A stretch of DNA of 45,821 nucleotides. Source: Sphingomonadales bacterium (GTDB lineage: Bacteria > Pseudomonadota > Alphaproteobacteria > Sphingomonadales > Sphingomonadaceae). Of this stretch, positions 1 through 45,821 are shown piece after piece. The notes under the pieces are model-generated. The model was not told the origin of the DNA. It saw only the letters and a program-made list of their open reading frames with translations, and did no database searches. Each line of letters starts with the position of its first letter. The stretch's first letter is position 1. The stretch is from positions 1-45,821 of the forward strand of contig JAIXYC010000124.1 in assembly GCA_027490455.1 (NCBI GenBank), in the 5' to 3' direction. The position numbers and the translations under genes were made by a program.

Positions 1-238
1 CTCAACGACAATGTGAGATCAAGATCGTCGAGGGCCAAGAAAGCCGTGGTTTCGCGCGTGGTCATATGGTCCTCCAATGACGCGGTACGACCAACAGTCA
101 ATCAGAGATTTCTAGACTGGCCAATTTTCCGCACCCTTTGCGATGTTAGAAGCATCGATTGTCGAACGCATTGTTTCAAGGACGCTTTACAATCCCAAAA
201 ATAGTTGAATAACTGCGCATTGGAGAAGGAGAAACGGA

Positions 239-1543
239 ATGAATGATCGAGCGGCTGTGCGCAGCGGTGGATTGGCGATCACCAACCCCAGGATAATGCT
301 GTTCGCGCTTCTGCTGGTGTACATTCTGAACTTTTTGGATCGCCAGATTATCAATATTCTGGCCGAACCTATCAAGGGCGAGCTTGGTCTGAGCGATACG
401 CAGCTCGGTTTGCTCGCTGGCCCTGCTTTCGCAGTTTTTTATGCCGTGCTCGGCATACCAATCGCCCGCTATGCGGATAATGCAAAGACCAACCGGGTTT
501 GGCTCATCTCTGTTTGCCTCGCGGTGTGGTCGGCTATGACCGCATTATGCGGTGTTGCGCAAAACTTCGTTCAACTCGCTCTTGCGCGCATTGGCGTAGG
601 CGTCGGCGAAGCTGGCTGCACCCCTGCTGCGCACTCGCTGATCGCTGACAGCGTGCCACCCGAAAAACGATCGTCGGCCATTGCCTTTTTTGGGTTGGGC
701 ATCCCAATTGGTGGATTGCTTGGCCTCATCATTGGCGGGGTCGTCAACGACCAATATGGCTGGCGCATGGCGTTGATGCTGGTTGGTATGCCGGGGATAT
801 TGCTGGCGTTTATACTGCCATTGCTCATTCGCGATCCACGGCGCTGCGCCGATAGCGCGCATTTCAACACCGCAGACACCCCCGTGAAGCCAAAGCTGTC
901 GATTAAAGATGCTGTGCGTGAAGTCTTTGCGTCCAAGGCCTATTTGTACGTCTTTATCGCCGCATCGTTCACCGCCTTCCTCAGCTACGGCAAAGGCCTG
1001 TGGACGATCAGCTTCTTCATCCGGTCCCACGGCCTATCAACGACCGAGGCGGGGCTCGCTATGGCGGTCGCGCTTGGCATCTCCGGCATCATCGGCACAT
1101 GGCTTGGCGGGAAAATGGCCGATGTTTTTGGCAAGCGTGACAAGCGGCATATCTTGACCCTGCCCGCCATCGGCATGGCGATTGCTGCACCGATTTTATT
1201 TGCCGGATATTGGGCCGAAGATTGGCGGATTGCCGTCGCTTTGCTCATTCTGCCGACCATATTGAATGCGGCTTATTATGGGCCCGCTTATGGATGCGTC
1301 CAAGGCCTTGTGCGGCCAGAGGCGCGCGCCATTGCCGCATCGCTTGTCGTCTTTGGACAAAATCTCATTGGGCTTGGATTGGGCCCGTTGTTGTTCGGCG
1401 TGCTATCCGATTGGCTGCAACCCATGGCCGGCGACGATAGCGTCCGTTGGGTGCTGTATGGTGCAGCCTGGCTTGGGCTAATCCCCGCCTTCTTCTTCTG
1501 GCGCGCTAGCTTGCGGCTGAACGCAGAACTGAAAAGCGGTTAA
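239..1543 (+). CDS. MFS transporter (spinster-like family)
   Basis: 434-aa ORF, multiple hydrophobic TM segments, MFS-like motifs ([50 protein letters not shown]); RBS-like ggagaagga upstream. Confidence 0.9.
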
Positions 1544-2829
1544 TCCGCAAACGGGTCGCGCACCAAAATCGTGTCTTCGCGCTGCGGAGACGTCGATACC
1601 AAGGCAACGGGCGTTTCGATCAATTCCTGAACACGGGTGATATATTTTATCGCCTGTGCAGGAAGGTCGGCCCAGCTGCGCGCGCCGGCGGTCGTTTCTT
1701 GCCAACCGGGCATTTCTTCGTAAATCGGCTCAACCGCAGCCTGTTCTGCGGCGTGCGCGGGCAGATAATCATATACCTTGCCGTTCAGGCGATAGCCCGT
1801 GCAGATTTTGATCGTGTCGAAACCGTCCAAGACATCCAGCTTCGTCAGCGCAATGCCCGTGACACCGGACACCGCGCAGCTTTGACGGACGATTACGGCA
1901 TCGAACCAACCGCAACGACGCTTTCTACCGGTCACGGTTCCAAATTCATGACCGCGTTCGCCCAGCCGCTGGCCCGTTTCATCTTCCAACTCGGTGGGGA
2001 AAGGCCCCGAACCAACCCGCGTGGTATATGCTTTCACAATACCAAGGACAAAACCGGCCGCACTTGGCCCAAGGCCAGAGCCAGCCGCAGCAGTGCCCGA
2101 AACCGTGTTTGATGATGTCACAAATGGATAGGTGCCATGGTCGACATCCAGCAAAACGCCCTGCGCGCCTTCAAACAATATCCGCGCGCCGGCCTTGCGC
2201 ACTTGGTTCAACCGTTTCCACACAGGCTGCGCATATTCGAGAACGAATGGCGCAATTTCCTTCAGGTCAGCAATCAGGCGGGCACGGTCTACCGGCGGTT
2301 CGCCAAAACCGGCGCGCAGCGCATCATGGTGCGCGCACAAACGATCCAATTGCGCATCAAGCGCATCCAAATGCGCAAGATCGCACACACGAATGGCGCG
2401 GCGGCCGACCTTGTCTTCATAAGCGGGGCCAATGCCGCGACCCGTCGTGCCGATCTTGCCCGAACCGGCGGCGGCTTCGCGCAAGCCATCCAAATCACGA
2501 TGGATCGGCAAAATCAGCGCGCAATTGTCGGCAAGCGCAAAATTCTCTGTCGTAATCGAAACGCCCTGCCCACGCAGTTTCGTCATTTCGTCGCGCAACG
2601 CCCATGGGTCCAGAACAACGCCATTGCCGATGATCGACAGCGTGCCCGTCACGATACCCGACGGCAGCAGCGACAATTTATATACATTTTCGCCGACCAC
2701 CAATGTGTGGCCCGCATTATGTCCGCCCTGAAACCGGACCACTGCATCGGCGCGTTCCGCCAACCAGTCGACAATCTTACCTTTTCCCTCGTCGCCCCAT
2801 TGAGCGCCAATTACGGTTACATTTGCCAT
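1540..2829 (-). CDS. purA: Adenylosuccinate synthase
   Basis: [28 protein letters not shown]...[10 protein letters not shown], characteristic PurA N-terminus. Confidence 0.98.
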
Positions 2830-2967
2830 CAGATATTCCCTGTCAAAGCCAGATAGCTCTGGGGCCTTTTTCTGCGCAGGAGCTTTTTCCTGCGAAGGGA
2901 TTCGCCATGTGCTCCGTTATGATTATGATTGCGCTGCGTCCACCCTAAAGCATCGTGCTGGACGATT

Positions 2968-4080
2968 TCAGACTATAACGGCCTGCCCGTTGATCCATTT
3001 ATGGGTGCAGCCTAGCACGGCGGCGCTGTCATTCTCGTCCAACGCAGCAACGGTAACCCAACCGTCGCTACGCAATTTCGCGCCGGTGGCAGCATCGGTG
3101 CCGAGCGGCAGGAAAAGACGCTGCGCGGTGCTTTCTTCGGCCAAGTCAATCAATGGGTCTGGATACAGCGAGAAACCAGTTGCGGCTTCGGCTGGACCAT
3201 CGGCGCGGTCGATATAATAAGTACCACCTCGACCGAGCGCCGCGCTGTAGCCTTTGGCGAAGATCGTGAAGCCGAACCAGCTTTGATATTCAAAGCCATG
3301 TCGTTCGGTGGGATCAAGCGTCACATTGGCACGACCAGCGACCGTTGCGGCAATGCTTTCCAGCGCTTCGATTCGCGACGCCAATGCACCGCCAGCATCA
3401 ATCGCCCGCAGTTTTTCAACCGCCGCAGCAAAAGGACCGGTAGCCGCCAGCAACGGCAGATAGGCATCCGCACCCAACACGCTAAGGCCGCCAGCATCCT
3501 TCATATCGAGTTCGGAACGGACAGCATCGATTTTATCCGGAGCCAAAGGCAACGCTTTTTCAGCAAGCCTTTCGACCAAGTCGGGGAGCGTAAAATCGAT
3601 GGTGATGTCTTTAACGCCCGCTGCCTCCAGCGCATCGATGGCGACGCCGACAATTTCGCACGCCGCAGCGACGCTGTCATTGCCGATCAATTCCGCGCCA
3701 AGCTGTGTCAATTCACGCTCTGGTCGCAGTTGCTTTGCCTTCAGGCGCAGAACCTGACCATGATAGCACAAGCGCAGCGGCCGGGGCGATTCTTGCATCC
3801 GCGTTGTCGCAATGCGCCCGACCTGTACGGTTATATCGCCACGTAAGGCCAGCGTGTGCCCGGAAACAGGGTCGGTAAAACGCAAATGCTGATTACGCGC
3901 CGCGCCGCCACTGCGTTCGGCAAGCGCGCTTTCAAATTCGGCGATGGCTGGCGCTACTCTGGCATAGCCATAGCTTGTCAACACATCGATCATGGCACGC
4001 GACACCCGCGCCGCCACCTCCGCTTGGGGAGGAAGTCGGTCACGGAAGCCTTCAGGCAGCAAGTCGGGCGGAATCTTCAT
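2968..4080 (-). CDS. hisZ: ATP phosphoribosyltransferase regulatory subunit (HisZ-like, class II aaRS-like)
   Basis: LLPEGFRDRLPPQAE...; HisS-like fold motifs without the full synthetase length; adjacent to purA. Confidence 0.85.
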   Translation of the reverse strand: MKIPPDLLPEGFRDRLPPQAEVAARVSRAMIDVLTSYGYARVAPAIAEFESALAERSGGAARNQHLRFTDPVSGHTLALRGDITVQVGRIATTRMQESPRPLRLCYHGQVLRLKAKQLRPERELTQLGAELIGNDSVAAACEIVGVAIDALEAAGVKDITIDFTLPDLVERLAEKALPLAPDKIDAVRSELDMKDAGGLSVLGADAYLPLLAATGPFAAAVEKLRAIDAGGALASRIEALESIAATVAGRANVTLDPTERHGFEYQSWFGFTIFAKGYSAALGRGGTYYIDRADGPAEAATGFSLYPDPLIDLAEESTAQRLFLPLGTDAATGAKLRSDGWVTVAALDENDSAAVLGCTHKWINGQAVIV

Positions 4081-4121
4081 GCGCGTTCTTTACGCGAAAA
4101 GTTCTTGCGGGGAAGCCCCGC

Positions 4122-5705
4122 TTAAAACTTAAGCGCCTTTACTGTCTTTACGCCAGGCAACGAAGCCAACTGCTTAAGAACAGCCTCTGGGATCGCTGCG
4201 TCCATCGACAACAAAAGAACCGCCTCGCCACCTGCACTGCGACGACCCAAATGGAACGTGCCGATATTCAAGCCAGCTTCACCCAATGCCGTACCGACAC
4301 GGCCAATGAAACCCGGTGCATCTTCGTTGACGATATACAGCATGCTGCCTTCGAGCTCAGCCTCAAGACTGATGCCGAAAATCTCCACAAGCCGCGCTTC
4401 GCTGTTGGCGAACAATGTGCCGGCAACCGAACGTGGCCCTTGCGCCGTGTTAACGGTGACGCGCACCAATGTGTGATAGGCACCCGCCTTGTCATGGCGG
4501 ACTTCACGGATATCAAACCCGCGCTCTTTCGCCAAAAACGGTGCGTTGACCATGTTCACCGCGTCCGAGAACCGCCGCATGAAACCGGATAGAACGGCGG
4601 CGGTGATGGGCTTGATATTCAATTCGGCAGCAGCGCCCTCAACCTCAATCGCGATGTTATCGAGATTGTCGTGCGCAAGCTGGCCAACCAGCGAACCCAG
4701 CTTTTGCGCCAAGGTCATATATGGCTTTAACTTGGGCGCTTCTTCGGCGGACAGGCTGGGCATGTTGAGGGCATTGGTCACGCCGCCATTAACGAGATAA
4801 TCCGCCATCTGTTCGGCAACTTGAAGCGCAACATTGACCTGTGCTTCGTTGGTCGACGCACCCAAATGCGGGGTGCAGATGAAGTTTGGTGTGCCAAATA
4901 GCGGTGATTCCTTGGCAGGCTCGGTTACGAACACGTCCAACGCAGCGCCGCCGACTTGGCCGCTGTCCAACGCTTCCTTCAACGCAGCTTCATCGACCAG
5001 GCCACCGCGCGCGCAGTTGATAATGCGCACACCCTTTTTGGTTTTCGCCAAATTTTCTTTGGACAGGATATTGCGGGTCTGATCGGTCAGCGGCGTGTGC
5101 AAGGTGATGAAATCAGCCTTGGCCAGCAGCGTGTCCAAGTCCGCCTTTTCCACGCCCATTTCAATGGCGCGTTCCGCCGTCAGGAACGGGTCAAAGGCGA
5201 CAACCTTCATACGCAGGCCAAGCGCGCGGCTTGCGACGATGGATCCGATATTCCCAGCGCCGATCAAGCCAAGCGTCTTGCCGGTGACTTCAATGCCCAT
5301 GAAGCCATTTTTCGGCCAGAGGCCAGCTTGTGTCTGCGCGTTTGCTTCGGGCAATTGACGCGCCAGTGCGAACATCAATGCAATCGCATGTTCGGCGGTG
5401 GTGATCGAGTTACCGAAGGGCGTGTTCATGACGACAACGCCCTTTGCCGACGCGTTCGGGATGTCCACATTGTCGACGCCGATACCGGCACGGCCAATCA
5501 CCTTCAGGTTGGTGGCAGCGTCTAGGATGGCCTTCGTGACCTTGGTTGAGCTGCGAATGGCAAGGCCATCATAATCGCCGATGATGGCGGCCAGCTCTTC
5601 AGGGCTTTTGTCGGTAATGACATCAACGTCACAGCCGCGTTCTGCGAAAATCTTCGCGGCGTTGGGATCCATTTTGTCGGATATAAGTACGCGTGGTTTG
5701 GTCAT
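4122..5705 (-). CDS. serA: D-3-phosphoglycerate dehydrogenase (with C-terminal ACT domain)
   Basis: MTKPRVLISDKMDPNAAKIFAERGCDVD..., GRAGIGVDNVDIPNAS, GLIGAGNIGSIVASRALGL, C-terminal ACT-like segment. Confidence 0.97.
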   Translation of the reverse strand: MTKPRVLISDKMDPNAAKIFAERGCDVDVITDKSPEELAAIIGDYDGLAIRSSTKVTKAILDAATNLKVIGRAGIGVDNVDIPNASAKGVVVMNTPFGNSITTAEHAIALMFALARQLPEANAQTQAGLWPKNGFMGIEVTGKTLGLIGAGNIGSIVASRALGLRMKVVAFDPFLTAERAIEMGVEKADLDTLLAKADFITLHTPLTDQTRNILSKENLAKTKKGVRIINCARGGLVDEAALKEALDSGQVGGAALDVFVTEPAKESPLFGTPNFICTPHLGASTNEAQVNVALQVAEQMADYLVNGGVTNALNMPSLSAEEAPKLKPYMTLAQKLGSLVGQLAHDNLDNIAIEVEGAAAELNIKPITAAVLSGFMRRFSDAVNMVNAPFLAKERGFDIREVRHDKAGAYHTLVRVTVNTAQGPRSVAGTLFANSEARLVEIFGISLEAELEGSMLYIVNEDAPGFIGRVGTALGEAGLNIGTFHLGRRSAGGEAVLLLSMDAAIPEAVLKQLASLPGVKTVKALKF

Positions 5706-5730
5706 TTTGAAATTCCTATATGCCTTTTGT

Positions 5731-5823
5731 CGTCATCCCCGACTTGATCGGGGACCCATGTTCCGGACTGCCACCTTGCGCGGACATGTGCGGTCACGGA
5801 TTCCCGCATGCGCGGGAATGACA
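5731..5823. repeat. Composite palindromic intergenic repeat (REP-like), two hairpins inside an outer GTCAT/ATGAC inverted repeat
   Basis: TCCCCGA(5736-5742)/TCGGGGA(5748-5754) and ATTCCCGC(5800-5807)/GCGGGAAT(5812-5819), with outer GTCAT(5732-5736)/ATGAC(5818-5822). Confidence 0.75.
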
Positions 5824-5834
5824 CGGGTGGGATT

Positions 5835-6959
5835 TTAAGCTTTGGCTTTCTCGTAAGCCCAATCGAGCCAAGGGCCGAGCGCTTCAACATCTGCGGTGTC
5901 GACAGTGGCGCCGCACCAAATGCGAAGGCCCGCAGGGGCATCGCGATATCCGGCGATGTCATAAGCCGCATCTTCCGCCTCAAGCAGTGACGCCATTTTC
6001 TTGATCATGGCTTCGTCAGCACCCGCAACGGTCAGGCACACCGACGTCGTCGACCGAATAGCCGGATCAGCGGCAAGAAAGCCGAGATAGTCACGTGTCT
6101 CAACGATTTTTGCGAGCGCAGCAGCATTGGCATTGCTGCGGCCCATAAGGCCCTGCAAACCGCCAACGGTCTTCGCCCACTCAAGCGCGAAGATCACATC
6201 TTCCACCGCAAGCATCGATGGCGTGTTAATCGTCTCGCCCTTGAAAATGCCTTCGGCGAGTGCGCCTTTCGACATCAGGCGGAAAACTTTGGGCAACGGC
6301 CATGCCGGGGTGTAATTTTCAAGCCGTTCAACAGCGCGCGGTCCGAGAATGAGCACGCCATGTGCGCCTTCTCCGCCGAGCACTTTTTGCCAGCTGAATG
6401 TTGTGACATCCAGCTTGTCCCATGGCATATCATAGGCAAACACCGCCGACGTCGCATCGTTGAAGGTCAATCCTTCACGGTCATCGGCAATCCAGTCACC
6501 ATTTGGAACGCGCGCACCTGAAGTCGTGCCGTTCCATGTGAAAACCACGTCGTTGGAAAAATCTACCGCGCTCAGGTCAGGAATTTCGCCATATGGCGCG
6601 TTCATGACGGTCGCATTCAGCTTGAGCTGCTTGTTGACGTCGGTAACCCAGCCCTCGCCAAAGCTTTCCCAAGCCATCATCGTGACCGGGCGTGCGCCAA
6701 GCATGGTCCACATCGCCATTTCGATTGCGCCAGTATCCGAACCGGGGACGATGCCGATGCGGTGCGTGTCAGGCACCTCAAGCACTTCGCGCATCAGGTC
6801 GATCGCAAGCTGAAGGCGCGATTTACCGATTTTCGCACGATGCGAACGGCCAAGAGATTCGGTTTGAAGTTTTTCGGGGCTCCAGCCTGGCGGTTTCGCG
6901 CAGGGACCGGAGGAAAAATATGGACGCGCCGGTTTAACGGCGGGGGGTACTATAGTCAT
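5835..6959 (-). CDS. serC: Phosphoserine transaminase
   Basis: [31 protein letters not shown]...; start trimmed from ORF-track 7043 to ATG at 6957-6959, preceded by aaggag RBS. Confidence 0.95.
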
Positions 6960-7019
6960 GTAAGCTTCTCCTTGCAGAGAGCAGCGCGGCGTTGGGACCG
7001 CGTGGCCCGGAGCCGCGTT
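6960..7019 (-). promoter_or_regulatory. Structured 5' leader of serC (candidate serC-type leader RNA)
   Basis: Minus strand CGCGGC...GCCGCG stem (7012-7017/6985-6990) with inner GGGCC/GGUCC stem immediately upstream of the aaggag RBS. Confidence 0.45.
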
Positions 7020-7062
7020 TAAGCGCAGCCCCGGCTTTGTCAATGACTATCGGAAAATGTGA

Positions 7063-7383
7063 TCAGTAACCCTGCTTGCGAAACAATACTTCGCCGCGGC
7101 GACCGACGTATAGTTTCTCAAGCGTTACAGGGTGAAAATAGGCTTCAACGCGGTCGCCTTCTGGCGTTGTACCGTACACTTCATAGCACCCGCCATCGAC
7201 CTTTGCCTTGCGGACGGTCCAGCCTTCTTTGGTGAGTTTATCGGTAAGTGCCTGTTGGCTTTTCCAACCTGAAACGGGTCCAGCCTTGCAGGTGATAACG
7301 CCGGTTGCCGATGCCGGCACCGATGCAAAAGCAAGTGCGGTCGCTGCGGCGAGTGAAAGTGAAGTCAATAAACGCATATTCAT
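7063..7383 (-). CDS. Small secreted PepSY-like protein
   Basis: 106 aa, signal peptide (MNMRLLTSLSLAAATALAFASVPASA), LTKEGWTVRKAKVDGGCYEVYGTTPEGDRVEAYFHPVTLE resembles PepSY. Confidence 0.7.
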   Translation of the reverse strand: MNMRLLTSLSLAAATALAFASVPASATGVITCKAGPVSGWKSQQALTDKLTKEGWTVRKAKVDGGCYEVYGTTPEGDRVEAYFHPVTLEKLYVGRRGEVLFRKQGY

Positions 7384-7967
7384 GCTCCTTTAAATGCAGA
7401 TTTACGGGGGAGAAAAAGGCGGGCCGCCACGAGCAAAGCCAATGGGACGAAATGAACGAGCGCTGGGCCTAGATTATTGTGGATGAATATCCAGTGTACC
7501 AGAACAAGCAACGCAGCGGGATATACAAGGCGTTGCAGCCGTTTCCATCCCGCCTTCAGCGCGCGCATCGATGCATCGTTGCTGGTCAGCGCAAGCGGGA
7601 TAAACAACAGCATGGCCGCCCAACCCGTCCAGATGCCCAGCGCCAGAAACTCCGCGATAATGTCGTCGATATTGCCCATATCGATAAGATAGAAGGCCAG
7701 ATGGAGCGCCGCATAAGCGAACGCTGCGACACCCAGCGCACGGCGGCGCTGGATCAACCAACTGAGCCACCTGCGTGGCCCCAGCAACGACAACAACGGA
7801 CTTAAAACCATCGCGACAATCATAAAACGCGCGGACCATTCGCCTGTTGGATGCAGCATATCCATCGCGATGCGGTCGCCCGCATAGAAGCTGCGCATCA
7901 TCAATATCGCTGGCAAAGACAGCAATATCCAGAACACCGGCTTCTTATTAAGAATGATTCGCAACAT
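7380..7967 (-). CDS. Ferric reductase-like transmembrane / MsrQ-like heme membrane protein
   Basis: Multi-TM protein with conserved His in AALHLAFY and LVLVHWIFIH; overlaps downstream PepSY ORF by 4 bp; start trimmed to MLRIILNKK. Confidence 0.7.
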   Translation of the reverse strand: MLRIILNKKPVFWILLSLPAILMMRSFYAGDRIAMDMLHPTGEWSARFMIVAMVLSPLLSLLGPRRWLSWLIQRRRALGVAAFAYAALHLAFYLIDMGNIDDIIAEFLALGIWTGWAAMLLFIPLALTSNDASMRALKAGWKRLQRLVYPAALLVLVHWIFIHNNLGPALVHFVPLALLVAARLFLPRKSAFKGA

Positions 7968-8101
7968 GCATTCGCGATAATCGCGTGCGCGGCTGTGCGC
8001 AACGCGCAAATTGTATCGCTATCCACGCCTTTGCCGCCATACGACGTCCATTTGGTCGATTTGGGGCTGCGCACCGCTTGGATTTCGCTATTACATCTTA
8101 C

Positions 8102-8755
8102 ATGGCCGTCGTCACTGCTCCAAGAATATTGCTTGTCGCGAGCGCGCTGCTTTTGGCGTCTTGTGGAGGACGCGAGACACCGACACGCACGAGTGCAAAC
8201 ACAACAACGGAAAATGCGCGGCAGTGCATGGCGGGTTTAAAAGAAAAATCAGTCCGCTTTGCCGGTTTGCCCAACAAAAGTTTTGACGGTGGCTGCCGCA
8301 CGATCGACACGGTCAAGCTCATGGATTTTGGCACGCCGGCCACCAATTTGGGTGCGATGACGTGCCCGCTGGCCGCCAACTTTACCGATTGGGCACGCTA
8401 TGCCGTGCGTCCCGCGGCCAAGCAGTATTTGGGCGCTGAGGTCATCCGCATCGAAACAATGGGCACATTCAATTGCCGGAACATCTATGGGATGCGTTCG
8501 GGCAAATTATCAGAACATGCCTTTGCCAATGCCGTAGATGTCTCGGCGTTCGTTTTGCGTGATGGCCGCCGCGTGTCCGTGCTCACAGGCTGGAACGGAT
8601 CAAGCGAAGAACGCGCTTTCCTGCGCCGCCTACACCAGTCCGCCTGTAAACGGTTCGGCACTGTAATTGGCCCCGATTATAACGCTGCGCATGCAAACCA
8701 TTTCCACTTGGACATGGCCCGATCCATGCGCAACGGCACATCCTTTTGCCGATAA
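8102..8755 (+). CDS. Extensin-like family protein (lipoprotein)
   Basis: MAVVTAPRILLVASALLLASCGG lipobox; ...GTFNCRNIYGMRSGKLSEHAFANAVDVSAFVL...HANHFHLD. Confidence 0.85.
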   Translation: MAVVTAPRILLVASALLLASCGGRETPTRTSANTTTENARQCMAGLKEKSVRFAGLPNKSFDGGCRTIDTVKLMDFGTPATNLGAMTCPLAANFTDWARYAVRPAAKQYLGAEVIRIETMGTFNCRNIYGMRSGKLSEHAFANAVDVSAFVLRDGRRVSVLTGWNGSSEERAFLRRLHQSACKRFGTVIGPDYNAAHANHFHLDMARSMRNGTSFCR

Positions 8756-8793
8756 GGGGCTTTTGCCGATGAGGGGCTTTTGCCGATGAGGGG
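8743..8793. repeat. 3 x 17-bp tandem repeat (cttttgccgatRagggg) spanning the stop codon of the extensin-like gene
   Basis: cttttgccgataagggg (8743-8759), cttttgccgatgagggg (8760-8776), cttttgccgatgagggg (8777-8793). Confidence 0.95.
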
Positions 8794-8829
8794 TAGAAGA
8801 ACACCCACTTGCGCCCTATATGCAGGGAA

Positions 8830-9696
8830 ATGACAGATACAAAAATTAACGATCGGCGCTTCTACAAAGCACAACAAGAAGCGGACTTTGCTGAACAGCA
8901 ACTCTCCACCCCGCAAACGCAAAGCAAGTCTTACCGGCTCGCATTTCAGGACACCGACTTCCTGTTGCGTGAGGATTTGCGCCCCGTTCGTTTCCAGCTG
9001 GAACTGCTCAAGACCGAAATGTTGCTGGATGAAGCGAACATCGGATCCATGTTGGTGATCTACGGCTCTGCGCGCATTCCCGAAGCCGATGGTGCAGATG
9101 CCTTGATCGCGGCTGCAACCGATGAGCGGTCGAAAATCATTGCCGAGCGCATGAAGGAAAAGGCGCGTTTCTACGACGAATCTCGCCATCTTGCGCAGCT
9201 GGCAGGACAGGCCAATGTGACGGACGAAGAAGGTCGACGCCACTTCGTCGTATGTTCGGGCGGCGGCCCATCCATCATGGAAGCCGCCAACCGCGGCGCG
9301 CACGACGTTGGCGCGGAATCCGTTGGCCTAAATATCGTGCTGCCGCATGAGCAGGCCCCAAATCTGTTTGTGACGCCGCGACTGAGTTTCCAGTTCCACT
9401 ATTTCGCGTTGCGCAAAATGCATTTCTTGCTGCGCGCACGTGCCGTCGCGGTGTTCCCAGGTGGCTTTGGTACGTTCGACGAATTCTTCGAACTGCTTAC
9501 GCTTGTTCAAACCGGCAAGATCAAAAAGATGCCGATCCTGCTATTTGGTCGCGCATTCTGGAACCGTGTTGTGAATTTTGAGGAGCTTATGCTCGAGGGC
9601 GTCATCAGCCCACATGATCTGGAACTTTTCCAGTTTGTAGAAACCGCAGAAGAAGCATGGAATGCTATCTGCGATTTCTACGAAGTCTCAAACTGA
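8830..9696 (+). CDS. LOG family protein (TIGR00730-like, lysine decarboxylase-like fold)
   Basis: VIYGSARIPEADG..., VCSGGGPSIMEAANRGAHDVGAESVGLNIVLPHEQ, AVFPGGFGTFDEFFELLTLVQTGK (PGGxGTxxE). Confidence 0.93.
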   Translation: MTDTKINDRRFYKAQQEADFAEQQLSTPQTQSKSYRLAFQDTDFLLREDLRPVRFQLELLKTEMLLDEANIGSMLVIYGSARIPEADGADALIAAATDERSKIIAERMKEKARFYDESRHLAQLAGQANVTDEEGRRHFVVCSGGGPSIMEAANRGAHDVGAESVGLNIVLPHEQAPNLFVTPRLSFQFHYFALRKMHFLLRARAVAVFPGGFGTFDEFFELLTLVQTGKIKKMPILLFGRAFWNRVVNFEELMLEGVISPHDLELFQFVETAEEAWNAICDFYEVSN

Positions 9697-9706
9697 CTTA
9701 AACTGA

Positions 9707-10336
9707 TTACTTTGCAGCAGGTGTCGCGGCTGCAGGCGCTGCGGCATCAGCTGCTGGTGCGGCAGCTGCTTCAACGGTTGCTGCATCAGCCGCAGGTGCT
9801 GCGGCGTCGGCTGCTGGTGGCGTTGGCAACGGCAGGTTTGAACCCTGCGCATTGAGATAGGCGATCAAATTTGCGCGTTCTTCGGGGTTACCCAAGCCAG
9901 CGAAAGTCATCTTCGTTCCGGGCGCATATTTCTTAGGGTTGGCAAGCCACTTGTCCATGCCTTCGAAGTCCCAGTTACCGGGAACGCTTTTCAGCGCGTC
10001 CGAATAGGAAAAGCCTGCAACATGGCCGTGCGGTTTACCCAACGCAGCCCAAAGATTTGGACCGATTCCATTTGGTCCACCTTGCGCAATGGTGTGGCAA
10101 GCGGCGCATTTTTTGAAAACCGCTTCGCCCTTTGCAACATCAGCAGTGGCAAGCAATGTCGCAATCGGCACAGCGGCAGCACCGCCAGCTTCGCCGCCAG
10201 CTTCCGCTGCAACTGCAAAACCTTCTTTTTCAGGCGCTTCAGCGTGGAAGTACATGCCCGATACGATGCTTAGTCCGAGCGCGACGATGCCGCCTGCCAA
10301 AACCCAGCCTGCAATTGTGTTACTACGATCATCCAT
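9707..10336 (-). CDS. Membrane-anchored class I c-type cytochrome with Ala/Pro-rich C-terminal tail
   Basis: N-terminal TM, CAACH heme motif, GIGPNLWAALGKPHGHVAGFSYSDALK, M ligand region APGTKMTFAGL. Confidence 0.93.
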   Translation of the reverse strand: MDDRSNTIAGWVLAGGIVALGLSIVSGMYFHAEAPEKEGFAVAAEAGGEAGGAAAVPIATLLATADVAKGEAVFKKCAACHTIAQGGPNGIGPNLWAALGKPHGHVAGFSYSDALKSVPGNWDFEGMDKWLANPKKYAPGTKMTFAGLGNPEERANLIAYLNAQGSNLPLPTPPAADAAAPAADAATVEAAAAPAADAAAPAAATPAAK

Positions 10337-10482
10337 TGGTTATCAGCCCTGAAATGCGGTTTTAAGCCGGTGTCGGTCTGACTACCGGATTCTCAAGCCC
10401 CTCTAATAGTGTCAGTAAGGCCGTGCAAGTGTCCAATTCCAGACTTGCCGGATAAGTTTCGCTATCCTATCGCGGTGGCCAT

Positions 10483-11376
10483 ATGAACAGTTACCCCGCA
10501 CCCGCGCTCGCTCTTGTCAGAACCATGGCTTTAGCGGCGAATGAACAGCCTGCAAAAGCGATTGCCTTTCAAGGCGCGCCCGGCGCAAACTCCCATCTTG
10601 CCGCTTTGGAATTTGACGCGGATTGCCTGCCTTTGCCCTGTTTCTCGTTCGAAGACGCCATTGACGCCGTCAAGGACGGGTCTGCGGCCAGGGCGATTAT
10701 TCCAATTGAGAATTCACTGCACGGCCGCGTGGCGGACATCCATTTTCTTCTGCCGGAATCGGGCCTGAGCATCATCGCCGAACATTTCATGCCGATCCGC
10801 CATTGCCTGATGGCGAAATCCGCCGATGCGGAATTGAAAACAGCCATGAGCCACCCGCAGGCGCTGGGCCAATGCCGCCATTATCTGCGTTCGCATGGCA
10901 TTATTCCGGTCGCTTATGCAGACACAGCCGCTGCGGCTGCATTTGTTGCAGCCAATGATGACGCGTCGGCCGCCGCCATAGCGCCGCCAATCGCCGCTGA
11001 GCTGTATGGCTTGGTCCCGATAAACGACGGTATTCAGGATGATGCGAGCAATACGACGCGATTTGTCGTGTTGTCGCGTGAGCAAATTAGCCATACCGGG
11101 GTGACGGGCACGTTGATGACAACGCTCATCTTTGAAGTGAAGAACGTCCCCGCGGCTTTATACAAGGCAATGGGCGGTTTTGCGACAAATGGCGTCAACA
11201 TGACGAAGCTAGAAAGCTACCAAAACGGCGCAAGCTTTGCCGCGACTGAATTTTTTGCGGATATCGAAGGCGCACCGGGTGATGCAGCGTTTGACCGCGC
11301 GCTGGATGAGCTGCGCTTTCATTGCAACTCGGTCCGCCTGCTCGGCACATATGTGCAAACCCGCAATCGGGGCTGA
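10483..11376 (+). CDS. pheA: Prephenate dehydratase
   Basis: AFQGAPGANSHLAAL..., IPIENSLHGRVADIHFLL, DDASNTTRFVVLSR, C-terminal ACT with TKLESY. Confidence 0.95.
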   Translation: MNSYPAPALALVRTMALAANEQPAKAIAFQGAPGANSHLAALEFDADCLPLPCFSFEDAIDAVKDGSAARAIIPIENSLHGRVADIHFLLPESGLSIIAEHFMPIRHCLMAKSADAELKTAMSHPQALGQCRHYLRSHGIIPVAYADTAAAAAFVAANDDASAAAIAPPIAAELYGLVPINDGIQDDASNTTRFVVLSREQISHTGVTGTLMTTLIFEVKNVPAALYKAMGGFATNGVNMTKLESYQNGASFAATEFFADIEGAPGDAAFDRALDELRFHCNSVRLLGTYVQTRNRG

Positions 11377-11463
11377 GCGAGAGGTTATCGCCCAGCCCGA
11401 CGTTGGCGTCACCTTTGAACAAAAAGAAGACGACAAAAGCTGAAGGCACAGGGCGGCGGTGCC

Positions 11464-14280
11464 TTAGTGCGCCGCGCCCCAGCTTGGGCCCGTCCCGATT
11501 TCGATACCGAGCGGGACGGTGAGCTTCACCAAAGGTTCAGCCGCGCCTGCCATGATCGCGCGGATGACGTCGCTTGCCGCGGCGACATCCGCCTCAGGCA
11601 GTTCAAATACGAGTTCGTCATGCACCTGCAGCAACATCTTCACATGGCCTAAGCCAGCAGCCTTTAACGCCGGCCCCATTTGCACCATCGCGCGTTTGAT
11701 GATGTCAGCGCTTGTCCCTTGGATCGGCGCATTGATCGCAGCGCGTTCACTGCCCTGTCGTTCTGCCTGATTTGGGGATGTGATACGCGGAAACCATGTT
11801 TTCCGTCCGAACAACGTCGTCGAGTGCCCGCATTCGCGGACCGTGGCCATGGTTTCCTGAATATAATTCGAAATGCCGGGGAAACGTTGGAAATAGGCTT
11901 CGATAAGCGCCTGCGCTTCGTCGGCGGTGGATTCCAAACGCTTTGAAAGACCCCAGCGGGAAATGCCGTATAGAATCGAAAAGTTGATGGTCTTGGCACG
12001 GCCGCGTGTGTCGCGGTTTACTTCGCCGAACAGTTCCAATGCGGTGCGCGCATGAATGTCTTCGCCCTTTTCAAAGGCATCGCGCAACGGCTCCACATCG
12101 GCGAAATGCGCCGCAAGCCGCAGCTCAATCTGGCTATAGTCTGCGGATAAAATCACATTGCCGGGTTCAGCCACAAAAGCGTCCCGGATCTGGCGACCGG
12201 TTTCGGTACGAATGGGAATATTTTGCAAGTTCGGATCGGTCGATGACAGCCGCCCCGTTTGCGCGCCAACCAGGCTATAGCTTGTGTGCACACGTCCTGT
12301 TTTGGGATCAATCTGCTGCTGCAGGCTGTCGGTATAGGTTGATTTCAGCTTCGCCAATTGCCGCCAATCGAGAACCTTGCGTGCGATGTCGATGCCCTGC
12401 CCCGCCAGATCTTCCAGCACCGTCACGTCGGTCGAATATTGCCCCGACTTGCCCTTTTTGCCGCCCTTATAGCCCATTTTTCCAAACAGGATTTCGCCAA
12501 GCTGCTGCGGGCTGCCGATCGTAAACGGCTGTCCGGCGAGGCCGTGAATTTCCTTTTCGAGCAGTTCCATTTGCGCGGCGAATTCGGATGACAACCGTGC
12601 CAGCACGGTCCGGTCGACTTTGATGCCTAAGCATTCCATCTGGGACAGGACGGGCACGAGCGGGCGATCAACCAGTTCATAGACGCTGGTCGCCTTTTCA
12701 GGGCTGAGCCGTAACTTTAGGTGATGCCACAGCCGCAAGGTCACATCGGCATCTTCCGCCGCATAGCAGGTCGCGTCCGACAGCGGGACGGCAGCAAAGC
12801 CAATCTGGCTTTTGCCCGTTCCGGTGACGCTTTTATAAGAGATGCATTCATGCCCCAAATGCGTTTTAGCGAGTTCATCCATGCCATGCAATTGACGGCC
12901 TGCATCCAAGGCGAAGCTCATGACCATCGTGTCATCGTACGGCGTTATGCGCACATCATGCCGCGCCAATACTGACATGTCATATTTCAGGTTTTGGCCA
13001 ATTTTCAGCACGCTTGGATCGCTGAGCAGTGGGCGCAACCGTTCCAAAGCTATGTTCATCTCTATCTGAACCGGCTTTTCCGCGAACATATCTGTGCCGC
13101 CATGTGCCAGCGGGACATAACATGCCTCCCCGGGTGCAACAGCTAGGCTGAAGCCCACAAGATTGGCGCTCGCGGCTTGTAAGCTGTCTGTTTCGGTGTC
13201 GAAACCCAATGTTCCAGTTTCACGGGCGCGGGAAATCCAATGGTCCAGCCGAGCGACATCCGTGACGCATTCATATGTCGACACATCAATTTTGGGCATG
13301 GCGGGCGGCAAAGCGGCGGTGCCCGCTGTGGGCGCGGATACGGGGGTGTCGCCCTTGCTTGCGGCCTTCGGGTTGCCGGCAATCGCTTTATTGGCGGCAG
13401 CGGTATTTGCGACATGCCCGATACGCTTCAAAAGCGAGTTGAACCCGTGATGCTCCAAAAATGCGGCGAGCGGTTCTTCGGGGATTGTCCCTAATGTCAT
13501 GTCTTCAATCGCGATGGGCAGCGGGCAATCTTCTTTCAAAGTCACCAGCACTTTCGACAGACGCGCCTTGTCCGCATGCTCAATCAAGTTATCGCGCATT
13601 TTGGAGGGCTTCATCGAAGGTGCGGCGGCCAAGACGCTTTCAAGGTCACCGAATTCCTGAATAAGCTTGGTCGCGGTCTTTGGACCGACGCCGGGGACAC
13701 CCGGCACATTGTCGACGCTATCGCCCATCAGCGCCAGCACATCGCCAACCCGTTCGGGCTCGACACCAAATTTTTCGTATACTTCTTCGGCACGAATGCG
13801 TTCGTTTTTCATCGTGTCGAACATGTCGATGGATGGTTCCACCAACTGCATCAGGTCCTTGTCACTGCTGACGATGGTCACATGCCAGCCGGCGGCGCAA
13901 GCGGCGCGCGCATAGCTTGCAATCATGTCATCGGCCTCGACATCATCCTCTTCGACCAGCGGCAAAGAGAACGCCCGCGTCGCATCGCGGATCATCGGGA
14001 ATTGTGGTCGTAAGTCCTCAGGCGGGTCGGGCCTGTGTGCCTTATATTGGTCATAGATCCGGTTGCGGAATGACTGGCTCGATTTATCGAGGACAACAGC
14101 CATATGCGTTGGACCATCCGCTTGGTTTAGGTCGTCCGCCAGTTTCCACAGCATGGTCGTATAGCCATATACCGCACCGACCGGCTCGCCATGTTTATTG
14201 GTGAGTGGCGGCAGCCGGTGATAAGCGCGAAAAATATAGGCGGAGCCATCGACGAGATAGAGATGCTTTTGGTCTGACAT
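11464..14280 (-). CDS. polA: DNA polymerase I
   Basis: MSDQKHLYLVDGSAYIFRAYHRLPPL (5' exo), FDTETDSL (3'-5' exo), SADYSQIELRLAAHFA, QVHDELVFEL (Pol A). Confidence 0.98.
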   Translation of the reverse strand: MSDQKHLYLVDGSAYIFRAYHRLPPLTNKHGEPVGAVYGYTTMLWKLADDLNQADGPTHMAVVLDKSSQSFRNRIYDQYKAHRPDPPEDLRPQFPMIRDATRAFSLPLVEEDDVEADDMIASYARAACAAGWHVTIVSSDKDLMQLVEPSIDMFDTMKNERIRAEEVYEKFGVEPERVGDVLALMGDSVDNVPGVPGVGPKTATKLIQEFGDLESVLAAAPSMKPSKMRDNLIEHADKARLSKVLVTLKEDCPLPIAIEDMTLGTIPEEPLAAFLEHHGFNSLLKRIGHVANTAAANKAIAGNPKAASKGDTPVSAPTAGTAALPPAMPKIDVSTYECVTDVARLDHWISRARETGTLGFDTETDSLQAASANLVGFSLAVAPGEACYVPLAHGGTDMFAEKPVQIEMNIALERLRPLLSDPSVLKIGQNLKYDMSVLARHDVRITPYDDTMVMSFALDAGRQLHGMDELAKTHLGHECISYKSVTGTGKSQIGFAAVPLSDATCYAAEDADVTLRLWHHLKLRLSPEKATSVYELVDRPLVPVLSQMECLGIKVDRTVLARLSSEFAAQMELLEKEIHGLAGQPFTIGSPQQLGEILFGKMGYKGGKKGKSGQYSTDVTVLEDLAGQGIDIARKVLDWRQLAKLKSTYTDSLQQQIDPKTGRVHTSYSLVGAQTGRLSSTDPNLQNIPIRTETGRQIRDAFVAEPGNVILSADYSQIELRLAAHFADVEPLRDAFEKGEDIHARTALELFGEVNRDTRGRAKTINFSILYGISRWGLSKRLESTADEAQALIEAYFQRFPGISNYIQETMATVRECGHSTTLFGRKTWFPRITSPNQAERQGSERAAINAPIQGTSADIIKRAMVQMGPALKAAGLGHVKMLLQVHDELVFELPEADVAAASDVIRAIMAGAAEPLVKLTVPLGIEIGTGPSWGAAH

Positions 14281-14370
14281 GGCCGAGCGATAGCAGCCCG
14301 TTTTGACCAAGTCTTTTCCTAATTTGCAGCGACGGTGTTGGCACCCTTTCTGCAGGCGATTGCGGTGGAA

Positions 14371-15252
14371 CTACGCGCGCGACTTGCGCCACAAAAGAAG
14401 ACCGCTGGCGATAATGATCGCGGACCCGGCAAGCGATGTCATGTCTGGCCAATCGCCAAAAACCAATATGCCGAGCGCGAGGGCCATCAACAACTGCACA
14501 TAAGTCATCGGCGCGATGTCCGCGGCCGAAGCACGGGTTGTTGCCATAAAGATGAGCCAGTGCGCGAAGCTTGCACTGACCGCCACGACGGCACAGCGCG
14601 CGACGATGGTCCAGTCCGGCATGCCGATATGAAATGTCGGAACGCCAGAAAAATGACCCAAAATCGCTGCGGTCAGGATGAATGGCACAGCCAGCGACGC
14701 GACCAGAAATTGCATTAAAATTGGTGTCCCTGCCCCAGCGACGGCGCGGTTGCCAATCATCAAAAGCGCCATCGACATAGCCGCTGCAAGGGGTAACAAA
14801 GCAACCCAACCCAATTCGGCAACATTGGGCCGCATGATGAGAAGAACGCCGCCGAACGCAATAAATGTCGCCGTCCATTTGGTCACATTCGTCCGTTCGT
14901 GCAGAAAAATGGCGCTCAAGACCGCCGTGATCATCGGGCTTGTAAAACCAATTGCCGTAGCCTCAGCCAAGGGCATGACGAAGATCGACAAAAAGAAACA
15001 GATGGTTGCCATGGCCACTGCAAATCCGCGCAGGATCTGAACTTTGGGCATGGGCAAAGCAAATCCCTTCCTGCCTTCCTTAAGGTACAACAACGTGCCC
15101 AAGCCGACCGCACCGATCGAATAGCGCAGCGCCGCCACGGCCGTACCCGGCCATGCACCGGCAATCGATTTGATGACACCATCGCCCAAGGACAAAAGAG
15201 CAAAGCCGCAAACGGCATATAAAAGACCCGAACGGGCCGACGATGCGTGCAC
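14371..15252 (-). CDS. DMT/EamA family transporter
   Basis: ~10 TM segments, EamA repeat architecture (EATAIGFTSPMITAVLSAIFLHE, DIAPMTYVQLLMALALGILVFGDWPD). Confidence 0.88.
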   Translation of the reverse strand: MHASSARSGLLYAVCGFALLSLGDGVIKSIAGAWPGTAVAALRYSIGAVGLGTLLYLKEGRKGFALPMPKVQILRGFAVAMATICFFLSIFVMPLAEATAIGFTSPMITAVLSAIFLHERTNVTKWTATFIAFGGVLLIMRPNVAELGWVALLPLAAAMSMALLMIGNRAVAGAGTPILMQFLVASLAVPFILTAAILGHFSGVPTFHIGMPDWTIVARCAVVAVSASFAHWLIFMATTRASAADIAPMTYVQLLMALALGILVFGDWPDMTSLAGSAIIIASGLLLWRKSRA

Positions 15253-15416
15253 TGGATTTCCCTCGATTACCGCGTTCTCTTAAAAGTGTTTGCGGGGAAT
15301 GCAAAGCGGCAGAAATTTGTGTCGGGCAACCCAAGAAAAGCAAACTGTTACCGATTTATTTACCATTTGTCGGTAGCCAAAAATCCATAGTCCATAGAAT
15401 ATCGGAGCGGGATAAC

Positions 15417-16949
15417 GTGAGCGCATTTGGGAAGAAACCAGGCTTGTCTGTAGGGCGCTCATCATTTGGCGTGGCGCGCCCAATGACCGGCGGTGGGCCC
15501 TCGATTGCGCAACAGCCAGATTACGCGCAAACGACAGGCGGTGGCGAACAATTTCCACCCATTGAATCGGCAAACTTACCCGGCGGCAGTAATGGCGGTC
15601 CACAAACCGCCATGCAGGAAGCCATGTCGCGCTTGTCAGACCGTGCAAACAACGCGGCACCAGTCGATGAAGGTCCCCAAGGCTTTGAAGCTTCGGTACA
15701 TAAAATCAAAGAACAAGTTCTCCCGCGTCTATTGGAGCGTGTGGACCCCGAAGCGGCGGCATCGCTGAATAAAGAAGAGCTGACCGAAGAGTTCCGCCCG
15801 ATCATTCTGGAAGTGCTGGCGGAACTCAAGCTGACGCTTAACCGCCGCGAACAATTTGCTTTGGAAAAAGTGCTCGTCGACGAACTGCTCGGCTTTGGTC
15901 CGCTTGAAGAGTTGCTCAGCGATCCGGACATTACCGATATCATGGTCAATGGCCCGTTGCAGACTTATATCGAAAAAAAGGGAAAGCTGCAGATTGCGCC
16001 GATCCAGTTTCGTGACGAAGAGCATCTGTTCCAGATCGCGCAGCGCATCGTGAACCAAGTCGGTCGCCGCGTTGACCAGACCACGCCTTTGGCCGACGCC
16101 CGATTGAAAGACGGGAGCCGCGTGAACGTCATTGTTCCCCCGCTGTCGCTGCGCGGCACCGCCATTTCAATTCGTAAATTTTCCGAAAAACCAATCACAA
16201 TCGACATGTTGAAGGGCTTTGGTTCGATGAGCGAGCCCATGGCAACGGCATTGAAGATTGCCGGGGCAAGCCGGATGAATATCGTCATTTCTGGCGGTAC
16301 GGGTTCGGGTAAAACGACAATGCTGAATGCTTTATCCAAAATGATTGACCCCGGCGAGCGCGTTTTAACGATTGAAGATGCCGCCGAACTTCGCCTTCAA
16401 CAGCCGCATTGGCTCCCGCTTGAAACAAGCCCTCCGAACTTGGAAGGCGATGGCGCAATCACCATCGGTGACCTTGTGAAGAACGCACTGCGTATGCGCC
16501 CTGACCGGATTATCTTAGGCGAAATTCGTGGTGCGGAGTGTTTCGACCTCCTCGCCGCAATGAACACCGGTCATGATGGATCCATGTGTACGCTCCACGC
16601 CAACAACCCGCGCGAGTGTTTGGGTCGTATGGAAAATATGATCATGATGGGCGACATCAAAATACCCAAGGAAGCCATTTCGCGGCAGATCGCGGAATCG
16701 GTCGACCTTATCGTTCAGGTGAAGCGTCTGCGTGATGGTTCACGTCGCACCACCCAGATTACGGAAGTCATCGGCATGGAAGGCGACGTCATTGTGACGC
16801 AGGATTTGTTCAAATTCGAATATCGCGACGAAGATTCTGACGGCAAAATCCACGGTGAGTGGGTCCCGGGCGGCGTTCGTCCCTATACGCTGGAAAAGGC
16901 ACGGCAATTCGGCTTTGACCAGCCGTTCCTTGAGGCGTGCCTTGGCTAG
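15417..16949 (+). CDS. cpaF: CpaF family ATPase (Tad/type II/IV secretion ATPase)
   Basis: SGGTGSGKTTMLNALSKMI Walker A, EDAAELRLQQPHW, RMRPDRIILGEIRGAECFDLLAAMNTGHDGSMCTLHANN; probable GTG start at 15417. Confidence 0.92.
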   Translation: MSAFGKKPGLSVGRSSFGVARPMTGGGPSIAQQPDYAQTTGGGEQFPPIESANLPGGSNGGPQTAMQEAMSRLSDRANNAAPVDEGPQGFEASVHKIKEQVLPRLLERVDPEAAASLNKEELTEEFRPIILEVLAELKLTLNRREQFALEKVLVDELLGFGPLEELLSDPDITDIMVNGPLQTYIEKKGKLQIAPIQFRDEEHLFQIAQRIVNQVGRRVDQTTPLADARLKDGSRVNVIVPPLSLRGTAISIRKFSEKPITIDMLKGFGSMSEPMATALKIAGASRMNIVISGGTGSGKTTMLNALSKMIDPGERVLTIEDAAELRLQQPHWLPLETSPPNLEGDGAITIGDLVKNALRMRPDRIILGEIRGAECFDLLAAMNTGHDGSMCTLHANNPRECLGRMENMIMMGDIKIPKEAISRQIAESVDLIVQVKRLRDGSRRTTQITEVIGMEGDVIVTQDLFKFEYRDEDSDGKIHGEWVPGGVRPYTLEKARQFGFDQPFLEACLG

Positions 16950-17211
16950 GGTCAGGACCTATTAAATGCGCCTTCGCGGTTTGAGGCCATATTGTTCAGT
17001 GCAAGACGGCAAGCGCCGGACTTAGTGGTTCTAAATCCAAGCTTGCCAACGCAGCAATGGACAATATGGGTCAAATCCGAAGGACGCCAAAATGGCTTCG
17101 ATCTCAAAGTAAAATGCCCTTGCAGGCAGAATAACTGCCTGCGGCGGACATTTTACTTCGATATCTTTGCCATTTTGACGCCGCGATGGTGCATTTAATT
17201 GGTCCTGACCC
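16949..17211. mobile_element. MITE-like non-autonomous element with ~31-bp TIRs, TA flanks and two internal long hairpins
   Basis: Left gggtcaggacctattaaatgcgccttcgcgg (16949-16979) and right revcomp gggtcaggaccaattaaatgcaccatcgcgg (17181-17211) match 28/31; TA at 16947-16948 and 17212-17213; hairpins at 16980-17075 and 17085-17180. Confidence 0.85.
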
Positions 17212-17220
17212 TAAAGCCGT

Positions 17221-17814
17221 TTAATCCGCTGCGCGCAGCAGCTTTGCCATTTCGGCCTCATCCCATTCCACGCCGCCCGCCACGCGCCACACTTCTTTGC
17301 CATCACTGTCATATAATATGGTGGTCGGCAGCGCGATCGCGTTGTTGAACGCCGTCAGCAGTGCATTGTCCGCATCGGTATAGGGCACCAAATTCTTGAC
17401 CGCTGTTTCCTTGAAAAAGGCAACAACAGGTGCGCGTCCTTCAAGGTCCTGCGACACGGCGATCACGTTCATCCGGCCTTTTTCCGACGCCGCCAGCGTG
17501 TCCAGCGTCGGCATTTCGGCTTTGCATGGTGCGCACCAAGTTGCCCAGATGTTGAGCAACAACGGCTTGCCTTCAAAATCGGCAAGGCTGACATCCTGAC
17601 CCTGCGCATCCGCAAAAGGTGCCGATGGCGCTTTTTGACCTGCAAATTTATAGCTGAGCGTGGCGCGCATGCCATTGGCGCTTTCAAGAGTGATTTCCGC
17701 CTTGTCAGACGCGCCTGCTTGCCCCGTGGATGCGGGTTGCGCTTGCCCCTTGGGTTCGCTTTCTTTATCGCACCCAGCCAGCACTAAAAGGATTAAGGCA
17801 ATTACAAAGCGCAT
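17221..17814 (-). CDS. TlpA-family thioredoxin-like lipoprotein
   Basis: [18 protein letters not shown] lipobox; [23 protein letters not shown] (CxxC); start trimmed to ATG at 17812-17814. Confidence 0.93.
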
Positions 17815-17830
17815 CTCTGATTCCAATAGC

Positions 17831-19201
17831 ATGTGGGGCGGCCGGTTTGGCGAAGGCCCTGACGTTATCATGCGCGAGATAAATGCCTCCATCCCATTCG
17901 ACAAGCGTCTTTGGCAGGAAGACATAGCGGGCAGTAAAGCGCATGCCGATATGCTGGCCGCAAACGGGATTATAACGGCGTCAGACAATGCCGCGATCCA
18001 AAGCGGACTGGATAGCATTTACGCCGAATATGCAGCCAATGGCGTGCCCGAAGACCTTACGCTTGAAGACATTCATATGGTCACCGAAACGCGGTTACGT
18101 GCTTTGGTGGGGGAGCCTGCGGCACGCTTGCACACCGCGCGGTCGCGCAATGATCAAGTCGCCACCGACTTCCGCCTTTGGGTGCGCAATGCGACCCATG
18201 AAATCAATGCTGGCCTGCGCGCATTTCAGTCGGCGCTGGTGACACGGGCCGAAGAACATGCCGACAGCATCATGCCGGGCTTTACGCATTTGCAAGTCGC
18301 GCAGCCCGTTACGCTTGGCCACCATCTGATGGCTTATTACGAAATGACAAAGCGCGACCGCAGCCGCTTTGCCGATTGCCGCAGCCGGTTGAACCAGTCG
18401 CCCTTGGGTGCGGCCGCACTTGCAGGAACATCCTTCCCGATTGATCGCGCCGCAACGGCATTGGCGCTTGGCTTTGATGGCCCCATGGCGAACAGTCTGG
18501 ACTCGGTTTCCGACCGCGACTTCGCGCTGGAGTTCCTCACGGCCGCCGCACAAACCGCGCTGCATCTGTCGCGCTTGGCCGAAGAAATGATCATATGGGC
18601 GTCGCAGCCTTATGGTTTCATCAGCCTGCCCGACGCATGGTCGACGGGCAGCTCCATCATGCCGCAAAAGCGCAATCCCGATGCGGCTGAACTGGTGCGC
18701 GGACATGCAGGCCGGATCATTGGCTGCATGAATAGCCTGATGATCACGATGAAGGGCCTGCCGCTCGCATATTCCAAGGACATGCAGGACGATAAACCGC
18801 CTGTGTTTGAGGCATATGACCTGCTGGCTTTATCCATCGCTGCGATGACGGGCATGGTGGCCAATGTGACGTTTAACACGCCGCGGATGCGCGACGTCGC
18901 GGGCAGCGGCTTTTCTACCGCGACCGATCTGGCCGACTGGTTGGTGCGCGAATTTGGCATGCCCTTTCGCGAGGCACATCATGTCACCGGCAGCGTCGTC
19001 AAATCTTGCGAGGCGCGTGGCATAGGTCTGTCCGACATCACCGTAGACGATCTGTCTGCCGTCAATCCTGCGCTCGCTGGCTGCAATTTGCCGGATCTGT
19101 CGATTGAAGGATCGGTAAACAGCCGGACGAGCGCTGGCGGCACGGCACCTATTCGCGTAAAAGAAGCCATCAGTACCGCCAAAAAGGAACTTGAGGCATG
19201 A
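17831..19201 (+). CDS. argH: Argininosuccinate lyase
   Basis: [21 protein letters not shown]..., [42 protein letters not shown] signature. Confidence 0.98.
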
Positions 19202-19503
19202 AACCGGCGCGCACCACCTTCATCATTGGCGTCGCCATGTGCGTTGCGGGCTGCGGCAAAGTCGGCGATCTGGAACCCCGCACGGGCAACAGCATGCCGC
19301 CGCAAGCTTATGGCCAGACCACCGACCAAAAGGCGAAGATTCTCACGACCCCATCGGTTCAGGCACGGCCAGGGCGCACCGACGAGCTGCTGAAACGCTC
19401 CGATCGGCGCGAAGATGATCCGTTCGACATTCCGCCGGGACAAGAGCCCAAACCGTTCGACCCCGAACAGAACGCTTCGTCCGAAAAAACGCCTTCCAAA
19501 TAA
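19198..19503 (+). CDS. Small putative lipoprotein between argH and lysA
   Basis: [30 protein letters not shown] lipobox; 4-bp overlap with argH. Confidence 0.75.
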
Positions 19504-19515
19504 GTATCTTATCCT

Positions 19516-20778
19516 ATGAACTATTTTGACCTTAAAAATGGCGTGTTGCACGCCGAAGATGTCCCCCTGCCCGATATTGCGGCGGCGGTGGGCACACCTG
19601 TCTATATCTATTCGCGCGCAACGCTGGAGCGGCACGCGCAAGTGTTCCGCGCTGGCTTGTCCGGCCTTGATAACCCGCATTTGGCCTTTGCCGTAAAATC
19701 CAACCCGAATTTGGCCGTGCTCAAGGTGCTCGCGCGTCAGGGCTATGGCGCAGATGTTGTGTCGGGCGGCGAAATGGACCGCGCATTGGCCGCTGGCATG
19801 GCGCCAGAAGACATTGTGTTTTCGGGCGTTGGTAAGACAGCCGAAGAAATCGTCCGCGCGTTGAAGGCGGGTATTGGGCAATTTAATATTGAGTCCGAAG
19901 AAGAAGGCCGCGAACTTGCGACGCTTGCGGACGCGTTGAATTATCAAGCGAACGCCGTGCTGCGTATAAACCCAGATGTCGACGCTGGAACGCATGGCAA
20001 GATTTCAACGGGGAAAGCCGACAATAAATTTGGCGTGGGCATTCACCGCGCCCCGGAAATTTATGGCCGCTTAAACGCTTTGCCCGGTCTGAATATGCGC
20101 GGCGTGGCGCTGCATATCGGCAGCCAATTGACCAGCCTTGAGCCGTTGGAGACAGCGTTCACAAAAGTCGGCATCCTGATTGCGGAACTGCGCGATCAAG
20201 GCCACAAAATCACCCATGTTGACTTGGGCGGCGGACTTGGCGTGCGCTATCGCGACGGTGACAATCCGCCTGAGCCTGCCGAATATGGCGCGATGATTGC
20301 GCGCGTGACCAAGGACTGGGGCGTGCGTTTGATGTTCGAACCCGGCCGTGTCATCGCCGGAAACGCCGGCGTCCTGCTGACGCGCGTTATTCGCGTAAAG
20401 CCCGGATCCGGCAATGCCCCCTTTGCCATTGTCGATGCCGCGATGAATGACTTGGCCCGACCCGCATTGTATGACGCATGGCATGATTTTGATGCGGTCG
20501 AACCCAATGGCCGCAAAATGACCGCCAACATTGTCGGCCCCGTATGTGAAACCGGCGATACCTTTGCCATGGGCCGCGAAATCGATGTTGTGGAGGCCAA
20601 TGACCTTGGCGTATTCCGCACAGCTGGCGCTTATGGCGCGACAATGGCAAGCACCTATAACAGCCGCGGCCTCGTCCCCGAAGTGCTCGTCGACGGCGAT
20701 AAATTCGCGGTGGTTGCGGAACGTATTTCGCCCGAGACCATTCTCGCTGCCGAGCATGTGCCCGACTGGCTGAAATAA
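19516..20778 (+). CDS. lysA: Diaminopimelate decarboxylase
   Basis: PVYIYSRATLERHAQVF, FAVKSNPNLAVL, VSGGEMDRAL, GGGLGVRY, GPVCETGDTFA. Confidence 0.98.
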   Translation: MNYFDLKNGVLHAEDVPLPDIAAAVGTPVYIYSRATLERHAQVFRAGLSGLDNPHLAFAVKSNPNLAVLKVLARQGYGADVVSGGEMDRALAAGMAPEDIVFSGVGKTAEEIVRALKAGIGQFNIESEEEGRELATLADALNYQANAVLRINPDVDAGTHGKISTGKADNKFGVGIHRAPEIYGRLNALPGLNMRGVALHIGSQLTSLEPLETAFTKVGILIAELRDQGHKITHVDLGGGLGVRYRDGDNPPEPAEYGAMIARVTKDWGVRLMFEPGRVIAGNAGVLLTRVIRVKPGSGNAPFAIVDAAMNDLARPALYDAWHDFDAVEPNGRKMTANIVGPVCETGDTFAMGREIDVVEANDLGVFRTAGAYGATMASTYNSRGLVPEVLVDGDKFAVVAERISPETILAAEHVPDWLK

Positions 20779-20788
20779 GGATAAAGAT

Positions 20789-21568
20789 TTGGACCAGCTC
20801 CCCATTTTCGTAAATCTGAAGGGCCGAAATGTCATTTTGGTCGGTGAAGGCGAAATGGCGGATGCGAAACGGCGGCTGATTGAACGCGCGGGCGGCATCT
20901 GCGTCGACGCCGCTGATCGCGCGGCACGGATTGCCTTCGTCGCCATCGCCGAAGAAGGCGAAGCCCGCATCGCTGCTGACGCATTGAAGGCCCGCGGTTT
21001 GCTGGTCAACGTTGTCGACCGCCCCGAAATTTGTGATTTTACGACGCCGGCGATTGTCGACCGGACCCCCGTGTTGATTGCAGTCGGCACCGGCGGCGCG
21101 TCGGCGGGCATGGCCAAGGCCATTCGCCAGCGTATCGAAACATTGCTGCCTGAAACATTGGGCCCGCTGGCCGAAGCTATTTCCGGCGCGCGCAGCAAAA
21201 TCCGTGCGCGTTGGTCCGAAGGGGCGGAGCGCCGACGTGCATTGGATCAAGGTTTCGCCGCCGGTGGGATGCTTGACCCGTTCGGCACGCATGACGACGC
21301 GACGGTCGACAATTGGATCATGCAGGCCGAAAATCCCAAGGGCGACCGTTTGATTGAGATTGCACTGCTCTCCGGCGATCCCGATGACCTTACGTTACTT
21401 ACTGCGCGGCTGCTTGGTGAAGCGGACAATGTGTTTCATGATCCCGGTGTGCCAGCGGTCATCCTCAATCGCGCGCGCGCCGATGCGGTTCGGCACGCAA
21501 GTGCGCCACCGGCGCCACCGCCCGAAGGCCTGTCCTTGTTCCTGCGGTTGCCGTTGGCGCAAGGATAG
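20789..21568 (+). CDS. Siroheme synthase N-terminal domain protein (precorrin-2 dehydrogenase/ferrochelatase-like)
   Basis: LPIFVNLKGRNVILVGEGEMADAKRRLIERAGG; TGGASAGMAKAIRQRIETLLPE; TTG start. Confidence 0.85.
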   Translation: MDQLPIFVNLKGRNVILVGEGEMADAKRRLIERAGGICVDAADRAARIAFVAIAEEGEARIAADALKARGLLVNVVDRPEICDFTTPAIVDRTPVLIAVGTGGASAGMAKAIRQRIETLLPETLGPLAEAISGARSKIRARWSEGAERRRALDQGFAAGGMLDPFGTHDDATVDNWIMQAENPKGDRLIEIALLSGDPDDLTLLTARLLGEADNVFHDPGVPAVILNRARADAVRHASAPPAPPPEGLSLFLRLPLAQG

Positions 21569-21606
21569 GGCATGACGACAGCGTAAATAGTCGCAAGGTC
21601 TTCATT

Positions 21607-22416
21607 GTGTCCGCTTTCCCCTCTAAAATTTGCTTTTACGGCTGTGGTAATATGGGGGGAGCCATGCTGCGCGGCTGGCTTGCTGCCGATGTCGCACCCG
21701 CCACCTTCCACATCATCGATCCGGTTGCAGAAAACTTGCCAGATGGCGTCCATCTCGATCGGTCGTCCGCTGCATTGGACACGCGCTTTGATATCGTCAT
21801 ATTGGGCATCAAGCCGCAGCTTTTGACCGAACTAGCGCCAGAAATAGCCCGAATCCTGAACCCCGGGGCGACATTGATATCCATCCTCGCCGGGACCACG
21901 ACCGATACGCTTTCGGGGTATTTTCCGGATGCGCGCGTCATCCGGTTGATGCCCAATTTGGCCGCAGCGATTGGCAAGTCCCCGCTGGGTGTTTTTGCGC
22001 CGCATGACGACGCGCAGCAACGGGCAGAGATGGCATCCTTATTGGCTCCGCTGGGTGCGGTCATCTGGATTGACGAAGAAGTGCATATGGACGCGGTAAC
22101 GGCGCTTGCCGGGTCTGGGCCAGCGTTCGTCTATCGCTTTATTGATGCACTGAGCCAAGGTGGTGAAGCCGCCGGATTGCCGCGTGCTATTGCCGCAAAA
22201 TTGGCGCTGGCGATGACCGAGGGCGCAGCGATATTGGCCGCGACCTCATCGGAAACGCCAACTGATCTGGCGCGACGCGTGACCAGTCCGGGCGGCACCA
22301 CAGCCGCAGGGCTTGCCGTGCTGGATTCAGATTCCGCGTTGAACATATTGATGACCGATACATTGCGCGCCGCACGTGACCGGGGCACTGAACTGGCCAA
22401 GGGAGACGTGACGTGA
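21607..22416 (+). CDS. proC: Pyrroline-5-carboxylate reductase
   Basis: ICFYGCGNMGGAMLRGWL, VIRLMPNLAAAIGKSPLGVF, DAVTALAGSGPAFVYRFIDAL, RRVTSPGGTTAAGL. Confidence 0.97.
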   Translation: MSAFPSKICFYGCGNMGGAMLRGWLAADVAPATFHIIDPVAENLPDGVHLDRSSAALDTRFDIVILGIKPQLLTELAPEIARILNPGATLISILAGTTTDTLSGYFPDARVIRLMPNLAAAIGKSPLGVFAPHDDAQQRAEMASLLAPLGAVIWIDEEVHMDAVTALAGSGPAFVYRFIDALSQGGEAAGLPRAIAAKLALAMTEGAAILAATSSETPTDLARRVTSPGGTTAAGLAVLDSDSALNILMTDTLRAARDRGTELAKGDVT

Positions 22417-24020
22417 CGTTGAAAATTGCACTCATCTTAAGCTGCGTCACTTTTGCATCGTCGGTGTCCGCGATGGTCGCAACGCCGCCATCGACCGAAG
22501 TGGCCGCCGCCAATCTTGCCAAGGCTGGCCCCATCGAAAGCTTGGACCTGTCGCAATTGGCCGACGGCATTGATGATGGCGCGTTGAACAGCGAAGCAAT
22601 TACGGCAGCCTATCTGGCGCGGATTGCAGCGGTGGATGACAGCGGGCCCATGTTGAATGCGGTCATCGCCACCTTCCCCGATGCGATGGATCAGGCGCGC
22701 GCCATGGATGCGGAACTGCTGGCAGGCACATATCGCGGGCCAATGCATGGTATTCCGGTGTTGGTGAAGGACAATGTCGAAGTGGCCGGACCAATCGCGA
22801 CGACCGCGGGATCATTGGCCTTGGCCGGCAATATAACCAATCGTGATGCGCCGTTGATTGCGCGGCTGCGTGCGGCGGGCGCGGTCATTCTTGGAAAAAC
22901 CAATTTGAGCGAGTGGGCCAATATCCGGTCGGATAACTCCACAAGCGGATGGAGCGCTGTCGGCGGCCTCACCAAAAATCCGCACGCGCTGGACCGCAAC
23001 AGCTGCGGCTCGTCGAGCGGCAGTGGTTCGGCAACGGCTGCGGGCCTTTCGGCGGGCAGCATTGGTACCGAGACCGATGGGTCGATCACCTGCCCCGCTA
23101 GCGTCAACGGCGTGGTCGGGTTCAAACCCACCGTCGGCCTTGTCTCGCGCCGCTATGTCGTGCCGATCAGCCACAGTCAGGACACGGCGGGCCCCATGAC
23201 GCGTTCGGTCCGTGATGCCGCCATCATGCTCACGGCAATGGCTGGCTCCGACCCTCAGGACGCTGCAACCGCCAATGCCGACACATGGCGCGGCGATTAC
23301 AGCAAGGACCTTTTTGTCGATGGGCTAAAGGGCATGCGCATTGGCGTCCTGCGTGCCCCCAATGTCGACGCCGCATTATTTGATGCGGCCCTTGCCACAT
23401 TGAAGGCTGGCGGCGCGGACGTCGTCATGCTGGATGGCAGCAAGATCGACCGCCAGAAAATCGGCCAAGGCGAATTCAAGGTTTTGCTGGCAGAGTTAAA
23501 GGCAGACCTGGCAACCTATTTGCAGGCCCTGCCCGAAGGCCTCGTCCCGCATAAAAGGCTGGCCGATGTCATTGCGTTCAACAAGGCCAATGCCAGCGCG
23601 GAATTGCAGCACTTCGGGCAGGACATATTTGAAACCGCCGATACAGAAGCCGGGCTAGACGATCCTGCCTATCTGCAAGCGCTGGCAACGTCGCGCGGTC
23701 TTGCCTCGGGCGCGCTCAATCAGTTTTTTGCCCATGACAAAGTTGATGTCATCATCGCCCAGACCAATGGTCCGGCGTGGCTGTCTACGCTTGGTAAAGG
23801 CGACGCCTTTACGGGACCAAGCGCAAGCCAATTGCCAGCCGTTGCCGGCTTTCCGCATTTGACCGTGCCGATGGGTCTGTCTGCTGGCTTGCCCGTTGGG
23901 TTAAGCTTCATTGGGCCAAAGTGGCATGACCATACTGTGTTAAAGGCGGGATATGCCTATGAACAGCTTTCAAAAGCACGTGTGACGCCGCAATTGCGGA
24001 CAACTTTAGAGAGTAAATGA
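22413..24020 (+). CDS. Secreted amidase (amidase signature family)
   Basis: Signal peptide; GIPVLVKDNVEVAG, NPHALDRNSCGSSSGSGSATAAGLSAGSIGTETDGSITCPAS amidase signature. Confidence 0.95.
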   Translation: MTLKIALILSCVTFASSVSAMVATPPSTEVAAANLAKAGPIESLDLSQLADGIDDGALNSEAITAAYLARIAAVDDSGPMLNAVIATFPDAMDQARAMDAELLAGTYRGPMHGIPVLVKDNVEVAGPIATTAGSLALAGNITNRDAPLIARLRAAGAVILGKTNLSEWANIRSDNSTSGWSAVGGLTKNPHALDRNSCGSSSGSGSATAAGLSAGSIGTETDGSITCPASVNGVVGFKPTVGLVSRRYVVPISHSQDTAGPMTRSVRDAAIMLTAMAGSDPQDAATANADTWRGDYSKDLFVDGLKGMRIGVLRAPNVDAALFDAALATLKAGGADVVMLDGSKIDRQKIGQGEFKVLLAELKADLATYLQALPEGLVPHKRLADVIAFNKANASAELQHFGQDIFETADTEAGLDDPAYLQALATSRGLASGALNQFFAHDKVDVIIAQTNGPAWLSTLGKGDAFTGPSASQLPAVAGFPHLTVPMGLSAGLPVGLSFIGPKWHDHTVLKAGYAYEQLSKARVTPQLRTTLESK

Positions 24021-24493
24021 TGGTTTCTCGCGGACACGATCTGGGCACTATGTTGCCCGCCGGCGCTGGCTTCGACCCCGCAATGGCCAACAAGCTGATG
24101 GGCAGATTTGGCCATGGCGGGTTCCTGAACATGCAATATGTCGGTCATGGTACCGACTGGGTCGAACTCTCCATCGACTGGCGCGAGGACCTTGTTGCAG
24201 ATCCGAATACGGGTATCCTTGCGTCGGCGGTCATCATCAGTCTGATGGACAACGCCACCAGCATGTCCATTTGGACCAAGCTCGGCGAATTCAGGCCGCA
24301 AGCGACGATGGACCTGCGGATCGACTATTTACGTCCGTCGCCTTCAGGCCAACGGGTATATGGCCGTGGCATTTGCTATCATTTGACCAACAGCATCGGC
24401 TTTGTTCGCGGCTTTGCCCATAATGGCAATCCAGACGAACCATTGGCGCATGCAAGCGGCACGTTCATTCGTACCGGAGACCGGATATCATGA
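24017..24493 (+). CDS. PaaI/hotdog-fold thioesterase family protein
   Basis: SAVIISLMDNATSMSIWTKLGEFRPQATMDLRIDYLRPSPSGQRVYGRG. Confidence 0.85.
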   Translation: MMVSRGHDLGTMLPAGAGFDPAMANKLMGRFGHGGFLNMQYVGHGTDWVELSIDWREDLVADPNTGILASAVIISLMDNATSMSIWTKLGEFRPQATMDLRIDYLRPSPSGQRVYGRGICYHLTNSIGFVRGFAHNGNPDEPLAHASGTFIRTGDRIS

Positions 24494-24906
24494 CCGACAC
24501 CACATATCCCCTTCCGCCTTATGCCCAAGCGTTGGATATGACGGTCGTTGACGAAATCGACGGTGCGCCGGTGATCAGCATGCCCTTTGCCGACCGCGTG
24601 CAGGGCCGTCCCGGGTATCTGCATGGTGGCGCGATTTCCGGATTGCTCGAAATCGCGGCCATCGCCGCCGTGCACCGTGCGTTACAGGCCAAGGGGAGCG
24701 ATTCCGCGATCAAACAAGTCAATGTCACGGTCGACTTCATGCGCGGCGGGCTAAGCCAGATGACCTATGCTATGGGCGAGGTCACCCGCCTTGGCCGCAC
24801 GATGGCCAATGTCGAGGCCCGCGCGTGGCAGGATGATCGGGATAAGCCCATCGCCATGGGCCATATGCACTATCTGATTAAGGCCAAGCGCGAAGACGCG
24901 GCCTGA
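24490..24906 (+). CDS. PaaI/hotdog-fold thioesterase family protein
   Basis: GRPGYLHGGAISGLLEIAAIAAVHRAL...VNVTVDFMRGG. Confidence 0.87.
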   Translation: MTDTTYPLPPYAQALDMTVVDEIDGAPVISMPFADRVQGRPGYLHGGAISGLLEIAAIAAVHRALQAKGSDSAIKQVNVTVDFMRGGLSQMTYAMGEVTRLGRTMANVEARAWQDDRDKPIAMGHMHYLIKAKREDAA

Positions 24907-24908
24907 CG

Positions 24909-25421
24909 TTATGCTTCGCCGTGCGTATCGATGAGCGCGCTGGCGATGGCGTCTTCGGGTGATTTGTCACCCCAGATGATGAACTGGAACACCGGATAGA
25001 AGCGTTCGCATTCGTCAATCGCGACGTCGATGATGGTTTGTGCCTGATCCACACCCAACAACCCGTTGGACGCCATCAAACTTCCATGACGGAACAACAA
25101 TATGCCGTTCGCAGACCACATGTCGAAATGGCCAAGCCACAATTGTTCATTGATAAGGCCCAGCGCGGTGTACACGCTCGCGCGCTTGTCCGCTGGTACC
25201 GTGATGTCAGGCAGAATGATAAGCTGCAGCGCATTGTCATCTTCACGCCAGATCGCGCGGATCTGATAGCTGGCCCAGCTGCCCTTATACTCGGCGGTAA
25301 TCTCGTCCTCGCCCTCAAGCTCGAACGACCAGCCACGCGCTTCGAACAATGCGGCGAGCATGTCTACGGGCGCGGATTCGTCCCGTTCGAATTGCTCATA
25401 TTGTTCGTCTGCGTCGTGCAT
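24909..25421 (-). CDS. YbjN domain-containing protein
   Basis: VDMLAALFEARGWSFELEGEDEITAEYKGSWASYQIRAIWREDDNALQLIILPD; start trimmed to MHDADEQ. Confidence 0.8.
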   Translation of the reverse strand: MHDADEQYEQFERDESAPVDMLAALFEARGWSFELEGEDEITAEYKGSWASYQIRAIWREDDNALQLIILPDITVPADKRASVYTALGLINEQLWLGHFDMWSANGILLFRHGSLMASNGLLGVDQAQTIIDVAIDECERFYPVFQFIIWGDKSPEDAIASALIDTHGEA

Positions 25422-25550
25422 GAAATTGCGCCTGTTATGATGCCCGCGAGTCTGCCTCTTGACTGACTCGCGCGCAAGCGACTTGCGACGCTGCGCAACA
25501 CAAGCTTGTGGGCCGACTGTGGAAAAGTTCAAATCGGACGGATTATGAAA

Positions 25551-25847
25551 TTATTTGGAAGGCTTGGCCTTTGCTGGCGCAGCGCCACCTTTTGCTTGAA
25601 GCGCGGCTTCCAACGCAGTCACCCGCTTACCAAGGGCATCGGCTTCGGCGCGGGCATTTGCCGCGAGTGTCTTTACAGCGTCAAATTCTTCACGCGACAC
25701 GAGGTCCAGACCGCCAGCCCATTCGCGGGCGCGTTCACGCATGCTCGCTTCGGCTTCGCGGCCCATGCCGGCAACTGTTCCGGCAACGCCATTCAGTACC
25801 TTGGCCAAATCATCAAAAATGCGCTTTTCGCTTTGCATGTCATTCAC
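25551..25847 (-). CDS. Accessory factor UbiK family protein
   Basis: RIFDDLAKVLNGVAGTVAGMGREAEASMRERAREWAGGLDLVSREEFDAVKTLAANARAEADALGKRVTALE. Confidence 0.88.
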   Translation of the reverse strand: MNDMQSEKRIFDDLAKVLNGVAGTVAGMGREAEASMRERAREWAGGLDLVSREEFDAVKTLAANARAEADALGKRVTALEAALQAKGGAAPAKAKPSK

Positions 25848-25865
25848 TCCATTGCGGTCGGGAGA

Positions 25866-26426
25866 TTAACCGCCATTGCCTATCTGGGAACTCGTAGCGG
25901 GCACGTAAAGGCTTTCTGCATCAGGATTCAACTGATCGATCTGAAAATTCAGTATCGATGCAAAGCTAATCCACACCAAATAAGGCACCATCAACCATGC
26001 CGAAGCCTTGCGAACGCGCGCAAATGCGAAGGTTGTCGCAATCGCGATACCCAGCATCACCAGGATGATGAAAAACGCGGCCGTCACTTCATGCTGTCCA
26101 AAAAATATCGGCGACCAACTGAGGTTGATCACAAATTGCAACAGGAACAGGCCAATCGCCACAGTGCGGACCCGCGCACCGCGCGCGTGAAGCACCATCG
26201 CAAAGGCAAGACCCATCATCAGATATAATGTCGGCCAAACCACACCGAACACCCAGCCCGGTGGCTGAATGGCGGGCTTAATCAAGGCTTGATACCATAG
26301 GTTCTCGGCGGTTGACCCTGACATGGTGCCGGAGAGAAACCCAAGAAACATGGTGAGCGGAATAACCAACAACGCCCAGCGCAATAACGACATACGCGGC
26401 TGCGATTCTGATGCGATCTGGTTCAT
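25866..26426 (-). CDS. TspO/MBR family protein
   Basis: WYQALIKPAIQPPGWVFGVVWPTLYLMMGLA, LNLSWSPIFF-like segment. Confidence 0.95.
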   Translation of the reverse strand: MNQIASESQPRMSLLRWALLVIPLTMFLGFLSGTMSGSTAENLWYQALIKPAIQPPGWVFGVVWPTLYLMMGLAFAMVLHARGARVRTVAIGLFLLQFVINLSWSPIFFGQHEVTAAFFIILVMLGIAIATTFAFARVRKASAWLMVPYLVWISFASILNFQIDQLNPDAESLYVPATSSQIGNGG

Positions 26427-26575
26427 ACCAAGGCTCCTGCCTGTTCAGCGAGTCGGGAGAAACGCCATCATTCGACACAGTAGCACTCAGCCACAATAGA
26501 ACAAGACCGCCCACCCCAAGGGGCAGACGGCCATGTGTCTCAATTCAGGGCGCGGAGACCGGCCCGGATTGTAAT

Positions 26576-26875
26576 TTACTTACGTGTGCCCGAAAGGCCC
26601 ATCGAACCAAAGGCACCTGCCTTTACTTCACCGGTGATAGCATCGCCCGAAACGGTTGCGGTTGCATCCAGATGCATTGGCATTGGAACAGTGATGTCCA
26701 TGCCCCAGCTCAACGTGTCGCCATCGACGGTGCCATTGGCAATGTCCATTGCACCAAGGCCACCCGACATGCTGCCCGAAAAGCTGCCGCCGTCGCTATT
26801 GACGGTCAAAACGGCCTTTTGGTCACCCATTGGGCTTTTGATTGTTACGTCCCATTGGCCATCAACTGCTGCCAT
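26576..26875 (-). CDS. Conserved small hypothetical protein
   Basis: 99-aa ORF VDGQWDVTIKSPMGDQKAVLTVNSDGGSFSGSMSG, beta-rich; same strand as neighbours. Confidence 0.7.
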   Translation of the reverse strand: MAAVDGQWDVTIKSPMGDQKAVLTVNSDGGSFSGSMSGGLGAMDIANGTVDGDTLSWGMDITVPMPMHLDATATVSGDAITGEVKAGAFGSMGLSGTRK

Positions 26876-26886
26876 ATTCTTGCTCC

Positions 26887-29769
26887 TTACTTGGTTGTTT
26901 TACTTGCAGTGGTGTTAGCAGCTTCGCTTACCATTTCAATTGGCAATCCAAGTGCTTCAAGCTGTGGCTTCACCTTGGCGGCATCACCCACGACCAGCCA
27001 CGTAATTTTCGACGGATCAACCTTTGCGCGCATTGCGTCGTTCAATGCCTTGGCGGTCAGGGCGTTATATTTGCCCGCCAATGTTTCGGCATAATCGAAC
27101 GAACGCTTGTTCAAACGATCGGACTGCATCTGCCCCAGAACGGCGGACGACTGTTCATAACTGCCCGGCAGTTCAAGCACATTGCCCTTGATGGTCTTTT
27201 CCAGTTCTTCCGCAGTAACCGGCTTGGCACCGTTAAAGTCATTTAACTGGTCAATCAAAACCTTGACCGATGGTCCTGTCTGATTGGTTTGGACTGGCGC
27301 AAACATATAAAATGGCACGCGGTCTTCCGCGCCATTTACTTGGCTGCGCACGCCATAAGACCAACCCTTGGTTTCGCGCAGGTCCATATTGATACGCGAC
27401 AGGAAGTCACCGCCAAAAACCTCGTTCGCCGCCCGCAGGGTCAGCAAATCGTCCGATCCCTTTGCATCCAGCACGACGCCGGCAAGGACCAGCGACTGTG
27501 GCGAATTTGGCCGGTCAATCAGCAAAATCTTGGATTGCGGCGTAGGGATGGCCGCAGAGAAATTCTTCGCTGGCGCAGCTGGCGCGGTTGGCTTCCACTT
27601 GCCAAAGCGCTGTTCCAACATCGGCTTAACTTCTTTCAGCGTGGTATCACCGACGACAAAGATTTCCGCTTTTTCCGGATGTATCCATGACTGGTGGAAA
27701 TTGGCGACGTCGGCACGCGTGATGGTTGCAACCGTTTCGGCATAGCCGCTACCCGTTTGCGGCCCGCCATAAGGATGTGCGTTTCCGTATAGCAATGGGG
27801 GCAGGCGGCGCACGGCAATGCCCTGCGGTTGGTTATTTTCCGCCTTAATCCGCGTCAACTGCTGAACGCGGACGCGCTCCAGTTCATTGGTTGCGAAAGC
27901 CGGATTTTTGATCACATCGGCCAAAAGGTCGAGCGATAGACCCAAATTTGGCTTTACCGCACGCAGGCTTGCCACTGTCCGGTCAAGCGACGATCCGACA
28001 TTGACGTCGGCGCCCAATTTCTCTTCGGTTTCCGCAAGCTTGGTCGATGTGAGCGTCTGGGTGCCTTCCAACATCATCGTCGACATCATCGACGCGATAC
28101 CGCGCTTGTCTGCTGGATCAGCAGCAAAGCCCGCGTTGAAACTGACCGCGACACGGACCGTTGGCACGGCTGCCCGCCGTGCGAAGAAAACCTTGATACC
28201 ATTGCCAAGCGTTGTTTCCTCAACGGTCGGGAAATCCAGCGATGGGGTGCCGGTTGGCTCTGGGAATTTGCTGCGGTCTTGAAACGCCAAAGGCGCAGCC
28301 GCAAGCATATCTTCGGTTCCGGGGGGCGCGTAAAAGGCAGGCGATGTCAGCGTGCCGGTGCGGCTGCCCGATCCTGCTGCCACTTCCTTATACACTTCAC
28401 GCTCGCCTGGCTCTACGCGAATTTCGAGCACAGGGCGGGTCAGCCATTTTTGCATCGCCGCCTTTACAGCTTCGGGCTTTGTCGTGGCGAGACGCTCCAA
28501 CTCTTTCTTGTAGAAATTCGAGTCACCAACATAAAGCTGACCTTCGGCAAGCGCGACGGCCTTGCCACCAAATCCGCCAACCTGTTCAAGGCCATCGATC
28601 TGCTGGGCAATGTTGCTGGCGGCGACGCGCTGCACTTCCTCAGCGGTTGGACCCGTGGCGATGTAATCGGCCAATATTTCATCCAGCCGCTTGGCAACCG
28701 CATCGGCATCACCGCCGGGCTTCACATCCGCTTGAATGTTAATCAGGCTGCCTTGCATGAACGGGATCATATATGCCGAAACGCCAACGACACTTTGTTC
28801 CTGACGCACGAGGATATTGTCGAGGCGCGAGCTGGACAGGCCGCCAAGCGCGCTCATGCCAATGTAAAGCGCATTTGCATCAGGGTCGGCCAATCCCGGC
28901 ACCACCCAGTTGCGATAAATACGTGTGGTCGGAACCTTGTCCTTCATCACGATTTTAACAGGCTTTTCCAGCGTCGGCACAGGCGCATTGACGGGCGCAA
29001 CATCTTTGCCGCGCTTAATACTGCCGAACCATTTTTCAACGAGCGGTTTGGCTTGCGCGGCGTTGATATCGCCTGCCAGCACGAGCACCGCATTATTGGG
29101 GCCATAATGGTCGATAAACCAATTTTTCATGTCATCCAGCGACGCCGCCGACAGGTCTTCCAAGCTGCCAATCGTGTCGTGATGATAAGGGTGACCAACG
29201 GGGAAGAGTGTTTCCGAACGCTTGTAATCAACCAGTCCAAATGGCTGATTGTCGCCCTGACGCTTTTCGTTCGAAACAACGCCGATCTGGTTATCCAGCT
29301 TTTCCTTGGAAACGGCATTGAGCAAATAGCCCATGCGATCGCTTTCGAGGAACAATGCAGATTCCAGCGCAGTCGTCGGGACGGTCTGGAAATAGTTGGT
29401 CCGGTCGAGCCATGTCGTTCCGTTCAAGTCGGTGGCGCCGATTTTCTTGGTATATTCAAAATAGTCGCCCGGCGCGTTTTCGCTGCCGTTGAACATGATA
29501 TGTTCGAACAAATGGGCATAGCCCGTTTTGCCTTTGGGTTCGTTCTTTGACCCTACGCCATACCAGATGGAAACCGCAACAATGGTTGCCTTGCGGTCTT
29601 CATGCACCAACACCGTCAGGCCGTTGTCGAGTGTGAATTTCTCATGCGGAATATTCACGGCCTCCACCAGCTTTGACACTGGTGCAGCGGTTTGCGCAAA
29701 TGCGGGTGCCTGCGCGGCCAACACCGAACCGGACAACATAAGGGCGAGGGTCAATTTACGGATCATCAT
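26887..29769 (-). CDS. M16 family metallopeptidase (pitrilysin-like, two-domain)
   Basis: Signal peptide; KTGYAHLFEHIMFNGSENAPG (HxxEH), second M16-like half. Confidence 0.96.
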   Translation of the reverse strand: MMIRKLTLALMLSGSVLAAQAPAFAQTAAPVSKLVEAVNIPHEKFTLDNGLTVLVHEDRKATIVAVSIWYGVGSKNEPKGKTGYAHLFEHIMFNGSENAPGDYFEYTKKIGATDLNGTTWLDRTNYFQTVPTTALESALFLESDRMGYLLNAVSKEKLDNQIGVVSNEKRQGDNQPFGLVDYKRSETLFPVGHPYHHDTIGSLEDLSAASLDDMKNWFIDHYGPNNAVLVLAGDINAAQAKPLVEKWFGSIKRGKDVAPVNAPVPTLEKPVKIVMKDKVPTTRIYRNWVVPGLADPDANALYIGMSALGGLSSSRLDNILVRQEQSVVGVSAYMIPFMQGSLINIQADVKPGGDADAVAKRLDEILADYIATGPTAEEVQRVAASNIAQQIDGLEQVGGFGGKAVALAEGQLYVGDSNFYKKELERLATTKPEAVKAAMQKWLTRPVLEIRVEPGEREVYKEVAAGSGSRTGTLTSPAFYAPPGTEDMLAAAPLAFQDRSKFPEPTGTPSLDFPTVEETTLGNGIKVFFARRAAVPTVRVAVSFNAGFAADPADKRGIASMMSTMMLEGTQTLTSTKLAETEEKLGADVNVGSSLDRTVASLRAVKPNLGLSLDLLADVIKNPAFATNELERVRVQQLTRIKAENNQPQGIAVRRLPPLLYGNAHPYGGPQTGSGYAETVATITRADVANFHQSWIHPEKAEIFVVGDTTLKEVKPMLEQRFGKWKPTAPAAPAKNFSAAIPTPQSKILLIDRPNSPQSLVLAGVVLDAKGSDDLLTLRAANEVFGGDFLSRINMDLRETKGWSYGVRSQVNGAEDRVPFYMFAPVQTNQTGPSVKVLIDQLNDFNGAKPVTAEELEKTIKGNVLELPGSYEQSSAVLGQMQSDRLNKRSFDYAETLAGKYNALTAKALNDAMRAKVDPSKITWLVVGDAAKVKPQLEALGLPIEMVSEAANTTASKTTK

Positions 29770-29859
29770 ATGCTCCTAAAGATATTTTTAATGCCGCCTG
29801 AGATAGCGTCACAACGGACAAACACAATCTGGCGGCTGCACATTTTCGACAAACGCCAT

Positions 29860-31983
29860 TCAGGGCCGATAACGGCGCTTTGCATGCTTCACGGCATCGG
29901 CCCATTCGAAATGAACGGGCTTATATTTGCCCGCAACAAACAGCTTCATCTGGTCGGTATAATGCGGCGAGTCGGGCCGTGTGGTCGCCGCACCATAAGG
30001 CTGGATCGATTCCGATATAACGCCGCCATTTTTGTCCCAACGGATCAGCATGATGTAGCTGTCGCCATGCCGAACGCGGACCTTGCCATCGGCTTGGTCA
30101 GGATCCCACATCGTCGTCGCGCGCAGGGCATCGCTTCCGCCAAACATCGGTAAGTCGACATTGCCGCGCCGCAGCCGCTGAATATCGCCAAGCTGCGGGT
30201 CAATTCTGCCAAAGCGCTTCTTGAATTCATCAACCGCTTCTTGCAGCGTACTGCGGGGATCGGGCATTGGGTCACCACGCCAGTTCGGGCGTGCACCAAA
30301 ACGAATGATCCGTTCGGCCAAAGCGTCTGCATCGCCCTTGCCATCGCTTGACCAGTCCCAGCTGGCCAACAACTTTTGCGCCTTGGCAAGCTCCGGCGCG
30401 TCTTTCAGGTCCAACGCGGCAAAGGATGCCATCCATGGCCCGACCCAGCTTTGCTTGCTGTAGGTCATGTCCATCTTGATCGCGAGCAGCTCTTCCGGCG
30501 TGATTGACCTATCCGCCGCCAGCAACTCGGTGGCGCGCAGCCCCCGGTTGGTCATGCCGCGTTCGATACCCAAATACGGCGAATAATCCGCCGGGTTCAT
30601 TTCCGAACCCGGGCCAGCCGCCAGATAGGGTGTATTGTTCGCATTCTGGACAAAGCCCGATGCTGGATCGACAATCTTGGGATAGCGGTCAAAGCCGACA
30701 GGGCCGGACCACATGGCAGCAGACGTATCGCCGGGAAGCTGCTTGGTGTAATCATAGCCCGGTTTGCGATCGGGGAAGAGCGCATTGTAGATATAGGCAA
30801 CGCGGCCGGTTTTGTCGGCATAGATGAAGTTGGTGGCAGGAATCCCGCCAATCGACATCGACTTGGTCCATTCTTCCCAATTCGTTGCCTTGGTATTCCG
30901 GTAATACTGCTCGACGACCTTTACGCTGTCGATTCCGGCATAGCGGATGGCGAAATAGCCCTTATCATTTTTGATAACCGGACCATGGACCGAACGATAC
31001 ACTGTCTGTGGCACGGGCAGGTTGAACGGCCCGAACTTGACGGGCAACCAAACACGCTTTGAATTTAGCGGCAGCCATTTGCCATCATAGCGATATTTGT
31101 CGCCCGCATCATTCATCACCAATTTATAGACATCAATCAGGTCCGGACGATTGACCGTGTTGGTCCAGCCAAGGTGGCGGTTATGCCCCAACAGCACGAA
31201 GGGCGATCCCGGGAACAATGCACCCGCCATATCAAGGCCTTCGCCCGAATGGGTTACCGCCTCATACCATGCCACTTGCCCTTCATAAGGCTGGTGCGAA
31301 TTGGAAATCAGCCAGGTCTTGCCATCGGCCATGCGCTTTGGCGCGAGGGCAAAGGCATTGGACCCGTTCATTTCGGGATCGCGCCCGATTGGCGTCATGG
31401 GCGCAGCGCTCTCTTTGGGCTGTGGCTTGCCTTCGGTGAGCGCACCGATTGCGCCATCAAGGCCATAGAAAAATGGCGCGCGCAGAACAAAGCCGGTGAC
31501 GATGTCCTGTCCAGTAACCGGAAACAGTTTCGACAAGCGCGCTTCGCCCGGATGCTTCGACACATAATAATTAAGCCCAGCGGCATAGGCTTCGGCCACG
31601 GCGCGTACCTCAGGCGACAATTCCATGTAGCGCTTTTCGGCGGTTTCGCGCGCGCCCAACAGGTGCATGACATAATCGACCTTGGCCCCGTCCGAGCCAG
31701 CCAACGCGCCATACCGGCCGCGGGTCATCGCCACGACATCTTCAATCGTCGAAAAATCATCTTCGGCGTGCGCATAGGCAAGGCCATAAGCCGTGTCCGC
31801 ATCCGTCGCGCCATTGATATGCGGCACGCCATATTCGTCGCGCACAATCTCGGCATCATAGGTCCGCTTGGCGGTTTCATATTCAGTTGCCGCCAATGGC
31901 TCCCACAAGGCACCTGCGCCTGCAACCACACCGACAAGCGCCAAAGACGCCCACAAAAATTTACGCATCATATTCTCCCCCAC
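29860..31983 (-). CDS. Penicillin acylase / acyl-homoserine-lactone-acylase-like Ntn hydrolase
   Basis: Signal segment, DEYGVPHINGATDADTAYGLAYAHAEDDF, GSNAFALAPKRMADGKTWLISNSHQPY, LLGHNRHLGWTNTVNRPDLIDVY. Confidence 0.93.
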   Translation of the reverse strand: MGENMMRKFLWASLALVGVVAGAGALWEPLAATEYETAKRTYDAEIVRDEYGVPHINGATDADTAYGLAYAHAEDDFSTIEDVVAMTRGRYGALAGSDGAKVDYVMHLLGARETAEKRYMELSPEVRAVAEAYAAGLNYYVSKHPGEARLSKLFPVTGQDIVTGFVLRAPFFYGLDGAIGALTEGKPQPKESAAPMTPIGRDPEMNGSNAFALAPKRMADGKTWLISNSHQPYEGQVAWYEAVTHSGEGLDMAGALFPGSPFVLLGHNRHLGWTNTVNRPDLIDVYKLVMNDAGDKYRYDGKWLPLNSKRVWLPVKFGPFNLPVPQTVYRSVHGPVIKNDKGYFAIRYAGIDSVKVVEQYYRNTKATNWEEWTKSMSIGGIPATNFIYADKTGRVAYIYNALFPDRKPGYDYTKQLPGDTSAAMWSGPVGFDRYPKIVDPASGFVQNANNTPYLAAGPGSEMNPADYSPYLGIERGMTNRGLRATELLAADRSITPEELLAIKMDMTYSKQSWVGPWMASFAALDLKDAPELAKAQKLLASWDWSSDGKGDADALAERIIRFGARPNWRGDPMPDPRSTLQEAVDEFKKRFGRIDPQLGDIQRLRRGNVDLPMFGGSDALRATTMWDPDQADGKVRVRHGDSYIMLIRWDKNGGVISESIQPYGAATTRPDSPHYTDQMKLFVAGKYKPVHFEWADAVKHAKRRYRP

Positions 31984-32099
31984 AATGAGACCTTGTCACA
32001 TCGGTCCGTTCCTTCAGAAGACGGGCATAACCAAGTCTTTGCGAAAGGAAAGTCCTTCCATTCGCGGCAAGGAACATGGCGGCCCCAGCATCAGCGCGT

Positions 32100-32128
32100 C
32101 TTGTGATGCGAAAATGCCGCACTACATT
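32100..32128 (+). promoter_or_regulatory. Candidate RpoH (sigma-32-type) promoter for clpB
   Basis: CTTG (32100-32103), 17-nt spacer, ACTACATT (32121-32128), resembling alphaproteobacterial CTTG-N17-CCTATNTT; 60 nt upstream of the clpB ATG. Confidence 0.4.
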
Positions 32129-32188
32129 CTGAATATGAGTTGCGTTTGCCTCGCACCGGGGCAGCAACGGCAATCTAGGAAATAGCGC

Positions 32189-34765
32189 ATGAACCTCGAG
32201 AAATTCACCGACCGGGCCAAGGGTTTTCTGCAAAGCGCGCAGACCGTGGCCATTCGTATGAGCCATCAGCGGATCGGACCTGAGCATCTCCTCAAAGCCT
32301 TGCTGGAAGACGAACAGGGCATGGCCTCGGGCCTTATCAAGGCTGCAGGAGGCGACGCCGCGACCGCATTGCGCGAAACCGACGCAGCGTTGGCGAAGGT
32401 TCCTGCCGTGTCGGGCGGCGGTGCGCAGCAAACGCCCGGGCTTGATAATGACGCCGTTCGCGTTCTCGATTCCGCCGAACAGGTCGCGCAAAAGGCTGGC
32501 GACAGCTATGTGACGGTCGAACGTTTGTTGCTCGCGCTTGCGCTGGCGTCCACCACGACCGCTGGGAAGGCTTTGGCCACTGCTGCGGTCACAGCCGAGG
32601 GTTTGAACGCCGCGATTAATGCGCTGCGGGGTGGGCGTTCCGCCGACACCGCTGGCGCCGAGGACCGTTATGATGCGCTGAAGAAATTCGCGCGCGACCT
32701 GACGGAAGTGGCCCGCGCGGGCAAGCTTGATCCGGTCATCGGCCGTGATGAAGAAATACGCCGCACCATTCAAATCCTTGCGCGGCGCACGAAGAACAAC
32801 CCTGTTCTCATCGGTGAACCCGGCGTGGGTAAAACGGCCATTGCCGAAGGACTGGCGCTGCGCATTGCCAATGGTGACGTACCAGACAGCCTAAAAGGCC
32901 GCAAACTCTTGTCGCTCGACATGGGCGCCTTGATTGCCGGCGCGAAATATCGCGGAGAGTTTGAAGAGCGGCTGAAGGGTGTGCTGGATGAGGTGAAGCA
33001 GGCCGAAGGTGACATCATCCTGTTCATCGACGAAATGCACACGCTCGTCGGCGCAGGTAAAGGCGAAGGCGCGATGGACGCGGCGAACCTCATCAAACCT
33101 GCCCTATCACGCGGCGAATTGCACTGCATCGGCGCGACAACGCTCGATGAATATCAAAAGCATGTCGAAAAAGACCCTGCCCTGCAACGCCGGTTCCAAC
33201 CGGTATTCGTCGGTGAACCAACGGTTGAAGATACGATTTCGATCCTGCGCGGCTTGAAAGAGAAATATGAACTGCACCATGGCGTGCGGATCACCGATGG
33301 CGCGTTGGTGAGTGCGGCGACATTATCGCACCGTTACATTGCCGACCGTTTCCTGCCTGATAAAGCCATCGACCTGATGGACGAAGCCGCGTCGCGGCTC
33401 CGCATGGAAGTGGAATCCAAGCCCGAAGAAATCGAGACGCTCGACCGGCGTATCATTCAGCTGAAAATCGAGCGTGAGGCGCTTGGCAAGGAAAGCGATG
33501 CCGCGTCAAAGGACCGGCTGGCCACGCTTGAGAATGAACTTGCCAATCTGGAGCAGCAATCATCCGAACTGACCCAGCGCTGGCAGGCCGAAAAAGACAA
33601 GATTTCGGCAGAGGCCAAGATCAAGGAGCAGCTCGACACCGCGCGTATCGAGCTTGAGCAGGCGCAACGGTCGGGCGATCTCGCCAAGGCGGGCGAGCTG
33701 CAATATGGCGCAATCCCGGGCCTTGAACGACAACTGTCCGAAGCAGAATCAGCGGCAGGTAACGCCATGCTGCGCGAAGAAGTGACCGCGCAAGATATCG
33801 CGAGCGTTGTCAGCCGCTGGACAGGCATTCCTGTCGACAAGATGCTTGAGGGCGAGCGCGACAAGTTGCTCAATATGGAGCAACTGATTGGCGCGCGGGT
33901 GATCGGGCAGCAAGATGCCGTGGCCGCTGTATCCAAAGCCGTGCGCCGCAGCCGCGCAGGGCTTCAGGACCCCAACAGGCCGCTGGGATCATTCCTGTTC
34001 CTGGGCCCCACGGGCGTTGGTAAAACCGAACTGACCAAGGCGCTGGCATCATTCCTGTTCGATGACGACAATGCGATGGTCCGCATCGACATGTCCGAAT
34101 TCATGGAAAAGCACAGCGTATCGCGGCTGGTCGGCGCGCCTCCGGGATATGTCGGATATGAAGAAGGCGGTGTCTTGACCGAGGCTGTCCGGCGTCGGCC
34201 CTACCAAGTGGTGTTGTTCGACGAAGTCGAAAAAGCGCACTCCGACGTCTTCAACATCTTGCTTCAGGTGCTTGACGATGGCCGCCTGACCGATGGTCAG
34301 GGCCGCACGGTGGACTTTTCGAACACGCTCATCATCCTCACGTCCAATCTGGGCAGCCAGCATCTCGCCGCGTTGGAAGATGGTCAGGATGTGAAAGAGG
34401 TCGAACCACAAGTGATGGAAATCGTGCGGGGCCATTTCCGGCCCGAATTCCTCAACCGCCTCGACGAGGTCATCCTGTTCCACCGCCTTGGTGCCAATCA
34501 CATGGCGCCGATTGTCGATATTCAGGTGCAACGCGTGCAAAAGCTGCTGAAGGATCGCAAGATCACGCTCGCTTTATCCGAAGAGGCCAAGGCGTGGCTT
34601 GGCCGCGTGGGTTACGACCCCGTATATGGCGCACGCCCGCTCAAGCGCGCTATTCAGCGATATTTGCAGGATCCGCTGGCGGATCTGCTGCTGCGCGGCG
34701 AAGTGCCCGATGGCTCCACGGTTAAGGTCGACGAAGGGGATGGAGCATTGAAGTTGGCGGTGTAG
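32189..34765 (+). CDS. clpB: ATP-dependent chaperone ClpB
   Basis: [21 protein letters not shown]..., [18 protein letters not shown], coiled-coil middle domain, [15 protein letters not shown]. Confidence 0.98.
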
Positions 34766-34829
34766 GCGTCATGCGACAGCCTTTGAGCTTCCCCGATTTA
34801 AATCGGCCAGTTCATTCGTAAAAGCAGGA

Positions 34830-35147
34830 TCACTGACCGCCCGGGCGTGAAGTTCCATCCTCCACCAAGCGGCGGGCGAGTTCATTGCCGGATTCTGTCA
34901 TCTGGCGCCACTGCGCAAGCGTTTTGCATACCTTGCCCTTTTTCACCAGTGAACCGGTCACACGAACAGTGCGGCACCGCATGGTTTGGTCGGATTTGGC
35001 TGCGGTTGCGTCGGATGCTGCAGTCGAAGCATTGCCTTGCGATGTTGATGCGGATGCCGGAGCCGTTACCGGCGAAGGCGCCGGCGCTTCCGCCAAAGCC
35101 GAGGTCATGATACCAATGGTTAAGGCCGTGAATAGAATTGGTCGCAT
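34830..35147 (-). CDS. Small secreted hypothetical protein
   Basis: Signal peptide MRPILFTALTIGIMTSALA; MRCRTVRVTGSLVKKGKVCKTLAQWRQMTESGNELARRLVEDG. Confidence 0.7.
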   Translation of the reverse strand: MRPILFTALTIGIMTSALAEAPAPSPVTAPASASTSQGNASTAASDATAAKSDQTMRCRTVRVTGSLVKKGKVCKTLAQWRQMTESGNELARRLVEDGTSRPGGQ

Positions 35148-35229
35148 GTGAATGTTTCTCCGTTGAGAGGCGCGGTGCAAGTAACACAGGCGCTTTTCAG
35201 TGCAAGTAAAGAGGAAAAAATCAATTAAC

Positions 35230-36432
35230 TTAATGCGTGATTTTAAAGCCTGTTGCGTCAGCCGCAGCATAATATCGGGCGATAACATTTTGTTCTGCAA
35301 CGGTTAAATGTGGATTCCACACGTCAAAGATAAGAACCGCACGATAATGATCGCTATCGTTCCACGCTTCATGTTCGATGGTATCATCAAAGGCAAAAGC
35401 CGTTCCCACTTTCCATTCACGGGTTTCGCCGCCAACGCGGAAACCGCAATTCTCTGGCACGATTAGCGGCAAATGCACAATCGCACGGGTATTGGTCACC
35501 CCTGTATGTGGCGGAATTCGGGTATGCGGCTTCAATATGGAGAAAAACGCGCTGGGTGCACGATCCGGAAGCGTTGTGGTCGGTAGGCTGGCCAAGGCTG
35601 CTGCTGTGCGTGGGCAGCGGTCTAAGACAGCCTTATTGGGCTGCCCATATTCCCACAAAAAGCATGCGCCCCAGGCAAGTGACTGGTCAAGAGCGGACCA
35701 TTTATTTTCAGGAACGCCTGAATCCATTCGGACATAAGGCCGCAACGCGTCGCCGGGATCGGCAAGCAGCGCCTCTAATTCTTGGCGTATTTCGTCGGTC
35801 GCAGCTTCAATTGCAGGCATCCATGGAAAATGATGCCGGTCGAAAAACTCGTCCGCCGGAAGGAAGGGGTAATATAGGCCGTCGCATGTGTTCACATAGG
35901 TCCGCCGGCGGCCCAGCGCCACATCGACAAATGCCTGACTGCGGCGCAGCTCTGTCTCATCCATGGCAGCAGATAATGGGGCCAGTTCCGCGCTGACCGC
36001 GTCCGCGATCTGGAGCGTTGCTTGCGAAACAAACGCCTGCCCCTTCTGCAGTGCCGCGGCAATATCAGGAGACAGGTCTGATGCGTGCGCCGCCATTTGG
36101 AGCACGCCGCTCCAAGCGACCAGCGCCTTGGCCTTTTCACCCGTACGTTCGTGCAATTCCGCCTTACGGAGCCAGCCCATGAAGTCGCGGCGGTCGATAC
36201 TGATTGCCGCATCCAGCGCCTGCATTTCCCCTGTGTCATCGCCCTGCGCGCGCCGTGCGGTGGCAACATTTCGCCAAAGCGCGCTCGACATTGTGTCATG
36301 CATTGTTGCCGCCACGAACAGGCGTTCCGCCTCGGCATAGCTTCCGGCCCGCAGTGCAAGCATGCCTTCGCTGTTCAGTCTGGCCGCTTCGGCCGGTGGT
36401 GCGCTCTCGTTCATATGGCGAATGCTTGCCAT
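35230..36432 (-). CDS. TPR-containing aspartyl/asparaginyl beta-hydroxylase family protein
   Basis: N-terminal TPR-like repeats; KPHTRIPPHTGVTNTRAIVHLPLIVPENCGFRVGGETREWKVGTAFAFDDTIEHEAWN; possible alternative start at 36414 (MNESAPP). Confidence 0.9.
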   Translation of the reverse strand: MASIRHMNESAPPAEAARLNSEGMLALRAGSYAEAERLFVAATMHDTMSSALWRNVATARRAQGDDTGEMQALDAAISIDRRDFMGWLRKAELHERTGEKAKALVAWSGVLQMAAHASDLSPDIAAALQKGQAFVSQATLQIADAVSAELAPLSAAMDETELRRSQAFVDVALGRRRTYVNTCDGLYYPFLPADEFFDRHHFPWMPAIEAATDEIRQELEALLADPGDALRPYVRMDSGVPENKWSALDQSLAWGACFLWEYGQPNKAVLDRCPRTAAALASLPTTTLPDRAPSAFFSILKPHTRIPPHTGVTNTRAIVHLPLIVPENCGFRVGGETREWKVGTAFAFDDTIEHEAWNDSDHYRAVLIFDVWNPHLTVAEQNVIARYYAAADATGFKITH

Positions 36433-36464
36433 TTACCGTTAGAAACGGCAAGGTCGATGAGGTT

Positions 36465-37481
36465 ATGACGCATAAAAATAGCGAAATATGGAACGACGGC
36501 GCATGGCTTGCGCATCGCTATGATGCGTCTGCAGACGCATTTCATCTGCGACATGTCAGCCGTGCGGCGCACAATGCCGCCACTTTCCTTACCGATGAAT
36601 ATCTGGGCGTGGAACCAAGCCCGATGGTCCTATCGCGCCGTGAAGCCACAACGGGGCGCACGGACGACGCCAGCCTGCATTTTATTTTGCATTCCGCCTT
36701 TTGTGCATCAACCATGTTCGCAAACGGATTTGATCTGCCGGGCCTATCTATGGGTCTGAAGGAACCCGTTTTGTTGAACGACATTGTGGGCTTTCGCCGT
36801 CGCGGCGCGCCACCCACTGCGGTCGGCGAGCGGTTGCGCGATGCACTGGGCATGCTCGCACGTCCATTTGGCGACGATTTGGCGGTGGTTGTGAAGCCGT
36901 CGAATGTGTTTAATGCCCTTGCCCCCGCATCGCTTGCCATGCGGCCGAAAAGCAAAGCCATCATTCTATATGCGCCACTTTCGGTGTTTCTTTTGTCGGT
37001 GGCCCGCAAGGGGCTTTGGTGCCGGCTATGGTGCCGCGAATTGTTGGAAGGGCAAATTGCCGACGGCATCGTTGATCTTGGTTTTGAGCCGGGTGATTTT
37101 TTCCGGCAGACCGATTTGCAAGTCGCGGCCGTGGGTTGGCTGGCGCAGCAAAAGCTGTTTCATAGCATGGCGCAAAAATTCGGACCTGAACGCATCGCAA
37201 CGCTGGACAGCGAACGCCTGACTGCCCATCCTGGCAAGGCTCTTTTCGCTGTAGCGTCCCACTTTGGCTTGGGCGAACATGCCGCTGCGAATGATACGCA
37301 TCCTGCGTTCGGCACGCATAGCAAGTTTGGTGGCAGTTTCCGGACAGACGACCGGCGCGCGGAATATGCATTGGCGCAAACGGCGCATGGCGACGAAATT
37401 GAAAAGGTCCTGATTTGGGCCAAAGCCGTTGCCCAATCTGCCAACATCCCGCTGACGTTGGAACATGCGCTTCGCTTTTGA
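36465..37481 (+). CDS. Hypothetical protein, sulfotransferase/P-loop-like
   Basis: Segment LHFILHSAFCASTMFANGFDLPGLSMGLKEPVLLNDIVG resembles a degenerate nucleotide-binding loop; start trimmed to MTHKNSEIWND. Confidence 0.7.
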   Translation: MTHKNSEIWNDGAWLAHRYDASADAFHLRHVSRAAHNAATFLTDEYLGVEPSPMVLSRREATTGRTDDASLHFILHSAFCASTMFANGFDLPGLSMGLKEPVLLNDIVGFRRRGAPPTAVGERLRDALGMLARPFGDDLAVVVKPSNVFNALAPASLAMRPKSKAIILYAPLSVFLLSVARKGLWCRLWCRELLEGQIADGIVDLGFEPGDFFRQTDLQVAAVGWLAQQKLFHSMAQKFGPERIATLDSERLTAHPGKALFAVASHFGLGEHAAANDTHPAFGTHSKFGGSFRTDDRRAEYALAQTAHGDEIEKVLIWAKAVAQSANIPLTLEHALRF

Positions 37482-37584
37482 AGCGCTCGGCCCAACCCAT
37501 TAGGGCCGGGCATGACCAAAACCAACATAACGCAGTCTTGCAGGTCTTGGTCTGGCCTCGTGATTTAGCGTGGCCGCGCAATAC

Positions 37585-37613
37585 AAAAGGGGCGGACATT
37601 GCTGCCCGCCCCC
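37585..37613 (-). terminator. Rho-independent terminator of the TonB-dependent receptor gene
   Basis: Minus strand GGGGCGG..CCGCCCC stem (37606-37612 / 37589-37595) followed by TTTT, ~25 bp after the stop codon. Confidence 0.75.
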
Positions 37614-37637
37614 TTGTTTCATTATATGCTCTTCAAA

Positions 37638-40600
37638 TTAGAAGCGCAGCTTTGCCGTTACAGCATAACGACGACCCAACGCGTCATATGTCGACGGGAA
37701 GGTGTTGCCGCTGTTGTACGATGTCGAACCAGCATTGTTACCGGTCAATGGTGGATCCTTGTCCAGCAAGTTCTGCACCGTAGCGGTGATCGTCACATTT
37801 TCGGTGAGATTGATACGCGTCGACAGATCGAAGTAGTCATATGCCTTGATCTTGCCGAAGTTAGCCGTCCGGCCACCAACGCCCAAGACCGACGAACCGA
37901 TCGTTCCGTTGAAGAACGCACCGCCATTAACCACGTCAAGTGGCTCTTGCTCCATCGCCGACAGGTGACGCCACAACAACGACACATCGAACTTGCCGTA
38001 CGACACTGTTGTACGCTGCGACCATGAGAAGTCTGGCTGCAGTGAACCACAGTTCGAGCTGAAATAGCCCGTGCAATCGCGATTAACGGAAGCTGGGTTA
38101 GCCACGAACGAATTGAACGTCGATTTGAACGTGTAGTTACCGTTGAACGACAAAGCCAAAGCGATTTTGTCGGTCAGATCGGTCTTGTAGTTCATGATCA
38201 AGTCGATGCCGTCAGTTTCAATGGCACCCGCGTTCGACAGAACCGAAGGCAGACCAGTGAAAGTGCTCGGATCGCCGCTCAAGCTGCCATCGGCCGGGCT
38301 ACGACGAATGCTGGTACAAGCAGCAGATGTCGACGCGCCAGCTGGCGGGGTGAATACGTCCGTTCCAAAGCAAGCCGCAATTACGTCACCAGGGGTTGGG
38401 GACGAAATCGCGCCCGTTACCTTGATGTTGTAATAATCGATCGACGCAGTGAAACCAGGGATAGCCGCTGGCTGGAAGATCGCACCAATGGTGAAGCTGT
38501 TCGACTTTTCAGGCTTAATGTTGACGTTACCACCATCAGTCGAGTTCACCTGACCTGCGTTAGGCTGGGGAATCGAGTTGATGTTACCCGCATTGGCGCC
38601 TTGCGCCAAGCAGACGGCACGAAGTTCACCCGTTGGGCCGGTTGCTGGACGTCCTGGCAACACAGTACCAGCTGTCGTCAACGTCGCACATGGATCGGTA
38701 CCAAGGTTGGTCAATCCAGTGTTCACTGGCGAGAACAGTTCGCCAATGTTCGGTGCGCGAACGGCACGGGCAAAGTTACCACGAATAGCGAGGCCTTCGG
38801 TTGGTTCCCACGTACCACCAGCCTTAAAGGTTGTGGTGTTGTACGATGGGTTGCCTGGTGCGTCGACTGTGTACGACGAATAGCGCAGGCCGCCTTCAAC
38901 AGTCAGGCTGTTGATATATGGCTTGTCGCTGACCAATGGCACAACAAGTTCGCCAAAGCCTTCATACACGTCGAAGCCGCCTTCGATCGAAGGCGTCGCA
39001 CCGCCGGCACCGCCAAGATCGCCGCCCTTGGCAAGCGCGTCAGCGCCCTGACGGGCAGTATATTTACGATACTCACCGCCGACTGCAAATGCCACTGAAT
39101 CTTCAGCAAATGGGCTGGTAAAGCCGGCATCGCCGTTGATGGTTCCCTTGACTTGTGCAAGCGAGGTTTTCGTAAAGCTGGTGCTTTCCTGTACCAAGAA
39201 CGGAATTGCCGATGGCTGAATGGTGCCAAAGACGTTTGCAGCAACGCATCCATTGGATGTGTCGAAGCAAACTGGCGCTGCAGCCGTTCCGCCCGCACGA
39301 AGCGACTGACGGAAACGCGAGTTCAAGGTGTAACCCTTAATCGTCTGAAGGTTCTCGCTTTGACCATAGGCACCCGAGATATCCCAGTCGATTGAGTCAG
39401 TGATCGAACCGCGGGCACCCAAACGATAATCGAATACGGTCGTCACATATTCGGAAATACGTGGACCAGCTTCGACTGCACGACGGGCAAAAAGCGACTG
39501 CGGGTTCGGGTTGTAACCTTCACCTGCTTCGATCACGCCATTGCCGTTAACGTCGAATGGCTGCCATGCTTGCAATACAGCAAGACCGTTGCCCGATGTC
39601 GTAGCAGTTGCAGACGCGCCACCTGTACCGATTTCAAGATAACCGGGCTGTCCAGGACGCAGGCTTGGGTTAGCCGCCGCATCGCACTGCGCTTGTGTAA
39701 AGCGTGGGGTATACACCGAAGCGCTTGGGTTAACGTCAAATGCGCAGAACTGGTTACGCATAGCAGCAGGCAAGAACGGGTTGTTCAAAGGAATGTTCAC
39801 GCCGATGCTGAACGCGCCCGATGGAGCGATGATCGTGTTTACAGTGTTCTTTGAGAACAGACCGCGCGAATATACTTCAATCGCATCGCTGACTTCGTAA
39901 CGCGCTTGACCGAACATGTTGAAACGTTTGAACGGTGTCTGGAAGACGTTATATGGGTTGAAGTTAAACGTCGCGAAGGTCGGAACAAGCTGACCCGCGT
40001 CGTTGATCTGGTTGGTGCCGCCATTTGCCGTACCGCTAATCAGACGACCGCCCGAGAAACGCGAGGGGTTTGATGTACCTGAACCAAGCGCCGTACCGCT
40101 GTAGGTATCAAGGGTGGTTAGCGAAACATCGCGCGCACCTTGATATACGGGGTCAGCTTGCTGGTAACCAACGCCGAATACGGCGTTACCGCGACCATCG
40201 TCGAAGTTCGCACCGATTGTGACGTCAGAGCGGAAAACGTCACCGTCACTTTTTTCGGTGAGCTGGTAAGACGATTGGGCTTCCAAGCCCGAGAAATCAT
40301 TCTTCAGAATGAAGTTAACAACACCACCAACAGCGTCAGCGCCATAAGTGGTCGAAGCGCCACCGGTAAGAACGTCAACGCGCTCAACCAAAGCGAGCGG
40401 AATGTTGTTCAAATCGACCTGACCACCAAAACCGGCGGGCACGATACGATCACCGTCAAGCAATACGACGTTACGGTTTGAACCAATGCCGCGCAAGTTA
40501 ACGTACGATGCACCACCGTTGCCGTTATTGACCGCAGAACCGATCGAAGCGACAACGCCTGGAATTTCACGAAGGACTTCTTCGGCCAGGTTGGACTGAA

Positions 40601-40811
40601 GCAGTTCCATTTCTTCGGCAGAAGTTACGTTGACCGGAGCCGAACGCTCAAGGTTCGGATTGGTAATGAGCGAACCCGTTACGACGATTGCCTCAACGGC
40701 TTCTTCTTCGGCTGCCGCATCCTGAGCGAATGACGGCGTTGAGATCAACGCCAGACCCAGTGCGAGCGGTGCCGCTGCATATTTCAAATTGCTGATACGT
40801 GTGTTTTTCAC
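37638..40811 (-). CDS. TonB-dependent receptor
   Basis: Signal peptide, EAIVVTGSLI TonB-box region, plug domain NVVLLDGDRIVPAGFGGQVDLNNIPLALVERVDVLTGGASTTYGADAVGGVVNFIL, C-terminal beta-strand ending in RF; probable GTG start at 40809-40811. Confidence 0.96.
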   Translation of the reverse strand: MKNTRISNLKYAAAPLALGLALISTPSFAQDAAAEEEAVEAIVVTGSLITNPNLERSAPVNVTSAEEMELLQSNLAEEVLREIPGVVASIGSAVNNGNGGASYVNLRGIGSNRNVVLLDGDRIVPAGFGGQVDLNNIPLALVERVDVLTGGASTTYGADAVGGVVNFILKNDFSGLEAQSSYQLTEKSDGDVFRSDVTIGANFDDGRGNAVFGVGYQQADPVYQGARDVSLTTLDTYSGTALGSGTSNPSRFSGGRLISGTANGGTNQINDAGQLVPTFATFNFNPYNVFQTPFKRFNMFGQARYEVSDAIEVYSRGLFSKNTVNTIIAPSGAFSIGVNIPLNNPFLPAAMRNQFCAFDVNPSASVYTPRFTQAQCDAAANPSLRPGQPGYLEIGTGGASATATTSGNGLAVLQAWQPFDVNGNGVIEAGEGYNPNPQSLFARRAVEAGPRISEYVTTVFDYRLGARGSITDSIDWDISGAYGQSENLQTIKGYTLNSRFRQSLRAGGTAAAPVCFDTSNGCVAANVFGTIQPSAIPFLVQESTSFTKTSLAQVKGTINGDAGFTSPFAEDSVAFAVGGEYRKYTARQGADALAKGGDLGGAGGATPSIEGGFDVYEGFGELVVPLVSDKPYINSLTVEGGLRYSSYTVDAPGNPSYNTTTFKAGGTWEPTEGLAIRGNFARAVRAPNIGELFSPVNTGLTNLGTDPCATLTTAGTVLPGRPATGPTGELRAVCLAQGANAGNINSIPQPNAGQVNSTDGGNVNIKPEKSNSFTIGAIFQPAAIPGFTASIDYYNIKVTGAISSPTPGDVIAACFGTDVFTPPAGASTSAACTSIRRSPADGSLSGDPSTFTGLPSVLSNAGAIETDGIDLIMNYKTDLTDKIALALSFNGNYTFKSTFNSFVANPASVNRDCTGYFSSNCGSLQPDFSWSQRTTVSYGKFDVSLLWRHLSAMEQEPLDVVNGGAFFNGTIGSSVLGVGGRTANFGKIKAYDYFDLSTRINLTENVTITATVQNLLDKDPPLTGNNAGSTSYNSGNTFPSTYDALGRRYAVTAKLRF

Positions 40812-41152
40812 GATATAGCCCCTATAATATCGCCCCATTCCAACGACTTACCGCGTCCTGGTGGCTGTTAAACTCCCCAGCTTTTTCACTCAAAACATAC
40901 ATGCAATGCATGCACGAAAAGAGATGAAATCCCTCCGGGTTGTCCGCGCTTTGTCGGATTTCCTAGGTTTACGCAACAAATTGGGCTGATATGACAATAA
41001 TATTTCGGGGCTGTCACTTTTATGCAACAGTGACTTATCCACAGACTTCGCCTCTGCGGGGCTAACCCGGCGCAGGTCGAAAATCGTTCATGACAGCGAC
41101 AGCGTCGTTCGTTATGAGAACAGCACTTCTATTATAAAGGCGGCCTTTTTTG

Positions 41153-41788
41153 ATGTTATCACGCATATTTTTGTCGAAGTTGACTGCGCTCATTTTAGGC
41201 GGGCTGTTCCTTGCGGGCGCTCCTGCACTCGCGCAAACGCCAGCGACTGCGCCTACGCCCGTTGCGCCTGACCTTGAAAATATGCTGGTGCTCGATTTGT
41301 CGACGGGCGGCCGCGTTACCATTCAGATGTTCCCCGCCGTTGCACCGTCGCATGTTGAGCGGATCAAAACACTGACGCGTCAGGGCTTTTACAATGGCGT
41401 TATCTTCCACCGCGTGATTGAGGGCTTTATGGCCCAAACCGGGGACCCCAAAGGCACAGGCCAAGGTGGGTCGGAGCTACCCGATCTAAAGGCCGAGTTT
41501 AACAAATTGCCGCATTTGCGCGGGACAGTGTCGATGGCACGCACGAATGAACCCGACACGGCCAACAGCCAGTTCTTCATCTGCTTTCAACCGCGCTTCA
41601 GCCTCGACAACAAATATACCGTCTTTGGCCGCGTGACATCCGGCATGCAGTTTGTCGATGCTATTGAACGCGGCGAACCACCCGCAAGCCCCAGCAAAGT
41701 GCTTCAGGCATCGATTGCGGCCGATAATGTCCCACCGCCCGTATTTCCCGCGCAGCCCGTTGCCGTAGGCCAAACAAGCGGTAGCTAA
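41153..41788 (+). CDS. Peptidylprolyl isomerase, cyclophilin type (secreted)
   Basis: Signal peptide; [61 protein letters not shown]. Confidence 0.95.
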
Positions 41789-41804
41789 CCGCTTAGGCAA
41801 TAGC

Positions 41805-42833
41805 ATGCGCGTCGACCTGTTTGACTTCGAGCTTCCGCCCGAGCGGATCGCACTGCGGCCTGTTAGCCCGCGGGATTCTGCGCGGATGCTATGCGTCGGC
41901 GGCGAAGGCAACATGGTGGACGCATCGGTCCGCGACCTGCCGCAAAAGCTGCGCAAGGGCGATTGCCTGATCTTCAACGACACCCGCGTTATCCCTGCGC
42001 AGCTTACGGGCCGCAGGGGCGACGCGACGATTGGCGCGACACTGCACAAGCGGATCGATCTGCGCCGGTGGCAGGCCTTCATCCGCAACGCGAAGCGCCT
42101 GCATATGGGTGACTGCATTGATTTTGGCCACGGCGTCTTGGCGAACGCAGAAGAACACCATGACGACGGTAGCTTTACATTGTTCTTTGAAGGCGATGAG
42201 CCGGTCGAAGTCTTGCTGGAACGTGCTGGCACGATGCCATTGCCGCCCTATATTGCCGGCAAGCGGCCAACCGATGCGCGCGACACCGAAGATTATCAGA
42301 CGATGTTCGCGCAAAAGGACGGCGCCGTCGCCGCCCCCACTGCGTCCCTGCATTTTACCCCCGAGCTGATGCAGGCGGTGCACGATGCGGGCATAGAAAC
42401 CGCGACGCTTACCCTGCACGTGGGTGCGGGCACGTTCCTGCCGGTAAAGGTCGACGACACGACAAGCCACCGCATGCACAGCGAGTGGGGCAGCATTGAT
42501 GCCGCGACAGCAGACAGGCTCAACAGCATAAGCGAAAATGGCGGTCGCTTGGTCGCGGTCGGCACTACCTCGCTGCGCCTTGTCGAGAGCGCCGCCGACC
42601 AAAATGGTATCGTGCACCCGTTTGAAGGCGACACCGATATCTTCATCACGCCGGGCTATCGGTTTAAGGCCATCAACGGCCTTATGACCAACTTTCACTT
42701 GCCAAAATCCACGCTGTTCATGCTGGTCAGCGCGTTGATGGGTCGCGAAACGATGCAAGCGGCCTATGCCCATGCCATCGCCAACGAGTACCGCTTTTAC
42801 AGCTATGGCGACAGCAGCCTTTTACTCCCCTGA
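41805..42833 (+). CDS. queA: S-adenosylmethionine:tRNA ribosyltransferase-isomerase
   Basis: [61 protein letters not shown]. Confidence 0.98.
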
Positions 42834-42848
42834 TCGCGCCACCGGCCG

Positions 42849-44297
42849 TTAATGGCCCTTTAATTCGTCGCCGGTCAACCGAACGATGTGCAGCACATTT
42901 GTTGAACCCGGTGTGCCAAATGGCACGCCAGCCATGATGACAATGCGTCCACCAGCCTGCCCCAAATGATAGCGCAACGCCATGCGCTTGCCCTTGGCGA
43001 CCATTTCCTCGAACGATCCAATATCCTTGGTCCGCACCGCAAAAGCGCCCCAAAGGAGCCCAAGGCGGCGCGCGGTGGATTGGCTGGCGGTGAGCACCAA
43101 GAGCGGCACGGATGGCCGTTCGCGCGAGATCCGCCGCGCGGTCGAGCCCGATGATGTGAAGCAGACAATGGCGCTGGTTTCTATGGTGTCGACAATCCGT
43201 CCGCTCGCTTCGGCCAGCGCATCTGCCGTGGTGGAATCGGCTGGGGTCTCGGTAAAGTGGATACGCTTGTAGAAATCGGGATCACTTTCGACCTGTTGCG
43301 CAATGCGGTCCATGATCGACACCGCTTCAATCGGCCAAGCGCCCGCCGCCGTTTCGGCAGACAGCATGACCGCATCGGCACCATCATAAATCGCAGTCGC
43401 AACGTCCGACACCTCGGCGCGGGTGGGCGACGGCGATACGATCATCGATTCCAACATTTGCGTCGCAACAACGACTGGCTTGCCCATACGCCGCGCGGTC
43501 GACACAATCTTCTTCTGCAAAGGCGGCACTTGTTCGGGCAGCATCTCAACGCCCAAATCACCGCGCGCGACCATTACGCCGTCGGCGAGTTCCAGAATTT
43601 CTTCCAACCGCCCGATGGCCGCTGGCTTTTCAATCTTCGCCAGCAACGCAGCCTTATTACCGATAAGCTTCTTGCCCTCGGCAACATCCTCTGGCCGCTG
43701 GACAAAGGACATCGCGATCCAATCGACGCCTTGCTCCAACGCAAAGGCAAGGTCGGAACGGTCCTTTTCGGTGAGCGCGGCAATGGGAATGACGACGTCA
43801 GGGACGTTCAGCCCCTTGCGGTTCGACAATGCGCCGCCAACTTCCACCGTGGTATTGATATATTCCGGTCCGATTTCAGTGACCCGCAGAACAAGCTTAC
43901 CATCGTCGAGCAACAGCCGTGCGCCGATTTCCAATGCAGCAAATATCTCGGGGTGCGGCAAATGCACGCGATGCGCGTCGCCCGACGTCTCGTCGGTATC
44001 CAGCCGGAAATCGTCGCCCGTGTGCAATTCAACCTTGCCCTCGGCAAAGGTGCCGACGCGCAGCTTGGGCCCTTGCAAATCCACCAAGATCGTCGTGGGC
44101 CGGTTATACGCTTTTTCGAGCGCGCGGATATTGGCAATCAGCTGCGCCTTGTCGGCTTGCTCGCCATGGCTCATGTTCACGCGAAAGGCATCGGCACCAG
44201 CGCGGAACAGCTTTTCGATCATTTCGGGCGTGTCGCTGGCGGGGCCCAATGTCGCCAATATGCGGACCTTGCGCATACGTGGCTTGTGATATTGCAT
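42849..44297 (-). CDS. pyk: Pyruvate kinase
   Basis: KVRILATLGPASDTPEMIEKLFRAGADAFRVNMSHG, VARGDLGVEMLPEQVPPLQKKIV, DGADAVMLSAETAAGAWPIEAV. Confidence 0.98.
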   Translation of the reverse strand: MQYHKPRMRKVRILATLGPASDTPEMIEKLFRAGADAFRVNMSHGEQADKAQLIANIRALEKAYNRPTTILVDLQGPKLRVGTFAEGKVELHTGDDFRLDTDETSGDAHRVHLPHPEIFAALEIGARLLLDDGKLVLRVTEIGPEYINTTVEVGGALSNRKGLNVPDVVIPIAALTEKDRSDLAFALEQGVDWIAMSFVQRPEDVAEGKKLIGNKAALLAKIEKPAAIGRLEEILELADGVMVARGDLGVEMLPEQVPPLQKKIVSTARRMGKPVVVATQMLESMIVSPSPTRAEVSDVATAIYDGADAVMLSAETAAGAWPIEAVSIMDRIAQQVESDPDFYKRIHFTETPADSTTADALAEASGRIVDTIETSAIVCFTSSGSTARRISRERPSVPLLVLTASQSTARRLGLLWGAFAVRTKDIGSFEEMVAKGKRMALRYHLGQAGGRIVIMAGVPFGTPGSTNVLHIVRLTGDELKGH

Positions 44298-44377
44298 AGA
44301 AATGGCTCCGCGATATAGATTTTGACGTTCGCACCCCCCATAACGGGGCAAGTCACCAACGGAAAGGGCGCATAGCT

Positions 44378-44680
44378 ATGCAACAGGACAAGGAAATATC
44401 AGACGCGGCGGCCGCCGCCGCATTTCGCCGCCTTGTTTCGCATTTGCAGCACCGGCACGATGTACAGAATATCGACCTGATGTGCCTTGCCGGTTTTTGC
44501 CGCAATTGCCTCGCCGATTGGGTGATGGAGGCGGATGGCGCGCTGACCAAAGATGAAGCACGCACCCTCATCCACGGCATGCCCGCGGCGGAGTGGAAAG
44601 CGAAGCATCAGACCGAAGCCACGCCCGAACAATTGCAACGCATGCAGGAAAGCGTGGCGAAAAACGCCCCTTCGCATTAA
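44378..44680 (+). CDS. DUF1244 domain-containing protein
   Basis: AAFRRLVSHLQHRHDVQNIDLMCLAGFCRNCLADWVMEAD...MPAAEWKAKHQ. Confidence 0.88.
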   Translation: MQQDKEISDAAAAAAFRRLVSHLQHRHDVQNIDLMCLAGFCRNCLADWVMEADGALTKDEARTLIHGMPAAEWKAKHQTEATPEQLQRMQESVAKNAPSH

Positions 44681-44738
44681 GGCGCTGTCATCTTGATTCG
44701 GGTGCGCAGGCACCGACCAACACCACAGGGAGAATATC

Positions 44739-44981
44739 ATGGCCGAAGGCAATATCGCCGCCGATCAACTGCGTCTTTTCATTGAACGCATTGAGCGTCT
44801 GGAAGAAGAGAAAAAGGGCATCGCCGACGACATTCGTGACGTTTACAGCGAAGCCAAGAGCCAAGGCTATGACGCGAAAATCATGCGTCAGATCGTTCGC
44901 CTGCGCAAAATGAGCCAGGACGATCGCCAAGAAATGGAAGCCATTTTGGATACGTACAAATCGGCACTTGGTCTCGCATAA
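44739..44981 (+). CDS. gapR: DUF2312/GapR-family nucleoid-associated protein
   Basis: [48 protein letters not shown], highly characteristic GapR sequence. Confidence 0.93.
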
Positions 44982-45011
44982 TTTCCGCTTGGCGTCATTG
45001 CCGAAAAGACC

Positions 45012-45040
45012 CGTCATCCTGAACATGTTTCAGGATGACG
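45012..45040. repeat. Palindromic hairpin cgtcatcctgaacatgtttcaggatgacg (REP-like or terminator)
   Basis: 12-bp perfect stem CGTCATCCTGAA/TTCAGGATGACG with 5-nt loop, 31 bp downstream of gapR. Confidence 0.85.
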
Positions 45041-45186
45041 ATTATGGGACAAAGCGCTCCTGCATGCTTATGGTCACTGTGTCAGGGACCGCGGTTCAGT
45101 TGAGCCGAAGCAGATGTCTTGCCCAATGGCGCGTGCCTGATGTAAGGGCGCGGCTTCATATCCTTTAGCCAGAGAAGAGCAGAGCC

Positions 45187-45821
45187 ATGGCAGGCCATAG
45201 CAAATTCAAAAATATCCAACATCGTAAGGGCGCTCAGGACAAAAAGCGTTCGGCGCAATTTTCCAAGCTGTCGCGCGAAATTACCGTGGCGGCGAAAATG
45301 GGCATGCCCGATCCCGACATGAACCCGCGCCTTCGCCTTGCGGTGAACGCGGCCAAGGCGCAATCGATGCCCAAGGATAATATCCAGCGCGCAATCGACA
45401 AGGCAGCCGGCGGCGACGCGGAAAGCTATGATGAAATGCGCTATGAAGGCTATGGCCCCGGCGGCGTTGCGATCATCGTTGAGGCATTGACCGACAACCG
45501 CAACCGCACCGCGACCAATGTGCGCACAGCATTCAGCAAAAATGGCGGCAATCTTGGCGCATCCGGCGCGGTGAGCCACGGGTTCGACCGCATGGGCCTG
45601 ATCACTTACCCCATCAGCGCAGGCGACGCCGACAGCGTCTTTGAAGCGGCATTGGAAGCTGGCGCAGAAGATGTGGAGTCGAGCGAAGATGAACACAGCA
45701 TCTGGACCGCAATGGACAGCTTGCATGAAGTCGCCAAGGCGCTCGAAGCGACACTTGGCGAGGCAGAAAGCGCAAAGCTCGCATGGAAGCCACAGGTTTT
45801 GGTCGAAGTCGACGAAGCCAA
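45187..45821 (+). CDS. YebC/PmpR-family regulator, 3' truncated by window edge
   Basis: ATG at 45187: [70 protein letters not shown]; open to the end of the window, hence absent from the ORF track. Confidence 0.96.

Follow-up and report, generated by a model that had tools for sequence, protein, structure and literature searches.

The 263-bp sequence at positions 16949–17211 (plus strand) of the window, the whole 45,821-nucleotide stretch of DNA analysed here, is very probably a MITE of the IS427 type that maintains a three-way-junction fold. Full-length copies with 94–98% identity share both of its end bases, and TA stands on either side, at 16947–16948 on the left and, read from the sequence, at 17212–17213 on the right. 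The terminal inverted repeats (TIRs; element positions 1–31 and 233–263) match at 28 of 31 positions (90%), and the 11-bp tip GGGTCAGGACC is perfect at both ends, the right one reading GGTCCTGACCC on the forward strand. On the plus strand, the left tip (16949–16959) is followed by the inner part of the left TIR (16960–16979), hairpin 1 (16980–17076; element positions 32–128), a junction linker (17077–17082; element positions 129–134) and hairpin 2 (17083–17180; element positions 135–232), and the right TIR, also read from the sequence with its tip on the minus strand, occupies 17181–17211. The RNA minimum free energy (MFE) of the element was −145.4 kcal/mol, compared with a shuffled mean of −75.5 (z = −14.6; 0/200 shuffles as stable), and a fold with DNA parameters gave a similar picture (z = −14.0; 0/200 shuffles as stable). 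In the MFE fold the TIR stem, hairpin 1 and hairpin 2 meet in a three-way junction, with mismatches inside the TIR stem at element positions 12 and 25 and internal loops within the hairpins. The element contains no ORF of at least 80 aa, and is short, non-coding and TIR-bearing, as MITEs are. The initial annotation's description of a 263-bp element with 31-bp TIRs, TA on both sides and two long hairpins was thus confirmed.

The element sits between two convergent genes, one for a type II/IV secretion ATPase (T2SSE, CpaF-like; 15243–16949, plus strand) and one for a thioredoxin-like protein (TlpA/redoxin; 17221–18018, minus strand), the second of which does not adjoin the cpaF-like gene in relatives. 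The left TA copy forms the first two bases of the TAG stop of the cpaF-like gene, and the first G of the element completes it. At the 3′ end of this gene, four relatives (G012, G028, G004 and G020) have an empty TA site, reading CGGC-TAAAG or similar in G012 and G028; two (G015 and G017, the former with one substitution) carry a 13-bp insertion, TA-GGGTCAGGACC-TA; two (G010 and G014) carry a 40-bp mini-element; and the present assembly (G000) carries the 263-bp element. The series shows directly that insertion took place at TA and that shortening followed or accompanied it. Across the dataset, TA flanked both ends at 113 of 142 distinct insertions. With TA insertion, many copies and empty-site counterparts, the suggestion that the element is MITE-like was borne out.

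We also observed 53 solo 11-bp tips of the form TA-GGGTCAGGACC-TA (at L147, L105, L354 and other loci). At the cpaF site and at one further site described below, comparison with empty sites shows the solo tip to be a clean insertion of 13 bp. A footprint, a TA–TA deletion and direct insertion are all candidates for the origin of solo tips.

The same assembly holds a second full-length copy with 97% identity (G000:C97, around 32389–32651, L038). The usual neighbour of cpaF adjoins this second copy, where it is joined to a third segment whose corresponding site carries a solo tip in G014. The copies here therefore form the junctions cpaF–element–tlpA and cpaF neighbour–element–third segment, and these segments lie apart in relatives. 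Junctions unique to this assembly reflect either recombination or rearrangement through the copies or misassembly at 263-bp repeats. The ends of the element itself are unaffected by this problem, because relatives give identical ends.

We examined the context of insertions with a simple, crude ORF caller, which placed none of them inside ORFs. Of 115 classified insertions, 43 lay in gaps between convergent genes, a class that made up 50 of the 296 background gaps. We counted 256 ends; at 85 of them, TA and the G that opens the element exactly closed an open frame of 80 or more codons, the other two frames giving 20 and 27. Because a G starts both ends, an insertion that hits the TA of a TAA or TAG stop yields a TAG stop in either orientation. 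Terminator-like motifs within the element were weak.

Full-length copies or fragments were found in 33 of 45 Sphingorhabdus genomes, with dozens in some and up to 41–46 matches in one genome. Diverged full-length copies, with 64–69% identity to the window copy, occur on plasmids of Sphingopyxis alaskensis, Novosphingobium sp. EMRT-2 and Sphingobium yanoikuyae. The 13-mer TAGGGTCAGGACC had 183 exact matches in WA123a (G027, a 3.0-Mb MAG), where the reversed control had none, and between 1 and 31 exact matches in each of six other counted genomes. A literature search on the tip and on sphingomonad MITEs returned nothing relevant. WA123a also carries an unrelated 38-bp inverted repeat (CCCTGAACTTGGTTCAGGG; L191, 867–954), with a further copy nearby.

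The copies fall into size classes of 40, 80, 102, 158, 177, 203 and 263 bp, all of which keep the paired TIR; the shorter classes lack an apex, one hairpin or both. Direct repeats of 8–9 bp flank the deletion junction in the 80- and 203-bp classes, which may arise repeatedly through slippage. Copies of the 177-bp class, which lacks hairpin 2, share an identical junction, with 2-bp microhomology, across many sites in WA123a, and this points to one deletion that spread afterwards; hairpin 2 is thus dispensable for movement. Since derivatives without one hairpin still spread, movement does not strictly require either hairpin.

We analysed conservation of pairing in 46 copies that were less than 95% alike, over 102 pairs. 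Standard pairs formed in 94.9% of pair cells. Double-sided changes were seen at 53 of the 102 pairs (shuffled mean 25.1) and in 288 cells (shuffled mean 71.8; slid controls at most 64). RNAalifold recovered the same architecture with 46 compensated pairs. Thus, the proposed check for covariation in the three stems gave a strong signal. It was clearest at TIR positions 12–24, where the sequence is variable and the pairing kept; one pair there was C-G in 18 copies, G-C in 9, A-U in 7 and U-A in 5. Conservation was 0.93 at the tip and 0.91–0.93 in the junction-proximal parts of the three stems, and fell to 0.68 in the inner TIR and 0.77–0.80 at the hairpin apices. Several mismatches also persisted, namely G.G at columns 38/123 (43 of 46 copies), C.T at 172/233 (45 of 46), T.T at 167/238 (43 of 46), C.C at 188/215 (43 of 46) and T.G at 189/214 (45 of 46). 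They span copies down to approximately 61% identity while neighbouring pairs covary.

It is somewhat unlikely, if a serious contender, that the hairpins are the inherited baggage of an ordinary MITE, with arms kept alike through mutational correction (template switching in quasi-palindromes) and not through selection. Among very similar copies (31 independent pairs) there were 142 one-sided changes and four compensated ones, a pattern that later correction could turn into compensation, and the compensated share of changed pairs climbed from 0 to 0.60 with divergence, which fits either selection or slow arm-to-arm correction. Derivatives with a single hairpin or none exist, some of them spread, and the arms do exchange, as the apex is inverted in hairpin 1 at L027 and in hairpin 2 at L085. 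Blanket correction would, however, erase the specific mismatches that persist, and conservation of the junction-proximal stems equals that of the transposase tip, whereas the neighbouring inner TIR is free to vary. We take the conserved mismatches and the conserved junction core as constraint on the fold, while allowing arm correction the share of probability just given.

We consider it improbable that the fold belongs to a strand-specific structured RNA, trans-acting or guide-like, that the element needs for its propagation. Such an RNA would account for the very strong fold, the covariation and the conserved internal loops. However, both strands fold alike (means of −148.4 and −147.8 kcal/mol), and in Watson–Crick columns there were 69 G.T cells compared with 106 A.C cells, so there was no G.T excess and no strand-specific RNA is indicated. 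Nor did we find a promoter-like site in the element or, in a search of the region, an Rfam family at threshold (the sole match was a sub-threshold miRNA), and hairpin-less derivatives spread. The constraint acts either on the DNA or on transcripts that come from both sides. Of the initial proposal that the element's transcript or single-stranded form is a selected structured molecule, the conserved pairing stood; the lack of strand preference and the spread of hairpin-less derivatives count against it.

We identified the likely source of mobility through the tips. IS5-family, IS427-type elements of approximately 840 bp, which occur in Sphingorhabdus, other sphingomonads, rhizobia and Nitrobacter, have the tip TAGGGTCAGGACCTATTAAAT as their left end. 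A plasmid search with the tip gave exact matches to the 19–21-mer in rhizobia, Sphingobium, Sphingomonas and other bacteria, as well as near matches in taxa that include Nitrobacter. An IS5-family element of 841–850 bp with this tip at its left end is present in Sphingomonas paucimobilis, Rhizobium rhododendri and Nitrobacter; its transposase starts about 70 bp inside, its right end reads GGGTCAGGACTCATTGAT or close to it, and TA stands at both flanks. Within Sphingorhabdus, G012 carries an 838-bp IS with the identical GGGTCAGGACC tip; IS5/IS427-type elements with the same or one-base-variant tips are present in G037, G036 and other genera, and single ends in other genomes. Two overlapping frames, the first carrying DUF4096 and the second DDE, encode the transposase, which matches transpos_IS5_3, a model of the IS5 family. 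The IS427 group is characterised by lengths of 832–865 bp, 2-bp duplications and a frameshift (PMC3281130), and the partner IS agrees with it in the DUF4096 N-terminal part followed by DDE, in size, in its 2-bp duplication and in its two overlapping frames. Similarity between element and IS ends approximately 19 bp from the tip and the interior has no homology, so the element is not a simple deletion of the IS. The element thus shares its tips with an autonomous element, as MITEs do, and has no interior derived from the partner by deletion, which is not required of all MITEs. From the tips and the target site we infer that an IS427 transposase moves the element.

No match to a DUF4096 transposase was found in the copy-rich genomes G044, G039, G040 and G014, in which the partner may be lost, unassembled or diverged. 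A pattern search, whose gap range was too narrow for the purpose, returned no tip pair spaced approximately 420 bp apart. Two candidate partners in WA123a were rejected. A tip pair 1.0–1.3 kb apart (L130) enclosed an oxidoreductase gene and not a transposase. A multi-copy IS5 element (eight copies; L211, 1501–2070) had different ends (GGTCACATACTC) and merely abutted a MITE copy; this juxtaposition recurs on contig C34, which suggests that this IS5 element and the MITE moved or were duplicated together.

TA target duplication is typical of the IS630/Tc1-mariner family, and the initial annotation had looked to it for mobilisation. This suggestion was overturned and is now very improbable: DDE_3 transposases were present in 5 of 45 genus genomes, none with GGGTCAGGACC ends; the IS630-type element in WA123a (L202, 1199–2634) merely sits inside a MITE copy; and IS5/IS427 elements carry the identical tip with TA. 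Equally hard to credit is a REP/RAYT-type palindrome moved by a Y1 (HUH) transposase, since, although the tip is a small imperfect palindrome (GGTC-AG-GACC) found as solo copies, Y1_Tnp (PF01797) was detected in 0 of 13 genomes, those richest in copies included, in a search that did detect its positive controls, and TA duplication is, to our knowledge, not a feature of RAYTs.

Under the reading that we prefer, the element is a non-autonomous MITE that IS5-family, IS427-type transposases would mobilise in trans: they would recognise the 11-bp tip (in many copies extended to TATTAAAT) and, with a 2-bp duplication, insert the element at TA. The interior is an independent conserved three-way-junction palindrome and not an IS remnant. 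The fold is probably not a strict requirement for transposition. The likeliest reason for its being kept, though far from assured, is that a folded copy can be tolerated or can persist whichever way it lies, as a DNA palindrome or as a 3′-end hairpin in transcripts arriving from both sides, with TA plus G restoring the stop of the neighbouring gene. We suggest more tentatively still that the three-way junction is a selected single-stranded DNA or cruciform structure (or a strand-symmetric transcript) acting for the element itself, with, for example, a host factor or one of the transposase complex recognising the conserved junction core. In that case, the fitness of this MITE family would depend on the fold as well as on the tips.

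Matched mutations in the two arms have preserved the fold, something for which an ordinary broken-down transposon would have no need. MITE hairpins are usually described from folds of single sequences, and here copies from four genera allow the structure to be put to a test, which it passes in its compensated pairs, conserved mismatches, conserved junction core and lack of strand preference. The purpose of a MITE structure thereby becomes testable, the shortened derivatives forming a natural ladder without one or both hairpins. The analysis also ties a family of alphaproteobacterial repeats to one particular IS group, and it reveals a tip that, with TA plus G, rebuilds stop codons upon insertion.

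Among known repeats, the CIR elements were reportedly described by Chen and Shapiro in 2003. Found in Caulobacter and other alphaproteobacteria, they resemble the present element in being intergenic, with TA termini and two long arms joined by a linker (PMC2229807). They are approximately 110 bp long, lack TIRs and have GANTC sites at their loops (PMC2229807), whereas here TIRs close the junction, the window copy has no GANTC and 5 of 46 copies have one, so that the element does not belong with them. Correia/NEMIS, ERIC and QMITE2 are likewise MITEs with TIRs and give transcripts that fold into stable stem-loops, and QMITE2 often lies within 3′ untranslated regions, but the descriptions are of long stem-loops that the ends close, with no pair of side arms (PMC2229807, PMC10969869). 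For these families we came across no account of a three-way junction evolving through compensatory changes. IS427-group elements such as IS1248 and ISPaes1 (PMC3281130) are of the same kind as the tip-bearing relatives found here (838–850 bp, TA, DUF4096 plus DDE); compared with them, our element has no transposase and has two left-type tips, one of them in place of the IS right end. RUP, a bacterial MITE moved in trans by IS630-Spn1 (PMC2229807), is similarly short, non-coding and intergenic, with TA at both ends and tips in common with a resident IS family. The present element differs from RUP in its larger size, its IS5/IS427 and not IS630 partner, its covarying three-way junction and its ladder of derivative sizes, and represents a new family of MITEs, unusual in its maintained three-way-junction fold.
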